A model generated the notes under the pieces. That model did not search any database. It was not told the DNA's origin and was given only the letters and a program-made list of their open reading frames with translations. A stretch of 64,000 nucleotides of DNA, from positions 558,001 to 622,000 of the forward strand of contig NZ_CP003984.1 of assembly GCF_000738435.1 (NCBI RefSeq). The letters are read 5' to 3'. This DNA is from Planktomarina temperata RCA23. Its GTDB lineage: Bacteria; Pseudomonadota; Alphaproteobacteria; Rhodobacterales; Rhodobacteraceae. Made by a program: the position numbers and the translations under genes. Below, piece by piece: positions 1 through 64,000 of this stretch (positions are counted from its first letter, which is position 1; each line of letters begins with the position of its first letter).

Positions 1-142
1 AACTGTTTAAAACATGGGCATATTGCGCCGCTTGCTGCAAAAATTGGCCATGGGTGAGCGCCGTGCCATCTTGCATCTGCAAAAAGACAGTCGCCTGTCC
101 CGAATGTCGACCGAATAAGGCGTCATAAAGTGGATTGGCCAT
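1..142 (-). CDS. matB: Malonyl-CoA synthetase, N-terminal part (cut by window edge)
   Basis: Only the first 47 codons are in the window. The reading frame starts at the ATG on the complement of 140-142 and begins M-A-N-P-L-Y-D-A-L-F-G, followed by a stretch with D-G-T-x-L-T-H, the usual opening of acyl-CoA synthetases of the malonate type. The start lies one base after the stop of the malonyl-CoA decarboxylase gene, so both sit in one operon. Family role (known): ATP-dependent ligation of malonate to CoA in the cytoplasm. The pairing with the decarboxylase (matA-matB) supports malonate use as a carbon source and makes the call firmer than the short sequence alone would. The AMP-binding motifs lie outside the window. 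Confidence 0.72.
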   Translation of the reverse strand, partial: MANPLYDALFGRHSGQATVFLQMQDGTALTHGQFLQQAAQYAHVLNS

Positions 143-143
143 G

Positions 144-1391
144 TCACTTCCCTGTTATTTTGGTCCTCACTGAGGCGCAAAGCGTGCGCACGGGGGCCGA
201 GGCCACCACTGTTTTATCTTTAACAAATTGTTCGTGATTGTGGGAAATTTTTGCAAGATCGTAAAGGTAATTGACCATGGTTCCATTGGATTGTGCCAAG
301 CGATTGGCCGAGGTGTCCGCACCGGTGTGCACCGCGTGAATGCGCGCACCATTGCCCAGATGAAACCGTGCTACGGGATCATAGGGGCTGCCATCGGCGG
401 TCTTGGCTTCCAGCAAATAATAGGCTGCGAGCGAGGCGCTTTGATTTTCGATGCCCTTGGCCAAATCCGCTTGTTTCAACCAGCGGTTTAGGCTTGGGAT
501 CGGCGATAGGGTGACAAATGTGGACAGCCCCGGCAAATCCTGCGCCAAGTCGGCGGCCACTTGTTTGATCAAGGAATTGCCAAAAGAAATGCCGGCCAAC
601 CCCGCTTGGCAATTGGAGATGGAATAGAAAACGGCCGTATCTGCATCGCCGGCGCTGATGGCTTCGCGCTCATCTGTCAGCAGGTCTTGGATAGAATTGG
701 GAATGCCTTTGGTCAGCGCAACCTCCACAAAGATCAGCGGTTCATTCGGCATGGATGGGTGGAAAAATCCAAAGCAGCGCCGATCTTCAGGCTTAAGTCT
801 GCGGCGCAAATCATCCCAACTGTCGATGGCATGCACGGCCTCATAGGCAATGATTTTTTCCAAAATATCGGCGGGGCTGCTCCAATTTATTGGGCGTAGC
901 ACCAAGAAACCACGGTTAAACCAGGAGGCGAAAAGGTGCTTGAGATCCACATCTAAGGGCCCCAAATCGGGCCGGTCTTTGATGACCTGTAGGAGGTCTT
1001 TGCGCAGTTGCACCAATTGCCCCGTTGCACCAGGCACCTGATTGAGCCGCCGGGCCAGCTCTTGGCGTTTTGGCTCGCTGGCGATGGCAAAGCTGCGATA
1101 GCTGTCTTTGTTGGGATCGGCTTTATAGGCTTTCAGGGTTTCGATCACCTCTTCGGGATCAATTTCAAGCTCATGGGTCATGAACTCGAAAAAGGCCAAT
1201 TTTTCATTTGCATTCATCGTCTCATAACGATCGAGAACAGTATGGGCCATGGCCACGCCAGAGACCTCGCCAATACTGCCCAAAAGCGCACGGGCCAGAT
1301 CGGTGGTGCTGCGCCCCTCAGCCTCTTTGGACAGGAATTTTTGATAGCGGCGTTCAAAAAGCGTCGAGACCAACTCGCTGAAGAAACTCAT
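144..1391 (-). CDS. matA: Malonyl-CoA decarboxylase
   Basis: 415 aa, the expected size. The enzyme converts malonyl-CoA to acetyl-CoA and CO2. Family marks are the C-terminal H-L-G-N-G-A block followed about 25 residues later by M-V-N-Y-L-Y, which carries the active-site region of malonyl-CoA decarboxylases, and the central F-F-H-P-S-M-P-N-E-P-L-I-F-V-E-V block. The N-terminal part is the helical domain of the family. It is followed after one base by matB, so malonate is probably activated and decarboxylated by products of one transcript. No clear Shine-Dalgarno is seen before the chosen ATG, so the start is less certain than the identity. The 222 bases upstream (1392-1613) contain no convincing gene. 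Confidence 0.9.
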   Translation of the reverse strand: MSFFSELVSTLFERRYQKFLSKEAEGRSTTDLARALLGSIGEVSGVAMAHTVLDRYETMNANEKLAFFEFMTHELEIDPEEVIETLKAYKADPNKDSYRSFAIASEPKRQELARRLNQVPGATGQLVQLRKDLLQVIKDRPDLGPLDVDLKHLFASWFNRGFLVLRPINWSSPADILEKIIAYEAVHAIDSWDDLRRRLKPEDRRCFGFFHPSMPNEPLIFVEVALTKGIPNSIQDLLTDEREAISAGDADTAVFYSISNCQAGLAGISFGNSLIKQVAADLAQDLPGLSTFVTLSPIPSLNRWLKQADLAKGIENQSASLAAYYLLEAKTADGSPYDPVARFHLGNGARIHAVHTGADTSANRLAQSNGTMVNYLYDLAKISHNHEQFVKDKTVVASAPVRTLCASVRTKITGK

Positions 1392-1613
1392 CGTGCGGGC
1401 CCGCGCAGAGGGTTGCGATGCCCGGAAACATCACCACCGCGTTTTGGCAAGCTTTGGGCTGCGCGCGCGGCGGGCAGTGTCAGAACATTTAAGATCATAG
1501 CTTTTCCAGACGTATCTTGCCACGCAGAACTCTGGCAGCCTCAAAAACTAGTCCCACGCATCGCGCCCTTGGTCAATAATCTTTCTACAAGATCTCCTGT
1601 GTTGGAGGCTTGC

Positions 1614-3278
1614 TTAGCCTAAGAGCCGCCGCGCGATGACCTGCGCTTGAATTTCCCCTGCGCCTTCGAAGATGTTTAAGATGCGCGCATCACACAGAAC
1701 ACGGCTGATCTTATATTCCAATGCGAACCCGTTGCCGCCATGGATTTGCAGCGCGTTATCTGCGGCCGCCCAGGCGACACGCGCCCCCAGAAGTTTGGCC
1801 ATGCCCGCCTCTATGTCGCAGCGCCGACCCTCATCTTTTTCGAAGGCACTGAAATAGGTCAATTGCCGCGCCACCGTCAGCTCCACCGCCATCATTGCCA
1901 ATTTATTGGCCACGCGGGGAAAGGCGATTAGAGATTTGCCAAATTGTTTGCGATCCATGGCGTAACGATAGGCCAGATCAAGCGCCGATTGGGCCACCCC
2001 CACCGCCCGCGCGGCTGTCTGAATACGGGCGCTTTCGAAGGTTTCCATCAACTGCTTAAACCCTTTGCCGGTTTGCCCGCCCAAAAGGTTTTCCCCCTTC
2101 ACCTGAAACCCATCAAAGGCCAGCTCATATTCCTTCATACCGCGATAGCCCAGAACCTCAATCTCACCACCGGTCATGCCGTCACTTGGGAAAGGAACTT
2201 CGTCGGTGCCAGGCGTTTTTTCGGCCAGGAACATGGACAGGCCCTTGTAATCTGTGGTGTCTGGATCCGTCCGGGCCAGCAACGTCATGACATGGGTGCG
2301 CGTGGCATGGGTGATCCAAGTCTTATTGCCGGTCACGCTCCAATCGTCTCCTGATTTGACGGCGCGGGTGCGCAGGGCGCCAAGATCGGATCCGGTATTT
2401 GGCTCGGTGAACACCGCTGTGGGCAGTTTTTCCCCACTGGCCAATGCGGGCAGCCATTTTTCTTTCTGCGCTTCTGTCCCGCCGGCGATAATCAATTCCG
2501 CGGCAATTTCGCTCCGCGTGCCGAGCGAGCCAACACCGATATAGCCCCGAGACAATTCTTCGCTGACCACGCACATTGAGGCTTTTGACAGGCCAAACCC
2601 ACCATATTCCTCCGGGATGGTCAGGCCAAAGACGCCCATTTCGGCCAGCTCATCAATGACCTCCATCGGGATCAGCTCATCTTTTAGGTGCCATTCATGG
2701 GCGAAGGGCTCGACCTTTTCGATGGCATAGCGGCGGAATTGTTCGCGGATCATCTCAAGTTCTTCGTCCAGGCCAGAGGCCCCGAGGATCGTATTGGCTT
2801 CAAATTCCTGCATGAGGGCCACCAGGCGCAACCGCGCGGCTTGTGTATTGCCGTCCCGTGCCAGCTGGGCCGCAGCGCCGGTTGTCAGCGGAGCGGCCGC
2901 CTCAGCGGTCAGGCCCATGTCTTGCAGGCGAATGACTTCGGTCTGGTTCATCGCAATGCCACCGGTCAATTGGCAAAGATATTCGCCAAAAGCGATTTGG
3001 TGAATAAGCTGTTCGGTCTCACCGAATTTTTGCTGCGCTTGCAAAGCCTCGGCCCAGCTTTGCATTTGCTCGAGACTTTGCACATAGGTGGCCAGCCACG
3101 CAAAGCCATGCGCTGCGGTTTGATGTTCTTCAATCAGCGTGTTTTGGACCCGGCCATCAGCGCTGACCATGTCGCGCAGGCACATGCGTGCAGCCTCGCA
3201 GACCGCTTGAGCCGCAGGCAGAGCCTCGGCGGTGAGGGAGAGCAAATTTGGAAGAATTACCGGAGCCGTCATGTTCAC
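1614..3278 (-). CDS. mcd: (2S)-methylsuccinyl-CoA dehydrogenase
   Basis: 554 aa acyl-CoA dehydrogenase with an extra N-terminal domain of roughly 165 residues before the standard fold, which is the layout of methylsuccinyl-CoA dehydrogenase of the ethylmalonyl-CoA pathway rather than of ordinary 380-aa enzymes. The flavoprotein part shows the F-T-E-P-N-T-G-S-D FAD/substrate block, the R-x-Q-F-G-K-x-L region, Q-I-H-G-G-N-G-F and a C-terminal I-F-E-G-A-G-E-I-Q segment containing the catalytic-base region. Known role: oxidation of (2S)-methylsuccinyl-CoA to mesaconyl-CoA with electrons passed to ETF, whose genes are at 10.6-12.3 kb. It allows acetyl-CoA assimilation without isocitrate lyase. It stands alone, divergent from the TauE/SafE gene. 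The assignment rests on the long N-terminal domain and recalled similarity. Confidence 0.85.
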   Translation of the reverse strand: MNMTAPVILPNLLSLTAEALPAAQAVCEAARMCLRDMVSADGRVQNTLIEEHQTAAHGFAWLATYVQSLEQMQSWAEALQAQQKFGETEQLIHQIAFGEYLCQLTGGIAMNQTEVIRLQDMGLTAEAAAPLTTGAAAQLARDGNTQAARLRLVALMQEFEANTILGASGLDEELEMIREQFRRYAIEKVEPFAHEWHLKDELIPMEVIDELAEMGVFGLTIPEEYGGFGLSKASMCVVSEELSRGYIGVGSLGTRSEIAAELIIAGGTEAQKEKWLPALASGEKLPTAVFTEPNTGSDLGALRTRAVKSGDDWSVTGNKTWITHATRTHVMTLLARTDPDTTDYKGLSMFLAEKTPGTDEVPFPSDGMTGGEIEVLGYRGMKEYELAFDGFQVKGENLLGGQTGKGFKQLMETFESARIQTAARAVGVAQSALDLAYRYAMDRKQFGKSLIAFPRVANKLAMMAVELTVARQLTYFSAFEKDEGRRCDIEAGMAKLLGARVAWAAADNALQIHGGNGFALEYKISRVLCDARILNIFEGAGEIQAQVIARRLLG

Positions 3279-3434
3279 ATCCTATTTCTGCGATCGCGCG
3301 TTTATGCTTAAAGGGAAACCTAGGTTGTTTGCAACCGCAGCACAACTTTCATTCAAAAGAAAATGCTATTTTGAAGTATTATGTCGCAGTCGAATTGCAG
3401 TGCGGCGCCCGATGAGTGCCGTTATGCTGCCCAT

Positions 3435-4196
3435 ATGACCGATATATTGAGCCTGTATACGCTGGACTTACTTCTTTTGATTGCCGTCACAGCCGTGATT
3501 GCCGGGATGGTGAAGGGCATTGTTGGATTTGCCATGCCGATGATCTTTATCACCGGCATGACCATTTTCGTCGCTCCAGATTTGGCCTTGGGCATTTTGA
3601 TTCTGCCCACACTTGTCACCAATGGTTGGCAGGCGGGCCGACAGGGGTTTTCTGCGGCGCTCAAGTCGCTCTACGATCATCGGTGGTTTTTGGGTCTGGG
3701 TTACGGGGTGCTGTTGGCGACCACCCAGCTTGTCCCGCTTTTGTCACAGGATGTGTTCTTTCTCTGCCTTGGGGTTTTGGTTGTGGGATTTGCCAGTTTG
3801 ATGCTGAGCGGCTGGAAGCCCCAGGGGCGCAGCGGGGCGAGCCTGTCCTTTGCCTGTGCGGTGATTGCTGGCATTGGCGGTGGGATTTCTGGAGTTTGGG
3901 GCCCGCCAACGGTGATGTATCTATCCACCCATCAGCTGGAAAAGCAGGCACAGATGCGGGCGCAGGGTGTGATTTATGGCCTTGGTGCCGTGCTGCTGTT
4001 ATTTGGTCACCTCGGTTCTGGTATCGCAACACCGCAGGCATTGGGCCTCGGCGGCTTTGCGATTGTTCCGGCCTGTTTTGGCATATGGATCGGCTTTCAA
4101 ATCCAGGATCGTATCAACCAAAATATGTTCCGCATCGCGACCTTGAGCGTTTTAATCTTGGCGGGCCTGAATTTGATCCGCCGCGGGGTGATGTGA
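3435..4196 (+). CDS. TauE/SafE-family sulfite/anion exporter
   Basis: 253 aa integral membrane protein with about eight hydrophobic segments in two related halves. The first half has the G-M-V-K-G-I-V-G-F-A-M-P-M motif and the second has G-I-G-G-G-I-S-G-V-W-G-P-P, both typical of the TauE/SafE (DUF81) family, which moves sulfite, sulfoacetate and similar organosulfur anions out of the cell. The substrate cannot be told from the sequence. I chose the ATG at 3435 because the membrane domain begins right after it; the frame stays open upstream to 3381 but that extension is polar and unlike the family. The gene is divergent from mcd and convergent with pckA. Confidence 0.82.
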   Translation: MTDILSLYTLDLLLLIAVTAVIAGMVKGIVGFAMPMIFITGMTIFVAPDLALGILILPTLVTNGWQAGRQGFSAALKSLYDHRWFLGLGYGVLLATTQLVPLLSQDVFFLCLGVLVVGFASLMLSGWKPQGRSGASLSFACAVIAGIGGGISGVWGPPTVMYLSTHQLEKQAQMRAQGVIYGLGAVLLLFGHLGSGIATPQALGLGGFAIVPACFGIWIGFQIQDRINQNMFRIATLSVLILAGLNLIRRGVM

Positions 4197-4204
4197 TCGG
4201 CACT

Positions 4205-4230
4205 CCCGCAGCGAAACGCCCGCAGCGAAA
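4205..4230 (+). repeat. Tandem 14-bp repeat, two units, between convergent genes
   Basis: CCCGCAGCGAAA occurs at 4205-4216 and exactly again at 4219-4230, with a two-base spacer, giving two 14-base units that differ at one position. It lies in the 43-base gap between the ends of the TauE/SafE and pckA genes. No T-run or hairpin accompanies it, so there is no clear function. Confidence 0.6.
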
Positions 4231-4239
4231 TGGTCGAAT

Positions 4240-5841
4240 TTAACCGCCCAAGGCAATCGCACGCACGTCGTCGTCAATATAGGGCAGATACTGCTGGAAG
4301 TTTTCGCTGAACATTGCGACAAGCTTTTCGGCCTGTGCGTCATAGGCGTCTTTGTCTTCCCATGTCCGTCTGGGCTCGAGCAAGAGATCTGCCACGCCTG
4401 GCACTGAGGTTGGCACTTCAAAGCCAAAATTTGGATCAGTGCGGAATGTGCCATTGGCCAGCGTGCCATCGAGCGCGGCGCTGAGCAACGAGCGGGTGGC
4501 GCGGATCGGCATACGGCTGCCTTTTCCATATGCGCCACCTGTCCAACCCGTATTCACCAACCAGCAGGTTGCGCCATGTTTGGCGATTTTCTCGCGCAGG
4601 AGGTTGCCATAAACCTCAGGACGGCGCGGCATGAAGGGGGCGCCGAAACAGGTTGAGAAGGTCGGCTGCGGTTCTGTCACCCCGCGCTCTGTCCCGGCCA
4701 CTTTGGCGGTGAAGCCCGACAAAAAGTGATACATGGCCTGGGCCGGCGTCAACCGCGCAATCGGTGGCAAAACGCCAAAGCTGTCACAGGTCAGCATGAT
4801 GATATTCTTCGGATGCCCGCCAAGCGCCGTTGGTGAAGCGTTTGAGATGTATTCCAAAGGGTAAGCGCATCGCATATTGGCCGTTAGGCTGTCATCATCG
4901 AAATCCAGCTCTTTGGTTTCGGGATCATAGACCATATTCTCAATGACCGTGCCAAATTTCGAGGTGGTGGCGAAGATTTCTGGTTCGGCCTCTGCGCTGA
5001 GGTTGATGGTTTTGGCATAGCACCCCCCTTCAAAATTGAAGGTTCCGCGATCAGACCATCCATGCTCATCATCGCCAATCAATACGCGGGAGGGATCCGC
5101 TGAAAGTGTGGTTTTACCCGTGCCCGACAATCCAAAGAAAACTGCCGTATCCACGGGGTTTCCAGGGGCATGATTGGCCGAGCAATGCATCGGCATTATG
5201 CCTTTTTCAGGCAATAAGTAATTGAGCAGTGAGAAGACAGATTTTTTGTTTTCGCCCGCGTATTCCGTGCCGCCAATCAGGATGATCCGGCGGTCGAAAT
5301 TCATCGCGATAACCGTTTCAGAGCGGCAATTGTGGCGCTCAGGATTTGCTTGGAAGGAGGGGCAATTGATTACAGTCCAATCGGCTGTAAATTCTTCCAG
5401 CTCCTCCGCATCAGGCCGGCGCAACATATGGCGAATAAACAGCCCATGCCAGGCCAGCTCTGTCACCATGCGCACATCGAGGCGGTTGGCGGGATCTGCG
5501 CCGCCAAAGAGGTCTTGTACAAAATAATCGCGCCCCTGCATATGAGCGATCATATCCTCAAAGAGGGCCTCAAAACCCGCCTCTGACATTTCGGCATTGT
5601 TTTCCCACCAAATGCTATCAGCCACAGAGGCAGTTTTGACCACATGTTTGTCTTTTGGAGATCGGCCCGTGAATTTGCCAGTGGAGACCAAGAAGGCGCC
5701 GCCCTTACCAAGCTCGCCTTCTTTGCGTGCCAAAGCCTGTTCGATGAGCGTGGGTTCCAGCAGGTTATAATAGACAGTCCCCAGCCCAGTGATGCCTTGA
5801 TCTTCGAGGGTGAATTGGGGGTTTACGCGTCCATTGGTCAT
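4240..5841 (-). CDS. pckA: Phosphoenolpyruvate carboxykinase (ATP)
   Basis: 533 aa. Converts oxaloacetate and ATP to phosphoenolpyruvate, CO2 and ADP, the entry step of gluconeogenesis. It has the P-loop G-L-S-G-T-G-K-T-T at residues 237-245, the metal-binding [10 protein letters not shown] block about 20 residues later and the R-S-P-K-D-K substrate loop near residue 60, as in ATP-dependent enzymes. The start at 5841 is preceded by AGGAGC six bases upstream; the longer open frame to 5871 would place that ribosome site inside the gene. It is divergent from chvI, the usual order in Rhizobiales and Rhodobacterales, where ChvI-type regulators have been tied to pckA expression. The shared 277-base region probably holds both promoters. 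Confidence 0.97.
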
Positions 5842-5992
5842 GCCATTGCTCCTGAGGCTTGCATAGTACACCCTGCCTTTAACATGCCATGGTGGACCAT
5901 CAACAGTATCGGCCGGGGTCGTTAGCGCAATCAGTGGCAGTTTGGCGCAATAAATTTTCTGACGATGGCAAAATTAACGTCATGGAAGCGAA

Positions 5993-6104
5993 TTGCCGAT
6001 CATAGTGCTGCGAGTTTGAGGCTGATTCGTAGTTACATGTTGCACAGATCGGCAAAACTAAAGAAAGTGGTGGCAGATATCAGTGTTAAAATGTTGAGCC
6101 GATC
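5993..6104. promoter_or_regulatory. Candidate operator region between pckA and chvI
   Basis: Three copies of the heptamer GCCGATC lie in the divergent intergenic region: 5995-6001 (+), 6047-6053 (inverted) and 6098-6104 (+), 52 and 51 bases apart, about five helical turns each. The first two extend to a 9-base inverted pair, TTGCCGATC at 5993-6001 and GATCGGCAA at 6047-6055. This spacing would suit a looping or multi-site regulator, possibly ChvI itself. The heptamer also occurs inside coding sequence nearby, so chance is a real alternative. Confidence 0.25.
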
Positions 6105-6118
6105 AGAGGACGATACCC

Positions 6119-6820
6119 ATGCCAAGAATAGTTCTTGTCGATGATGATCGCAGTCACATGATGTCTCTCTCCATGATGCTTGAAGCGGAAGGGTTTGAAG
6201 TTGAATGCCATTCCGATGGGCTTGCCGCTTGGGAGTCTTTGTCAAAGTCCTTGCCCGATATTTTGGTGCTGGACGTCAAGCTTCCAGGCCTCGATGGCAT
6301 GGATGTGGTGCAGCGGCTGAGGCATGTGTCGAACATCCCCGTGATGTTTTGCACCACAAAAGAGGATGAGATTGACGAAGTGTTGGGCCTGCGCATGGGG
6401 GCCGATGATTATGTGAAAAAACCAAGTTCACCAAGGGTCTTGCTCGAACGTATCCGCGCGCTTTTGCGACGATGGGACGTGCTGGGGGGCGATCAAGCTT
6501 TAGAGGCGGACGAGACGACCATCATGGTGCGTGGTCCTTTGTCGATGGACCCGATGCGCCACGGGGTGACTTGGCGCGGCATGGCCGTTGCGTTGACCGT
6601 GACGGAATTTGCTTTGCTGAAGACGCTGGCGGTCAGGCCGGGCTTTGTCAAAAGCCGCGATCAACTGATGGATGTGGCCTATGATGATCAGGTCTATGTC
6701 GATGACCGAACAATAGACAGCCATATCAAACGGCTGCGAAAAAAGATGCGACGGGTAGACGGAGACTTTGATGCAATTGAAACACTCTATGGTATCGGTT
6801 ACCGATATAATGAAGCCTAA
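6119..6820 (+). CDS. chvI: ChvI-type response regulator (OmpR family)
   Basis: 233 aa, cytoplasmic DNA-binding regulator. The receiver domain (about residues 1-118) keeps the acidic pocket D8-D9-D10 and the phospho-acceptor D52 in V-L-D-V-K-L-P-G, a conserved Thr in F-C-T-T-K-E-D-E and the late Lys-Pro pair. The C-terminal winged helix (about 135-230) ends with the usual D-x-R-T-I-D-S-H-I-K-R-L-R-K-K and G-I-G-Y-R-Y. A good ribosome site (AGAGGA) precedes the ATG. One oddity is K-K-P-S-S where most ChvI proteins have K-P-F-S. It is divergent from pckA and 35 bases upstream of the sensor-like gene. The regulator thus looks able to be phosphorylated, unlike its partner, which lacks the phospho-donor histidine. 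Confidence 0.88.
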   Translation: MPRIVLVDDDRSHMMSLSMMLEAEGFEVECHSDGLAAWESLSKSLPDILVLDVKLPGLDGMDVVQRLRHVSNIPVMFCTTKEDEIDEVLGLRMGADDYVKKPSSPRVLLERIRALLRRWDVLGGDQALEADETTIMVRGPLSMDPMRHGVTWRGMAVALTVTEFALLKTLAVRPGFVKSRDQLMDVAYDDQVYVDDRTIDSHIKRLRKKMRRVDGDFDAIETLYGIGYRYNEA

Positions 6821-6855
6821 GCCCCAATCTTTGCCCATATTTTTGTGCGGTTTGG

Positions 6856-8508
6856 ATGGTCGCAATGAATGATCTCATCGTCTACCGCCGAAACCGATGG
6901 TTTATGGGGCTTCTCCTATCGCCCATGACCCGCCGGATCACATTTTTCCATCTGCTGGTGCTTTTGCTGCCAGCCGTGGGCGCGTTTTGGCTGCTGCAGC
7001 TCCACCCTGACGACCGCGATGTCAAACGGGCGCAATTGACTTCTGAGGTGCTTTTGCTTGCGCAGGTGGTTGAGGGGCGATTGCCGCATCGCGTGCCGGT
7101 GGATTTTGTGCAAGGTGACGGGGTGGATCTTGACGGGCTGTTTGACAAGCTCACCTTGCCTGCCGGTGCTGAGGTGATCGCCTTCGGCCCGCTGGGGGAA
7201 CAGCGAAGCCTCACGCCAGGAAACAGCCTTAAGGCGCAACCTGCCATGGCCCTCCCCCGCGCCTGGCCCGTCTGGCTTGGACCGTCGTCACCTGTACTGT
7301 TGGATCATTTGGCGGAAATTTATCGGCAAATCTCTCCGCAGGTGACCAAGGCGCTGGATCGGTCGGACGGGGTGGCGTCGATGATTGCGGCGGTGCGAAA
7401 TGGCCCAGGGTTCCCGCGACATATCCAGAGTCAAAGCAGCGAGTCCGAGATCTGGGTGGCGGTACCGATCCTGCATCGTCAGGAGATGGTGGGTGGCATT
7501 GTTCTTGGATATCCAGGCAAGGCTGGCGATCCGGCGGGGCGGAAGATGGTTCTGGAATTGGCCTTGCGCTTGCTTTTAACAGCCGTGGCTCTTGCGATTG
7601 TTCTTTCGGTGGTGAGCGCTTGGGTGATGTTCGGACCGGTCAACCGCATGGCGGACTCTGTGGAGCGGTTTTCTAATCAGCTGCGCCACGGTGTTGCCGC
7701 CAAAAATATCACAGCGCCTAATTTGCCGCAGCGCAGAGACAGTATTGGTCGTCTGTCCGAGGCGCTGCACCATACAATCGGCGCGCTTTTCATACGCATT
7801 AGAGAGGCAGAGGCCGCTGTCGCAGAGGTGACGGGCGAAATCAACAACCCGATGGCCTCGATGAAATCCGCGATCAAAGCTCTGCGTCTTCAAAAGGACC
7901 CTTCGGCATCGGCAAAACTGTTGGATGTGATTGACAATGATTTGCTGCGATTGGAGCGGGTGACCGCTCCGCTCACCCAGGCGGCGGCGCCTGCACCGGC
8001 AGTTGCCAAAGAGGTGCCAAGGCCCAAGATGGGCAAGAAGGAAAGGTTTGAACTGATTTCACTGATTACGTCCCGGGTGGCGGCGCTGCGCCCCTCCGCG
8101 GTTACTCGCGGTCTTGTCTTGACGCAATCGACACCAAAAGTGCCTGTGATCATTGAGGGCCTGCCCACGAGTGTGGGCTCGATCCTGTCGGCTTTTCTGT
8201 CGAATGCCATTCAAAGATGCGCCTGGGGGGACGAGATTCGGATCTGGACGCGGATTCAAGATGGCATGGTTTTGGTCGTGGTCGAAGACACAGGCCCACC
8301 GTTGCCGGAGGGTTTGAGCCAAACCCTATTTGGGACCGGAAACTTGCCCACATTGGGCGATCAGGGCGTGGCCGAGTTTACTGCGGGTCTTGCGGAGGCG
8401 GCACAGATCGTTGCGGCCCATTCAGGGGTCATTCGCGCAGAACCGGTTCAGCCTGCTGGCGCGGGGCAGGCGTTTGGGGCGCGCTTTTTGTTTGGCCTGC
8501 CGGTGTGA
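6856..8508 (+). CDS. ChvG-like sensor protein lacking the phospho-accepting histidine
   Basis: 550 aa. Layout is that of ChvG: an N-terminal membrane helix (about 28-48), a periplasmic stretch of about 185 residues, a second helix (about 236-256), a HAMP-like linker, a dimerisation helix pair and an ATPase-like C-terminus. In the H-box, where ChvG has D-V-S-H-E-I-K-N-P-L, this protein reads E-V-T-G-E-I-N-N-P-M; the codon at 7834-7836 is GGC, so residue 327 is Gly, not His. The ATP-binding part is also eroded: the N-box reads F-L-S-N-A, the G1 box E-D-T-G-P-P-L-P without the second Gly, and the G2 box has no G-L-G-L. The frame is intact, so it is a pseudokinase, not a broken gene. Position after chvI and before hprK makes orthology with chvG likely. 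A start at a later Met is possible. Confidence 0.8.
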   Translation: MVAMNDLIVYRRNRWFMGLLLSPMTRRITFFHLLVLLLPAVGAFWLLQLHPDDRDVKRAQLTSEVLLLAQVVEGRLPHRVPVDFVQGDGVDLDGLFDKLTLPAGAEVIAFGPLGEQRSLTPGNSLKAQPAMALPRAWPVWLGPSSPVLLDHLAEIYRQISPQVTKALDRSDGVASMIAAVRNGPGFPRHIQSQSSESEIWVAVPILHRQEMVGGIVLGYPGKAGDPAGRKMVLELALRLLLTAVALAIVLSVVSAWVMFGPVNRMADSVERFSNQLRHGVAAKNITAPNLPQRRDSIGRLSEALHHTIGALFIRIREAEAAVAEVTGEINNPMASMKSAIKALRLQKDPSASAKLLDVIDNDLLRLERVTAPLTQAAAPAPAVAKEVPRPKMGKKERFELISLITSRVAALRPSAVTRGLVLTQSTPKVPVIIEGLPTSVGSILSAFLSNAIQRCAWGDEIRIWTRIQDGMVLVVVEDTGPPLPEGLSQTLFGTGNLPTLGDQGVAEFTAGLAEAAQIVAAHSGVIRAEPVQPAGAGQAFGARFLFGLPV

Positions 8509-8512
8509 TGTC

Positions 8513-8974
8513 ATGAGCTTTGAGGCTTGGAGAAATTACAGCAATGACGATGAGGCGTTGCTGTTGCATGGCTCCGCCGTGTCGGTCGGCGGGAGCGGGT
8601 TGTTGATATTAGGTCCTTCAGGCGCCGGCAAATCCAGCCTCGCGATTGAAATGCTGGCGCTTGGGGCGCAGTTGGTTTCAGATGATCGCGTCTGGCTGCG
8701 CGCTTCGCAAAATGGGTTGCTCCTTCAGGCGCCTGACGCCATCGCAGGGCGTATCGAGGCGCGCGGTCTTGGCCTTATATCCTGCGCGCATAGGTCCGAG
8801 GCGTCCCTAAAATTCTGCATAGATCTGTCACAATATAGTGATCGCCGCTTGCCTTTTGTTCAAGAAGTCACAAGATTGGGTCATACAGTTTCGGTTATTC
8901 CCGGTGGGCCGGACGTGCCGCGGGCTGCGGCGCTCCTGCTTTTGCTTCAAAATGGATTTGCAGCCTATGACTGA
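8513..8974 (+). CDS. hprK: HPr kinase/phosphorylase, short alphaproteobacterial form
   Basis: 153 aa, only the catalytic domain of HprK; the N-terminal half found in Firmicutes is absent, as is normal in alphaproteobacteria. It phosphorylates and dephosphorylates the regulatory serine of HPr. The P-loop G-P-S-G-A-G-K-S is at residues 34-41, followed by the conserved D-D-R region (V-S-D-D-R-V) and the E-A-R-G-L-G-L-I signature used in dephosphorylation. The ATG is four bases after the sensor stop; the frame is open further upstream but overlaps that gene. Its end overlaps rapZ by eight bases. Its target HPr, with a matching Ser45, is encoded three genes downstream. Confidence 0.92.
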   Translation: MSFEAWRNYSNDDEALLLHGSAVSVGGSGLLILGPSGAGKSSLAIEMLALGAQLVSDDRVWLRASQNGLLLQAPDAIAGRIEARGLGLISCAHRSEASLKFCIDLSQYSDRRLPFVQEVTRLGHTVSVIPGGPDVPRAAALLLLLQNGFAAYD

Positions 8975-9878
8975 CAAAACGCAACCGGTGCATGTTGTGC
9001 TCGTGACCGGCCCATCTGGGGCCGGGCGAACCACTGCGATCAATGCTTTGGAAGATGCGGGCTTTGAATCTATTGATAATATGCCTTTGAGCCTTGCACC
9101 GAGGTTGTTCGAACAGCCGGGCTTAAGTCGGCCAATGGCTCTAGGCCTTGATACCCGAAATCGCGATTTCTCGACCGCGCAAATGATGGATACAATTGCG
9201 ACATTGTCTGCCAATCCGTCTTTGACTCTTGAGGTCCTGTATTTGGATTGTTCGGAGGATGTTCTGATCCGCCGCTTCTCCGAAACGCGACGTCGGCACC
9301 ATCTGTCGCCAGATGGCGCGGCGCTTGCGGGGATACAGCTGGATTTGGATTTGATGCAGCCGGCGCGGGTCAGGGCCAATGTTTTGATCGATACCACCCA
9401 ATTGTCGCCCCATGACCTGCGCGCGGAGGTCACCCGTTATTTTGCTCCGGACAAAGTCAATCCAATGGCGATTTCTGTGCAGTCCTTCTCGTATAAACGT
9501 GGCACACCGCGGGGCATTGATATGATGTTTGATTGTCGCTTCCTGCGCAATCCTTATTGGGATGAGACTCTCAGAGCAGAAGATGGACGAAACCCGAAGG
9601 TGCAGGCCTATGTGGCCGAGGATAGTAATTTTCCGGCTTTCAAGCAAAAAGTGCTCGATTTGATCGATCTTGTGATCCCAGCCCATGTGGCGGAGGGGCG
9701 GTCGCATCTGGCCATTGGCTTTGGCTGTACGGGCGGCAAACATCGATCCGTCACAATGGTCGAAATGTTACAGAAAGAATTGCAATTGCGCGGCTGGCAT
9801 GTGAGCATACGGCATAGAGAGCTGCTGGAACAGGCGGCTCCGTCGGACACTTCAGACTCTAAGGTTTTGAGCAGTTGA
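8967..9878 (+). CDS. rapZ: RapZ-family nucleotide-binding protein
   Basis: 303 aa, matching the family (about 285-305). In enterobacteria RapZ is an RNA-binding adaptor that governs GlmZ and GlmS; in alphaproteobacteria its target is not established. The N-terminal P-loop reads G-P-S-G-A-G-R-T at 15-22, with Arg21 in place of the usual Lys. The C-terminal domain shows the F-S-Y-K-R-G and G-C-T-G-G-x-H-R-S-V signatures. The ATG at 8967 was chosen because it overlaps the hprK stop by eight bases, as expected in this operon; an upstream extension would run inside hprK. Its stop overlaps the TTG start of the EIIA gene. Confidence 0.93.
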   Translation: MTDKTQPVHVVLVTGPSGAGRTTAINALEDAGFESIDNMPLSLAPRLFEQPGLSRPMALGLDTRNRDFSTAQMMDTIATLSANPSLTLEVLYLDCSEDVLIRRFSETRRRHHLSPDGAALAGIQLDLDLMQPARVRANVLIDTTQLSPHDLRAEVTRYFAPDKVNPMAISVQSFSYKRGTPRGIDMMFDCRFLRNPYWDETLRAEDGRNPKVQAYVAEDSNFPAFKQKVLDLIDLVIPAHVAEGRSHLAIGFGCTGGKHRSVTMVEMLQKELQLRGWHVSIRHRELLEQAAPSDTSDSKVLSS

Positions 9879-10264
9879 TAGGTATCGTTATCGTAGCGCA
9901 TGGCGGGCTGGCCACCGAATATAAGGCGGCGGTGGAGCATGTTGTGGGCGCTCAACGGGGCATTGCGGCCGTTGCCATCAGCGCAGATTGTGACCGTGAA
10001 GCCAAGCGGATTGAAATTTGCCAAGCGGCAGATGGGGTGGATATTGGCGGCGGCGTGGTGATTGTGACCGATATGTTTGGCGGCTCGCCATCCAATCTAT
10101 CACTTTCTGCCTGTAATTGTGCCAATCGCCGGGTGCTCTATGGCGCCAATCTGCCCCTTCTGGTCAAACTCGCCAAATCTCGCAGTCAGACCGTGCCAGA
10201 GGCGATTTCGCGGGCCATAGATGCGGGGCGAAAATACATGGATTGCCTTCCCGAGACTCAATAG
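9875..10264 (+). CDS. PTS EIIA component, mannose/fructose type
   Basis: 129 aa, the size of a lone EIIA-Man domain. It accepts phosphate from HPr on His9 in I-V-I-V-A-H-G-G-L-A; the second conserved block is V-T-D-M-F-G-G-S-P-S-N. The start is TTG at 9875, overlapping the rapZ stop (TTGA), which fits translational coupling. No EIIB or EIIC gene follows, so this is a regulatory rather than a sugar-importing PTS, as known for many alphaproteobacteria where EIIA-Man has been linked to ChvG/ChvI. Here that link is interesting because the ChvG-like partner is degenerate. The next gene is HPr, nine bases away. Confidence 0.9.
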   Translation: MIGIVIVAHGGLATEYKAAVEHVVGAQRGIAAVAISADCDREAKRIEICQAADGVDIGGGVVIVTDMFGGSPSNLSLSACNCANRRVLYGANLPLLVKLAKSRSQTVPEAISRAIDAGRKYMDCLPETQ

Positions 10265-10273
10265 GACGAAAAC

Positions 10274-10540
10274 GTGCAGCAAATATTGAATATTATTAAC
10301 GAAAAAGGCCTCCACGCGCGGGCCTCAGCGAAATTTGTGGAAACGGTTGAGCAGTTTGATGCGGGCGCTGTTGTGCGCAAAGATGGGCTTTCTGCTGAAG
10401 GGGACAGCATCATGGGATTGTTGATGCTGGCTGCGGCCAATGGCACCTCCATCGAGGTTGAAACCCGCGGCGCGGAGGCAGTGGCCTTGGCCGAGGCTTT
10501 GCGCGATTTGGTGGCCAATCGTTTTGGGGAAGCCGCCTAG
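10274..10540 (+). CDS. ptsH: HPr phosphocarrier protein
   Basis: 88 aa, the usual HPr size. His14 in G-L-H-A-R-A-S is the site phosphorylated by enzyme I, and Ser45 in D-S-I-M-G-L-L-M-L is the HprK target. The start is GTG at 10274 with AGGACG five bases before it. Last gene of the chvI-chvG-hprK-rapZ-EIIA-ptsH run; a hairpin follows at 10569. Enzyme I is not in the window. Having both phosphorylation sites and HprK indicates a full regulatory loop with no visible permease. Confidence 0.95.
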   Translation: MQQILNIINEKGLHARASAKFVETVEQFDAGAVVRKDGLSAEGDSIMGLLMLAAANGTSIEVETRGAEAVALAEALRDLVANRFGEAA

Positions 10541-10568
10541 GCCGGATCTTGGTATCGCAAATGACAAA

Positions 10569-10589
10569 GGCCCGCCATTGCGACGGGCC
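10569..10589. terminator. Hairpin between convergent ptsH and etfA
   Basis: GGCCCG at 10569-10574 pairs with CGGGCC at 10584-10589 across a nine-base loop. Read on the minus strand it is followed by TTTGTCATTT, so it may end the etfBA transcript; on the plus strand there is no T-run. It could serve both. Confidence 0.5.
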
Positions 10590-10621
10590 CTTGCTGCATC
10601 TGATAATAGTTGCGTTCTGGC

Positions 10622-11551
10622 TTAGGCCAGTTTCTCTGTCAGTTGCGGCACGACATCAAACAAATCACCCACGAGACCGAAATCCGCCACTTGGAAGATA
10701 GGTGCCTCTTCATCCTTGTTGATCGCAACGATGACTTTGGAGTCCTTCATGCCAGCCAAATGTTGAATGGCACCAGAAATGCCAACCGCAACATAGAGAT
10801 CCGGTGCCACAACCTTTCCAGTTTGCCCGACTTGCCAGTCATTCGGAGCATAGCCAGAATCGACCGCGGCGCGGGAGGCCCCCACTGCGGCGCCCAATGT
10901 GTCGGCCAAATTTTCGATGATCTTGAAGTCTTCCTGCGAGCCAACTCCACGGCCACCAGAGACCACAACGCCCGCTGAGGTGAGTTCAGGGCGGTCGCTT
11001 TCGGCAACCTTGTCTTCCACCCAAGAGGACAAGCCAGGATCGCCGGCGGCATCAATGCTGGTGACCGAGGCTGCGCCGCCTTCACCGGTTGCATCGAAGG
11101 TAGAGGTGCGGATCGTGGCGACTTTGGTGGCATCGGTGGATTTCACCGTTTGGATCGCATTGCCCGCATAGATCGGACGCTCGAATGTCTCTGCGTCAAT
11201 AACCGCTGTCACTTCGGATATGACCATAACATCCAAAAGCGCCGCAACACGCGGCAGAATATTCTTAGAGGCCGAGGTGGAAGGCGCGACAATGTGGCTG
11301 TAATCGCCGGCGAGCGATACAATCAAAGCGGCGACCGGTTCAGCAAGGTCGTGGCCGTAGGCGTCATTTTGCGCGCAAAGCACTTTGGACACGCCTTCGA
11401 GCTTCGCGGCCGCTTCAGCTGCGGATGAGCATCCGGATCCGACGCACAGAACGGTCACGTCGCCCATTTGCCTTGCAGCGGTGAGCGCTTTTGCAGTTGA
11501 ATCAACGGATAATTCGCCGCCGTTCACTTCAGCAATCAGGAGTACAGCCAT
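10622..11551 (-). CDS. etfA: Electron transfer flavoprotein alpha subunit
   Basis: 309 aa. Binds FAD and, with EtfB, carries electrons from acyl-CoA dehydrogenases to ETF-ubiquinone oxidoreductase. The C-terminal FAD domain is clear: S-G-G-R-G-V-G-S, then [32 protein letters not shown] and N-K-D-E-E-A-P-I-F. The start overlaps the etfB stop by one base (TAATG), so the two are translationally coupled. Likely donors in this window are mcd (1.6 kb) and the DmdC-type dehydrogenase (55 kb); the acceptor ETF-QO starts at 63.7 kb. Confidence 0.97.
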
Positions 11552-12309
11552 TATACAGCCCCCACTTCTTTAAGTTTCTCGACCAGCTCATCGACAGAGC
11601 CTACTTTGATGCCCGCCGCTCTTGCTTCAGGTTCGCCGGTGGAGACAATGGTCAGGCGCGGCGCGATATCAACGCCTAGATCCGCGGGTGTTTTCTCATC
11701 CATCGGCTTTTTCTTCGCCTTCATGATGTTGGGCAATGAGGCGTAGCGTGGTTCATTGAGACGCAGGTCCACAGTGACAATGGTCGGCATGGAGACTTTG
11801 ATCGTCTGCAAGCCGCCGTCCACTTCGCGGGTGACCAAAGCGCTGTCCCCTTGGATATCGAGTTCGGAAACGAAAGTCGCCTGTGACCAACCGGTCAGAG
11901 CAGCCAGCATTTGGCCCGTGGCGTTCATATCATTATCGATCGCCTGCTTGCCGGCCAACACGATACCGGGCTGCTCTTCGTCGATGACAGCCTTTAGGAT
12001 TTTTGCAACCGCCAGAGGTTCAATGTCGGTGTGCACATCTTCGGTTGCGACAACCAAGATTGCGCGATCCGCACCCATAGCCAGGGCCGTGCGCAGGGTT
12101 TCTTGGTTTTGTTTCACACCGATGGAAACTGCGACCACTTCATCGGCCTGCCCTGCCTCTTTTAAGCGGATTGCTTGTTCGACAGCAATTTCGTCGAAAG
12201 GGTTCATCGACATTTTTACATTGGCCAAATCGACGCCGCTGCCATCCGCTTTTACACGGACTTTCACGTTATAATCGATTACACGTTTGACCGGCACTAA
12301 GACCTTCAT
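11551..12309 (-). CDS. etfB: Electron transfer flavoprotein beta subunit
   Basis: 252 aa, standard length. Begins [12 protein letters not shown] and shows the [16 protein letters not shown] block and the AMP-site region of the family. A strong ribosome site (GGAGATATACACC before ATG) sits upstream. It leads etfA; about 170 bases separate it from the cobalamin adenosyltransferase gene upstream on the same strand, room for its own promoter. Confidence 0.97.
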
Positions 12310-12481
12310 GGTGTATATCTCCGTACATAGGTGAGCCGCAGGCGACTCTCAGTTCACAGTTGCCGCAGTGTTACCTGCGTTTTTCTTTGGGAAACAGGGG
12401 GAAATCGACATTTCGGCGCATTGCCGCGGCCAAATTGTGATTGGTTGTTTCCAAAGTGTTACACTCGGTCAGCTTCTTTCC

Positions 12482-13054
12482 TTAACGATTGGCGCCGGGA
12501 ACCCAAAGAATATCGGCACGCCCATCATCATTTGCGATGCGCCCGGCGACGAAAAACCAATCTGAAAGGCGATTGAGATATTGCAAGGCTGAGGCATTGA
12601 TCGCCTCTTGCCCGGCCAATTCAACGGTCATCCGTTCTGCGCGGCGTGAGACGGTTCGGCACAGGTGCAGCTGTGCTGCAAGCGCTGAGCCACCGGGAAG
12701 AATGAAAGAGCGCAGCGGCTCCAAAGCGTCATTCATCACGTCGATTTCTGCTTCCAGGCGCGCCACCTGGGCCTCGCTCATGCGCAGTGGTTGATATTCT
12801 GCCTGAGCGTCTTTTTCCATATCTGGCCGGCAGAGATCTGCGCCAAGATCGAACAGGTCGTTTTGTATGGCGGCCAATTGCGCATCCATGTCACCCGTCG
12901 CATGTTGCCGTGCCAGGCCAACCGTGGCGTTGGTTTCGTCCACTGTGCCATAAGCGTTGACCCGCAAGGCATGTTTTTCAACGCGCGTGCCATTGCCAAG
13001 CGCGGTGGTGCCGGCGTCTCCGGTTTTTGTGTAGATTTTATTAAGCACAACCAT
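12482..13054 (-). CDS. Cob(I)yrinic acid a,c-diamide adenosyltransferase, PduO type
   Basis: 190 aa. Transfers the adenosyl group of ATP to cob(I)alamin to make coenzyme B12. The PduO-type marks are the N-terminal T-K-T-G-D-A-G-T-T ATP loop, Y-G-T-V-D-E-T-N, and R-R-A-E-R followed by L-N-R-L-S-D-W-F. The product is needed by ethylmalonyl-CoA and methylmalonyl-CoA mutases, which belong to the same pathway as mcd at the left of the window. It follows the HIG1 gene by two bases, a pairing common in Rhodobacteraceae. No cobalamin riboswitch is visible upstream. Confidence 0.92.
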   Translation of the reverse strand: MVVLNKIYTKTGDAGTTALGNGTRVEKHALRVNAYGTVDETNATVGLARQHATGDMDAQLAAIQNDLFDLGADLCRPDMEKDAQAEYQPLRMSEAQVARLEAEIDVMNDALEPLRSFILPGGSALAAQLHLCRTVSRRAERMTVELAGQEAINASALQYLNRLSDWFFVAGRIANDDGRADILWVPGANR

Positions 13055-13056
13055 GG

Positions 13057-13257
13057 TTAGCCCTTTCCAAAGAAGACAGCGAGGAGAATCAAAACAACGG
13101 CGACGAATTGGGCCGCAATTCGGTAGCGCATGAGGCGGTTGGAATGTTTGCGGGCAAACTCGCCGCCCTTAGCGAAACTGCCAATACCCAAAGCCAAAAT
13201 GGCCAGAACAACAACGCAGGCGAGCGTGGCGATGATAAAAAGTGGATCGTTGCCCAT
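13057..13257 (-). CDS. HIG1-domain twin transmembrane protein
   Basis: 66 aa with two hydrophobic helices (about 6-27 and 47-63) joined by a basic loop. The loop contains G-G-E-F-x-x-K-H-S-N-R-L-M-R-Y-R, which matches the HIG1 (hypoxia-induced) domain known in mitochondria as a respiratory supercomplex factor. In bacteria the role is not established; an association with cytochrome oxidase is a reasonable guess. A GGAGGTG ribosome site precedes the ATG. It forms a two-gene operon with the adenosyltransferase. Confidence 0.82.
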   Translation of the reverse strand: MGNDPLFIIATLACVVVLAILALGIGSFAKGGEFARKHSNRLMRYRIAAQFVAVVLILLAVFFGKG

Positions 13258-13323
13258 TGAGCACCTCCTAATGGTTAGGCTTCACTTAGGGGAATTTCTG
13301 TCAAAGACCAATCCCATGCGACA

Positions 13324-14154
13324 TTACATCCGCACCAAAAGCCAATCGAGCGCACGGGTCGGCAAGATGCGGCGCAAGAACCCCATGACATAGGTCGGCG
13401 TCGTGACATAGTAGCGCGGCTTTGGGTTGGCGCTGTTCAAGGCCTTCACGACCTTTGCTGTGACAGCTGAGGCGGGCAGCTCAAAGGCGTCGGGGCCTTC
13501 AGGCGGGTTATAGAGCCGCTTGATCAACCCATGCTCATATTGCGCTCTGCGTGGGGAGTTTTTCCAATCAATCCATTTCTCAAAATGCGGAATGGAGTTC
13601 TCACGAATCTTTGTGCCTATGGGGCCGGGCTCAATCAAGATGACCTTGATCCCGGTGCCTCGCATCTCAATGCGCAGAGTGTCGCTCAAGCCTTCGAGGG
13701 CGAATTTGGTTGAGTTATATGCGCCGCGAAAACGCAGGGTGATGAATCCCAAAATCGAGGAGCAATTGAGAATGCGCCCATGGCCTTGCGCCCGCATAAT
13801 CGGCAGGACCTGTCGAATGACCTCATGATAGCCAAAAACATTGGTTTCATAAATGGCGCGCAGCGCGTCGGTGGGTAAATCCTCGACCGCGCCGGGCACC
13901 GCAAAGGCCCCATTGTTAAATACCGCATCAAGCGTGCCGCCGGTGGCTTGCGTCACCTGCTCAATCGTATCACGAATTGAGGCGGCATCCGCGTGATCTA
14001 GGCGGGGTGAGGTGAGACCCATGGCTTCAAGCCGGTCACAATCGGCCTGCTTGCGGCAACTGGCAAAGACTTTCCAGCCCATCGCATGCAGGGTTTCGGC
14101 ACAGTCCAAACCGATGCCTGAAGAACACCCCGTGATGAGTATTGATTTTTGCAT
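13324..14154 (-). CDS. Short-chain dehydrogenase/reductase
   Basis: 276 aa classical SDR. The dinucleotide site T-G-C-S-S-G-I-G is at residues 8-15; N-N-G-A-F, the catalytic Ser in N-C-S-S-I-L-G, and Y-N-S-T-K (catalytic Tyr and Lys) follow in order. The Arg in S-C-R-K after the second strand suggests NADP(H). The C-terminal part with a hydrophobic L-R-R-I-L-P-T-R-A-L-D-W stretch is typical of longer SDRs in this group. Substrate unknown. It is divergent from parC; the 182 bases between them should hold both promoters. Confidence 0.88.
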   Translation of the reverse strand: MQKSILITGCSSGIGLDCAETLHAMGWKVFASCRKQADCDRLEAMGLTSPRLDHADAASIRDTIEQVTQATGGTLDAVFNNGAFAVPGAVEDLPTDALRAIYETNVFGYHEVIRQVLPIMRAQGHGRILNCSSILGFITLRFRGAYNSTKFALEGLSDTLRIEMRGTGIKVILIEPGPIGTKIRENSIPHFEKWIDWKNSPRRAQYEHGLIKRLYNPPEGPDAFELPASAVTAKVVKALNSANPKPRYYVTTPTYVMGFLRRILPTRALDWLLVRM

Positions 14155-14336
14155 AAACGCCCCCGTTGGCCCCTTGTGTTTCAGCGCCCACTTGCCTGCA
14201 TTCCAGCAGGCGGGTCAACGGTTGATTGGGGTATCAGGGCTCCGGCGCATTGGTTTTGAGCGCGCGAGGAGATTTTCGCGCGGATCGCGGCTGAGTAGGG
14301 CTAGACCTGCAAGTTTTCGACAGATACACCCAACCC

Positions 14337-16667
14337 ATGTCAGAACAGATGAACGATACCGCGCCCATTCCAAGTGAAACGACTGAACCGCTCCGCCGGG
14401 CCATTGGCGAGCGTTATCTCACCTATGCGCTTTCGACGATCATGCACCGCGCTTTGCCTGATGCACGAGATGGTTTGAAACCGGTTCACCGCCGCATTCT
14501 TTATGCAATGCGCGAACTGAAGCTGACTGCCAACGGCGGATTTCGCAAATCTGCGAAGATTTCCGGCGATGTGATGGGCAATTATCATCCCCATGGGGAT
14601 GCGGCGATCTATGATGCCATGGCCCGCTTGGCGCAGGATTTCAACGTGCGCTATCCGCTGGTGGATGGTCAGGGCAATTTTGGCAATATCGACGGCGACA
14701 ATCCCGCCGCGAGCCGATACACTGAGGCGCGGATGACCATTGTCGCCGAGGCGCTTTTGGAGGGCCTGTCGGAAAATGCAGTGGATTTCCGGGAAAACTA
14801 CGACGGCACGCTCACCGAGCCCGTGGTTCTGCCCGCAACCTTTCCCAATCTTTTGGCCAATGGCAGCAGCGGGATCGCCGTGGGCATGGCCACCAATATC
14901 CCGCCGCATAACATCTCGGAGCTGATCGATGCCTGTCTGCATTTGATCAAAAGCCCCGATGCCCGTGACGATACATTGTTGCAATATGTGCCCGGTCCCG
15001 ATTTTCCGACGGGCGGTATTTTGGTCGAGCCACCAGAAAATATCGCGCAGGCCTATCGCACGGGGCGCGGTTCTTTTCGGTTGCGCTGCAAATGGGAGGT
15101 TGAGGATCTTGGCCGCGGGCTTTGGCAAATTGTGGTCACGGAAATTCCCTATCAGGTGCAAAAATCAAAGCTGATTGAGAAATTGGCTGAGGTTATCCAA
15201 ACCAAAAAAGTACCCATCCTGGGCGATGTGCGCGATGAATCGGCAGAAGATCTACGGATTGTATTGGAGCCGCGCAGCAAGAATGTCGGACCGGAATTGC
15301 TGATGAATATGCTCTATCGAAACAGCGATCTTGAGCTGCGGTTCAGTCTGAATATGAACGTGCTGATTGACGGGCTCACCCCAAAGGTCTGCAGTATGAA
15401 AGAGGTGTTGCGCGCCTTTCTCGACCACCGGCAAGAGGTTCTGGTGCGGCGCTCTGAGCATCGTTTGGCGAAAATCGATCACCGCCTGGAGGTCTTGGAG
15501 GGCTTTATTCTAGCGTTCCTCAATCTCGATCGGGTGATTGATATCATCCGCTACGATGAGGAGCCAAAAACCGCGCTGATGTTTGAAGACTGGGGCCGGG
15601 ATCATCCGCGGGCTATGTCCGAAAGCGATTATATCGGCCCGCTGAGCTATCGCAAGGCGGTGGAGGGGCAAGAGGAGCTGTCGGAAGTTCAGGCGGAGGC
15701 TATTTTGAATATGCGCCTGCGCAGCTTGCGGCGTTTGGAAGAGATGGAATTGCGCCGTGAGCGCGATGCTTTGCAACAAGAGCGGGCCACTTTGGACGAT
15801 TTGATTGCGGATGAAGGTCTGCAATGGGCGAAAATCAGCGAGCAATTGCGCGCCACGCGCAAGGCCTTTGGCAAAGACTATGCCGGCGGCGCCCGCCGCA
15901 CGGCCTTTGCCATTGCGGGCGAGGTCGAAGAGGTGCCGCTTGAGGCCATGATTGAGCGTGAACCGGTGACGGTTGTTTGCTCAAAAATGGGATGGATAAG
16001 GGCTATGTCTGGGCATGTGGCCTTGGACAAGCCGCTGAAATACAAAGATGGTGATGAGGGCCGTTTTGTCTTCCATGCGCAAACCACAGATAAGCTGATC
16101 GTTTTTGGCAGCAACGGGCGTTTCTATACGCTGGTGGCGGACAATCTGCCGGGCGGGCGCGGCATGGGCGAGCCTCTGCGCTTGATGGTGGATCTGCCCA
16201 ATGATGTCGAAATTGTCGATTTCTTCATCCATGATCCGTCGGTGAAGCGCTTGGTGGCCTCAACGGCCGGTGACGGGTTTGTGGTGCCTGAAACCGAGAT
16301 CGTCGCACAGACGCGCAGCGGTCGGCAGGTGCTCAACGTCAAGGGAGATGTGAAGGCACTCCTGTCTTGTCCTGTGGTGGGAGATTATGTGGCCTGTGTC
16401 GGTGAAAACCGCAAGGTTTTGATTTTTGGCGTCGATGAGCTGCCGGAAATGGGCCGAGGCAAAGGGGTGCGCTTGCAAAAATATAAAGACGGCGGCCTGT
16501 CCGATGCCACGACGTTTACCCGCGAAGAGGGGTTGTCTTGGAAAGATCCCGCCGGGCGAAAACGCGTCGTTGAGGCTGCGGAACTGGCCGAATGGATGGG
16601 CAAACGCGCCAGTGCTGGCCGCATGGCGCCACGCGGATTTCCGCGTGACAATTGCTTTACGAAGTGA
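14337..16667 (+). CDS. parC: DNA topoisomerase IV subunit A
   Basis: 776 aa, shorter than GyrA and typical of alphaproteobacterial ParC. With ParE it unlinks daughter chromosomes. The active-site Tyr is in A-S-R-Y-T-E-A-R-M; the quinolone region reads [12 protein letters not shown], with Ala where E. coli ParC has Ser80 and Asp where it has Glu84, an arrangement seen in other alphaproteobacteria. The C-terminal beta-propeller part has weak repeats rather than the six clear blades and the GyrA box of GyrA, which is why I call ParC. ParE is not in the window. Confidence 0.93.
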
Positions 16668-16709
16668 TTACGCTGCATAATATTGCCATGTAATTGCAGG
16701 ATTAAATTT

Positions 16710-18000
16710 ATGACGGACACATCGACTTTGCAAGGCGAGGGCGCGACTTCCGCCCCCACGCATCTTTACGGCGTTTTTTTTATCTGAAAATTCCAAACTT
16801 TTTTGGCTTGTCACTTGGACGGGCGCTTTGACCATTGTGACCTTGGGCATCTACCGATTTTGGGCCCGCACACGCCTGCGCCGGTATATCTGGTCGTCGA
16901 TTAGACCGGGGGGGGATTCCTTTGAATATACCGGCACAGGGCTGGAAAAATTCCTGGGCTTTCTGATCGCCCTGGTCGTTCTCGCAGTTTATTTAGGCCT
17001 GTTGCAGGTTGTGTTAAGTTTCATAGGATTTAGTCTTTGGGGCGCGATCACCTCGGAGCCCCGCGGCCCTATGGATGTGGTGACGCAGCTTGGGGCAACT
17101 TATGTGACCGGTCTCGCTGTGCTGCCTTTGATCTTTTTCGCGCAATACCGCGCGCGGCGCTACATGCTGTCGCGCACCCGCTGGCGGGGCCTGCGATTTG
17201 CAATGGATGCCGCGGCCGTGGGATATGCGTGGCGCGCGCTGCTCTATTTTGGACTGTCTATTGTGACCCTCGGCGCGCTCATGCCCCTGACGACATTTCG
17301 TCTGGAAAAATACATGACCGATCGTATGTGGTATGGTGATGCGAGTTTTGAGCAGGAGGGGCAGTGGACGGCGCTCTATGGGGCAATGAAGCATCTGTTT
17401 ATCGCTGTGGGTTTGTTGCTGCCGGCTGGCGTCATCATCTACTGGGGGCTATTCTTGGGTTTTCTATTCTTGGGGTTTCTCTCCATTTTATCCTTTGCTG
17501 GCTGTATTTGGCTGCTCTTTGGATTTATCTACTACCAAGTGGAAAGTTTCAAATATCTAACCGCCCAAAAAGTCCTGGACGGCCAGGTGCGCTTCACCTC
17601 TCAAGCGTCCTGTGAGCGGGTGATTGGCATTTTCGTACAGGGCATTATTCTTATTACGATTTTGACTATTGTCTTGATCTTGATTTTTGTCGCTTTGTAT
17701 TTTGTTTTCTCGGCGTTGGGCAGCAATGGCATGCCTGGCGGCGGCGCTGGGGCGGAAATCTTTGGAGGCAGCGGCCTGCTTTGGGCTCTTCTGGTTGTCA
17801 TCTTGGGTTCTTTGGCGTGCTTTGAGCTTATTGGCGCGCTTGCGACCGTGTTTATCTCAGCGCCCATTCTTGGCCATATCGTTGACACGCTGCGGGTAGA
17901 GAATTCAGGACAGCTCGAACAGATACGTCAGCGCGCGGGGGATCTCATGGATGACGCGGATGGTTTCGCCGATGCGTTGGATGTTGGCGGGGCCTTCTAA
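16710..18000 (+). pseudogene. YjgN/DUF898 membrane protein with a frameshift in an 8-T tract
   Basis: The large frame (about 390 aa to the stop at 18000) is a polytopic membrane protein of the DUF898/YjgN family: two copies of a block with T-L-G-I-Y-R-F-W and T-L-G-A-L-M-P-L, each followed by basic clusters. Its best in-frame start is only a TTG at 16828, inside the first conserved block. The true N-terminus lies in another frame from the ATG at 16710 and hits a stop at 16785. The two frames join perfectly if one T is removed from the run at 16774-16781, restoring the expected Y-G-V-F-L-S-E-N-S-K-L-F-W lead-in. So this is a frameshifted gene, a phase-variable tract, a programmed slip or an assembly error. 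The rest of the frame is intact. The M48 peptidase gene overlaps its end. Confidence 0.8.
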
Positions 18001-19117
18001 GGTGGCCTTCGCATGGGTGGATGCGCGATATTTTGATGGGCTCTCAGCGCAGCGGCGGCAGGTTTTAGTCTCGCTTGATGTTGAGAGCCAGCGTTTGACC
18101 ATCCATGACAGCTCCGGCGCAGAATTGGACAATTGGCCTTTGGAGACGTTGCGACAATTGCGCGATGATGCAGGGGGAGGGTTGATTCTATGCTCGGGGG
18201 CAGTGGATCCGGGTGAGGCGCGCATTGTTCTGAGCAACACGCGTGCGATCTCAGCGATCAAAGCCGCTTGCCCGAACCTCACCAAGACCACAGTCACGGA
18301 CCGAACCTGGGGGAAAATTTGGGTTTGGATCGGGGCCAGCATGGCGGCGGTTGCGCTTATGATCTTTGTCATTGTTCCGGCCCTGGCCGGTCAATTGGCC
18401 GTTTTGATCCCGCCGGAACGGGAAGCCAAAGTTGGCAGTGCCGTCTTACGACAAATCGAGCGCCTGTTTTCAGAGCAAGAGGCTGGCGATTGGTACTGCA
18501 CCAATTTCGAGGGGCAAATGGCTTTGGAGCAGATGGTGCAGGCCTTGCAGCAAGGGCAAGAGTTCCCTTATCCCATACAAGTGGGCGTGGTGGATCATGA
18601 GATGATCAACGCCTTTGCCCTACCCGGCGGGCATATCATCGTGATGCGCGGTTTGATTGAAATGGCTGAGGCGCCAGAACACTTGGCTGCGGTCTTGGCC
18701 CATGAGCTGGGCCATGTGGCGCAAAGAGATCCAATTGAACAAGCATTGCGCGCGGCAGGTGCGGCGGGTTTGCTGTCTTTGGTTCTCGGCGATGCCACTG
18801 GCGGGACCGTTTTGGCCCTTGCTGGGGAGACGTTGATTACGGCTAAAAACTCTCGCGCTGTTGAGGCTCGGGCGGATGACTTCGCCCTGGCGCAACTGGC
18901 CCAGGCGGGTGTGTCCCCAGAGGCATTGGCGGAATTTTTCGAACTGTTGCTTGAGGAGATGGGGGATCCTGCCTATGACATGGGGTGGATCAGCTCCCAT
19001 CCACCCAGTGCCGCGCGCGCCGCCCATGCCCGAGAAGCCGTGCAGACGGCGCGGAGTTACCAAAAGAGTATCTCATCACAAGAGTGGCAAGCCATCCAAA
19101 AGATTTGTGCCAAATAG
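17951..19117 (+). CDS. M48-family zinc metallopeptidase, membrane anchored
   Basis: 388 aa. The zinc motif H-E-L-G-H is at residues 251-255, with the third ligand Glu expected in the E-A-R-A-D-D-F-A segment about 55 residues later, as in M48 peptidases (HtpX/BepA class). One strong membrane helix is seen around 125-150. The N-terminal 110 residues form a small beta-rich domain usual for this Rhodobacteral subtype. The gene overlaps the YjgN/DUF898 gene by 50 bases if the ATG at 17951 is used; later starts (for example the ATG at 17972 or 17981) reduce the overlap and are equally plausible. The pairing with YjgN suggests a shared envelope role, though neither function is established. Confidence 0.85.
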   Translation: MTRMVSPMRWMLAGPSKVAFAWVDARYFDGLSAQRRQVLVSLDVESQRLTIHDSSGAELDNWPLETLRQLRDDAGGGLILCSGAVDPGEARIVLSNTRAISAIKAACPNLTKTTVTDRTWGKIWVWIGASMAAVALMIFVIVPALAGQLAVLIPPEREAKVGSAVLRQIERLFSEQEAGDWYCTNFEGQMALEQMVQALQQGQEFPYPIQVGVVDHEMINAFALPGGHIIVMRGLIEMAEAPEHLAAVLAHELGHVAQRDPIEQALRAAGAAGLLSLVLGDATGGTVLALAGETLITAKNSRAVEARADDFALAQLAQAGVSPEALAEFFELLLEEMGDPAYDMGWISSHPPSAARAAHAREAVQTARSYQKSISSQEWQAIQKICAK

Positions 19118-19190
19118 GGCAGGACTGCCGTCTTTATATTGCCATGCAGGTGTGGGCTTGTTAGCAGATTGGGCGATAAAAGGATCTGAT

Positions 19191-19787
19191 ATGTTAATGC
19201 GTTTTGTTTCGGTCGTTTTGGTGCTCTTGTCTGCGGCCTGTGCGGCCCCGACGCGCGATCTGGCCGAAGAGACTGTGCCCATTGGGAATTTTAGATTGGG
19301 ACAAATGGTGCCACGTGCCGAGGCGCAATTGGCCAAAGGCCCGCTGTCACGCAGCGCCAGCCGTGAGGAATGGATGCAGGCCCTGGACCTGGCCTTTAAA
19401 GAGCGCTTCTCCAGATTTGAAGGCGGATCCTATTACCACCTGGGCATCACGGCGGGCGGATATGTCTTGGCCAAGCCGGGCATTCCATTTTTTGCCGCGC
19501 CGAAGTCTATCTTGATTTTCACAGTCATCGTGGTTGAGGATCATACGGGCAAAGTCCTCACAGAGGAGCCGCATCAAATAACGGTGATTGAACGGCTCAC
19601 CGGTGGATCCATTTTGGGTTCGGGCTTCACCCGCAGCCGCGCGCAGCAAATGCAAGATCTCGCCGAGCAAGCCGCAAGAAAAACCGAAGAATGGCTGCGC
19701 ACACAGCCTTGGTTTGACGGACCCGATACCATTGTCATTTTACCCGATGAAGCGCCTGAGAGCTCGGGTCAAATCACCAGCGAGTGA
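19191..19787 (+). CDS. Putative lipoprotein, unknown function
   Basis: 198 aa. Signal sequence with a lipobox L-S-A-A-C gives Cys17 as the likely lipidated residue. The mature part has no motif I recognise; it includes G-S-Y-Y-H-L-G-I and a hydrophobic strand near F-T-V-I-V-V-E-D. A good ribosome site (AAAGGA) precedes the ATG at 19191; the frame is open further upstream only as a shadow of the M48 gene. It is 73 bases after that peptidase and 119 bases before tuf. Confidence 0.7.
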   Translation: MLMRFVSVVLVLLSAACAAPTRDLAEETVPIGNFRLGQMVPRAEAQLAKGPLSRSASREEWMQALDLAFKERFSRFEGGSYYHLGITAGGYVLAKPGIPFFAAPKSILIFTVIVVEDHTGKVLTEEPHQITVIERLTGGSILGSGFTRSRAQQMQDLAEQAARKTEEWLRTQPWFDGPDTIVILPDEAPESSGQITSE

Positions 19788-19906
19788 ACGCGGGTTTGAC
19801 GGCTTTGCAACAAGGGTCTTGATTTTCGCCGCACTCTCCAATATTTGCCCGGCCATATCACAATCGCGGGCCCCGTGCCCCCTTTAACATATAAGGCTGC
19901 CCACCC

Positions 19907-21082
19907 ATGGCTAAGGAAAAGTTTGAACGCTCGAAACCCCACGTTAACATCGGCACGATTGGTCACGTTGACCATGGTAAGACAACCTTGACAGCTGCGA
20001 TCACCAAGCAATTTGGTGATTTTAAAGCCTATGACGAGATTGACGGCGCGCCGGAAGAGAAGGCCCGTGGTATTACGATTTCGACTGCGCATGTTGAATA
20101 TGAAACAGAGACCCGCCACTACGCGCATGTTGATTGCCCTGGCCACGCTGACTATGTGAAAAACATGATCACCGGTGCGGCGCAGATGGATGGTGCGATC
20201 TTGGTTGTGAACGCGGCCGATGGCCCGATGCCACAGACCCGTGAGCACATTTTGCTCGGCCGTCAGGTTGGCATTCCTTACATGGTTGTTTACATGAACA
20301 AAGTTGACCAAGTTGACGACGACGAGTTGCTCGAATTGGTTGAAATGGAAATCCGTGAGCTGCTGTCCAGCTACGAATATCCTGGCGATGATATCCCTGT
20401 GATTGCCGGCTCTGCTTTGGCCGCTTTGGAAGATCGCGACGCGGCTATTGGCTCTGAGTCCATCGCAAAATTGATGGCGGCTGTGGATGAGTATATCCCA
20501 ACACCGGCGCGTGCGGTTGACCAGCCTTTCTTGCTGCCGATCGAGGATGTGTTCTCAATCTCCGGCCGTGGTACAGTTGTAACTGGCCGTATTGAGCGCG
20601 GTGTGATCAATGTGGGCGAAGAGATTGAAATCGTCGGCATCCGTGACACATCGAAAACTGTCTGCACAGGCGTTGAAATGTTCCGCAAACTGCTCGATCG
20701 CGGTGAAGCTGGCGACAACGTAGGTGTTCTGCTGCGCGGCATCGACCGCAATGGCGTTGAGCGCGGTCAGATCCTGTGTAAGCCAGGTTCTGTGAAGCCT
20801 CACACGAAGTTTGAAGCCGAAGCCTATATTCTGACCAAAGAAGAAGGTGGCCGTCACACGCCATTCTTCGCCAACTACCGTCCACAGTTCTACTTCCGGA
20901 CCACCGATGTGACCGGCACAGTTGTTCTGCCTTCGGGTACTGAAATGGTGATGCCAGGTGATAACCTCAAATTCGACGTTGAGCTGATCGCCCCAATCGC
21001 CATGGAAACCGGCCTGCGCTTCGCCATCCGCGAAGGCGGCCGCACCGTCGGCGCCGGTGTCGTATCCAAAATCAACGAGTAA
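19907..21082 (+). CDS. tuf: Elongation factor Tu
   Basis: 391 aa GTPase that brings aminoacyl-tRNA to the ribosome. G1 motif G-H-V-D-H-G-K-T at 19-26, then D-C-P-G-H (G3) and N-K-V-D (G4); C-terminal domains 2 and 3 are complete. Codon choice shifts towards GTT, CGT and GGC relative to its neighbours, as expected for a highly expressed gene. It is followed by a strong terminator and then tRNA-Trp. Many proteobacteria carry two tuf copies; this one is next to tRNA-Trp but not to secE-nusG. Confidence 0.99.
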
Positions 21083-21106
21083 TTCTGTTTTGGATTTATG
21101 GTATTA

Positions 21107-21131
21107 GGGCGGCCCTCGGGCCGCCCTTTTT
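21107..21131 (+). terminator. Rho-independent terminator of tuf
   Basis: GGGCGGCC (21107-21114) pairs perfectly with GGCCGCCC (21119-21126) around the loop CTCG, followed by five Ts. It lies 24 bases after the tuf stop, so tRNA-Trp is probably transcribed from its own promoter between 21132 and 21242. Confidence 0.93.
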
Positions 21132-21242
21132 GGTGGCACCTCGCGTGCAAGACATTGTGGAAAAATCTACATTTCACGCTCAGATCCCGCAATCGGCCCC
21201 TTGCAATGGCGCGCATTTATGCGTAATCACCCTCTCAGTTGC

Positions 21243-21318
21243 AGGGGTTTAGCTCAGTTGGTAGAGCATCGGTCTCCAAAACCGAGGGTCGTGGGTTCGA
21301 GTCCCTCAGCCCCTGCCA
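21243..21318 (+). tRNA. trnW: tRNA-Trp (anticodon CCA)
   Basis: 76 bases including an encoded 3' CCA. The acceptor arm AGGGGTT pairs with AGCCCCT (one G-T pair), the D arm contains AGCTCAGTTGGTAGAGC, the anticodon stem TCGGT/ACCGA holds the loop CTCCAAA with anticodon CCA, and the T arm has GGTTCGAGTCC. The discriminator base is G. Confidence 0.98.
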
Positions 21319-21373
21319 GTTTTCCACCAAGGTTTTAGATATTGCTTCACGTGAGGCCTGTATAAAACATGCT

Positions 21374-22699
21374 CTAAAACGCATTTGTCAGCCCAATGAA
21401 CATATCATGACTGCGGACGCGGAACATTTCGATATTGGCGTCACGATCAAGAAATGTGTAATTGAGCGAAGGGGTTAGGCCAAAATAGCTCACATTCGGG
21501 TTGCTCAGGTTCAATGAAATTTTGCGTTCGTGGACCCGCCTTTTTTCTGGGAAGGTGATCTCCAGCTCTTTCCATTTTGCATAGGAAAGTGAGACATTAA
21601 CGTTCAGAATGTAGGGCGATGCTTGAAAAATTGGGCGCCATCCCAGATCGATTTTCAGCTCTTGATTGCCCACATCCACTGCATCGGAAAATCGGTTTGT
21701 ATAGCCAAGCCCAAGATTGAACTGATGAGAGGCGCTGGCCGGCCAATAGTGGCGCAAGCTGGTTTTCAGCACCCGGCTGTCTTTGCCATCTGGTCGGGTG
21801 ATGATATCGGCGCCAAGGTTCCAATCGCGTAGGGCGGTTTGCCGGGGGTTTTGCGGATCTCGAAGAGCATAGCGGCGCGACCAAGTTGAAGAAAATATAT
21901 GCGATTCGAGGGCGTTGAATTGGTGAACGGCTGTGAAGGCTTGCGTCAAAGTGGTCTGGTGTTGCGCGGCAGGCGTCAATGTCAGCCTATGATTGAAGCT
22001 CAATGAGCTGCGATTGAAACGCGGCTCATTATAAACATCGGCGGACAGATTGAGGCTCGTGCTCTGCGTGCCAAATTGGGTCTTGGGCAGGGTGTAGCTC
22101 AATCCGCTCCAGAGCCGGAGGCCGGACCCGCTGCGTTGTGGTTCACTTGCCGTCCAAGGAATGGTTTGCAACGTTCCCGTGAGTGGGTTGATCGAGGTAT
22201 GTGTGGTTGAATAGGAAATCTTGTTGATATTGCTGGAGGGGGCAATGCCCAGACCCCCAGAAATTTTAACCGCTAAGCCCGCTTGGATCTGTTGCAAAAG
22301 GCGGGTGACCATGAGCCGCTCGTTGCGCTGTGTGCTGAGGTCCACGGCGCGGCGCAGGTGAAACATGGCCCGCCGCGGTTGGCCCAGGCCGTGCAGCGCG
22401 AGGGCCTTTAGGATGCGGGGACCCGCCAGCTTGGGCGCCAATCTCTGCGCGCGCGTGGCAGCTGTGCGCGCGTCTTGGAATTGCCTTAACTCCACATGAG
22501 CCCGAGCAGCGATCATAGCGCTGTCGAAGGGATGGGTTGCTGCAAGATCCTCGGCCTGCGCCAAAGCCAACTCAAATTGACGGGTTTGAAGGGCAATGCG
22601 TGCTGTGGTCAAATCCGCCAGCAGGGGTGAGGACAGCATGCAAACCACTGTCGCAAAAATGGTCACGACGCAGCAGCGGCGCAGAATGGAAAACGTCAT
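21374..22699 (-). CDS. Slam-like outer-membrane protein (TPR plus beta-barrel, DUF560 type)
   Basis: 441 aa. Signal peptide of about 28 residues, a helical TPR-like part (about 30-150) with repeats of the form A-x-x-x-L-A-x-x-x-P, then a barrel of about 285 residues of alternating polar and hydrophobic strands ending in Phe, the C-terminal signature of outer-membrane barrels. The start of the barrel, L-G-I-A-P-S-S-N-I-N, resembles the A-P-x-x-N-x-N block of surface lipoprotein assembly modulators (Slam), which export lipoproteins to the cell surface. The match is from recall of the architecture, not a search. Slam genes often sit beside their substrate, but no obvious partner adjoins here. 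It occupies the place after tRNA-Trp where secE-nusG often lies. Confidence 0.6.
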   Translation of the reverse strand: MTFSILRRCCVVTIFATVVCMLSSPLLADLTTARIALQTRQFELALAQAEDLAATHPFDSAMIAARAHVELRQFQDARTAATRAQRLAPKLAGPRILKALALHGLGQPRRAMFHLRRAVDLSTQRNERLMVTRLLQQIQAGLAVKISGGLGIAPSSNINKISYSTTHTSINPLTGTLQTIPWTASEPQRSGSGLRLWSGLSYTLPKTQFGTQSTSLNLSADVYNEPRFNRSSLSFNHRLTLTPAAQHQTTLTQAFTAVHQFNALESHIFSSTWSRRYALRDPQNPRQTALRDWNLGADIITRPDGKDSRVLKTSLRHYWPASASHQFNLGLGYTNRFSDAVDVGNQELKIDLGWRPIFQASPYILNVNVSLSYAKWKELEITFPEKRRVHERKISLNLSNPNVSYFGLTPSLNYTFLDRDANIEMFRVRSHDMFIGLTNAF

Positions 22700-22855
22700 G
22701 AAATGGCCTAAAATAAAAACGAATGTAAAATGGTAGTTTGTGAAAGATATTAAGTTATTCTAACGATTTTTTCAGAATTTGAAATCAGATTTATATGCCT
22801 TGGCCAGAGTTTCCGGCCAAGGCAAATTTTTGTGCGATGGTTGGCCTGTGCCGGG

Positions 22856-24022
22856 CTATTGTGCGGCGCCAAGTCGGGTTTCAGCCATTTCCACCCACCA
22901 GGAGCATCCAGCCGGAATGGCCTCGTCATTGAAGTTATATTCTGGATGATGCACGCTGGCGCCATCGCCGTTGCCCATAAGAATATATGCGCCAGGGCGT
23001 TCTTCAAGCATATAGGAAAAGTCTTCACCCCCCATGACCAGAGGCGCAAAATCGCAATCCCCTGCGACCTTCGCGGCGGCCTCGGCGGCGAATTTGGTTT
23101 CAGCTTCATGATTGACTGTGGCTGGGTAGCCCTCGGTATAGGTAATATGCGCCATGCCGCCAAAGACGGCTGCGGTATGGGTGCAAATTTCATGAATTCG
23201 GTCGCGCCCCAATGCCCGCATTTCAGGGATCAAAGTTCGTACAGTGCCGCGCAAGGTCACCGACTGCGGGATGACGTTGAAGGCTTTGGACGAGCTTTCA
23301 AATGACGTCACCGACACAACGATTTGCTCCACAGGATCGGCGTTTCGGGCGGCTATGGTTTGTAAGGCGGTGACGCATTGTGCGGCCATAACGATAGAAT
23401 CGACTGTTTCATTGGGTTTGGCCGCATGGCCGCCCTTGCCCTCGATGACAATTTCAAACGTGTCAGTTGCGGCAAAGAACGGACCGGGGCGAATGGCGAA
23501 AGTGCCAATGGGCCGGCCGGGCCAATTGTGCATGCCGTAGACTTCATCGATGCCAAACCGCTCCATCATGCCGTCTTTGCACATTTCAAGCCCGCCGCCG
23601 CCGCCTTCTTCGGCCGGCTGAAAGATCACCGCAACGGTTCCATCAAAATTGCGTGTTTCGGCGAGATATTTTGCAGCTCCCAGAAGCATGGCGGTGTGGC
23701 CATCATGGCCGCAGGCATGCATCACACCGGGGGTTTTGGAGGCATAGGGCAATCCGGTGGCCTCTTCTATCGGCAGCGCGTCCATATCTGCGCGCAGGCC
23801 CACAACTTTCCCTTGGCTGTCCGAGCGCCCTTTGATCAGCGCCACAACGCCCGTGCGGCCGATGCCTGTGACGATCTCATCACAGCCAAATTCTGCGAGT
23901 CGATCGGCGACAAATTGCGATGTGCGGTGGGTCTCGAACAAAAGCTCGGGATTTTCGTGAATGTCACGCCGCCAAGCGGTAATCTCGGGCAGCAGTTCTG
24001 AAAAACGGTTGCGAATGGCCAT
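22856..24022 (-). CDS. M20-family amidohydrolase (aminoacylase/hippurate hydrolase type)
   Basis: 388 aa, cytoplasmic, two-metal hydrolase that removes acyl groups from N-acyl amino acids or cleaves related amides. Motifs: R-R-D-I-H-E-N-P-E near the N-terminus, L-R-A-D-M-D-A-L-P, H-A-C-G-H-D-G-H-T-A with the metal-binding Cys and His, Q-P-A-E-E-G-G and the late M-G-G-E-D-F-S-Y-M. The dimerisation domain between them has G-K-G-G-H-A-A-K-P. It follows the peptide-importer ATPase gene by 14 bases on the same strand, which suggests that the imported substrate is an acylated amino acid or small peptide hydrolysed by this enzyme. Confidence 0.9.
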   Translation of the reverse strand: MAIRNRFSELLPEITAWRRDIHENPELLFETHRTSQFVADRLAEFGCDEIVTGIGRTGVVALIKGRSDSQGKVVGLRADMDALPIEEATGLPYASKTPGVMHACGHDGHTAMLLGAAKYLAETRNFDGTVAVIFQPAEEGGGGGLEMCKDGMMERFGIDEVYGMHNWPGRPIGTFAIRPGPFFAATDTFEIVIEGKGGHAAKPNETVDSIVMAAQCVTALQTIAARNADPVEQIVVSVTSFESSSKAFNVIPQSVTLRGTVRTLIPEMRALGRDRIHEICTHTAAVFGGMAHITYTEGYPATVNHEAETKFAAEAAAKVAGDCDFAPLVMGGEDFSYMLEERPGAYILMGNGDGASVHHPEYNFNDEAIPAGCSWWVEMAETRLGAAQ

Positions 24023-24036
24023 AGGGCACCTCTGGT

Positions 24037-25851
24037 TTACGAGTTAAGAATATAATGCTCGCCGCCCAAATGCGTGTATTCTGTTGGGCCGGGATCATAA
24101 TCGAGCGGGTGAATAGGGGAGGGGATTGGCTTACTTTCAAAGTCAGCCTGCAGGGTTCTTTGCCGCGGGTCTGCGACCGGCACCGCGGCCATAAGTGTTT
24201 TGGTGTAATCATGTCTTGGGTCTTCGAAGACCTCTTGGCGCGTGCCGATCTCGACAATCCGCCCCAGATACATGACCGCAACGTGATGGCTCACGCGCTC
24301 AACTACGGCCATATCATGGCTGATAAAGAGCATCGAGATGCCGAGCTCGGCCTGCAGCTCTAGCATAAGGTTCAAGACCTGCGCTTGAACCGAGACATCC
24401 AGTGCACTGACGGCCTCATCGGCAATCAGCAGTTTCGGGTTGAGGGCCAAAGCGCGGGCAATGGCGATGCGTTGGCGTTGACCGCCGGAAAGCTCATGGG
24501 GAAAGCGGCGCATGAAGGCGCGGGGCAATTCGACCCTATCGAATAACCCTGCCACGCGGTCCATCAGTTCAGAGCCCTGAGCCATATTGTAGTTTTTCAT
24601 CGGTTCAGCGACTTGATCGGCGAGGGTCATTTGGGGATTCAATGAGGCAAAAGGATCCTGAAAGACCATCTGCATATCCCGCCTTGCCTCGCGAAGGCCG
24701 GCCGAATCCAGCGCCAAAATATCCCTATCGCCGAGCTTGATGGAGCCTGATTGCGGCTCTTCTAGGCGTAAAATTGAGCGGCCACAGGTCGATTTTCCGG
24801 ATCCTGACTCGCCAACCAAGCTGAGGGTGGCGCCTTTCTTGATCGAAAACGAGACATTCTCTAAAGCATGTACCCGCGCCACAGTGCGGCGAAAGAAGCC
24901 TCCTTTGACGTTAAAGCGCGTGGTTAAATTGCGCACATCAAGCAAGACCTCCTCGGTGGGTGGGACAGAGCCGATGAGCGATTTTTCTGGCTGGCCAATC
25001 AAGCTCAAGGGTTTCGGCGTGGGCTGGCCGCGCATTTCGCCCAGCTTGGGCACTGCGGCGAGTAAGTTTTGTGTGTAGCGGTGTTGTGGATTTTCGAAGA
25101 TATCTTCGACGAGGCCTTCTTCGACCTTCTCACCACGAAACATCACCACAACGCGGTCGGCCATCTGTGCAACCACGGCCATATCATGGGTTATGAACAT
25201 GACGGCGGTGCCGGTGTCCTTTTTCAACTTGTTCATCAACCCAAGAATTTCCGCTTGGATGGTCACATCCAGGGCGGTGGTTGGCTCATCGGCAATCAAG
25301 AGCCGCGGCTCGCAGGCGAGTGCCATGGCGATGACCACCCTTTGGCGCATACCGCCGGATAATTCATGGGGATATTGGCCCAACCGGCGTTCTGGTTCGG
25401 GGATTCGCACTTGCCGCAACAGGTCAATTGCCCGGCTGCGGGCGGCGGCCTTGCTCAGACCCATATGCAGCCGCAGACCTTCCATGAGTTGCCGTCCAAT
25501 GGTGAAGACCGGATTCAGGGAGGTCATGGGTTCTTGGAAAATCATGCCAATCTCGCGGCCCCGAATGGCGCGCATGTCATTGGGGTTCATCGTCCGCAGA
25601 TCAACCTGCCCGGCGGCGCCGCGGTCGAACAATAAGCGCCCATCCGAAATTTCTCCGCCGCCATATTCCACAAGGCGCATGAGGCTGAGGGATGACACAG
25701 ACTTGCCGGAACCGCTTTCGCCTACGATGGCCACAGTCTCGCCAGCGGCAATGTCAAAGCTTACCCCTTTTACGGCTTCGACCGGCCCATCTTGAGTTTG
25801 AAACTCCACTTTCAAGTTTTCAAAACGCGCAATCGGATGATCTAGCATCAT
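24037..25851 (-). CDS. Peptide ABC importer, fused double ATPase (DppD-DppF type)
   Basis: 604 aa with two complete ATPase domains of the oligopeptide/dipeptide family. First P-loop G-E-S-G-S-G-K-S at 44-51, signature L-S-G-G-M-R-Q-R and Walker B L-L-I-A-D-E-P-T-T-A-L-D; second P-loop G-E-S-G-S-G-K-S near residue 345 with L-S-G-G-Q-R-Q-R and a Walker B ending D-E-A-V-S-A-L-D. Each domain is followed by the C-terminal region of oligopeptide ATPases. Two ATGs, at 25851 and 25848, compete; the AGAGG upstream favours the second slightly. It is divergent from the binding-protein and permease genes, so the importer is split over two transcripts that share the 268-base region 25852-26119. Confidence 0.93.
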   Translation of the reverse strand: MMLDHPIARFENLKVEFQTQDGPVEAVKGVSFDIAAGETVAIVGESGSGKSVSSLSLMRLVEYGGGEISDGRLLFDRGAAGQVDLRTMNPNDMRAIRGREIGMIFQEPMTSLNPVFTIGRQLMEGLRLHMGLSKAAARSRAIDLLRQVRIPEPERRLGQYPHELSGGMRQRVVIAMALACEPRLLIADEPTTALDVTIQAEILGLMNKLKKDTGTAVMFITHDMAVVAQMADRVVVMFRGEKVEEGLVEDIFENPQHRYTQNLLAAVPKLGEMRGQPTPKPLSLIGQPEKSLIGSVPPTEEVLLDVRNLTTRFNVKGGFFRRTVARVHALENVSFSIKKGATLSLVGESGSGKSTCGRSILRLEEPQSGSIKLGDRDILALDSAGLREARRDMQMVFQDPFASLNPQMTLADQVAEPMKNYNMAQGSELMDRVAGLFDRVELPRAFMRRFPHELSGGQRQRIAIARALALNPKLLIADEAVSALDVSVQAQVLNLMLELQAELGISMLFISHDMAVVERVSHHVAVMYLGRIVEIGTRQEVFEDPRHDYTKTLMAAVPVADPRQRTLQADFESKPIPSPIHPLDYDPGPTEYTHLGGEHYILNS

Positions 25852-26119
25852 AGCCTCTTCAGGTGATCGGTTATATTTTCAAAGGATTACACACAAACTT
25901 GCCAGCTGTGTATTGGCTCCCACTGGGGTTACTCTGCGTTTGGCACTGTCACTTGTCTAGTTAAAAAATACTTGATTTTTCGGTCAAGCCGGTTGTTCAT
26001 GACTCTACGATGGGGATGCGGAGTGTGTTTTCTAGCCAAGTTCGACAAGAATTTTGCTCAAGATTTGAAAATGCGTTTTGAAAAAATTCCCGCAGATGCG
26101 ATTAATCAGGGAGAGAAAC

Positions 26120-27829
26120 ATGAAACATATTGCACTCATGTTCGGATCAGCGGCGCTGGTCGGGATGAGCACAATGGCGGTGGCCGGTGGCCATGAAGCC
26201 CGTGGAAGAGACGGCGAAGTTAAGATCATCTATTGGCAAGCGCCATCGATTCTTAATCCATTTTTGTCTGGTGGCACAAAGGATGTGGAAGCGGCATCTT
26301 TGGTGATTGAGCCATTGGCGCGCTATAATGAGAAAGGCGAATTGGTGCCTTGGCTCGCGGACAGTGTTCCGACCGTAGCCAATGGTGGCGTGAGCGCAGA
26401 TCTCACCTCCATCACCTGGAACATCACGCCCGGCATTATGTGGTCCGACGGCACGCCCTTCACCTCTGCGGATGTGAAGTTCACTTATGACTATTGCACT
26501 GATCCCGATGGTGGCTGTGCGCAGGTGACAAAATTCAATGGCGTCAGCTCTGTTGAAACACCGGATGCACTGACCGTTGTTGTGAATTTTGAACAGCAAA
26601 CACCCTTCCCCTACGGACCCTTCGTGGGCGGCGAAAGCCCAATTTTGCAAGCGGCGCAATTTGCCGATTGTGTGGGCGCAAAGGCATCAGAATGCACGGA
26701 AGAGAACTTTAACCCCGTCGGCACCGGGGCTTACGTTGTTGATGAATTCCGTCCCAATGACGTGATTGTTCTGTCAGCGAATGACAACTACCGCGAGGCG
26801 GGCAAGCCAGCCTTTGCCAAAGTCACCTTCAAAGGCGGCGGCGATGCGGCGGCCGCGGGTCGCTCGGTTATGGAAACTGGCGAATATGACTATGCTTGGA
26901 ACCTGCAATTGGCACCGGATGTGATTGCGCAAATGGAAGCTGCTGGTAAAGGCACGCCTGTGGCTGGCTTTGGTCCTTTGGTCGAGCGCATCATGCTCAA
27001 CCACACCAACCCAGATCCATCGCTAGGCCCGGATGAGCGTGCGGTGATCCGTCCGCATCCATTCCTGCAAGATCCTGCGGTCTATAAAGCCTTGTCTTTG
27101 GCGATTGATCGGGAGCTTCTGGTTGAAATCGGCTATGGCAAAGCGGGCAAAGTGACTTGTAACTGGGTGCCGGCACCAGCGGCGGTGAATTCCGACACCT
27201 TCGATTGCTCGACCCAAGATATCGCCGGTGCAAATGCGATGCTTGATGCGGCTGGTATTGTAGATACCGATGGCGATGGTGTGCGCGAAAAAGACGGCGT
27301 GCCGCTGCGCATGACCTATCAAACCTCCACAAATGCTGTGCGTCAGGACTTCCAAGCTCTGATCAAACAGTGGTGGAGCGAGATTGGGGTTGACGTAGAA
27401 TTGCGCAATATCAGCGCCTCTGTCTTCTTTGGCGGCGACCCTGGGTCACCTGATACATTCCAAAAATTCTATGCAGATTTGGAAATGTACGCCAATACCT
27501 TCAACGGTACAGATCCTCAGTCCTATCTGGCGAACCTTCTGTGTGACAAAGCGCCATCGCCCGCCTCACAATGGCAGGGTGAGAATATCTCGCGCTTCTG
27601 TTCGGCAGAGTATGACGCCTTGCACGCGCAATTGGCCACAACGGCCGATGCCGGCGAGCGCGCCTCCATTGCCCGCCAGCTGAACGATATGGCCGTCTCC
27701 GAAGGCGCGATGATCCCACTGGTTCATCGGGGCCGCTTGTCTGCCCATTCCAACACTCTGGGTGGTGTTGTCTTGAATGTTTGGGACAGCGAACTTTGGA
27801 ATGCTGCCGATTGGCATCGTCTGAAGTAA
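26120..27829 (+). CDS. Peptide ABC transporter, periplasmic binding protein
   Basis: 569 aa, family SBP_bac_5 (DppA/OppA). Signal peptide of about 22 residues ending A-V-A-G-G. The mature protein has the I-x-x-L-x-x-F-L start and W-S-D-G-T-P-F-T-S-A-D-V-K-F-T-Y-D-Y, a hallmark of the family, and A-L-S-L-A-I-D-R in the second lobe. The ATG at 26120 follows CAGGGAGAG closely; the upstream in-frame ATG at 26078 would put a charged stretch before the signal and is rejected. A hairpin after the gene may stabilise its message, as binding protein is needed in excess over permease. Confidence 0.94.
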   Translation: MKHIALMFGSAALVGMSTMAVAGGHEARGRDGEVKIIYWQAPSILNPFLSGGTKDVEAASLVIEPLARYNEKGELVPWLADSVPTVANGGVSADLTSITWNITPGIMWSDGTPFTSADVKFTYDYCTDPDGGCAQVTKFNGVSSVETPDALTVVVNFEQQTPFPYGPFVGGESPILQAAQFADCVGAKASECTEENFNPVGTGAYVVDEFRPNDVIVLSANDNYREAGKPAFAKVTFKGGGDAAAAGRSVMETGEYDYAWNLQLAPDVIAQMEAAGKGTPVAGFGPLVERIMLNHTNPDPSLGPDERAVIRPHPFLQDPAVYKALSLAIDRELLVEIGYGKAGKVTCNWVPAPAAVNSDTFDCSTQDIAGANAMLDAAGIVDTDGDGVREKDGVPLRMTYQTSTNAVRQDFQALIKQWWSEIGVDVELRNISASVFFGGDPGSPDTFQKFYADLEMYANTFNGTDPQSYLANLLCDKAPSPASQWQGENISRFCSAEYDALHAQLATTADAGERASIARQLNDMAVSEGAMIPLVHRGRLSAHSNTLGGVVLNVWDSELWNAADWHRLK

Positions 27830-27835
27830 ATTTTG

Positions 27836-27869
27836 CGGCGCCCTGCCCGAGGGGTGGGGCGCCGATTTT
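27836..27869 (+). terminator. Hairpin between binding-protein and permease genes
   Basis: CGGCGCCC (27836-27843) pairs perfectly with GGGCGCCG (27857-27864), followed by ATTTT. Placed seven bases after the binding-protein stop and before the permease genes, it probably acts as a partial terminator and as a block to 3' decay, a common device in importer operons. Confidence 0.7.
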
Positions 27870-27904
27870 GAAGACTGTCATCAAGAAAATGAGCTAAATC
27901 GCCG

Positions 27905-28912
27905 ATGCTAACATTTACCATTCGACGTCTTGTCCTAGCGATTCCGACGCTTTTGTTCATTTCCCTCGTGATCTTTTTGTTGCTGCAATTGGCCCCCGGA
28001 GATCCGATGGCGCAGGTGCCTTTGACCGTGCCGCCCGAGGTCAAGCAACAGATGCGCGAGGCGCTTGGCCTCGGCCAGCCGATCCATATTCAGTATTTCA
28101 AATGGATCATTCAGTTTTTTTGGATAGAGCCGCTCAATGGGATTGATGCGCTTTTCGGTACGGGCTTGGCCGAAGGACAGCTTAGAGTGATCTCCTGGCA
28201 GACCCGCTCGCCGGTGATTGACATCGTGATCCAGCGCTTGCCCCAGACGCTTTGGGTTGTGGGTGTGGCCTATGTGGTGGGCATTCTCATTGCCCTGCCG
28301 ATTGGAATAATCTCGGCTTACCGGCAATATTCCATCTTTGACCAAGCCGGGACATTCATCACGATGATCGGCTTTTCCGTGCCGCCATTTTTTTCCGGTG
28401 TCTTGGTGATTGTGATCTTTTCGGTGCAGCTGGGCTGGTTCCCGTCGATCTATGACACGATGCATGTGGTCGATGATTGGGCCAGTTTTAAAGTGCAGAT
28501 TTGGCAGATGTTCCTGCCCGTCATGGTTCTTGCTTTGCAGATCACCAGCCAGATCAGCCGCTTCATGCGCGCCTCCATGCTCGACAACCTCAGCCATGAC
28601 TATGTGCGCACCGCACGCGCCAAAGGGTTGAGCGAAGCCACGGTGGTCTTGGTGCATGTTCTGCGCAATTCGATGATCCCAGTGGTGACGGTGATTGCCC
28701 TTGGGGTGCCGTCGATTTTTGGCGGTGCGATCATCACCGAACAGGTTTTCAAAGTGAATGGCATTGGCCAATTGCTCATCACGGCCATTCAGGCCAATGA
28801 CCTGCCGATGGTGCAAACTTTGACCTTCATCTTCGCGATTTTAATCGTGCTGTTCAATTTGATTGCCGATGTGCTCTATGGCCTTTTAGACCCAAGGATC
28901 CGCTATGACTGA
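27905..28912 (+). CDS. Peptide ABC transporter permease (DppB type)
   Basis: 335 aa with about six membrane helices. The N-terminal R-R-L-V-L-A-I-P-T-L-L-F-I-S-L-V-I-F and the later S-V-P-P-F-F-S-G are typical of the DppB/OppB family, and the ATPase-contact loop reads D-Y-V-R-T-A-R-A-K-G-L-S-E-A. It overlaps the next permease by eight bases. Partners: binding protein upstream, DppC-type permease downstream, fused ATPase on the opposite strand. Confidence 0.93.
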   Translation: MLTFTIRRLVLAIPTLLFISLVIFLLLQLAPGDPMAQVPLTVPPEVKQQMREALGLGQPIHIQYFKWIIQFFWIEPLNGIDALFGTGLAEGQLRVISWQTRSPVIDIVIQRLPQTLWVVGVAYVVGILIALPIGIISAYRQYSIFDQAGTFITMIGFSVPPFFSGVLVIVIFSVQLGWFPSIYDTMHVVDDWASFKVQIWQMFLPVMVLALQITSQISRFMRASMLDNLSHDYVRTARAKGLSEATVVLVHVLRNSMIPVVTVIALGVPSIFGGAIITEQVFKVNGIGQLLITAIQANDLPMVQTLTFIFAILIVLFNLIADVLYGLLDPRIRYD

Positions 28913-29870
28913 GATATCCGATCCCCTCGACATCGACCGCCCGCCGTCCAATCGTTGGGCAGAGGTTTGGCGGCAATTTCGCGCCCATAAGGGCGCGATG
29001 GCCGGAGCTGTGATCTTTGGATTAATCATTGCCGGGGTGTTTCTCGGGCCTTTTATCTATCCGCATGACCCGCAATACCTGCCCTCTGGCCGTGATTTTA
29101 TCACCCTGCGGGACACGCGGCCGATCTATGTTGCGCTCTGGGACCCGAGCGCGAAGGTGAATTGGCACTATGTGCTGGGCACAGACAATCTGGGCCGGGA
29201 CAATTTGGCCCGGTTTCTATCCGGGGGGCGGGTGTCAATTTCCGTGGGCTTGACCGCGATGATTTTGTCGATTGTTCTTGGCACTTTCGTTGGGCTGATT
29301 GCAGGTTTCTTCCGGCTTTTTGACGGCCCTTTGATGCGCCTGACCGATCTGTTTTTGGCCCTGCCCATTTTGCCTTTGATCTTGGTGGCCTCTGTGCTGT
29401 TTCGAGAGAGCCTGGCGCTGTCGCTTGGACCCGAGATGGGCACGTTCCTGTTGATCGTCGGTTTGATTGGCCTGACCAGCTGGATGCAGACGGCGCGTAT
29501 TGTGCGGGGCGATGTTTTGGCCCTCAAAGAGCGGGAATTCATCCTTGCGGCCCGTTCGATTGGCACCACACCGCGCAATCTGATTTTGAATCACATCCTG
29601 CCCAATGTCATGTCACCGATCTTAGTCTCCGCCACCCTGGGAATCGCCACGGCCATCATTACTGAAAGTGCTTTGTCCTTTTTGGGCTTCGGTTTTCCCC
29701 CCGATTTCCCGACCTGGGGCAAATTGCTCAATGACGCGGTGGACCGGATGACGCTCTATCCCGAACGCGTCATATGGCCGGGGACATTAATCTCATTGAC
29801 GGTTCTAAGTGTGAATTATCTTGGAGATGGCCTCAGGGATGCTCTGGATCCACGCAGCCGCAGCCGCTAG
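28905..29870 (+). CDS. Peptide ABC transporter permease (DppC type)
   Basis: 321 aa with about six membrane helices and the N-terminal OppC segment (W-R-Q-F-R-A-H-K-G-A-M-A-G-A). Other family marks are L-G-T-D-N-L-G-R-D in the first periplasmic loop and the coupling loop E-F-I-L-A-A-R-S-I-G-T-T, followed by the terminal G-D-G-L-R-D-A-L-D-P-R. The start overlaps the end of the DppB-type gene. It is the last gene of this importer operon; about 100 bases follow before the exporter genes. Confidence 0.93.
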   Translation: MTEISDPLDIDRPPSNRWAEVWRQFRAHKGAMAGAVIFGLIIAGVFLGPFIYPHDPQYLPSGRDFITLRDTRPIYVALWDPSAKVNWHYVLGTDNLGRDNLARFLSGGRVSISVGLTAMILSIVLGTFVGLIAGFFRLFDGPLMRLTDLFLALPILPLILVASVLFRESLALSLGPEMGTFLLIVGLIGLTSWMQTARIVRGDVLALKEREFILAARSIGTTPRNLILNHILPNVMSPILVSATLGIATAIITESALSFLGFGFPPDFPTWGKLLNDAVDRMTLYPERVIWPGTLISLTVLSVNYLGDGLRDALDPRSRSR

Positions 29871-29970
29871 ACTATTGGCAAAGGCCGCCTGCGTCGCACC
29901 GTGAGGGGTTGTCATTCAGTGTCATTGGGTAAATGGGGTGTAGACCTGCCGAAGTGATAAGGGATCAAAT

Positions 29971-30900
29971 ATGTCGACCATCGTCTCCGTTCAAAATGTT
30001 CGCAAAACCTATGACGGTGGGTTTGAAGCCTTGAAGGGCGCGAGCCTGGATATTCAGGAGGGGGAAATCATCGCCCTGCTCGGCCCGAATGGGGCCGGGA
30101 AGACGACCTTGATTTCCACGATTTGCGGTATCTCTAGCCTGACATCGGGACGCATAACAGTTGCCGGCATGGATATCGGCCTTTGCTATCGCAAGGTGCG
30201 CGCGATGATTGGCTTGGTGCCGCAAGAAATCGCCCTTGAGCCGTTTGAGACTGTGATCAATTCGGTGCGCTTTTCACGAGGGTTATTCGGCAAGGCGAAG
30301 AATGAAGCCTACCTTGATGAAATTCTCAAAACGCTTTCCTTGTTCGACAAGAAAGACTCCAAAGTTATCGCGCTCTCCGGTGGGATGAAGCGCCGGGTCT
30401 TGATCGCCAAGGCCTTAGCCCATGAACCAAAGGTCCTGTTTTTGGATGAGCCAACCGCTGGCGTGGATGTGGAGCTGCGCAAAGATATGTGGAACACGGT
30501 GGCCAAGCTCAAAGGGCAGGGCGTCACCATCATTTTGACCACCCATTACATCGAGGAGGCAGAGGCGATTGCTGACCGTATCGCCGTGATCAACGGGGGT
30601 GAAATCCTCTTGGTTGAAGATAAAGCCGCATTGATGGCGCGTATGGGCAAAAAGCAAATTCGCATTGAACTTCTGGAGCCTGTGCAAGCGATCCCGATCA
30701 AGCTGGCCCCCTATGGGCTGGAGCTGGCGCCCGATGGCGGTGGCCTCACCTATACCTACGATGTCAACGCTGAGCGCACTGGCATTACCGGCTTGCTCAA
30801 TGATTTGCAGGCCACCGGTCTGCAAATGCGAGATGTGCAAACCCAGCAATCGAGCCTGGAAGATATTTTCGTCGATTTGGTTCAGGAGGATGGGGCATGA
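29971..30900 (+). CDS. ABC-2 type exporter, ATP-binding protein (YadG-like)
   Basis: 309 aa. P-loop G-P-N-G-A-G-K-T, signature L-S-G-G-M-K-R-R, Walker [12 protein letters not shown] and the switch His in [11 protein letters not shown]-terminal extension of about 80 residues is of the drug/polysaccharide exporter type. It overlaps the permease gene by four bases. Substrate is not visible; YadG/YadH pairs are widely conserved and mostly uncharacterised. Confidence 0.9.
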
Positions 30901-31658
30901 ATTTTCAAGCAATCGCGGCGATCTACACATTTGAGATGGCGCGCTTTTTTCGAACGCTTAAGCAATCCTTCATCTCTCCCGTGCTGTCGACCAGCCTCTA
31001 TTTCGTCGTCTTCGGTACCGCCATTGGCAGCCGAATGGAGGCGGTGGATGGCGTGGACTATGGGGCGTTTATTGTGCCGGGCCTGATCATGCTCTCGGTC
31101 ATGACACAATCAATTTCAAATGCCAGTTTTGGAATTTATTTCCCAAAATTTATCGGGACGATTTATGAGCTGCTGTCAGCGCCGGTGAATTTCCTGGAGA
31201 TTGTCATCGGTTATGTGGGGGCCGCGGCGACAAAGAGCCTATTTATCGGGTTGGTCATTCTTGGAACAGCCTATCTTTTTGTCGATTTGGATATCCAACA
31301 CCCCATCGCGATGATGAGCTTTTTGCTCCTAACCTGCCTGTCGTTCTCGCTCTTGGGTTTTATCATCGGAATTTGGGCGGGGAACTTTGAGCAGCTCAAT
31401 CTGGTGCCAATGCTGGTGGTGACACCTTTGGTATTTCTGGGCGGATCCTTTTACTCGATCTCAATGCTTCCAGAAATTTGGCAAACCGTCACCCTGTTTA
31501 ACCCGGTCGTCTATCTCATATCTGGGTTTCGCTGGGCGTTCTTTGGAACAGCGGATGTGGCGATTGGCATCAGCCTTGGGGCAATTGGCCTGTTTACGCT
31601 CGCTTGTATGGGCTTCATTTGGTGGATTTTCAAAACTGGATGGCGCATTCGCAGCTAA
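30897..31658 (+). CDS. ABC-2 type exporter, permease (YadH-like)
   Basis: 253 aa with about six membrane helices. Marks of the ABC-2 permease family are the N-terminal amphipathic [24 protein letters not shown] and the late [18 protein letters not shown] motif. Start codon overlaps the ATPase stop (ATGA). Together they form a two-gene exporter of unknown cargo. Confidence 0.9.
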
Positions 31659-31708
31659 ATTTTGCCGCTTGCCTTGTTCCAGGGCGAGAGGTGTCTTATC
31701 TGGCATGT

Positions 31709-32494
31709 ATGAAACTGAAAAATCCCTTTCGCTGTGACGTCAATACCGTCTGTGTTGTGCGTTTGAACGGTATGATCTCCACGGGCCGCGGTCTTAATGA
31801 TGCCGGTCTGGCCCCTGTGTTGCAAAAAGCCTTTGCAAAGAAACCCGCCGCAGTGGCTTTGTCGATCAATTCACCAGGCGGCAGCCCGGTGCAATCGTCG
31901 TTGATCGGCGCGCGCATCCGGCGATTGGCCCAAGAGTTTGAAACGCCGGTCTATGCTTTTGTGGAAGATGTGGCCGCCTCTGGTGGCTATTGGCTGGCGG
32001 CCAGTGCCGATGAGATTTATATTGATGCCTCTTCCGTGGTTGGGTCCATCGGCGTGATTTCATCTGGATTTGGCTTGAACCAATTTATCGAAAGACATGG
32101 GATTGAACGCCGTGTCCATACGGCGGGCAGCTCGAAATCCATGCTCGATCCCTTCCAACCGCAGAAAAAAGCGGATGTGACCCGGTTGAAATCCATACTT
32201 GATGGGGTCCATCAGACCTTTAAAGATCATATTATTGACCGGCGCGGCGCAAAACTGGCCGAGCGTGATCTGTTTACCGGTGAGATATGGATCGGACAAA
32301 AGGCAATTGATGATGGTCTTGCCGATGCCATTGGTCACCTGGTGCCGACGATGAAGGAAAAATTTGGCGAAAAAACCCGCTTTCGGGTTTTGGGTCAAAA
32401 GAAGCCTCTGCTGTCCCGATTTGGCATGTCTCTTTTGAGCGATGTCACCCATAGCATTGAGGAACGCGCCGCCTTTGCCCGTTTTGGGATGTAG
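31709..32494 (+). CDS. S49-family serine peptidase (SppA-like)
   Basis: 261 aa, the short form of signal-peptide peptidase. It shows N-S-P-G-G-S-P at 54-60, the catalytic Ser91 in V-A-A-S-G-G-Y and a likely catalytic Lys143 in A-G-S-S-K-S-M, forming the Ser-Lys dyad of the family. Unlike E. coli SppA no clear N-terminal membrane helix is seen, so it may be cytoplasmic or peripheral. The ATG at 31709 was chosen because the conserved domain starts there; the frame stays open to 31604 but overlaps the exporter permease. No strong ribosome site is seen. The 58-aa zinc-ribbon gene starts four bases after it. Confidence 0.87.
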   Translation: MKLKNPFRCDVNTVCVVRLNGMISTGRGLNDAGLAPVLQKAFAKKPAAVALSINSPGGSPVQSSLIGARIRRLAQEFETPVYAFVEDVAASGGYWLAASADEIYIDASSVVGSIGVISSGFGLNQFIERHGIERRVHTAGSSKSMLDPFQPQKKADVTRLKSILDGVHQTFKDHIIDRRGAKLAERDLFTGEIWIGQKAIDDGLADAIGHLVPTMKEKFGEKTRFRVLGQKKPLLSRFGMSLLSDVTHSIEERAAFARFGM

Positions 32495-32497
32495 GGA

Positions 32498-32674
32498 ATG
32501 TTGGTTAAAGCTGTCACCTTCTTTTTGATCGCCATTGCCATTTTGGCGATGTTTGGGCGCTTGCGGTTTCCCGGACAAACGCGATTGAAGAACGCAAAAT
32601 GCGGCAAATGTGGGCGTTATTCTATTGGAAAAGGCCCCTGTTCCTGTGGCCATATTGGTCATCGCAAAGGATAG
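32498..32674 (+). CDS. Small membrane protein with zinc-ribbon-like cysteines
   Basis: 58 aa. An N-terminal hydrophobic helix (about 4-20) is followed by a basic linker and four cysteines in the order C-x2-C-x10-C-x-C (residues 35, 38, 48 and 50), with His52 and His55 close by, a zinc-ribbon-like pattern. It starts four bases after the S49 peptidase stop, with GTAGGGA just upstream. Its last codons contain the ribosome site (AAAGGA) of the antiporter gene that follows three bases later, so the three genes are likely co-transcribed. I recall similar unnamed proteins at this place in other roseobacters. Function unknown. Confidence 0.75.
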   Translation: MLVKAVTFFLIAIAILAMFGRLRFPGQTRLKNAKCGKCGRYSIGKGPCSCGHIGHRKG

Positions 32675-32677
32675 AAA

Positions 32678-33637
32678 TTGGCTTGGATTTTTGTGGCTTT
32701 GGGTCTGGTCACCCTCTTGTTGGCTGGAGATTTTTTGGTGCGCGGCGCTGTCAATTTGGCGCTGCGTCTTGGGATCTCTGCACTGCTGGTGAGTTTGACC
32801 GTGGTGGCGTTTGGGACTTCAGCGCCTGAGCTCTTGATTGTTTTGTCTGCTATGGCCGATGGCGCATCGGGCTTGGCGATGGGCAATGTGATCGGCTCGA
32901 ATACCGCAAATATTTTGCTGGTTTTGGGCCTGCCGGCTCTGATCGCCGGGCTGCATACAGCCGATTTTTTCCCGAAGAAATCATTTTTGCTGATGATCCT
33001 GGCCACGGTTTTGTTCATCGGGCTGGCCTTCTTTGGGCCGTTTACATGGTGGCATGGCGGCATTTTATTGGCGGTTTTGTTGAGCATTCTATGGGACCAG
33101 GGACGCAGCGCGCAGCGAGACAGACAAGCGGCGAAAACCGCAGCGCTGGTGGCCGTTGAGGAGGACGGGCTCGAGGGCGTGGATCCCACAATGCCGGGAT
33201 GGAAAATTGCGCTGTATTTGATGTTTGGCCTTGTGGGGCTTCCCATTGGTGCGCAGGTTTTGGTGGTCAATGCGGAACTTATCGCCAAAGATTACGGTGT
33301 GCCAGAGACCGCCATTGGTTTGACGTTGATTGCCGTTGGAACTTCTTTGCCTGAGCTGGCCACGACCACAATTGCGGCGTTTCGGCGGCAAGGCGATGTG
33401 GCTTTGGGGAATGTCATCGGGTCAAATATGTTTAATTTGCTGGCAATCATCGGGATTGCAGCTTTTGTTGCGCCGATCCCGGTCGATGCGGCCTTCCTAC
33501 GGTTTGACCTTTGGATCATGCTTGCCGCGTCACTTCTGTTGTTCCCCATGGTGTTTTTCAAGATAAATTTCACGCGGATGTGGGGCGCGGGCTTGACGCT
33601 GCTGTATATGGCATATCTCTTTGTGGTACTGCTCTGA
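32678..33637 (+). CDS. Calcium/sodium antiporter (CaCA family, YrbG-like)
   Basis: 319 aa membrane protein with two inverted halves. Each half carries the ion-binding pair of motifs: F-G-T-S-A-P-E-L with G-N-V-I-G-S-N-T-A-N-I in the first and G-T-S-L-P-E-L-A-T-T with G-N-V-I-G-S-N-M-F-N-L in the second. A central acidic loop separates them. The start is TTG at 32678, supported by AAAGGA seven bases upstream inside the preceding small gene; no ATG lies near enough to preserve the first helix. Confidence 0.9.
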   Translation: MAWIFVALGLVTLLLAGDFLVRGAVNLALRLGISALLVSLTVVAFGTSAPELLIVLSAMADGASGLAMGNVIGSNTANILLVLGLPALIAGLHTADFFPKKSFLLMILATVLFIGLAFFGPFTWWHGGILLAVLLSILWDQGRSAQRDRQAAKTAALVAVEEDGLEGVDPTMPGWKIALYLMFGLVGLPIGAQVLVVNAELIAKDYGVPETAIGLTLIAVGTSLPELATTTIAAFRRQGDVALGNVIGSNMFNLLAIIGIAAFVAPIPVDAAFLRFDLWIMLAASLLLFPMVFFKINFTRMWGAGLTLLYMAYLFVVLL

Positions 33638-33648
33638 GGAGGGATCAC

Positions 33649-34425
33649 ATGCGTGCATTGGTAACTGGTGGGGCCATTCGGTTGGGCCGCGAAATGGCCT
33701 TGTATCTGGCGGAGCAAGGCTATGACGTGGCTGTCCATTACGCGCAATCTGACGCGGCGGCCTTGCAGACCTGTGCGCAGATCACAGCATTGGGACGTAA
33801 GTCTGTTGCACTACAGGCCGATTTATTGAGCGATGCCGGCTCACAGCCCTTGGTTGCGCGCGCCGCGGAGGCGCTTGGCGGTCCGCTGACTGTCTTGGTC
33901 AATAATGCTTCGATTTTTGAGCATGACACGCTTGAGACCGCGACCCGGTCCAGTTGGGACCGGCATATTGAAAGCAATCTGCGCGCGCCCTTTGTGCTGA
34001 CGCAGGAATTTGCCAAGCAAGTGCCGCAGGCGCAAGAGGATGCGGCCGGTGAGCCGATCGCCTCGGGGCTGGTGATCAATATGCTCGATCAAAGAGTGCG
34101 CAAACTGACGCCAGATTTTGCCAGCTATACGGTGGCAAAAATGGGTCTTTGGGCCTTAACCCAAACTGCGGCAAGAGGGCTGGCGCCGCATGTGCGTGTA
34201 AATGCAATTGGACCTGGCCCCACGATGCAAGGGGTGCGGCAATCGGATCAACACTTTACACGGCAACGTGCGGCCACGGTTTTAGGGCGTGGCTCGAATC
34301 CCAGCGATATTACCGCCGCTTTGGGGTATTTTTTGAACGCGCCGGCGGTTTCTGGACAGTTGCTTTGCGTAGATGGTGGGCAGCATTTGGCCTGGCAAAC
34401 GCCGGATGTTTTGGGCCTTGATTGA
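33649..34425 (+). CDS. SDR oxidoreductase, pteridine-reductase/FolM-like
   Basis: 258 aa. The cofactor motif T-G-G-A-I-R-L-G lies right after the start, followed by the H-Y-A-Q-S segment typical of pteridine reductases, N-N-A-S-I-F, and the catalytic Y-T-V-A-K. Asp takes the place of the usual catalytic Ser (M-L-D-Q-R), another trait of PTR1/FolM-type enzymes that reduce dihydropterins. A strong ribosome site, GAGGAGGGA, precedes the ATG at 33649; the open frame continues upstream but overlaps the antiporter. The function as dihydromonapterin or dihydrofolate reductase is inferred. Neighbouring moaD/moaE and uvrC do not clarify it. Confidence 0.78.
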   Translation: MRALVTGGAIRLGREMALYLAEQGYDVAVHYAQSDAAALQTCAQITALGRKSVALQADLLSDAGSQPLVARAAEALGGPLTVLVNNASIFEHDTLETATRSSWDRHIESNLRAPFVLTQEFAKQVPQAQEDAAGEPIASGLVINMLDQRVRKLTPDFASYTVAKMGLWALTQTAARGLAPHVRVNAIGPGPTMQGVRQSDQHFTRQRAATVLGRGSNPSDITAALGYFLNAPAVSGQLLCVDGGQHLAWQTPDVLGLD

Positions 34426-34718
34426 GAAATTATGAGTAAAGTTGTGCACTTGTGATCCGCTTGATGGCCGGAAATTGGAAAAAGTAAATAATTACAAAAA
34501 CTTGCCAAATATACTAATTTTTTTCATTTAATTACAAGCCATTATTTATGTGCATGGAAATTGTGCAGTTTCGGGATTCACCTTCGAAACATGGGTTTCA
34601 CGCACTGATTTCCAATTTACCCTCAGACTTATCCACAGAAAATGTGGATGGGTTATTTCTTGCAGCCAGCGTTATTTCGATGCAGCCGCTTCGCGAATCG
34701 CATAGAGCTAAAGTCGTA
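34426..34718. promoter_or_regulatory. AT-rich uvrC upstream region with repeats and a DnaA-box-like hairpin
   Basis: 293 bases without a convincing gene. The first half (34480-34550) is strikingly A/T-rich for this genome and contains the direct repeat TAATTACAA at 34489-34497 and 34529-34537, 40 bases apart. Further on, TTATCCACA at 34629-34637 is a consensus DnaA box, and its ATCCACA (34631-34637) forms a perfect inverted repeat with TGTGGAT (34643-34649) around GAAAA. The region probably carries the uvrC promoter; involvement of DnaA is speculative. An in-frame extension of uvrC from 34548 was considered and not adopted. Confidence 0.35.
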
Positions 34719-36575
34719 ATGACAGATGATACACCGCCTTTGACGGGCCACGATCTGATTGCTGATTATTTGACCCGCCTAGATGGCTCGCCGGGCGTCT
34801 ATCGCATGCTCGATCGAGAGAGCCGCGTGCTTTATGTTGGCAAGGCTAAAAGCCTCAAAAATCGCGTGTCGAGTTATGCCAGACCGCAGGGACATTCGGC
34901 CCGCATCAGCCGCATGATCAGCGAAACCACCAGTATGATGTTTTTGACCACCAAGACCGAAACCGAAGCGCTCTTGTTGGAACAAAATTTGATCAAACAG
35001 CTTAAGCCAAAATATAATGTGCTTTTGCGAGATGATAAATCTTTTCCAAATATTTTGGTCAGCCGGGAACATGGGTTTCCACAAATCAAAAAACATCGCG
35101 GGGCGAAAACGGAGAAAGGTACTTATTACGGCCCTTTCGCCAGCGCGGGCGCGGTCAACCGGACGCTGAATCAATTGCAGCGTTTCTTTTTGCTGCGCGA
35201 TTGTTCTGACAGCCAGTTTGACACACGCACGCGGCCCTGTTTGCAATATCAAATCAAGCGTTGCTGTGCGCCCTGCGTTGGTTATGTCACCGCAGAGGAC
35301 TATGCGGTTTTGGTCAGAGATGCGGAGCGATTTTTAGGCGGAAAATCCAAGCATATTCAGGCAGAGCTTGCGCAAGAGATGCAGACGGCCTCTGAGTCTA
35401 TGGAATTTGAACGGGCCGCCGCCCTGCGCGACCGCATCAAAGCGATGACCCAAGTGCAAACAGCGCAAGGGATCAATCCGCAGAGCGTGCCAGAGGCGGA
35501 TGTGATTGCGGTGCATATGGAGGGCGGGCAGGCCTGCGTTCAGGTCTTCTTTATTCGGGGCAATCAAAACTGGGGCAATCGCGATTACTATCCAAGGGTT
35601 GGGGGCGATGTCTCGATCACTGAGGTGATGCAGGCCTTTGTGGGGCAATTTTATTCGGATCGTGAGCCGCCGCGTGTGATCTTACTGTCTGATGCAATTG
35701 AAGATCCTGAATTGATGGCCGAGGCGCTGAGTGGAAAACTGGGCCGAAGGGTTCAGATTTCCGTGCCGCAGCGCGGGGAAAAACTGGATCTGGTGGCAGG
35801 TGCGCAGCGTAACGCTCGTGAGAGCTTGGCGCGGCGCATGTCGGAGAAAGCCTCGCAGATGAAGTTGCTCCAAGGATTGGCAGAGGCATTTGAACTGCCT
35901 GAGGTACCGCGCCGCATTGAGGTCTATGACAACAGCCACATCCAAGGCGCCCACGCGGTTGGGGCGATGATTGTGGCGGGTGCGGAAGGTCTGCTCAAGT
36001 CACAGTACCGAAAATTTAATATCAAGGGTGATGATCTCACGCCTGGTGATGATTTTGGCATGATGAAAGAAGTTCTCGGCCGCCGCTTCAAACGGCTTTT
36101 GAAAGAAGATCCCGAGCGCAAATCTGAGGCTTGGCCGGATTTGCTGTTGATCGACGGCGGGGCGGGACAAGTGAGCGCTGTGCGCGAGATCATGCGGGAG
36201 TGGGGTGTGGAAAATATCGCCATGATCGGTGTGGCCAAGGGCGTTGACCGCGATGCAGGCAAGGAAGAATTCTATCGCACCGGCAAACCTGTCATGGCGC
36301 TGCGGCATAATGATCCTGTTTTGTATTTCGTGCAGCGTTTGCGCGATGAGGCACACCGTTTTGCCATCGGCACACACCGCGCCAAACGCGCTAAAGCCAA
36401 TTTGAAAAGTCCCTTGGATGATATTGATGGCATCGGTCCCAAACGCAAAAAAGCGCTGCTGGCACATTTTGGCTCGGCTAAGGCTGTCATGCGGGCCAAT
36501 TTGGTGGATCTCAAAGCTGTTGATGGGGTGTCAGATGCGATGGCGGAGCAGATCTTTAACCATTTCCAACCCTAG
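34719..36575 (+). CDS. uvrC: Excinuclease ABC subunit C
   Basis: 618 aa, normal length. Makes both incisions in nucleotide excision repair with UvrB. The N-terminal GIY-YIG-type domain reads G-V-Y-R-M-L and [12 protein letters not shown]; the UVR region [11 protein letters not shown] is near 225; the C-terminal RNase H-like domain has Y-D-N-S-H-I-Q-G and L-L-I-D-G-G; helix-hairpin-helix motifs ([13 protein letters not shown]) close the protein. I chose the ATG at 34719 because homologues start near here; the frame is open to 34548 over the AT-rich region. It is followed by pgsA on the same strand. Confidence 0.95.
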
Positions 36576-36703
36576 GTTGAGGCTCCGAACGCCGTGCGCG
36601 CAATGCCTCGGACGGTTTGCGCGTGCAAAAAACTATGATGGAATGCGCAGAATCCCTTCGATACCACTGGCACGCAGATTCGAACCCGGTTAAGTTTCCC
36701 GGT

Positions 36704-37360
36704 ATGTGGAGTTTGCCAAATATATTGACTGTGATCCGATTGGTCGCTGCGCCTATGGTGGCTGTGATGTTTTTGTATTTCACGCGTCCCTATGCCGATT
36801 GGGCCGCGCTGGTGCTATTTGTTGGTGCGGCGCTGACCGATTGGGTTGATGGCTACCTGGCGCGTGCTTGGAAACAAGAAAGCAAGATAGGCGCCATGTT
36901 GGATCCGATTGCCGATAAGGCGATGGTTGTGATCGCACTATTGGTTTTGGCCAGCGTCTTCGGTTTGGATGCCGTGATTCTTCTGCCCGCCGCATTGATC
37001 GTGTTCCGCGAAGTTTTTGTGTCTGGTTTGCGTGAATTTTTGGGCGATGTGGCCGGTACCTTGAAGGTCACAAAACTCGCCAAGTGGAAAACCACCGTGC
37101 AGATGTTGGCGATTGCTTTGCTTTTTGCCGTGGGAATTTTTGAGCATTATCTGGTGATGGGCACAGCGGGCATGGACGGTGAGATTGTCTCTGGAATTTT
37201 GGATGCCACACTCGAAGATCCGTCGCATTTGCGGCTGATCTACCATGGCATGTATGTCACTTGGTACAGCGGTCTGGCCTTGCTTTGGATCGCGGCTGCT
37301 TTGACGATCATCACAGGAGCTGATTATTTCCGCAAAGCCCTGCCGCATTTGCGAGATTGA
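36704..37360 (+). CDS. pgsA: CDP-diacylglycerol-glycerol-3-phosphate 3-phosphatidyltransferase
   Basis: 218 aa membrane enzyme that makes phosphatidylglycerol phosphate, the committed step to phosphatidylglycerol and cardiolipin. It starts M-W-S-L-P-N-I-L-T, the usual PgsA opening, and has the CDP-alcohol phosphotransferase signature D-G-x2-A-R-x8-G-x3-D-x3-D in the segment around residues 46-70. About six membrane helices follow. The upstream open frame to 36617 is not used because homologues begin at this Met. Order uvrC-pgsA-moaD-moaE is familiar in this group. Confidence 0.95.
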   Translation: MWSLPNILTVIRLVAAPMVAVMFLYFTRPYADWAALVLFVGAALTDWVDGYLARAWKQESKIGAMLDPIADKAMVVIALLVLASVFGLDAVILLPAALIVFREVFVSGLREFLGDVAGTLKVTKLAKWKTTVQMLAIALLFAVGIFEHYLVMGTAGMDGEIVSGILDATLEDPSHLRLIYHGMYVTWYSGLALLWIAAALTIITGADYFRKALPHLRD

Positions 37361-37365
37361 ACGTC

Positions 37366-37617
37366 ATGAAATTGGATATTCTCTATTTTGCCTGGGTGCG
37401 CGAACGGGTCGGCCACAGCCAAGAGACCTATGAGACTTCTGCCGCAACGGTCGCCGATCTGATCGCCGAGCTTGTGGCGCGGGATGCCGGATATGCCGCG
37501 GCCTTTGCAGATTTATCTGCGATTTGTGTTGCGGTGGATCAAGAGCTTTGTGATTTTACCACCCCGCTTGTTGATTGCCGCGAAGTGGCGTTCTTTCCAC
37601 CCATGACGGGAGGTTGA
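37366..37617 (+). CDS. moaD: Molybdopterin synthase sulfur carrier subunit
   Basis: 83 aa ubiquitin-like protein ending in Gly-Gly, the residue pair that is adenylated and thiocarboxylated to supply sulfur for the dithiolene of molybdopterin. The body has the L-Y-F-A-W-V-R-E-R start and F-F-P-P-M-T-G-G end of MoaD. The ATG at 37366 is preferred over a TTG at 37357 that overlaps the pgsA stop. The moaE start follows after one base, with GGGAGG inside the end of moaD as its ribosome site. Confidence 0.95.
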   Translation: MKLDILYFAWVRERVGHSQETYETSAATVADLIAELVARDAGYAAAFADLSAICVAVDQELCDFTTPLVDCREVAFFPPMTGG

Positions 37618-37618
37618 G

Positions 37619-38086
37619 ATGTCGGCACGGGTGCAAGAGGCCGCGTTTGACTTTGCGGCGGAAGTGACCGCGTTTCAATCGACGTTAACCCGGTCCGGGG
37701 CGGTGGTCAGCTTCACTGGTGTGGTGCGTGATGACACGGGCAGTCTCGATCATATGTTCATTGAACACTACCCTGGCATGACCCATGCTGCGCTTCAAAA
37801 ATTTGCCGATCAAGCAGTTGAGAAGTTTGGATTGGAAAAAGCTTTGGTCATCCATCGCTATGGGCGGTTGCAGCCCGGTGAGGCGATCATGATGGTGGCC
37901 ACAGCTGCAGCTCACCGTAAAGATGCCTTTGCGGGTGCCGATTATCTCATGGACTATCTCAAATCTCGCGCGCCATTTTGGAAAAAAGAACTGTCTAAAG
38001 AGTCGGCCACTTGGGTGGCAGCCAAAGATCAAGACGAAGCTGCCCTGGCCGCATGGAGCTCTGAGGGCGCCGCGAAAGAGAGCTGA
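37619..38086 (+). CDS. moaE: Molybdopterin synthase catalytic subunit
   Basis: 155 aa. With MoaD it converts cyclic pyranopterin monophosphate to molybdopterin. Family marks: F-T-G-V-V-R-D near residue 33, I-E-H-Y-P-G-M-T, H-R-Y-G-R-L-Q-P-G-E, the H-R-x-x-A-F stretch and the active-site Lys in P-F-W-K-K-E. Directly coupled to moaD. The convergent gene beyond it ends nine bases after its stop. Confidence 0.96.
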   Translation: MSARVQEAAFDFAAEVTAFQSTLTRSGAVVSFTGVVRDDTGSLDHMFIEHYPGMTHAALQKFADQAVEKFGLEKALVIHRYGRLQPGEAIMMVATAAAHRKDAFAGADYLMDYLKSRAPFWKKELSKESATWVAAKDQDEAALAAWSSEGAAKES

Positions 38087-38095
38087 GCGCGGGGG

Positions 38096-38425
38096 CTATC
38101 CGCCAGAGTTTTGCCGTTCAATATAACTGCGCAATTCCTCGGCTTCCGTCCTTGCGACACGCAGACCTTCCATTGCCGCGCCGAGCTCCGCTTCGGTTTG
38201 TGACAATTTATTGCTCATTTCGGCTTCACGCTGCTCCATATAGGCGATGGCCTTGTCGCGCATGTCTTCGGCCTCATGCACCGATTGGGCCAATTTATCC
38301 AATTCGCCAATATCGGATTGGCTGACGCGGCTAAAGCGATGAACCAGCCAATTCGCGAACCATCCCAAGCAAAATGCTACAAAGAGGATGATTGCGATTG
38401 TGACGATAAACTCGGTTCTATTCAT
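38096..38425 (-). CDS. Small membrane-anchored coiled-coil protein
   Basis: 109 aa. One membrane helix (about 6-28) followed by a charged, heptad-rich stretch (about 40-105) that is very likely a coiled coil. No enzymatic motif. GAGGAG upstream supports the ATG at 38425; the longer frame to 38485 lies inside the OmpA-family gene. It overlaps the end of that gene by eight bases, so the two form an operon and may act together at the envelope. Function unknown. Confidence 0.78.
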   Translation of the reverse strand: MNRTEFIVTIAIILFVAFCLGWFANWLVHRFSRVSQSDIGELDKLAQSVHEAEDMRDKAIAYMEQREAEMSNKLSQTEAELGAAMEGLRVARTEAEELRSYIERQNSGG

Positions 38426-40307
38426 TGCTGGTCTCCTCAGCGGTGGCCGTATCGGATGTTTCGGACTGCGTTTCTGGCGCCTCAAGAGTGGCAGGCGTCA
38501 CAAGGCTAAACTCAATGCGCCGGTTGGCTTCTCGGCCCTCTTCGGTACCGTTATCGGCGATGGGTTGGGTTTCCCCATAGCCTTCTGCTGTTAAGGACTT
38601 GAGTTTGACACGGGCGCCACGCAAAGCCGTGAGCACGGCCTCCGCGCGGCCCTTGCTGAGGTTGAGGTTCATTTCCTCACGCCCTTGGCTGTCGGTATGG
38701 CCGCCGATCTCAATGGGAGCTTCGAGGCAACGCTCAAACACCTCTGCAATGGCTTGCACCGTGTCGCGGCTGTCGCCGTCAAGGGTGGCAGAGCCTGGCT
38801 CGAATTTGATTTTATTTTGACTGGCCAAGTCGGTGATTTCGGCCACACATTCCGCACCGTTCAACATCCGGGCCAGAGGGTCCAGCTCTTCTAGGTAGGT
38901 CACCTCGAGCTCAAACTCCGCCCCATCGCCGAGGCGATCAATTAAAATTTGCGCAATATCGGTTTTTGCCGAGCGGCGGCCTGTCAACCCAGTGATGTCA
39001 ATGGCATTGGGAGAGACTGTGGCAATACCAGAGTTGAGTTTGCTGAGACCCGCCAAACTTGCCAAGCTGCGCACCATCCAACCTTCGGGCAGATTGTCTT
39101 GCAGCTTGGTTGATAGGTAAACATCCTCACTTCCAAAAACCGCATAGGCAAAGGTCTGCAGAGTCCGTTGCGCGCGGGGGCTGATGACGGGCCCGCGAAT
39201 TTGTACCTGGCCCTCGGGTGAGAGGGTGGCGACCATTTCCGGGATGGCCGCGTCATCTTCTGGGGTTTCAGGGGCGACCAATAGGATGGGATTGAGCGCA
39301 AAGACCTCTGGTAAATCGCCGTCCAGCCGGCTGGTGATCGTGTCAAACAGGGTTGGATCAGTTCCGGCCGGGGCGGTGAGCGTTACATCGGCATCGCTCA
39401 GGGTTACAGATCCGCCGCCCAGTTTGGCAAGGGCCGCAATGGCCTGTGTTGCCGCCTTGCTCCACAGCGGGGACGGCACACCAAGACCCTGCCGGCAGAT
39501 GGCCTCTTCGGCCAGGCCCGCCGCCTTTGCCGCGGCCAGAATCTGCACGGCGGCTTCCGGGCTGTCTGCGCTGCAGGCGTCGAAGGAAGCGCCATCGGCG
39601 GTGATGCGAAACCGTAATGTGAAGGGGGTGATCACCGGGCGCGGCGCACTGATGTCAATCTTTGAGGTGATATCGGCAGGGGCGCGGCGGGTCAGCTCCT
39701 CCAAAAGCTTGGATTTTTGCGCTTCGGACTCGCCAATGGCTTCAATTTCAACTTGTGTCTCGCCAATTGAAATCTTCGAGCGTTCCAATCGCTCCAAAGC
39801 CAAAAGACCATAGGATATGACCGAGGACCAGGCATCCGGCACCGGATAATCTGCGGTTTCGAGAAAATCGGCTACGGGTAAATCGCCGGCGATGCGCGCG
39901 ACTCGGTCTTTGAAATTCGCATTATCAGCTTTGGTGGGAACCAATCCGATCAGAGAAATACTTTTGTCATTGCGCAATATTTCGACAGAAAATTTGGGCG
40001 CAACGGGTGGGCGGCTGTCGGTGATGGTGAAATTATCAATCACCCGCGCGGCTTCAACGATCTGCCCCGCTGCGGCCAAGGCCTTAAAACGCAGGGCCTC
40101 AGAGGCGGCTTCGCCTTCCAACACGACCTTTAACCCATCGGTTTGTACGCTGGCCCAGTCAAAGCCTTCCAAGGCCAGGCGTTTCTCGACGGCCGTGGCC
40201 GAGCTATTTTCAATCCAAGACACAGTGAGGCCCGCGGCAAAATATGCCCCAACGCCTGCAGCTGCGAAGGCAAGTGCAGATAAAATCACTGGAATAATGC
40301 GCATCAA
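38418..40307 (-). CDS. OmpA-family protein with BON-like repeats
   Basis: 629 aa. N-terminal signal or anchor helix (about 3-28), several alpha/beta modules resembling BON domains (about 40-420), and a C-terminal OmpA-type peptidoglycan-binding domain with G-H-T-D-S-Q-G, N-L-x-L-S-x-G-R-A-x-A-V and E-G-Y-G-E-x-Q-P-I. It ends in an acidic, Thr/Glu-rich tail. Likely an inner-membrane or periplasmic protein holding the cell wall; BON repeats often bind membranes. Two ATGs adjoin (40307 and 40304). Co-transcribed with the coiled-coil protein that follows. Confidence 0.85.
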   Translation of the reverse strand: MMRIIPVILSALAFAAAGVGAYFAAGLTVSWIENSSATAVEKRLALEGFDWASVQTDGLKVVLEGEAASEALRFKALAAAGQIVEAARVIDNFTITDSRPPVAPKFSVEILRNDKSISLIGLVPTKADNANFKDRVARIAGDLPVADFLETADYPVPDAWSSVISYGLLALERLERSKISIGETQVEIEAIGESEAQKSKLLEELTRRAPADITSKIDISAPRPVITPFTLRFRITADGASFDACSADSPEAAVQILAAAKAAGLAEEAICRQGLGVPSPLWSKAATQAIAALAKLGGGSVTLSDADVTLTAPAGTDPTLFDTITSRLDGDLPEVFALNPILLVAPETPEDDAAIPEMVATLSPEGQVQIRGPVISPRAQRTLQTFAYAVFGSEDVYLSTKLQDNLPEGWMVRSLASLAGLSKLNSGIATVSPNAIDITGLTGRRSAKTDIAQILIDRLGDGAEFELEVTYLEELDPLARMLNGAECVAEITDLASQNKIKFEPGSATLDGDSRDTVQAIAEVFERCLEAPIEIGGHTDSQGREEMNLNLSKGRAEAVLTALRGARVKLKSLTAEGYGETQPIADNGTEEGREANRRIEFSLVTPATLEAPETQSETSDTATAEETSNE

Positions 40308-40357
40308 TTTTTCCTACGTTCCCGAAGCCTTCTAGAACGGGACCGCCGTGGGATCAA

Positions 40358-41317
40358 TCACAGCATAACAGTGACGGCGAAAAACAGCACAGGGATCAGG
40401 CCCGCCTCCCGATTCGCGCGAAACAGCTGGAGCAGCAAGGGCACATTGTCGATATCGAGCTGACGCATTTGCCAAAGCATATGGGCCGCAAACCCTGCTG
40501 TGCCCATTTGGGCGATGATCATTTGTGCCGGGCTGGCGGCACGGAGGGCGACATAGATTGCCAGCGCCATCAAACCAGCGCTCAGAACGGCAAAGGCGCG
40601 CAGCCATTGCGGGCTGCTTTTCCCAAACAGGCGCGCAGTAGATTTCACGCCAATCAGCGCGTCATCCTCTGTGTCTTGATGTGCATAGATCGTGTCATAA
40701 AACAGGGTCCAGGCAATGCCGGCAAGATATAGAAGCACGGCGGGCCAATCCAATCGGCCACTATGGGCCACCCATCCCAGCAAAGCGCCCCAATTAAATG
40801 CCAGGCCGAGAAACACCTGCGGCCACCAGGTGAACCGCTTGGCAAAGGGGTAAATCGCAACAAAGCCAAGACTGGCAACGCCAATCAGAACTGCAGGCAT
40901 GCCAAAGCTGATCAGAATGCAAAATGCAATGAGCGCCTGGGCCACCATCCAAAGCAGCGCGCCGCGCACCGTAACCTGCCCCGATGGAAGAGGGCGCGAG
41001 CGGGTGCGGGCGACCTGGGCATCAAATTTTCGGTCGGTGATGTCATTCCATGTGCACCCCGCGCCGCGCATTAACCAGGCGCCGGCGCCGCAGCCAACGA
41101 TCAACCACAAGTCCCAGCTCTGGAAATCTCCCACCTGGAGCGCCGCCAAAAGGATGCCCCAAATACAGGGGATATATAGCAGCCAAGTGCCGATGGGACG
41201 GTCGGCTCGGGACAGGCGCAAATAGGGGCGGCTGGCCTCTGGCGCATGGCGATCGACCCAATTATCTTTTACCGCATCGGCAACTTGCCCCTCTGGTGAT
41301 TTGCCCGATTGCGTCAT
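40358..41317 (-). CDS. ubiA: 4-hydroxybenzoate polyprenyltransferase
   Basis: 319 aa integral membrane enzyme of ubiquinone synthesis that attaches the polyprenyl tail to 4-hydroxybenzoate. The two Asp-rich motifs are N-D-I-T-D-R-K-F-D and the later Y-D-T-I-Y-A-H-Q-D-T-E-D-D, with R-P-L-P-S-G between; nine helices are expected. Its ATG is only 12 bases from the divergent rsmE start, so each promoter must lie within the other gene or overlap the start. Confidence 0.94.
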   Translation of the reverse strand: MTQSGKSPEGQVADAVKDNWVDRHAPEASRPYLRLSRADRPIGTWLLYIPCIWGILLAALQVGDFQSWDLWLIVGCGAGAWLMRGAGCTWNDITDRKFDAQVARTRSRPLPSGQVTVRGALLWMVAQALIAFCILISFGMPAVLIGVASLGFVAIYPFAKRFTWWPQVFLGLAFNWGALLGWVAHSGRLDWPAVLLYLAGIAWTLFYDTIYAHQDTEDDALIGVKSTARLFGKSSPQWLRAFAVLSAGLMALAIYVALRAASPAQMIIAQMGTAGFAAHMLWQMRQLDIDNVPLLLQLFRANREAGLIPVLFFAVTVML

Positions 41318-41329
41318 ATCCTATGCTCC

Positions 41330-42049
41330 ATGGCTTCAGTTATTCGACTCTATGTAAATCACCCGCTGGGGGCGGGGCAATCGGTTCCTTTGAGCCGCGA
41401 GCAATCTCATTACCTTTTCGGTGTGATGCGCAAAGGCGTGGGCGAGGTTCTTGAACTGTTCAACGGTCACGACGGTGAGTGGTTGGGGCGTGTGGTGCAG
41501 GCTGGTAAACGCAATGGCATCTTGCTTTGTGAACGCCAGTCCAAGCCGATGCAGCTGCCGCCTGATCTGTGGCTGATCTTCGCGCCCATCAAAAAGGCGC
41601 GCACGGATTTCATCGTCGAAAAAGCCACAGAGATGGGCGCGGCGCAGATCCTGCCGGTGCAGAGTGATTTTACCAATTCTGAGCGCATTCGCCAAGATCG
41701 CTTGCAAAATCATGCCGTGGAGGCTGCCGAGCAATGCGGTGGCACCTATGTGCCTGTGGTGCATGAGCTGCAAAAACTCTCGAAGCTGCTGGACGGGTGG
41801 GACGTGCAGCGCCAGATCATGTTTTGTGATGAAACCCGCTTGGGATCCGGTGAGGCCTTGCCATCTCTCGCGGGTCCTTGGGCGGTTTTGATCGGACCGG
41901 AGGGGGGATTTAGCCCAGCCGAACGGCGGCGGCTCAATGAGATGCCCGAGGCGCATGGGGTGTCGCTCGGTCCCAGGATTTTGCGTGCGGATACGGCCGC
42001 AGTGGCGGCATTGACCCTGTGGCAGAGTGCTTTGGGGGATTGGCAATGA
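41330..42049 (+). CDS. rsmE: 16S rRNA (uracil1498-N3)-methyltransferase
   Basis: 239 aa SPOUT-class enzyme. N-terminal PUA-like part has L-S-R-E-Q-S-H-Y-L; the knot shows the E-K-A-T-E-M-G-A segment, I-G-P-E-G-G-F-S-P-A-E and L-G-P-R-I-L-R-A-D-T-A-A, the SAM-binding knot. Asp replaces the Glu usual in L-R-x-E-T-A. The ATG at 41330 matches homologues; the upstream frame to 41309 overlaps ubiA. Its stop overlaps the following gene (ATGA). Confidence 0.94.
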   Translation: MASVIRLYVNHPLGAGQSVPLSREQSHYLFGVMRKGVGEVLELFNGHDGEWLGRVVQAGKRNGILLCERQSKPMQLPPDLWLIFAPIKKARTDFIVEKATEMGAAQILPVQSDFTNSERIRQDRLQNHAVEAAEQCGGTYVPVVHELQKLSKLLDGWDVQRQIMFCDETRLGSGEALPSLAGPWAVLIGPEGGFSPAERRRLNEMPEAHGVSLGPRILRADTAAVAALTLWQSALGDWQ

Positions 42050-42558
42050 GCTTTATCCGTCCCGAAGCACTTCGCAGTTTGCGAAAATATCGGGGATTTA
42101 TCTTTGCCGGATTGGTCCTGACGACCGGGCTGATGATCGTGGTCAGCAGCTTTGGCACGACCCGGCTTGCAGGCGCGGTGATCGCCGTTATGGGCGCATT
42201 GATCGGCCATGACGCCTATCGCCGCTTCAAATTCCCTGCAGGCCAAGGCGGGGCTGGGGTGGTGGAGGTCGATGAACGGCAAGTGAGCTATTTGGCCGCT
42301 GGTACGGGCCGCTCCATATCACTCGACACTCTGGAGCGCATTGAGTTGCATCGCAACATGCGCGGCCGCACCACTTGGGTCTTTTTTGGCCCAGAGGGGA
42401 TGCTGTCTGTGCCGGGAGATGCAGAGGGCACGGGCAAGCTCTTTGATGCTTTGGTGGCCCTGCCTGGGGTGAATTATGCCCAAGCGGAGGCCGCCAGTCA
42501 GGGGCGCGGCCCGGATTTATTTCTCATCTGGCAACGCAATCGCCGGAAACTTCATTAA
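42046..42558 (+). CDS. Membrane protein of unknown function
   Basis: 170 aa. Two adjacent hydrophobic helices (about 18-35 and 40-55) and a cytoplasmic-looking C-terminal domain of about 110 residues rich in beta structure. No known motif. It overlaps rsmE by four bases and precedes gshA by about 70 bases, so it may belong to an rsmE operon. Confidence 0.75.
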   Translation: MSFIRPEALRSLRKYRGFIFAGLVLTTGLMIVVSSFGTTRLAGAVIAVMGALIGHDAYRRFKFPAGQGGAGVVEVDERQVSYLAAGTGRSISLDTLERIELHRNMRGRTTWVFFGPEGMLSVPGDAEGTGKLFDALVALPGVNYAQAEAASQGRGPDLFLIWQRNRRKLH

Positions 42559-42630
42559 CCCTGTCTTGACTTGCCCTGTGTGAGGGGCCACCTGTGAAGG
42601 GTAAACATTACGAAAAGCGGAGTCTCCCCT

Positions 42631-44001
42631 ATGTCTATTCCACAATCTGGCGGAGGCCCGATCGAAAGCTTTGACCAATTGGCCTTGTTGCTTGAAAAGG
42701 GCAATAAACCGAAAAGCGATTGGCGCATTGGCACGGAACATGAAAAATTTGGCTATTGCAAAGACACGCTGGCGCCCTTGCCCTATGAGGGCGAGCGCTC
42801 TGTGCTCTCTATTTTGCAAGGGCTACGCGATCAGTTTAACTGGGCGCCAGTCGAGGAAAATGGCTATCTCATCGGATTGACGAAAGACGGCGCCAATGTG
42901 AGCCTTGAGCCGGGCGGCGCGCTAGAGCTTTCGGGGGCTCCGCTTGAAACCATTCATGAAACCTGTGACGAGGTGAATGTGCACCTGCGTGAGGTGAAGG
43001 AAATCGCCGATAAAATTGGTGTTGGCTTCATCGGCCTTGGCGCCGCGCCTATCTGGAAGCATGAAGACGTGAGCTTGATGCCAAAGGGCCGGTATCAGTT
43101 GATGGACGCCTATATGGGCAAGGTTGGCACAATGGGCCGCACGATGATGCGGCGCACCTGTACAGTGCAGGTTAATCTCGATTTTGCCTCAGAGGCGGAT
43201 ATGGTGCAAAAATTTCGCGTGGCTCTGGCTCTGCAGCCGGTCGCGACCGCGCTTTTTGCCAATTCTCCCTTCTTTGAGGGTCAGCTGAATGGCCATAAAT
43301 CCTGGCGCGCGCGGGTCTGGCGGGATTTGGATGCAGACCGCACAGGGATGCTGCCCTTTGTGTTTGAAGATGGGATGGGATTTCAGCGCTATGTGGACTA
43401 TGCCTTAGATGTGCCGATGTATTTTGTCTATCGTGATGGAAAATATATCAATGCCTTAGGCCAATCTTTCCGCGACTTCCTCAAAGGTAAATTGCCTGCG
43501 CTGCCTGGCGAAGTGCCCACGCTCAGCGATTGGGCCGATCATCTGACGACCATCTTCCCGGAAGCGCGGATCAAGCAATTCATGGAAATGCGCGGCGCGG
43601 ATGGTGGGCCATGGCGACGTCTTTGCGCGTTGCCAGCCTTTTGGGTTGGGCTGTTGTACGATCAAACTGCGCTGGATGCGGCTTGGGATTTGGTCAAAGG
43701 CATGGATGCGCAAACCCGTGATGAATTGCGGATTGCGGCCTCCGTCGATGGGCTGCAAGCCGAGGCTGGCGGGGTCAAAATGATGGATCTGGCCCGGCAA
43801 GCAGTGGCGATTTCACATGCAGGCCTCACCGCGCGTGGGCGCAGTGGGGCAGGTGGGCTTGTGCCAGATGAAACCCATTTTTTAAATGCGCTGCAAGACA
43901 GTCTTGAGACCGGCCAAACCCCTGCCGATGAGCTTTTGGCGCGCTACCATAGCGATTGGCAAGGGGATTTGACCCGGATTTACGCAGATTATTCCTACTG
44001 A
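42631..44001 (+). CDS. gshA: Glutamate-cysteine ligase (plant/alphaproteobacterial type)
   Basis: 456 aa. First step of glutathione synthesis, ATP-dependent. The sequence is of the plant-like class 2/3 GCS: I-G-T-E-H-E-K-F-G near the N-terminus, L-E-P-G-G-A-L-E-L-S-G, M-R-R-T-C-T-V-Q-V-N-L-D and a long C-terminal half. GGAG stands eight bases before the ATG. It is convergent with plsY. Confidence 0.94.
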   Translation: MSIPQSGGGPIESFDQLALLLEKGNKPKSDWRIGTEHEKFGYCKDTLAPLPYEGERSVLSILQGLRDQFNWAPVEENGYLIGLTKDGANVSLEPGGALELSGAPLETIHETCDEVNVHLREVKEIADKIGVGFIGLGAAPIWKHEDVSLMPKGRYQLMDAYMGKVGTMGRTMMRRTCTVQVNLDFASEADMVQKFRVALALQPVATALFANSPFFEGQLNGHKSWRARVWRDLDADRTGMLPFVFEDGMGFQRYVDYALDVPMYFVYRDGKYINALGQSFRDFLKGKLPALPGEVPTLSDWADHLTTIFPEARIKQFMEMRGADGGPWRRLCALPAFWVGLLYDQTALDAAWDLVKGMDAQTRDELRIAASVDGLQAEAGGVKMMDLARQAVAISHAGLTARGRSGAGGLVPDETHFLNALQDSLETGQTPADELLARYHSDWQGDLTRIYADYSY

Positions 44002-44033
44002 AGACCTCTGCATAACCCAGCCGCGAAGCCCCT

Positions 44034-44642
44034 CTATTTTTGCCCGATTTTGCTCTCTTGCCCGCGGATCAAGCGGATAATATTCTCTCTATGGCGCCAA
44101 TAAATCACCCCGGTGAGACAGAGGGACAGCAAAAATAAACTATTGAAGCCCATAAGGATGATCCAAAGAGGCGTCATCACAGCGGTGAGAAGTGCGGCGA
44201 GGCTGGAAAAACGAAAAATGGCTGCAGCGGCGAGCCATGTGGCGCCGGCGGCGACACCAATCGGCCAGGCTAGGGCAAAGAGCAGGCCAAAGAAGGTGGC
44301 CACGCCTTTCCCGCCCTTGAATTTCAGCCAAATCGGATAGCAATGCCCCAGAAAGGCGGCGAAGCCGGCAATTTGCGCCGCATCCTCGGCGGCCAATGCG
44401 CGGGCCAAAAGCACCGCGGCACCCGCTTTGCCCGCATCACCGATCAAAGTTAAAGCCGCGCCGAGTTTGGAGCCGGTCCGCAGCACGTTCGTGGCCCCGA
44501 TATTGCCCGAGCCAATTTGCCGTAAGTCTCCAAGGCCCAAGACGCGCGCCGTGACGATGCCAAAGGGGATTGCGCCGAGTAAATATCCGGTAATGGCCCA
44601 AAAGGCTAAGAGTTCAGCTGCGCTGGTCAGTTCAAAATTCAT
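44034..44642 (-). CDS. plsY: Acyl-phosphate-glycerol-3-phosphate acyltransferase
   Basis: 202 aa polytopic enzyme that makes 1-acyl-glycerol-3-phosphate from acyl phosphate. It has the three PlsY motifs: G-S-G-N-I-G-A-T-N-V-L-R-T, G-H-C-Y-P-I-W-L-K-F-K-G-G-K-G-V-A-T and the late C-terminal helix region. The start overlaps the pyrC-like stop by four bases, so it is the last gene of the pyrB-small ORF-pyrC'-plsY operon. Confidence 0.95.
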   Translation of the reverse strand: MNFELTSAAELLAFWAITGYLLGAIPFGIVTARVLGLGDLRQIGSGNIGATNVLRTGSKLGAALTLIGDAGKAGAAVLLARALAAEDAAQIAGFAAFLGHCYPIWLKFKGGKGVATFFGLLFALAWPIGVAAGATWLAAAAIFRFSSLAALLTAVMTPLWIILMGFNSLFLLSLCLTGVIYWRHRENIIRLIRGQESKIGQK

Positions 44643-45898
44643 CTTGCGTAGACTTCCCTGCCCCCGACGAATGTCGCCAAAACACGGCCCTGCAGGCGTT
44701 GCCCATCAAAAGGGGTGTTTTTAGATTTAGACCGGAGCGAAAAGCGATCCAGAACGAAGGGCACATCGGGGTCAAATAAGATGAGATCCCCAGGAGCCCC
44801 CAGGCTCAGGCGACCACTGTCCAGACCCAAGCGCCGCGAGGGGTTGAGGGACAGGGCCCGGAACAACTGTGGCAAGCTCAACTGCTCGGCATGGTAAAGG
44901 CGCAAGGCAGCCGGCAAAACTGTCTCCAATGCCACAGCTCCAGAGGCGGCTTGCTCATAGGGCAGACGTTTGGACTCTTCATCCTGCGGCGTATGCATGG
45001 AGCTGATGATGTCAATCAACCCGCTTGCAAGCGCAGAAACCATCGCCAGCCGATCCTCTTCGGAGCGCAACGGGGGTTTGACTTTAAAAAAGCTGCGATA
45101 ATCGGCGACGTCCAACTCGTTGAGCGTTAGGTGATGAATGCTGACCCCGGCGGTGACATCCAGACCTTGTTGTTTGGCCCGCTCTAAGGCGGGTAGAGCG
45201 AGGGCGGTGGAGAGTTGATCGGCATGATATTTCGCGCCGGTCATCTCTACCATGGCCAAATCCCGCTCAAGCCCCAGACGCTCAGCCATGGGCGAGACCG
45301 CCGGGATCGCACGCAGGGTTGCAAATTTGCCAGAGGTGGCCGCAGCCCCCTGTGACAGGCCTGGATCTTGCGGGTGTCCAATGACCAAAGCCCCCAATTG
45401 CCGCGCATAGGTAAGCGCGCGCGACAGGACTTTGGTATTGGTGACAACCGCGTCACAATCGGAAAAGGCAATTGCTCCTGCGTCTTGCAAAAATCCGATC
45501 TCGGTCATTTCCTTGCCCAAACGCCCTTTTGTGAGCGCCGCCATTTGATAGCTGCGTACGGCGCAGGTGGCCTGCGCCCTGCGGTTGGCAAATTCAAGGG
45601 TTTCGGGGCTGTCAATGGCCGGCTCTGTGTCTGGCCGCGTGATCAAAGTGGTCACCCCGCCAGCGGCAGCGGACAGGCCAGCGGAGCGAAAGCTTTCCTT
45701 ATGCCGCTCGCCCGGCTCGCAGACCTTTGCGCCAATGTCAACAATGCCTGGCGCAAGATATTTGCCCTGGCCGTCACGGCTCGGCAGGGTCGGATCATCG
45801 GCGGCAATGCGGCCGTTTTTGACGCTCAAATTGCCCAGCTCGACGGTCTGTCTCTCTGGGTCAACCAGGTGAACATTTGTAATGCGCAGTGAGGTCAT
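44639..45898 (-). CDS. Dihydroorotase-like protein lacking the metal-binding HxH (PyrC')
   Basis: 419 aa amidohydrolase homologue next to pyrB. In active dihydroorotases the first strand ends D-x-H-x-H-x-R; here the same place reads D-I-G-A-K-V-C-E-P-G, so both metal-binding histidines are gone. Other parts (V-T-T-L-I-T-R-P-D-T, H-H-L-T-L-N-E, S-S-M-H-T-P) are family-like but not a full metal set. Such PyrC' proteins are known in pseudomonads as non-catalytic partners that hold the PyrB oligomer together; the same is likely here, and a true pyrC should exist elsewhere. The ATG at 45898 is chosen because it overlaps the stop of the 33-aa gene upstream. Overlaps plsY downstream. Confidence 0.82.
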   Translation of the reverse strand: MTSLRITNVHLVDPERQTVELGNLSVKNGRIAADDPTLPSRDGQGKYLAPGIVDIGAKVCEPGERHKESFRSAGLSAAAGGVTTLITRPDTEPAIDSPETLEFANRRAQATCAVRSYQMAALTKGRLGKEMTEIGFLQDAGAIAFSDCDAVVTNTKVLSRALTYARQLGALVIGHPQDPGLSQGAAATSGKFATLRAIPAVSPMAERLGLERDLAMVEMTGAKYHADQLSTALALPALERAKQQGLDVTAGVSIHHLTLNELDVADYRSFFKVKPPLRSEEDRLAMVSALASGLIDIISSMHTPQDEESKRLPYEQAASGAVALETVLPAALRLYHAEQLSLPQLFRALSLNPSRRLGLDSGRLSLGAPGDLILFDPDVPFVLDRFSLRSKSKNTPFDGQRLQGRVLATFVGGREVYAR

Positions 45899-45996
45899 CC
45901 GGCCACCCACACCATCAAAGCCACCAAAGCGGCACTGAAAATCAGGACATACATGGCAATTTTTCCCGACATGCGGGGATCTTTGGGTTCGTTCAT
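45895..45996 (-). CDS. 33-aa membrane protein between pyrB and pyrC'
   Basis: 33 aa: a short polar start (M-N-E-P-K-D-P-R) and one hydrophobic helix (about residues 14-32). A strong ribosome site (AGGAGAC) stands seven bases before the ATG, and its stop overlaps the PyrC' start in an ATGA junction, both signs of real translation. It lies in the pyrB operon, about 40 bases after pyrB. Function unknown; it could tie the complex to the membrane or simply couple translation. Too short for most gene finders. Confidence 0.65.
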   Translation of the reverse strand: MNEPKDPRMSGKIAMYVLIFSAALVALMVWVAG

Positions 45997-46039
45997 TCGC
46001 ACAGTCTCCTGTCAAGGGGGACGCAAAGGAGGCTTTGGG

Positions 46040-46984
46040 TCATGCCTGCGCCTCTTTTGCAGCTTGGCGCCTGTTGCGCATCAATATATCCATGGCCGCC
46101 ATGCGCACTGCCACACCCATCTCAACCTGTTCTTGTATGACGCTGCGGTTCAAATCGTCGGCGATTTCCCCGTCGATTTCAACGCCGCGGTTCATTGGGC
46201 CTGGGTGCATAACAATGGCATCTGGCTTGGCGTGGCTCAGTTTCTCAGCATTCAAACCATAGCGGTGATAATATTCGCGTTCGGAGGGGATGAAGCCGCC
46301 GTCCATACGCTCGCGTTGCAGGCGCAGCATCATCACCACATCCACATCCTTCAAACCCTCTTGCATATCGTGAAAGACTTCCGCACCAAACTCGCCAATT
46401 CCCGCCGGCATCAGCGTTGCTGGGCCGATAAGGCGAATGCGGTTTTCCATTTTGCCCAGCAAAATGAGGTTAGAGCGGGCCACGCGGCTGTGGGCAATAT
46501 CGCCGCAAATGGCGATGTTGAGGCGATGCAAGCGGCCTTTGGATCGGCGGATAGTGAGCGCATCCAGCAGGGCTTGCGTGGGGTGTTCATGCCGCCCGTC
46601 CCCAGCGTTGAGCACCGCGCAATTGACTTTCTGCGCCAAGAGATCGACGGCGCCAGAATGCGGATGGCGCACCACCAGAAGATCGGGGTGCATGGCATTG
46701 AGTGTCAGCGCTGTATCAATGAGGGTCTCACCTTTTTTGATTGAGCTGGCTTGCATGGCCATATTCATCACATCCGCCCCCAATCTCTTGCCTGCTATTT
46801 CAAAGCTGGCTTGAGTGCGGGTTGAGTTTTCGAAAAACATATTGATCTGAGTGCAGCCAGCCAGGGCTTTACTGTCGCGCGCACGGGATCTGTTTTGATC
46901 GGCGTAATCATCTGCCAAATCCAATATTTCGGTGATGCTTTGGGGATGTAGGGGTTCTATCCCCAATAGATGCTGAAGCTGCAT
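46040..46984 (-). CDS. pyrB: Aspartate carbamoyltransferase catalytic subunit
   Basis: 314 aa. Condenses carbamoyl phosphate and aspartate in pyrimidine synthesis. The carbamoyl-phosphate loop F-F-E-N-S-T-R-T-Q is near residue 48, followed by S-S-x-K-K-G-E-T, H-P-T-Q-A-L-L-D near 130 and M-H-P-G-P-M-N-R-G near 265. The start at 46984 has GGAGAGG nearby; the frame is open upstream to 47047 without a ribosome site. No pyrI regulatory gene is seen, in line with a PyrB-PyrC' complex. Confidence 0.95.
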
Positions 46985-47143
46985 ATAGACCTCTCCGGTT
47001 GGCGTTTTATAGAAAGAGTGGCCGCCCACGGCAAGGGCAGGGGGCAAGGAAATGTCATTTGAGCCTGAGGCGGGTTATTTTTGACGCGCTGCGTCACTGA
47101 TTGAATGATTTACCTTCCTCTCAGAAGGGCATAGTTTGAGGCC

Positions 47144-47956
47144 ATGGATCAATTGGATTGGCATATGGCACGCGCCGCGTTGCAGTGGCAGGCAGAGCTC
47201 GGAGTGAGCGATGCCGTGGGTGATGTGCCCATTGACCGCTATGAGGTGCCGGCGCAAAACCCCAAACGATCCACTGCAGCGGCGGCACCCACCGGGGCGC
47301 CACAGGCTGCGGAGCGGCCTCCGGCTGTGATGGCAGCCGCGCCGGCTGTGGACCCTGTTGCACTGGCCGAAGAGGCTGCAGCTGCGGCGGGGGATTTGCC
47401 GGCGTTGAAACTTGCGCTGCAAAATTTTTCGCATTGTGATTTGCGCCGCGGAGCCCGCAATTTGGTGTTTGGTGGGGGCAGGGCTGGGGCTCGGGTGATG
47501 ATCTTGGAAGATGCGCCCGGGCGGGCGGAGGATCTGCAAGGTCTGCCTTTTGCCGGCCCGGCCGGTCAATTGCTGGGCAAAATGTGCGCCGCTATTGGTT
47601 TGGATCGGGCCGAGGAGGTCTATGCAGCCTCCGTGATTCCTTGGCGCCCACCGCAGGACCGAGAGGCCAGCGCGGCTGAAATCGCCATGATGCAGCCTTT
47701 CTTGCGCCGTCATATTATCTTGGCCGCGCCGCAGGTTGTCATATGTATGGGCAATATCAGTTGTCAGGCGGTTTTGGGCAAACGCGGCCTGAGCAAGCTG
47801 CGCGGAGCCTGGCAAGAGGGTTTTGCCCTGCCAGTTTTGCCGATGGTGCATCCGCAGGGCCTGTTGCGCCAGCCTAATCGGAAGAAACAGGCATGGCAGG
47901 ATTTGTTGATGCTCAAGGCTTGGCTGCGCGCGCAATCTGAAGGGGGCAAGACATGA
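47144..47956 (+). CDS. Uracil-DNA glycosylase, family 4/5-like
   Basis: 270 aa. A disordered Ala/Pro-rich N-terminus (about 40-75) precedes the glycosylase domain. Motif 1 reads L-E-D-A-P-G-x-A-E-D where most family 4 enzymes have G-E-A-P-G-x-x-E-D, followed by G-L-P-F-A-G-P-A-G-Q-L-L; motif 2 is V-H-P-Q-G-L-L-R-Q-P. The paired cysteines that hold the iron-sulfur cluster in thermophilic family 4 enzymes are not evident, so the cluster may be absent. Role: removal of uracil from DNA. Its stop overlaps moaB by four bases. Confidence 0.8.
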   Translation: MDQLDWHMARAALQWQAELGVSDAVGDVPIDRYEVPAQNPKRSTAAAAPTGAPQAAERPPAVMAAAPAVDPVALAEEAAAAAGDLPALKLALQNFSHCDLRRGARNLVFGGGRAGARVMILEDAPGRAEDLQGLPFAGPAGQLLGKMCAAIGLDRAEEVYAASVIPWRPPQDREASAAEIAMMQPFLRRHIILAAPQVVICMGNISCQAVLGKRGLSKLRGAWQEGFALPVLPMVHPQGLLRQPNRKKQAWQDLLMLKAWLRAQSEGGKT

Positions 47957-48495
47957 CCGATGCACCAGCAAAAACAGAGTTTATCGCGGTGCGCATCGCG
48001 GTTTTAACCCTGTCCGACAGCCGCAGTTTGAGTGATGATAAATCCGGCGACACGCTGGTTGCGCGCTTGCAAGCGGCCGGACATATCCTGGCCGACCGTG
48101 ACATTCTCCCCGATGATCGCGCAGCGATTGCCGAAAAATTGCGTCAATGGTCGCGCGATCCGTCTATTGATGTGGTTCTGAGCACGGGCGGCACTGGGCT
48201 CACGGGCCGTGATGTGAGCGTCGAGGCACATCGGGATGTCTATGAAAAAGAGATTGACGCGTTCTCAACTCTCTTCACCTTTGTTTCCATGCAAAAAATT
48301 GGCACATCTGCGGTTCAGAGCCGAGCAACGGGCGGTGTGGCCAATGGCACTTATATGTTTGCATTGCCGGGCAGTCCGGGCGCCTGCAAAGATGCTTGGG
48401 ACGAAATACTCGTCAAGCAATTGGATATAAGACATAAACCCTGCAATTTTGTCGAAATCATGCCGCGGCTTGATGAGCATCTGCAAAGAAAATAA
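47953..48495 (+). CDS. moaB: Molybdenum cofactor biosynthesis protein B
   Basis: 180 aa. MoaB/Mog fold that binds molybdopterin; in many bacteria it adenylates molybdopterin before molybdate insertion by MoeA. Motifs: L-T-L-S-D-S-R near the start, S-T-G-G-T-G-L-T-G-R-D in the middle and the late L-P-G-S-P-G-A-C-K-D-A-W. Second of three Moco loci in this window (moaD/E, moaB, mobA/B/moeA). Translationally coupled to the glycosylase gene. Confidence 0.93.
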   Translation: MTDAPAKTEFIAVRIAVLTLSDSRSLSDDKSGDTLVARLQAAGHILADRDILPDDRAAIAEKLRQWSRDPSIDVVLSTGGTGLTGRDVSVEAHRDVYEKEIDAFSTLFTFVSMQKIGTSAVQSRATGGVANGTYMFALPGSPGACKDAWDEILVKQLDIRHKPCNFVEIMPRLDEHLQRK

Positions 48496-48572
48496 GCCCC
48501 GCTGTCGAATCTGCGTGACGCGGAGAAGTTTTGTACTAGAACAACTGTAATGATGATCGAGAGGGCTGTCGT

Positions 48573-50030
48573 ATGCGGTTTCTACGCAAAAGTTTAATGG
48601 GGTTGTTCTTACTGGCGGCGACTCTGGCGCTGTTTGCCTATGCCATCATGATGGTTCGGGGCGCGATTGAGAACAAAGGTGACGATCAGCGGCGCGGTGG
48701 CGGTGGTCGTGAGAGAGTTTTTGCAGTGAATGCCGTGCCCTTTGAGCCGGGCCAGCATATTCCGGTCCTACAGGTCTTTGGCGAGGTGCAAAGCCAGCGT
48801 AGCCTTGATATTCGGCCGGCGGTTGGCGGAACGGTCATTGAGTTGCACCCGAATTTTCAAAATGGCGGTTCTGTTTTGGAGGGCGATGTACTCCTGAGAA
48901 TTGATCCGTCAAATGCACAAACCGCCTTGGCTTTGGTACAGGCCGATATGGCCGATGCTCAAGCGGATTTGCGAGAGGCGATGCGGGCGCTAGACTTGGC
49001 CAAGGATGAGATCAGCGCCGCGCAAGAGCAAGCCGCCCTGCGCCAAAAAGCATTGGCCCGGCAACAAGATCTCGTGACCCGTGGGGTCGGCACTGCGGCC
49101 TCTGTGGAGGCTGCGGAACTGGCTGCTTCCTCGGCACGCCAATCCGTTCTGGCGCGGCGCCAAGCTTTGCAGGCCGCTGAGGCGCGTTTGGATCAAGCGC
49201 GTGCGCGGGTCATGCGGGTGGATATTTCTTTGGCGGAAGCGGAGCGCAATGTGCGTGACACCGTTGTACGCGCGGCCTTTTCTGGGCTGCTGGCCAATGT
49301 CACTGTTCTGCAGGGCGGAACTGTGACCAACAATGAAAAAATTGGTCAATTGGTGGATCCATTGGCTCTGGAAGTGGCCTTTCGTGTGAGTACCTCCCAG
49401 CATCGGCGACTGCTCGATGATGCGGGCAAGTTGCGGGCTGCTGAGGTCTCGGTGACGCTGGATCTGCTCGGCGCGGAGATGAGCTCCAGCGGCCAGATCA
49501 CCCGCGAAGCTGCTGTCGTGGGCGAAGGTTTGACTGGGCGGTTGCTCTTTGCCAGCCTTGCAACCTCCAAGGGTCTGCGGCCGGGTGATTTTGTGACTGT
49601 AAACATAACGGAGCCCGCCTTGAATTGGGTTGCCCGCCTGCCGGCCACGGCCGTGAGCGGGAATAACAAGGTTCTGGTTGTGGGCGAAGATGAGCGCCTG
49701 TCGGAGGCCGATGTGACCCTTGTGCGCCGTCAGGGGGATGATGTTTTGGTGCGCTCGCGTGAGCTGAACGGAGCGCAAATTGTAGCGGAACGATCCCCAT
49801 TGCTGGGTGCGGGCATCAAGGTGCGCGTGTTGAGCGCTGAGGGAAAAGCGCCACAGGCGGCCCCAGAGACCATCGCGCTTGATCCAGAGCGGCGGGCCAA
49901 GTTGATTGCCTTTGTCGAGGGCAACAAACGCATGCCCAAACAGGCCAAGGAGCGGGTCTTGGCGCAGTTGCAAGAGCCCGAAGTGCGCAAAGAATTGGTT
50001 GAGCGGCTGGAAGGCCGGATGGGGGGATAA
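48573..50030 (+). CDS. RND efflux periplasmic adaptor (membrane fusion protein)
   Basis: 485 aa. N-terminal membrane helix (about 8-30), a Gly/Arg-rich linker, split lipoyl domain (V-G-G-T-V-I-E-L-H and the later F-S-G-L-L-A-N-V), a long alpha-hairpin of about 110 residues with Ala/Gln heptads (about 110-220), then beta-barrel domains. An unusual C-terminal tail of about 50 residues with P-E-R-R-A-K-L-I-A-F-V-E-G-N-K-R-M-P follows. GAGAGG precedes the ATG. Four bases before the RND pump gene. No TolC-type channel gene is in the window. Confidence 0.92.
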   Translation: MRFLRKSLMGLFLLAATLALFAYAIMMVRGAIENKGDDQRRGGGGRERVFAVNAVPFEPGQHIPVLQVFGEVQSQRSLDIRPAVGGTVIELHPNFQNGGSVLEGDVLLRIDPSNAQTALALVQADMADAQADLREAMRALDLAKDEISAAQEQAALRQKALARQQDLVTRGVGTAASVEAAELAASSARQSVLARRQALQAAEARLDQARARVMRVDISLAEAERNVRDTVVRAAFSGLLANVTVLQGGTVTNNEKIGQLVDPLALEVAFRVSTSQHRRLLDDAGKLRAAEVSVTLDLLGAEMSSSGQITREAAVVGEGLTGRLLFASLATSKGLRPGDFVTVNITEPALNWVARLPATAVSGNNKVLVVGEDERLSEADVTLVRRQGDDVLVRSRELNGAQIVAERSPLLGAGIKVRVLSAEGKAPQAAPETIALDPERRAKLIAFVEGNKRMPKQAKERVLAQLQEPEVRKELVERLEGRMGG

Positions 50031-50033
50031 GGG

Positions 50034-53000
50034 ATGTCTGTGATACGCACCGCCACTGGCGGGATTTTATCTTACATGACCCGACATCGCACCGCGGCAA
50101 ACCTTTTCTTGCTTATTATGCTGGTCGCCGGGGCTGTTTCTTTTCCGCAAATGCGGGCGCAGTTTTTTCCCGATGTGATTATTGACCGCGTCACGGTCAG
50201 CGTGCGGTGGGATGGCGCTGGACCGGAGGATGTTGACCGGGCAATTGTGCAGGTGGTTGAACCGGCGTTGCTTGGGATTGAAGGGGTGAACAGCACCTCT
50301 GCCACCTCCTCGGAAGGCTCTGCGCGGATTACCATGGAATTTGAGCCCGGCTGGGATATGGCCCGTGGCACCGATGATGCCCAAATCGCCGTTGATTCCG
50401 TCGCCAACCAGTTCCCCGATGATGCTGATGATCCAAAAGTCACCCGTGGGGTCTGGCGCGACCGGGTCACAGATGTGGTGATCTCCGGTCCGGTTGGGGT
50501 GGCGCAATTGGCTCTATTTGCCGATGAGTTCGTCACAAGGCTTTTCGCCGCAGGCGTGACCCGCACCACTATTCGCGGCGTGGCTGCGGGCTCAACCATC
50601 GTGGAAGTCGACAGCTTGTCGCTTATTCGTCATGACGTGAGCATGGCACAGATCGCCAGTGCCATCGCTGAGGAAGCTGAGGCGGATCCCGCAGGCGATG
50701 TGGCCGGGAGTGCGCGCATTCGTACAGGGATCGCCAAACGCAGCGCCCGGGATATCAGGCAGATTGTCTTGCGTTCCAATGCCGATGGCTCGTCGCTCAC
50801 CGTGGGCGATGTGGCGCGGGTGACGGAAGAGGGGGTTGACCGAGATCGCGCCTATTTCGTGGGCGCGGCGTCGGCCATTTCCATCCGCATTGACCGCTCT
50901 GATCAGGGCGACGCGATTGAAATCCAGGAGCAGGTTCAAACCACCGCTGCTGCGATGATGGAATCCTTGCCCCCTGATGTGAATGTCGAATTGATCCGCA
51001 CCCGATCAGAGGCGATTTCTGCGCGGCTGGCCATGCTGTTGGAAAATGGCCTTCAAGGGCTTGGGCTTGTGCTTTTGCTGTTATTTTTGTTTTTGAATGT
51101 GCGCACGGCCTTTTGGGTGGCCGCAGGAATTCCGGCGGCTATGGCGGCGGCTTTGGCGCTGATGTATCTGTCAGGGCTGACGATCAATATGATCTCGCTT
51201 TTTGCTTTGATCATTACCCTTGGGATTGTGGTCGATGATGCCATTGTTGTGGGGGAACACGCAGATTTTCGCGCGCGTGTTTTGGGGGAAAGCCCTGTCG
51301 TGGCGGCGGAGAATGCAGCCAAGCGCATGTTCACCCCGGTATTTTCGGCAACGCTGACGACCGTCATCGCCTTTTTTGGCTTGGTGGCGATTGGTGGGCG
51401 GTTTGGGGATTTGATTGCCGATATTCCTTTTACCGTCATCGTGGTTTTGATTGCCTCGCTAGCCGAATGCTTTTTGGTTTTGCCCCATCACATGGCGCAT
51501 TCTATTTCCGTCGGCTCACGGATCCGTTGGTATGACATGCCGTCACACTTCATGAACTACCTGCTGGATCAATTTAAGTTCTACCTGTTCCGCCCGTTTA
51601 TCAGATTTGTCATTTGGGCGCGATATCCGGTGTTTGCAGCTGTGGTGGTGGCCTTGGCCAGTCAAGCGGTGCTGTTCATCAATGGGGATGTGCAATGGCG
51701 GTTTTTCAACGCTCCTGAGCGCGGCTCGGTGACGGGTAATTTCGCGATGGCCCCGGGGGCAACGCGGGAAGATTCCCTTGAGCAAATGCGCGCGTTTCAA
51801 ACGGCTGTAGAAGCCGTTGGCGCGCAATATGAGGAGAAATATGGCCGCAATCCAGTGGATTTCTCCATGGCCGAAATTGGGGGCAATACCGGCCGTGGCT
51901 TGGCGGGCGCTGATACCAAAGATGCCGATCAATTGGGCTCCATTGCCGTTGAGTTGATTGATGCGGATTTGCGGCCCTATTCGTCCTTTGCCTTTGTCGC
52001 GGATTTGCAAGATGCGGTGATTAGGCATCCTCGGGTGGAGACGATTAGCTTTCGCGGTTGGCGCTCCGGTCCGGGCGGCGATGCGCTCGATGTGCAATTT
52101 TCCGGGGCTGATGCGCGCCGACTTAAAGCCGCCTCTGAGGCCTTGCAAACCGCTTTGGCACGATATCCAGAAGTCTCAGCTGTTGAAGACACGCTCTCCT
52201 ACGACAAAGAGGAATTGGTGTTGGAGTTGACGCCGCAGGGGCAATCTTTGGGGCTTACCATCGACACATTGGGCCGGGTGTTGCGCAATCGCCTCAATGG
52301 GATTGAGGCGGCGAGCTTCCCCGATGGGCCGCGCTCGGCCACGATCCGTGTGGAATTGCCGGCCGGTGAATTGACGGCTGATTTCACCGATCGCATGCTG
52401 ATCCGCACACCGAACGGGGGCTATGTGCCGCTGGCAGATATTGTCACCGTGCAGCAGCGCACCGGTTTTTCAACGGTGCGGCGTGAGAATGGCATCCAGG
52501 TGATTTCTGTGACGGGCGATATTTCTGAGGATGACCCGGCGCGCGCGCAGGCGATTGTGGCGGAATTGGAAGAAACAGTTTTGCCAAAAATCGCTGAGGA
52601 AACTCAAGTTGCCTTTACCTTGGCTGGATTGGCGGAACAGGAAGATGATTTCCGCAATGACGCCACACGGGGTTTGATTTTGACCTTGGCCGGGATCTTC
52701 ATGACTTTGGCTTGGATTTTCTCCAGCTGGACACGCCCCTTGGTGGTGATGGCCATTATTCCGTTTGGCTTGATCGGGACGATTTATGGCCATTGGTGGT
52801 ATGACATCCCGCTTTCGCTGTTTTCTGTGGTTGGGTTGATTGGCATGGTGGGGATTATCATCAACGATTCCATTGTTTTGGTGACGACGATTGATGAATA
52901 TTCCAAAGAGCGGGGCCTATTTCCAGCGATTGTCGATGGGGTAACAGATCGGTTAAGACCGGTGTTGTTGACGACATTGACCACGGTGCTCGGCCTGTCC

Positions 53001-53426
53001 CCTTTGCTTTACGAAACCTCGTCACAAGCGCAGTTTCTCAAGCCAACGGTGATAACCTTAGTCTATGGGCTTGGGTTTGGGGTGATCTTAGTATTGATCG
53101 TCGTGCCAGCCTTGATGGCGATGCAAGCGGATGTGGGCGCGCAGGTGGCGAGCGTCAAACGGGCCCTGCGCGGCCTCTGGCGTGGCCGCGGACCGCGCTT
53201 GCCCGTTGTTGCAGCGCTCATCAGCCTGACCGCCCTTTTCGCCGCGACCCTTGGGGCGGTGATCGTGAGTGGAGGGGTGCCGCAGTTTTGGATGGGGTTG
53301 CCATTGGCGGCCCATCTGTCGCCCTTGCCATTTGGGCTTTCGCTATTTTTGAGCGGCTCAGCGCTCGTTGTGTTGTTGCTTTACGCGGTGTCAGCCGTGA
53401 TCTTTGCGCGGAATTTGCGGCGCTAG
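50034..53426 (+). CDS. RND-family efflux pump, inner-membrane subunit
   Basis: 1130 aa, with two repeats each of one plus five helices and large periplasmic loops, as in AcrB/HAE1 pumps. The fourth helix has G-I-V-V-D-D-A-I-V-V-G-E with the Asp pair of the proton relay. In the second half the matching helix reads G-I-I-I-N-D-S-I-V-L-V. A C-terminal extension of about 90 residues adds two more hydrophobic segments beyond the normal end. Works with the adaptor gene before it. Substrate not predictable. It converges with the DsbD-N gene with a four-base overlap at the ends. Confidence 0.94.
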   Translation: MSVIRTATGGILSYMTRHRTAANLFLLIMLVAGAVSFPQMRAQFFPDVIIDRVTVSVRWDGAGPEDVDRAIVQVVEPALLGIEGVNSTSATSSEGSARITMEFEPGWDMARGTDDAQIAVDSVANQFPDDADDPKVTRGVWRDRVTDVVISGPVGVAQLALFADEFVTRLFAAGVTRTTIRGVAAGSTIVEVDSLSLIRHDVSMAQIASAIAEEAEADPAGDVAGSARIRTGIAKRSARDIRQIVLRSNADGSSLTVGDVARVTEEGVDRDRAYFVGAASAISIRIDRSDQGDAIEIQEQVQTTAAAMMESLPPDVNVELIRTRSEAISARLAMLLENGLQGLGLVLLLLFLFLNVRTAFWVAAGIPAAMAAALALMYLSGLTINMISLFALIITLGIVVDDAIVVGEHADFRARVLGESPVVAAENAAKRMFTPVFSATLTTVIAFFGLVAIGGRFGDLIADIPFTVIVVLIASLAECFLVLPHHMAHSISVGSRIRWYDMPSHFMNYLLDQFKFYLFRPFIRFVIWARYPVFAAVVVALASQAVLFINGDVQWRFFNAPERGSVTGNFAMAPGATREDSLEQMRAFQTAVEAVGAQYEEKYGRNPVDFSMAEIGGNTGRGLAGADTKDADQLGSIAVELIDADLRPYSSFAFVADLQDAVIRHPRVETISFRGWRSGPGGDALDVQFSGADARRLKAASEALQTALARYPEVSAVEDTLSYDKEELVLELTPQGQSLGLTIDTLGRVLRNRLNGIEAASFPDGPRSATIRVELPAGELTADFTDRMLIRTPNGGYVPLADIVTVQQRTGFSTVRRENGIQVISVTGDISEDDPARAQAIVAELEETVLPKIAEETQVAFTLAGLAEQEDDFRNDATRGLILTLAGIFMTLAWIFSSWTRPLVVMAIIPFGLIGTIYGHWWYDIPLSLFSVVGLIGMVGIIINDSIVLVTTIDEYSKERGLFPAIVDGVTDRLRPVLLTTLTTVLGLSPLLYETSSQAQFLKPTVITLVYGLGFGVILVLIVVPALMAMQADVGAQVASVKRALRGLWRGRGPRLPVVAALISLTALFAATLGAVIVSGGVPQFWMGLPLAAHLSPLPFGLSLFLSGSALVVLLLYAVSAVIFARNLRR

Positions 53427-54217
53427 GCGCCCAGGCAGCCACGATATTCGGTGGCTCCGTCGGGCGCAAAGAGCGTGGTTGTCACCCCGTCGCGCCCGAT
53501 GGCCACGGGCTGACCCGTGGGGGTCATGATTTGGGCGGTGACATTCAACCGCCCATCGCGCAGCTCAAGCTTGGGCGTTTTGACCCAAAGACGCGGGTTG
53601 TCCAGTTCAATGGCCGCATTGTCAAAGGCGCGATCGGGGGATGGCAAAACAATCTTTAGCTCCATGCCATCGTCTGCTGCTGAAAAAGCGCAGGTGATCT
53701 GACCCGCGCCGGGTTTTGGCACAACGGCGCGTGCGGCTTTAATCAGAAGGTCAACAGGCGCCTGTGCGGATAATTGCGCGGACAGATCAAGCGTAACAGG
53801 GATGCACAGCTCCCGGCACACACCGATCTCAATACGCCCGATCAAGGTGATGTCTGCAGCGCGGTCCACGGAGAGTTGCACCGGAAAAATGACCTGCTCT
53901 TCATATCCGATGTTGCGGCTGCTCCCGAGCCACGAAATTTCTGGCGTTGGGTAAAAAACCTCGAAGGCCTGAACACCCACAGATTGAGAAAAATCAAAGC
54001 GCGGCGGGATGCCACTGTCTCCCGGCTGGCGCCAATAGGTTTTCCACCCCGGCGCCATATTGAGTTGAAGCGCCGCCATATGGATGCCATCCTCAGTGCG
54101 CCATCCTGGCCGCAATTCGGCCTGCAAAATATCGTCCAGATCCTGTGCGAGGGCGGCAGGGGCGAGGCAAAAAGCGCAGAGGAGGAATGTGGTGATGCGG
54201 TGCACAGTGTGTTTCAT
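53423..54217 (-). CDS. Periplasmic DsbD N-terminal-domain-like protein
   Basis: 264 aa. Signal peptide of about 24 residues ending A-L-A-Q. The rest resembles the immunoglobulin-like DsbD-alpha domain: Y-W-R-Q-P-G-D-S-G-I-P-P near 61 and the redox-like pair C134 and C138 in G-V-C-R-E-L-C-I-P. Stand-alone forms occur in alphaproteobacteria; they may pass electrons from CcdA/ScsB-type proteins to periplasmic targets. AAGGAA precedes the ATG at 54217, while the upstream frame is not supported. Confidence 0.8.
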   Translation of the reverse strand: MKHTVHRITTFLLCAFCLAPAALAQDLDDILQAELRPGWRTEDGIHMAALQLNMAPGWKTYWRQPGDSGIPPRFDFSQSVGVQAFEVFYPTPEISWLGSSRNIGYEEQVIFPVQLSVDRAADITLIGRIEIGVCRELCIPVTLDLSAQLSAQAPVDLLIKAARAVVPKPGAGQITCAFSAADDGMELKIVLPSPDRAFDNAAIELDNPRLWVKTPKLELRDGRLNVTAQIMTPTGQPVAIGRDGVTTTLFAPDGATEYRGCLGA

Positions 54218-54395
54218 GGGGTTCCTTCTAACGTATTTACGCTGAAATACGAACTCACTTTTTATTGAGCAAGCCCGTCTTCGCAAGTGTCCGCGCCAGC
54301 TGGCAGGTGGCACAATTTGGCGCAGGCCGCCAGGGTACAGAAAAATCTCAGTGACAGCACTTGTTGTTTTGCTCTTTCCTATTCATGTTCTTGGC

Positions 54396-54965
54396 ATGAC
54401 TGACGCGCAGACGACTCTTGTTGGAAAACTCTTGGTGGCCATGCCGGGCATGGGTGATCCGCGATTTGAGCATTCGGTCGTCTATATCAGCGCCCATTCC
54501 GAGGATGGCGCCATGGGGCTCATTGTGAATAAGGCCAATGCGGCCTTAGATCTAAAAGCGCTTCTTGGGCATCTCGATATCCCCATCGGCGCTTTTACCC
54601 CGCAGGTTGCTGTGCATTTTGGCGGACCGGTCGAACCTTCGCGCGGGTTTTTACTGCATTCGGCAGATTATGTTGGCGATCCTGATACCCTGCGGATTGA
54701 CGACCGTTTTGCTGTGACGGCCACGGTCGATGCGATCAAAGACCTGTCGCGGGGTTTGGGGCCGAAGACCAGTTTGTTGGCGCTGGGCTATGCGGGCTGG
54801 GCGGCGGGGCAGCTGGAGGCGGAAATTCGGGCCAATGGCTGGTTGATTTGTGAGGCTGAGTTTGACTTGGTTTTCAGCCCGGACAATGGTGCCAAATGGG
54901 CGGCGGCTCTGGCCTCAATCGGGGTCGATCCAACCCTATTATCGGGGCAAGCGGGCCGGGCCTGA
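54396..54965 (+). CDS. YqgE/AlgH family protein
   Basis: 189 aa, the family size. Motifs: G-K-L-L-V-A-M-P-G-M-G-D-P-R-F at the start, S-V-V-Y-I, G-A-M-G-L-I-V-N-K and the later G-Y-A-G-W-A-A-G-Q-L-E-x-E. Biochemical role unknown in most bacteria. I use the ATG at 54396, since the longer GTG start at 54351 adds a hydrophobic lead not found in the family. Confidence 0.93.
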   Translation: MTDAQTTLVGKLLVAMPGMGDPRFEHSVVYISAHSEDGAMGLIVNKANAALDLKALLGHLDIPIGAFTPQVAVHFGGPVEPSRGFLLHSADYVGDPDTLRIDDRFAVTATVDAIKDLSRGLGPKTSLLALGYAGWAAGQLEAEIRANGWLICEAEFDLVFSPDNGAKWAAALASIGVDPTLLSGQAGRA

Positions 54966-55053
54966 CGCGGCGTTTCGGCCGATAGCTATTTCCTTGTGCC
55001 AGCGGCTTGGGTAAGACGCTTTTAATAGATTACTGCCATCCTTGGAGTTCCTC

Positions 55054-56754
55054 ATGCCCTATCAAGCCCCTGTCAGCGAATATCAGTTCATTTTCGACCA
55101 AGTGGTGCCCTTGGCGCCGGTGGTGGCCAATGAATGTTTTTCGGAAGCGACACAGGATTTGACGGATGCGGTTTTAAATGAATGCGGTAAGATGTGCGAT
55201 ACAGTGATGGCGCCGCTGCAACGGCCCGGGGATTTGCATCCTGCCAAATTGGAAAACGGCGTTGTGCGCACCCCGCCGGGCTTTGCCGATGGCTATGCGG
55301 CGATCGCCGAAAGTGGCTGGGTCGGTATTTCTGCCACGCCAGAGCATGGTGGCATGGGCTTGCCGATGGCTTTGAACACGGCGATGCATGATATGATGTG
55401 CGGCGCCTGTATCTCTCTCAATCTCTGCCCACTTTTGTCGCAGGGTCAGATTGAGGCGCTGGAACACCACGCCAATGCTGATTTGCAGGCGCTGTATTTG
55501 CCAAAGCTCATTTCTGGTGAATGGACCGGCACGATGAATCTGACAGAACCCCATGCCGGCTCCGATGTGGGCGCATTGAGCAGTAAGGCCGAGCCGCAAG
55601 CCGATGGCAGCTATAAAATTTCAGGCCAGAAAATCTTTATCACCTGGGGTGAACATGATGTGGCAGAGAATATTTGCCATTTGGTTTTGGCCCGGCTTCC
55701 GGGTGCCAAGCCCGGTCCCAAGGGGATCAGCCTGTTTTTGGTGCCAAAATTCATCCCCCATGCCGATGGCAGTCTTGGCGCGCGCAATGATCTGCGCTGT
55801 GTCAGCTTGGAGCATAAGCTGGGCATTCACGGCAGTCCGACCGCGGTTATGGAGTTTTCGGGCGCAACTGGTTGGCTAGTGGGCGAAGAACACAACGGCA
55901 TGGCCTGTATGTTCACCATGATGAACAACGCCCGCCTGGCTGTGGGGATGCAGGGCGTTGGGGTGGCCGAGGGCGCCTATCAACACGCGCTGGCTTATGC
56001 GATGGACCGCAAACAGGGGCGCGCGCCCATTGCCGATGGCACTGGAACAATTATCGATCACGCCGATGTGCGGCGGATGTTGGCGCAGATGAAGGCCGAT
56101 ATTTTTGCGGCGCGTTCCATTGGAGTGGCCTGTGCGATTGCGATTGATATGGCCAAAGCCACGGGCGATACCGATTGGCAGGCACGTGCCGCGCTTTTGA
56201 CCCCCATTGCCAAATCCTTTGGCAGCGACACAGGCGTCGCCGTGGCCGATCTTGGGGTGCAAATTCACGGCGGTATGGGTTTTGTCGAGGAAACCGCAGC
56301 GGCGCAATATCTGCGCGACGCGCGGATCACCCCGATTTATGAAGGCACAAATGGAATTCAATCTATGGATCTTGTGGCGCGCAAGATGATGGATGGGGGT
56401 GCCGCCGCCTTTGCTCTGATGGATGATATGGAAGCGCTGGCCTCCGCCTCAAACAGTGATTTGGCCAAAGCGGTTTTGGCAGCTATTGCGCAGTTACGCG
56501 CCACCACGCAATGGGTGGTGTCCCAGGAGCTCAATGAGCGGTTTGCGGGCTCTGTGGCCTATCAAAAAGCCTTTGCCCGGGTGTTGGGCGGATATTTTCA
56601 TCTGGTGGCGTCTATGTCTGGCCAAGCCAAGCGCCAGCGTTTGGCGCGGGTCTATATCAACAGCCTTTTACCGGAGGCTGCTTCTCTGTGTGCTCAGGCG
56701 CAGGCGGGCGCGGCAGATCTTTATGCGCTTGAGCTTGATGATTTTGCCGCGTAA
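55054..56754 (+). CDS. Acyl-CoA dehydrogenase, DmdC-type
   Basis: 566 aa, larger than ordinary enzymes, with the extra N-terminal (M-P-Y-Q-A-P-V-S-E-Y) and C-terminal domains of the DmdC group. FAD region N-L-T-E-P-H-A-G-S-D, core Q-I-H-G-G-M-G-F and the catalytic Glu in I-Y-E-G-T-N-G-I-Q. DmdC oxidises methylmercaptopropionyl-CoA in DMSP demethylation, but roseobacters carry several relatives acting on fatty acyl-CoAs, and no dmdB/dmdD adjoins here, so the substrate is open. GGAG lies seven bases before the ATG. Nine bases separate it from the MBL gene. Electrons go to ETF. Confidence 0.88.
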   Translation: MPYQAPVSEYQFIFDQVVPLAPVVANECFSEATQDLTDAVLNECGKMCDTVMAPLQRPGDLHPAKLENGVVRTPPGFADGYAAIAESGWVGISATPEHGGMGLPMALNTAMHDMMCGACISLNLCPLLSQGQIEALEHHANADLQALYLPKLISGEWTGTMNLTEPHAGSDVGALSSKAEPQADGSYKISGQKIFITWGEHDVAENICHLVLARLPGAKPGPKGISLFLVPKFIPHADGSLGARNDLRCVSLEHKLGIHGSPTAVMEFSGATGWLVGEEHNGMACMFTMMNNARLAVGMQGVGVAEGAYQHALAYAMDRKQGRAPIADGTGTIIDHADVRRMLAQMKADIFAARSIGVACAIAIDMAKATGDTDWQARAALLTPIAKSFGSDTGVAVADLGVQIHGGMGFVEETAAAQYLRDARITPIYEGTNGIQSMDLVARKMMDGGAAAFALMDDMEALASASNSDLAKAVLAAIAQLRATTQWVVSQELNERFAGSVAYQKAFARVLGGYFHLVASMSGQAKRQRLARVYINSLLPEAASLCAQAQAGAADLYALELDDFAA

Positions 56755-56763
56755 CCCCAGCCT

Positions 56764-57792
56764 ATGACAACGATAAGATACCCTTGGGAAACGCCCCCTG
56801 AAAATGGCGAGATGATCGAAATTGCCGAGGGGGTGCATTGGCTGCGGCTGCCTTTGCCGATGAAATTGGATCATGTGAACATCTATGTGCTGGATGACGG
56901 TGACGGTTGGACGCTGATCGACACGGGGATGAAATCGCGCAGGGTGCAGGCGATGTGGCAAGCCGTGCTTGACGGGCCTTTGCGCGGCAAGCCGGTTAAG
57001 CGGGTCGTGGCAACCCATCACCACCCTGATCATATTGGGTTTCACGGCTGGTTTGTTGAAGAATTTGGCGCGGAATATGTCTCAACGCAGGTGGCCTATC
57101 TGATGGGACGTATGCTCACAATGGATATTCAGGAGCGCTATACCGAGGGTCAGATTGAGTTTTACCGCCGCGCTGGGATGCGGGCTGATTTACTCGCGGC
57201 CCGGCAGGATGAGCGCCCCTTCAATTTTTCTGACATCGTGCATCCCATTCCCATTGGGTTTACCCGCATTGAAGAGGGTGACGTGATTGAAATGGGCGGG
57301 CGCAGTTGGGATGTTCGCGTCGATCATGGGCATGCGCCCGATCATGCGACGTTCTGGAGCCGGGATGATAATTTGGTGCTTTGCGGCGATCAGGTCATTG
57401 CGTCCATTAGCTCAAATATCGGGGTCTACCCCACTGAGCCGGATGCGAATCCTTTGGCGGACTGGCTTGACAGCTGTGCGCGATTGCAAAACTTTGCCCG
57501 CGCTGATCATTTGGCATTGCCCGGTCATAAATTGCCCTTTGTCGGCATGCCCCTGCGGCTGCGGCAATTGGAGGAAAACCACCACGGCGCTTTGACGCGG
57601 CTGCGGGCCGATTTGAAAACTCCAAAAACCGCCGGAGAGGTCATGATGGCCGTCTTCAAGCGCCAAATCGGCGATGGAGAATATGGGCTTGGTCTGGTCG
57701 AGGCTTTGGCCCATTGCAACTATCTGTGGCATGCCGGTGAGGTGACCCGCAGTTTGCACCAAGACGGCGCTTATCGCTGGGTGATGAATTAG
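56764..57792 (+). CDS. MBL-fold metallo-hydrolase
   Basis: 342 aa. Metal motif T-H-H-H-P-D-H-I-G-F, D-H-G-H-A-P-D-H and C-G-D-Q-V-I-A supply the expected His/Asp ligands, and a late L-P-G-H-K-L completes the set. The C-terminal helical domain (about 265-342) is of the LACTB2-like type. Close coupling to the acyl-CoA dehydrogenase suggests a thioesterase or lactonase role in acyl-CoA breakdown, which is inference. A weak terminator follows. Confidence 0.88.
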   Translation: MTTIRYPWETPPENGEMIEIAEGVHWLRLPLPMKLDHVNIYVLDDGDGWTLIDTGMKSRRVQAMWQAVLDGPLRGKPVKRVVATHHHPDHIGFHGWFVEEFGAEYVSTQVAYLMGRMLTMDIQERYTEGQIEFYRRAGMRADLLAARQDERPFNFSDIVHPIPIGFTRIEEGDVIEMGGRSWDVRVDHGHAPDHATFWSRDDNLVLCGDQVIASISSNIGVYPTEPDANPLADWLDSCARLQNFARADHLALPGHKLPFVGMPLRLRQLEENHHGALTRLRADLKTPKTAGEVMMAVFKRQIGDGEYGLGLVEALAHCNYLWHAGEVTRSLHQDGAYRWVMN

Positions 57793-57815
57793 CGCAGGCT
57801 GACGCGCGCTTTTTT
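57791..57815 (+). terminator. Weak rho-independent terminator after the MBL gene
   Basis: AGCGC (57791-57795) can pair with GCGCT (57806-57810), followed by a run of Ts to 57815. The stem is only five pairs with a ten-base loop; it overlaps the last base pairs of the MBL stop codon. Confidence 0.45.
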
Positions 57816-57894
57816 GCCGCTGGGCGGGTCTGCGCGCGTGACAAATGCCGCGTTGGAGGCTAGGGAGTGCGAAACACAAAACGGAGTTGTCGCT

Positions 57895-58035
57895 ATGGCT
57901 GACCAAAAACACGAACACGGCACAATGAATACAGACGTGCAAGAAAAGACTTTTGCAGGTTTTATGGGCCTCGTGTCGAAAAGCACAGTTGTGATCCTCG
58001 TGGCCCTGGTGCTTTTGTATCTCATAAACGGTTAA
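57895..58035 (+). CDS. aa3-type cytochrome c oxidase subunit IV
   Basis: 46 aa, single membrane helix (about 25-45). The H-G-T-M-N-T-D-V-Q-E-K-T-F-A-G-F stretch matches the bacterial aa3 oxidase subunit IV family, a small helix lying beside subunits I and III. GGAG stands before the ATG at 57895, while a longer frame from 57814 lacks support. It is four bases from the lipoprotein gene that follows. The main oxidase genes are not in the window. Confidence 0.88.
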   Translation: MADQKHEHGTMNTDVQEKTFAGFMGLVSKSTVVILVALVLLYLING

Positions 58036-58039
58036 ATCG

Positions 58040-58657
58040 ATGAGATATGCTGCATTGACCTTGGCGCTTTTGTGCCTTGTCGGATGCAGCGCGGCCTTTA
58101 GGGGCGATGCCATGCGCGAGGCTGATCTGCCGCGTTATCGGCATCCTGGCGGCGCAAAAGTGACTTTGATCACTGTGCTGAGCACGCAAGACGGCAGCGG
58201 CGCACATTCTGCTTTGATCGTGAATGGCGCGCAGAGGGTCATTTTTGATCCGGCTGGGAGTCTGTCACATGCGAGTTTGGCAGAGCGCGGCGATGTGATT
58301 TACGGTGCCAACCCGGCGGTTGTGGACAGTTATATCGATTACCACACCCGCAACACCCATGACACAGTGGCGCAAACCCGAGATGTCACCGATGCGGTGG
58401 CCGGCGATCTTCTTGCTCGCGTGATGGATCATGGGCCGGTGATGCAATCCTTCTGTGCGCAGAATGTGAGCGCGCTCTTGCGCGCCACTCCGGGCTTTGA
58501 GGCCATAGGTCCGACGTTTTTTCCCAAGACGCTTATGGAGCGTTTTGCGGCGTTACCCGGTGTGAGAACGGTGCGATTCTCGCAACCAGAGGACAGGGAT
58601 AAACGCACGGATTTTTACGGCTGGATCGGTCAAAAGCCGAAGTTTAACATTGAATAA
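58040..58657 (+). CDS. Putative lipoprotein, possible permuted papain-like hydrolase
   Basis: 205 aa. Lipobox L-V-G-C makes Cys16 the likely lipid site. The mature domain has G-A-H-S-A-L-I-V early and F-C-A-Q-N-V-S about 80 residues later, an order of His before Cys that is seen in permuted NlpC/P60 (YiiX/LRAT-like) folds. This is a pattern-based guess. It follows the oxidase subunit IV gene by four bases, so the two may share a transcript. It converges with azlD, overlapping its end by 28 bases. Confidence 0.65.
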   Translation: MRYAALTLALLCLVGCSAAFRGDAMREADLPRYRHPGGAKVTLITVLSTQDGSGAHSALIVNGAQRVIFDPAGSLSHASLAERGDVIYGANPAVVDSYIDYHTRNTHDTVAQTRDVTDAVAGDLLARVMDHGPVMQSFCAQNVSALLRATPGFEAIGPTFFPKTLMERFAALPGVRTVRFSQPEDRDKRTDFYGWIGQKPKFNIE

Positions 58658-58959
58658 AGCGTAACGCCGCCGGCTGCGATCGCCAGCAAGAGATTACCTT
58701 TCCAAACGCCCACCAAAAGCGTCACCAGCGCTGCTAAAAATCGCGGCAGATCAAAGGCCCCATCTGTCGCGCGCGGCATGAAAACCAGGGGTGCGATAAT
58801 GCCCGGCATGACAGCCACAAGCGTATAGCGAAGATGGCGTTTGACCCATTCGGGCAGCTCTTTGTTGCCGATGATACCCAAAAACGAAAAGCGCAGGAGC
58901 CAAGAACCAAAGGCCAGCCCTGCAATCACAAGCCAAAGTGTTGCGGTCGAAATGCTCAT
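58630..58959 (-). CDS. azlD: AzlD-family branched-chain amino acid exporter subunit
   Basis: 109 aa with three to four membrane helices. Family marks: the N-terminal G-S-W-L-L-R, W-V-K-R-H-L-R-Y-T-L-V-A-V-M-P and the G-V-W-K-G-N helix. Works with AzlC; the start overlaps the azlC stop by four bases. Its end runs 28 bases into the convergent lipoprotein gene. Confidence 0.88.
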   Translation of the reverse strand: MSISTATLWLVIAGLAFGSWLLRFSFLGIIGNKELPEWVKRHLRYTLVAVMPGIIAPLVFMPRATDGAFDLPRFLAALVTLLVGVWKGNLLLAIAAGGVTLYSMLNFGF

Positions 58960-59657
58960 GATCTCGCCCCCATGCGTCGCTCCACCTCAGCGCCCAAAGC
59001 GAGGGCGATCAATGCTGCAATGATCAAGCCAAGCCCATAGGGTGCGGGCGCAAAGAGGAGGGACAGTGTCGCTGCGGTGAAAGCGGCAACCACATGCGGT
59101 AAGCTGCGCAGCGCTGGGGCCACTAAGGCTATGAAGGCGATGGGCATGGCGAAATCCAAGGCCAGCCAATCGGGAATGCGCGTGCCCAGCCAGGCGCCAA
59201 AACCTGTACCCACAACCCAGATCACTGCCACCAAACTTGTGGCGCCGAAATAAAAGGCCAATTTGCGGGGCAGGCTCATGTCAGGTTCATTTTGGTACTT
59301 CTGATCGGCGAGGGCGAAACTGTGATCTAAAATTGCATAGGCGACGAAGGCGCGGGTCCAAAATGGGGTGGCGCCCAAATGGGTGGCCAGCGTCGCCGAA
59401 TAGAGCGCCATGCGCAGATTGACGGCCAGGCCGACAATAATCACAATGAAAACCGGCGCTTGATCTTGCATGAGCGATAGAGCAGTGAATTGCGCGGCAC
59501 CGGCGATCACAGCCATGGAAAAGGCCACTGCGGTGAAAATATCCAGGCCAGATTCGGCGGCTAGGACACCGAAAACCATCCCATAGGGGGCGACAACGAT
59601 GCAAAATGGCAAAGCCCCCCAGAGCCCAGCCCAAAAGTCATGTCTGGAGGATTGCAT
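58956..59657 (-). CDS. azlC: AzlC-family branched-chain amino acid exporter subunit
   Basis: 233 aa membrane protein. The start region (G-A-L-P-F-C-I-V-V-A-P-Y-G-M-V-F-G) and M-A-V-I-A-G-A-A-Q-F are typical of AzlC. The AzlC/AzlD pair exports branched-chain amino acids (YgaZH type) and can give azaleucine resistance. It is divergent from fdhD. Confidence 0.9.
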   Translation of the reverse strand: MQSSRHDFWAGLWGALPFCIVVAPYGMVFGVLAAESGLDIFTAVAFSMAVIAGAAQFTALSLMQDQAPVFIVIIVGLAVNLRMALYSATLATHLGATPFWTRAFVAYAILDHSFALADQKYQNEPDMSLPRKLAFYFGATSLVAVIWVVGTGFGAWLGTRIPDWLALDFAMPIAFIALVAPALRSLPHVVAAFTAATLSLLFAPAPYGLGLIIAALIALALGAEVERRMGARS

Positions 59658-59711
59658 ATGCTTGACCTATCTGTCCGGAGTGTCATTGTATGCGCTGTAT
59701 AGGAGATTTCC

Positions 59712-60581
59712 ATGATCCAAGCCAAGCCTTGTTTGATTGCCCCGAACCCTCAGGCAAAAGGGTTGACGCGGCAGGTCGCAGGTCTGGACCACCTGGGCGC
59801 GGAAATTTCGTTGAATGTGGTGGAGGAGCGGCCGCTTACCATCTGGCTCAATGGTCAAGAGATCGTGACCGCCATGACGATTGGCGATTATCCCGAATAT
59901 CTGGCGCAGGGTTTTTTAAGCAATCAAGGCATGTTGACCAAAGACGAGATCGTTGAGGCGGTTGATTTTGACGCAGAGTTGGAAACCGTGGTGGTACGCA
60001 CCAATCGGCCAACCAATTATGAGGCCAAACTCAAGAAAAAGACCCGCACCTCTGGCTGTGCGGTGGGCACTGTTTTTGGCGACATCATGGAGGGGATCGA
60101 GGGGCTATGTTTGCCGCCAGCGCTGCTGCGGACCTCTTGGCTCTATAGCCTTTCGCACCAGATCAACCAAATGCCGAGCCTCTATCTCAGCGCGGGCGCG
60201 ATCCATGGCACGGTGCTTTGCCTCCGCGACGCGCCCTTGGTCTATATGGAAGACGTGGGGCGACACAATGCGGTGGATAAGGTGGCCGGATGGATGCGGG
60301 CGACGCAAACCTCAGGCGCCGATAAGATTCTCTATACCACCGGGCGCTTGACCTCCGAGATGGTGATCAAATGCGCTTTGATGGGCATTCCGGTATTGGC
60401 GAGCCGCTCGGGGTTTACCGCCTGGGGCGTCGAATTGGCGCGGCAGGTCGGACTGACATTAATCGGACGGATGCGCGGGCAAAGGTTTCAATGCTTATCG
60501 GGCCAGGAGCGGCTCGTTTTTGATGCGGATCCCTCCTCGGAAGAAGAGGACCGCAAGCACCGCCGGAAATCCGCGCAATGA
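59712..60581 (+). CDS. fdhD: Formate dehydrogenase accessory sulfurtransferase
   Basis: 289 aa. FdhD hands sulfur to the molybdenum centre of formate dehydrogenase. It has the Cys loop region R-T-S-G-C-A-V-G-T (one Cys instead of the C-x2-C of E. coli), the E-D-V-G-R-H-N-A-V-D-K block and S-R-S-G-F-T-A-W. AGGAGA lies five bases before the ATG. It opens the operon fdhD-mobA-mobB-moeA, each gene overlapping the next by four bases, tying Moco maturation to formate oxidation. Confidence 0.94.
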   Translation: MIQAKPCLIAPNPQAKGLTRQVAGLDHLGAEISLNVVEERPLTIWLNGQEIVTAMTIGDYPEYLAQGFLSNQGMLTKDEIVEAVDFDAELETVVVRTNRPTNYEAKLKKKTRTSGCAVGTVFGDIMEGIEGLCLPPALLRTSWLYSLSHQINQMPSLYLSAGAIHGTVLCLRDAPLVYMEDVGRHNAVDKVAGWMRATQTSGADKILYTTGRLTSEMVIKCALMGIPVLASRSGFTAWGVELARQVGLTLIGRMRGQRFQCLSGQERLVFDADPSSEEEDRKHRRKSAQ

Positions 60582-61183
60582 CTGCGCCTCTTGGGGTAAT
60601 TCTCGCCGGCGGGCGGGCCAGCCGCATGGGCGGGGGGGATAAATCTCTACGCCCTCTGGCCGGACGACGGGTGATTGATCATGTTCTCGAGCGATTGCGC
60701 CCGCAGGTGGCTCACATGGCGCTGAGTGCCAATGGCGATCCGGCACGTTTTGAATCTCTTGATCTGCCTGTGATTGCCGATTCTATGGCGGAATTTCCAG
60801 GGCCTCTGGCGGGGGTCTTGGCCGGAATGGATTGGGCGGCCGACCAGGGCGCAGAGCATATCCTGACCGTGGCGGCAGATACGCCGTTTTTCCCTGCGGA
60901 TCTTCAGGCACGTTTGGCGGATGCTCGGGAGGCGGCGGGGGTTCCGATTGCTTTGGCGGCAACGCCCGGGCCCGATAGGATATACCGTCACCCCACCTTC
61001 GGACTTTGGCCCGTGGCGCTGCGTGAGGATTTGCGGCGCGCTTTGACGGGCGGTCTGCGCAAAGTGGTGCTTTGGACCGATCAACATGGCTGCGCCGAGG
61101 CGCTGTTCTCGGTGGATCCCCATGATCCCTTCTTCAATATCAATCGGCCAGAAGACCTGGCGCAGGCTGAGGCGATGGCATGA
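60578..61183 (+). CDS. mobA: Molybdenum cofactor guanylyltransferase
   Basis: 201 aa. Joins GMP to molybdopterin to make the bis-MGD cofactor. N-terminal nucleotide motif L-A-G-G-R-A-S-R-M-G-G-G-D-K, then the D-T-P-F-F-P block and H-P-T-F-G-L-W-P. Overlaps fdhD and mobB by four bases each. Bis-MGD is the form used by formate dehydrogenase. Confidence 0.95.
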   Translation: MTAPLGVILAGGRASRMGGGDKSLRPLAGRRVIDHVLERLRPQVAHMALSANGDPARFESLDLPVIADSMAEFPGPLAGVLAGMDWAADQGAEHILTVAADTPFFPADLQARLADAREAAGVPIALAATPGPDRIYRHPTFGLWPVALREDLRRALTGGLRKVVLWTDQHGCAEALFSVDPHDPFFNINRPEDLAQAEAMA

Positions 61184-61677
61184 ATGTATTTGGCGTAACT
61201 GGCTGGAAAAATGCTGGTAAAACCGGCTTGATGGAACGGTTGGTGGCGGAGTTTTGTGGCCGGGGTTTGCGGGTCTCAACCCTCAAACATGCCCATCACA
61301 GCTTTGACGTGGATCACCCCGGAAAGGACAGCCACCGGCATCGTATGGCGGGCGCGTCACAGGTTCTGCTGGCTTCAACAGAGCGCTGGGCTTTAATGAA
61401 CGAGCATCGCGGTGCGCCGGAGCCGAGCTTGGCCGCGCTTTTGGCCAAATTGGACCCGGTAGACCTGGTGCTGATCGAGGGTTGGAAGCGCGATAAACAT
61501 CCAAAAGTTGAGGCATGGCGGGCGGAAACCGGCAACCCGCTGATTGCGCCGAATGATCCAACGATTTTAGCTGTCGCCAGTGACACCGCTCTAGAGCTTG
61601 ATCGCCCGGTGTTTGATCTGGATGACACGGCGGCAGTGGCCGATTTTATTCTAGCGCATTTGGAGATGGCCAGGTGA
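61180..61677 (+). CDS. mobB: Molybdopterin-guanine dinucleotide biosynthesis adaptor B
   Basis: 165 aa GTP-binding protein. P-loop region G-W-K-N-A-G-K-T (residues 7-14), H-A-H-H-S-F-D-V-D, and I-E-G-W-K-R-D-K-H-P-K. It assists MobA but is not essential in E. coli. Overlaps both neighbours by four bases. Confidence 0.95.
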   Translation: MNVFGVTGWKNAGKTGLMERLVAEFCGRGLRVSTLKHAHHSFDVDHPGKDSHRHRMAGASQVLLASTERWALMNEHRGAPEPSLAALLAKLDPVDLVLIEGWKRDKHPKVEAWRAETGNPLIAPNDPTILAVASDTALELDRPVFDLDDTAAVADFILAHLEMAR

Positions 61678-62930
61678 GCGCGCCAAGCAAACTTAGCAAT
61701 GATTGTTTTGCACTGCCTGCCGGGGTGCATTGGACACCGGTGAGCGAGGCGCTCCGCCTTTTGGAACAGCGCTTGCAGTGCTGTGTTCCGGTGGAGCAAT
61801 CTGCCGTTGAGGACAGCGATGGGCGGATTTTGGCACATGCAGTCATCGCCGCGAGATCGCATCCGCCCTGTGCCAACTCAGCGGTGGATGGCTATGCCTT
61901 CGCTGGCGGTCTGCAGGCGGGTGCGCAGAGTTTGCAACTGCGGGACGGGCGCTCTGCGGCTGGAGAGGCCTTTAAAGGGCGGCTCTTGCCCGGCCAAGCC
62001 CTGCGCATACTCACAGGCGCGGCTTTGCCGGGTGGTGCCGATACGGTGGTGTTGCAAGAAGATGTTCGGATAGACGACGGCCGGCTTCAGGTTACAGGTC
62101 CGCTCAAAGCAGGGGCCAATGCCCGCGCGGCTGGCGAAGATATGCAACAAGGGGCCCAGATTTTTCCGGCAGGCCATCAACTCAGGCCGGAAGATCTTGG
62201 GGTGATCGCCGCGGCGGGTCTGGGCGAGGTTTCTGTATTCAAGCCCCTAAAGGTCGCAGTGATCTCCACAGGTGCGGAATTGCGCGCGCCAGGGCAGGCG
62301 GCGCGTGTGGACCAAATTTTTGATGCCAACCGACCGATGCTCTGCGCGGTGCTGCGACGCTGGGGTATGGAGGTGGTGGATCTTGGCATTGTGCCCGATG
62401 AGGCCGCCGCTGTGCGCGCGGCGCTTGACCGGGCCAAAGACTGCGCGGATGTCATCATGACCTCGGGAGGGGCGAGCGCCGGGGATCAGGATCACATGTC
62501 TGCGGTGTTGCGCGCGAGCGGCGGTATGGCGCTTTGGCGGATTGCGGTGAAGCCGGGACGGCCTTTGGCTTTGGGCGTTTGGGGCGGGGTGCCGGTTTTT
62601 GGCCTGCCGGGCAATCCGGTGGCAGCCTTTGTCTGTACGTTGATTTTCGCCCGCCCCGCGTTGTTGCAACTGGCGGGGGCCGGATTCCAAGTCCCGCAAG
62701 CGCTGCATATGCCAGCTGCATTTTCAAAAACGAAAAAAGCTGGGCGTCGCGAATATCTGCGGGCACGCTTGCGCGATGGCGCGGCCCATGTCTTCGCGTC
62801 TGAAGGATCGGGCCGGGTCTCAGGCCTGTCTTGGGCAGAAGGCCTTGTAGAATTACCAGAGGCGGCGGCCGAGATTAAACCCGGCCAAACGGTATGTTTT
62901 TTGCCCTACGCCAGTTTTGGCCTGCCATAA
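61674..62930 (+). CDS. moeA: Molybdopterin molybdotransferase
   Basis: 418 aa. Inserts molybdate into adenylated molybdopterin made by MoaB/Mog. Motifs: S-A-V-D-G-Y-A-F near the start, T-G-A-A-L-P-G-G-A-D-T-V-V, the S-T-G-A-E-L block, D-x-N-x-x-M-L, T-S-G-G-A-S-A-G-D and G-L-P-G-N-P-V-A. Final gene of the fdhD operon. Convergent with greA; a hairpin lies between them. Confidence 0.95.
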   Translation: MSAPSKLSNDCFALPAGVHWTPVSEALRLLEQRLQCCVPVEQSAVEDSDGRILAHAVIAARSHPPCANSAVDGYAFAGGLQAGAQSLQLRDGRSAAGEAFKGRLLPGQALRILTGAALPGGADTVVLQEDVRIDDGRLQVTGPLKAGANARAAGEDMQQGAQIFPAGHQLRPEDLGVIAAAGLGEVSVFKPLKVAVISTGAELRAPGQAARVDQIFDANRPMLCAVLRRWGMEVVDLGIVPDEAAAVRAALDRAKDCADVIMTSGGASAGDQDHMSAVLRASGGMALWRIAVKPGRPLALGVWGGVPVFGLPGNPVAAFVCTLIFARPALLQLAGAGFQVPQALHMPAAFSKTKKAGRREYLRARLRDGAAHVFASEGSGRVSGLSWAEGLVELPEAAAEIKPGQTVCFLPYASFGLP

Positions 62931-62932
62931 AA

Positions 62933-62949
62933 GCCCCGGGAGCCGGGGC
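62933..62949. terminator. Hairpin between convergent moeA and greA
   Basis: GCCCCGG (62933-62939) pairs with CCGGGGC (62943-62949) around GAG. On the minus strand it is followed by TTTT, making it a good terminator for greA; on the plus strand it lies two bases after the moeA stop without a T-run. Confidence 0.75.
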
Positions 62950-62964
62950 GCCAGGCTTGCCGTG

Positions 62965-63435
62965 TCAGATGAATTCGACTTTTAAGATTTCATAGGAGCG
63001 CGCACCGCCAGGCGTGCGCACTTCAATGCTGTCGCCTTCGTCCTTGCCAATCAAAGCCCGGGCCAATGGCGAGCGCATGTTGAGCTTGCCACTCTCAATA
63101 TCCGCCTCTGGCTCTCCCACGACTTGATAAATTTTCTCTTCATCGGTGTCCTCATCGACCAAAGTCACCGTCGCACCGAATTTCACCGACCCGGACAATT
63201 TGGCCGGATCAATGATATCGGCTCGGCCCAAGATGGCTTCCAGCTCTTTGATTCGTCCTTCAATGAATCCCTGCTTTTCGCGCGCCGAGTGATATTCGGC
63301 GTTCTCTTTCAAATCGCCCAATTCCCGCGCTTCCGCAATCGCCTTGATGATGGTTGGGCGTTCTACAGATTTCAAGGTCTTCATTTCAGCCTCCAGCTGA
63401 ACGGCACCTGATCTGGTTAACGGGATTTTTTCCAT
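62965..63435 (-). CDS. greA: Transcription elongation factor
   Basis: 156 aa, standard for GreA. Rescues backtracked RNA polymerase by stimulating transcript cleavage. The coiled-coil part has the [13 protein letters not shown] tip with the acidic residues near 45; the globular part has F-G-A-T-V-T-L-V and the [10 protein letters not shown] block. ATG at 63435 fits homologues that begin M-E-K-I-P-L-T; an alternative ATG lies at 63450. No strong ribosome site is seen at either. Confidence 0.95.
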
Positions 63436-63744
63436 TGAAACAACACTCATGATTGAAGGTTGATCTACCTGACCGAAGGCGACGCGGTTTGGCAAGGGGT
63501 TAGATTACGATTGCCATGTTTTTTTTGTGACTGCGCACCAATTGATTTTATTTTAAACAGTTCCTTCAGAAATAGAGGCCTTTGGCTCGGCCGGTGCCTG
63601 TGAGAAATGCGAAATAACGTCGCCTTTGGCCTTGGACAGCCGCGTCACGATTGACCTGCGTTTGAATCATGGCATAAACCTTTCAGCGAGTTTGAAAATT
63701 TTGCCCATTTTTTCACGAGATGGGCCGGCAGCAAGGGAAGTAAT
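63436..63744. other. Intergenic region between divergent greA and ETF-QO genes
   Basis: 309 bases. It must contain the greA and ETF-QO promoters, and has an 8-T run near 63518-63525 and an A/T-rich block near 63540-63556. A possible 34-codon minus-strand frame (63566-63670) with AAAGG before its ATG lies here, listed separately. No RNA gene or terminator is apparent. Confidence 0.5.
63566..63670 (-). CDS. Possible 34-aa ORF upstream of greA
   Basis: 34 codons, starting M-I-Q-T-Q-V-N-R-D and containing the basic cluster Q-R-R-R-Y-F-A-F. An AAAGG sits eight bases before the ATG. I do not recognise it. A short frame of this length can arise by chance, and only conservation could settle it. Confidence 0.25.
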
Positions 63745-64000
63745 ATGTCAGATATTCAACGTGAGACCATGGACTATGACGTGGTGATTGTGGGCGCCGG
63801 TCCTTCGGGATTGTCTGCTGCGATCCGCTTGAAACAGTTGAATGCCGACCTTGAGGTTGTGGTGCTGGAGAAAGGCTCAGAAGTGGGTGCGCATATCCTC
63901 TCTGGCGCCGTGCTGGATCCCGCGGCCCTCAACGCATTGATCCCAGATTGGAAAGCCAAGGGCGCGCCCTTGAATACCGAAGTGAAGGAAGACAACTTCT
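63745..64000 (+). CDS. Electron transfer flavoprotein-ubiquinone oxidoreductase, N-terminal part
   Basis: 85 codons, cut by the window edge. The FAD-binding motif reads [14 protein letters not shown], followed by [19 protein letters not shown] and L-D-P-A-A-L, which is characteristic of ETF-QO. It takes electrons from ETF and reduces ubiquinone in the membrane. AAGGGAAG stands before the ATG at 63745. It completes the chain with etfAB and the two acyl-CoA dehydrogenases in this window. Confidence 0.9.

Follow-up and report, generated by a model that had tools for sequence, protein, structure and literature searches.

The window analyzed here is a stretch of 64,000 nucleotides from the genome of Planktomarina temperata RCA23, which consists of a single contig of 3,288,122 bases. 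On its forward strand, the response regulator gene chvI (6119..6820, 233 aa; Response_reg and Trans_reg_C matches above cut-off) is followed by chvG (6856..8508, 550 aa; identified by alignment, Pfam, and NCBIfam), a short hprK encoding HPr kinase/phosphorylase (8513..8974; Pfam), rapZ (8967..9878; Pfam and NCBIfam), and the genes for an EIIA-Man-like PTS protein (9875..10264; Pfam) and HPr (10274..10540; Pfam). The divergent neighbor pckA (4240..5871) lies on the reverse strand and marks the locus in relatives that contain neither chvG nor chvI. As a preliminary description of this DNA had stated, chvG lies between chvI and hprK as a full-length frame without a stop codon, and its product aligns with ChvG proteins over their full length, with about 30% identity to canonical members.

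The codon at 7834..7836, GGC, places Gly327 in the H-box (A-E-V-T-G-E-I-N-N-P-M) at the position of the phospho-accepting His. In an alignment of 44 ChvGs, 41 have His in this column and three have Gly, namely RCA23, the isolate IMCC1909 (G004; 94% identical), which PMC10675870 assigns to P. temperata, and G002 (73% identical). A wider set that overlaps these 44, comprising 152 distinct ChvIs whose neighboring ChvG was read, gave 149 with His and the same three with Gly. RCA23 and IMCC1909 encode this Gly by GGC and G002 encodes it by GGT; thus, Gly has been preserved across a silent change. A sequencing error at Gly327 is ruled out by the GGC of the isolate and the GGT of the 73% identical relative; both relatives with a full-length close homolog share the substitution to which the preliminary description had drawn attention. 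The alterations of the N-, G1-, and G2-boxes reported there were likewise confirmed: the N-box has lost its first Asn and retains the second, the G1 box keeps its Asp and has Pro in place of the second Gly, and the G2 box (residues 508-512; 8377..8391) reads F-T-A-G-L where S-G-L-G-L is the rule. The F-box R-F-Y is also gone from the ATP-lid region (residues 488-507; 8317..8376). Beside the lost His, E328 and N331, which form an ExxN motif (7837..7848), are retained in all three His-less proteins. The ExxN motif beside the His site has a role in the phosphatase activity of HisKA kinases.

In Pfam searches of the RCA23 protein, HATPase_c scored above its cut-off, and HisKA, HAMP, and Sensor_TM1 scored below theirs; the curated NCBIfam model HistKinChvGCaul gave 122 bits, below its cut-off of 740, the RCA23 protein alone having been scored. 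An AlphaFold model of modest quality (mean pLDDT 67, pTM 0.34) retains the DHp hairpin (helices 296-345 and 349-375; the domain is taken here as residues 316-372, 7801..7971) and the sandwich of the CA (ATPase-like) domain (residues 430-550; 8143..8505), to which the HATPase_c match corresponds, and residues 488-507 are disordered (pLDDT <50). The top solved folds in a search with this model were histidine kinases, with 4q20 (DivL) at ranks 14 and 18. Thus, the protein belongs to ChvG by locus and full-length alignment and departs from it in the phospho-accepting His, the boxes of the ATPase domain, and the curated family score; a kinase fold under selection (see below) that has no phospho-accepting His places it among the pseudo-histidine kinases. 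Judged by its residues, this ChvG is a pseudokinase that would be unable to phosphorylate itself on His, as the preliminary description had suggested, and use of ATP as a kinase is probably impossible for it. The N-terminal tail of about 30 residues that precedes the first membrane helix in canonical members is missing from the His-less protein (6856-6950).

RCA23 encodes only one ChvG, and no further intact chvG that could be the partner of this chvI was found in its genome. The next best ChvG-like kinase of RCA23 (about 2,690,190-2,691,731), whose H-box and G2 box are intact, belongs to a second ChvIG-like pair (L268:4499-6732; about 2,689,498-2,691,731 of the contig), the regulator of which is 45% identical to ChvI. 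This second pair lies near a gene that by eye resembles a phosphate permease.

Among the 20 genomes sampled from the genus, four (G011, G012, G013, and G019) contain an intact ChvG and one (G007) gave no match to ChvG, ChvI, RapZ, or PckA. On a tree of neighboring genes, the remaining 15 form a single clade (support 100/100) whose closest neighbors are G012, G013, and G019 (88/86), followed by G011; we assume that this clade corresponds to all or most of the RCA cluster, and G012, with its intact ChvG, is likewise named Planktomarina. A working chvG was not found in any of the 15 clade genomes. Their loci comprise three His-less genes (RCA23, IMCC1909, and G002), three remnants, one contig end inside chvG, and eight without a recognizable chvG. 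The remnants are an internally deleted gene of 151 codons in G003, about 46 codons and a tail in G001, and a stop-broken C-terminal piece in G017 that is 42% identical to intact ChvG over 69 residues and has a G2 stretch closer to that of an intact kinase than to that of the RCA23 protein. In G006, the contig ends after 16 codons of chvG, so the state of the gene cannot be assigned. Four genomes (G005, G014, G016, and G018) have chvI without a recognizable chvG, with only a very weak similarity (E 0.44) in G005; both genes are absent from G008 and G009, and neither was found in G015, where the locus is split between contigs. In the last of the eight, G010 (L128:4613-5173), chvI is cut to about its first 34 and last 21 codons beside hprK, which represents the last step of loss. 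A ChvG profile search of the 15 genomes and G007 (E up to 1e-15) yielded full-length matches only to the three His-less genes, the other matches covering only the kinase core. In the assemblies of G017 (L072:6040-7663) and G018 (L073:4047-5614), pckA is split by frame changes.

ChvI is retained in 11 of the 15 clade genomes; it stands without ChvG in seven of the 15 loci, or in ten if the His-less genes are counted, G006 being left out of both figures. In 325 genomes of the family, nearly one per genus, searched at E 1e-40 for ChvG and 1e-55 for ChvI with the best four candidates per genome scored, a ChvG match was obtained in 294 (RCA23 included; the His was read in only part of these) and none in 31. 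Since 26 of these 31 also gave no ChvI match, keeping ChvI without ChvG is a minority outcome in the family.

The His-less chvG frame is under purifying selection, which is strongest in the DHp helices that bear the Gly. The dN/dS test called for in the preliminary description gave values (Nei-Gojobori) of 0.326 between RCA23 and IMCC1909 (dS 0.09) and 0.242 between RCA23 and G002 (dS 0.69), and in neutral simulations without indels the frame was still open in 20 of 1000 runs at 0.089 and in none of 1000 at 0.69. In the comparison with G002, dN/dS was 0.072 in the DHp domain, which is the most constrained part, 0.178 in the CA domain, and 0.320 in the periplasmic part; of the nonsynonymous sites, 7 of 128 had changed in the DHp domain and about 176 of the 1099 outside it (p 0.0009, Fisher test). 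The closer comparison with IMCC1909 showed no difference between the DHp (0.124) and CA (0.114) domains. As a yardstick, eight pairs of intact ChvGs were used, one of which was saturated; the seven computable pairs, three of them with dS >1.5, ranged from 0.000 to 0.177 in the DHp domain and from 0.006 to 0.088 in the CA domain. The DHp value of the His-less gene lies inside the intact range, higher than five of the seven pairs, and its CA value exceeds all seven, which indicates weaker constraint on the CA domain. Whole-gene dN/dS by itself shows no relaxation, because two intact Rhodovulum pairs have equally high values (0.28-0.30).

The partner ChvI has diverged unevenly. The RCA23 protein retains Asp52 (GAC at 6272..6274), in agreement with the preliminary description, together with acidic residues 8-10, Thr79, Lys101, and an OmpR-type DNA-binding domain, and is therefore by composition a response regulator rather than an Asp-less one. 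Over eight pairs, dN/dS was 0.00-0.11 in the DNA-binding domain and 0.09-0.34 in the receiver, although the two domains hardly differ in the G014-G016 pair (0.105 and 0.133, respectively). Near-invariant positions, defined as at least 98% conserved in 149 ChvIs that adjoin a His-bearing ChvG, number 71 in the receiver and 58 in the DNA-binding domain; in the 11 clade ChvIs, 8-21 of the former and 0-3 of the latter are changed. The ChvIs of G011 and G012 show no change in either domain, but both belong to the reference set of 149. The first helix of ChvI is altered (N12S, I13H, L14M, T15M, and V17L), a possible sign that the regulator no longer docks to ChvG; co-change of docking residues between ChvG and ChvI gave mixed signs.

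At position 52 itself, five of the 11 clade ChvIs have Asp encoded by GAC or GAT (RCA23, G004, G001, G014, and G016), and six have Glu encoded by GAA or GAG (G002, G003, G005, G006, G017, and G018) and thus rank as Asp-less pseudo-receivers. Glu52 is not a required step, because the other five keep Asp52. The reference for this site comprised 167 distinct proteins with at least 50% identity to canonical ChvI and with position 52 covered, all others being dropped. Of these, 149 adjoin a His-bearing ChvG and every one has Asp52; the other 18 are the 11 clade proteins, two partial duplicates (G017 and G018), four orphans from outside the genus and one protein near a contig end, these last five all with Asp. 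The Asp is also present in a fifth orphan from outside the genus, which fell under the identity limit. All six Glu52 proteins keep Thr79 and Lys101; two of them carry further changes in the pocket (D9N in G017 and D59G in G005), so drift instead of mimicry is possible. The fewest Asp/Glu changes were three on the neighboring-gene tree and two on a ChvI tree from which column 52 was omitted, all within one clade; an independent-pairs test had too few pairs for significance, and the direction and number of the gains cannot be fixed. Counted by hand, two of the eight nonsynonymous single-base changes from an Asp codon lead to Glu, so that two or three events would all yield Glu with a probability of about 0.06 or 0.016 if no bias is assumed; these figures are only suggestive, since they ignore the chemical likeness of Asp and Glu. 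The canonical look of the short G017 remnant suggests that the kinase of G017 was lost separately from that of the RCA23 lineage, in which case Glu52 would be parallel. In a study of Caulobacter, cells grew almost normally in M2G with ChvI D52E but not with D52A, although D52E is not a perfect mimic, because a slight growth delay and filamentation were observed (PMC9731502). Glu is described as a phosphomimic in many regulators, whereas in some natural pseudo-receivers the residue at this site has been disproved as the cause of activity (PMC12632262).

These observations show that the clade gave up the kinase function of ChvG and mostly kept ChvI as a DNA-binding regulator, as seen in gene content, selection, and the asymmetry between the domains. 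The explanation that we consider the most probable as a whole is that ChvG is a pseudokinase, that ChvI is independent of phosphorylation or becoming so, and that the His-less ChvG serves as a modulator. ChvI, with its drifted receiver and nearly frozen DNA-binding domain, would have become, or be becoming, independent of phosphorylation by ChvG. In some lineages, Glu52 would likely serve as an intrinsic phosphomimic and hold ChvI partly active, and the RCA23 protein with Asp52 would most likely function without phosphate or with little basal phosphorylation. The His-less ChvG would most likely still dock ChvI via its DHp helices and modulate it from the membrane, in the manner of DivL and DivK, this being the weakest step of the model. 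Under the model as a whole, RCA23 would represent an intermediate stage with a retained pseudokinase. It is also tempting to speculate, though with considerable doubt, that the role of ChvG has been reversed, its DHp domain capturing or releasing ChvI without phosphate, and that the Asp-to-Glu change was adaptive and repeated after separate losses of the kinase. If this were true, one orthologous pair would show each step from two-component to one-component control.

Other explanations have to be weighed against the modulator model. The intact Asp52, acidic residues 8-10, Thr79, and Lys101 of RCA23 ChvI would be expected if the regulator were still phosphorylated by another kinase or a small phospho-donor, with the His-less ChvG acting as a phosphatase or competitor, a role that the retention of E328 and N331 in all three His-less proteins would suit. 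The second pair, with its intact ChvG-like kinase and ChvI-like regulator, was found within the genus only in RCA23, G004, G005, and G018, and the RCA23 genome contains 14 other HisKA matches. Because the pocket is intact in RCA23 and such a kinase exists, this explanation deserves some weight, but we regard it as rather unlikely: the second kinase is paired with its own response regulator, two of the four carriers of this pair (G005 and G018) have Glu52, and at the thresholds applied no such pair turned up in G001, G002, G003, G006, G014, G016, and G017, several of which are incomplete. Moreover, the first helix of ChvI has left the family consensus and by eye does not approach that of the second regulator, and acetate kinase was found in none of the nine genomes searched, which removes one route to acetyl phosphate, though not all. 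As for the phosphatase proposed in the preliminary description, such an activity is conceivable in RCA23; it cannot be what His-less ChvGs do in general, since the full-length protein of G002 coexists with Glu52, which leaves no Asp52 phosphate to remove. The scaffold controlled by the adjoining PTS proteins, which was proposed alongside it, finds no support, since the same neighborhood surrounds intact ChvG and outlasts its loss. All four genomes of the genus that carry an intact ChvG share the order pckA-chvI-chvG-hprK-rapZ-EIIA-HPr, and in clade loci the PTS genes persist after loss of chvG; PTS control specific to the His-less ChvG was thus rejected. In a Brucella two-hybrid matrix, no contact of PTS proteins or HprK with this two-component pair was seen in the accessible portion of the report (PMC2937029).

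The His-less ChvG might instead be a functionless, decaying relic whose frame is open since its loss was recent, ChvI alone being of importance. The deletion and remnant in the related G003 and G001, the other clade branches without chvG, and the weaker constraint on the CA domain than in all seven computed intact pairs point in this direction, but a frame of 550 codons that is open at dS 0.69 with a dN/dS of 0.24, and of 0.07 in the DHp domain, and a Gly kept through a silent change make it unlikely. An artifact of assembly or sequencing, already refuted for Gly327, is highly improbable for the remaining observations as well. Several of the related genomes were assembled from metagenomes, the sequences of G003 and G006 are interrupted in or near chvG, and pckA is split in G017 and G018; against this, RCA23 is a single contig, IMCC1909 is an isolate, Glu52 occurs in six separate genomes, with both GAA and GAG codons, and the substitutions are clean.

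The pseudokinase-bearing pair resembles the ChvG/ChvI systems known elsewhere (ExoS/ChvI and BvrS/BvrR) in gene order, membrane layout, full-length homology, and the intact DNA-binding domain of ChvI, and differs from them in the absence of the phospho-accepting His, the damaged boxes of ChvG, the drift of the ChvI receiver, and Glu52 in relatives. Caulobacter DivL, which has Tyr at the His site, is likewise an alphaproteobacterial kinase fold without a phospho-accepting His and is reported to exert its effect through binding of a response regulator, for which it needs no kinase activity (PMC4211667). By contrast, DivL keeps its other kinase boxes, whereas the F-box and G2 box are gone from the clade ChvG and the gene is lost in relatives. 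In Campylobacter CosR/CosS, too, some species of a genus contain no kinase gene and the regulator there has no phospho-accepting Asp; however, C. jejuni CosR carries Asn at position 51, and the abstract mentions no His-less intermediate (PMC3938529), while Glu and intermediates are found here. In pseudo-receivers, the Asp is replaced most often by Glu, and 18 of 20 characterized examples are given as orphans in the available part of the survey (PMC12632262). ChxR is reported to need no phosphorylation (PMC3960148, from its accessible part); in contrast to ChxR and other Asp-less regulators, the clade ChvI has near relatives that bear the kinase, and the loss can therefore be traced step by step in one ortholog. 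ChrS of Corynebacterium is a further sensor kinase that remains important although it is catalytically dead, but it arose by evolution in the laboratory and its output runs via the paralogous kinase HrrS, which forms heterodimers with ChrS (PMC9491836, accessible part).

Pseudokinases (DivL and ChrS), Asp-less orphan regulators (ChxR and CosR), and a link between absence of the kinase and loss of the Asp (CosR/CosS) are thus already known. A graded series within one orthologous pair, with a selected His-less intermediate and Glu as the substitute for Asp, was not described in the literature searched, which mostly excluded subscription papers, and the terms “histidine kinase,” “two-component,” and “chvG” are all absent from the RCA genome paper. 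The origin of orphan and Asp-less response regulators has mostly been inferred from end states. Here, the stages are found among near relatives: an intact pair, a His-less ChvG with Asp52, a His-less ChvG with Glu52, a remnant or loss of chvG with Asp52 or Glu52, and loss of both genes. Since ChvG/ChvI is a conserved and experimentally tractable pathway, it becomes testable whether evolution uses the laboratory phosphomimic Glu52 when the kinase is lost, and whether a dead sensor keeps a role that is free of phosphate.

Orphan ChvIs also occur outside the genus. In G284 (L145:2199-3005) and G183 (L144:1120-1501), about 800 and 380 bases, respectively, separate chvI from hprK and hold no recognizable chvG. 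In G294 (L146:1498-2190), the orphan ChvI at the pckA-hprK locus has a degenerate acidic pocket and K-S in place of K-P and keeps Asp52, which is a different route to a pseudo-receiver.
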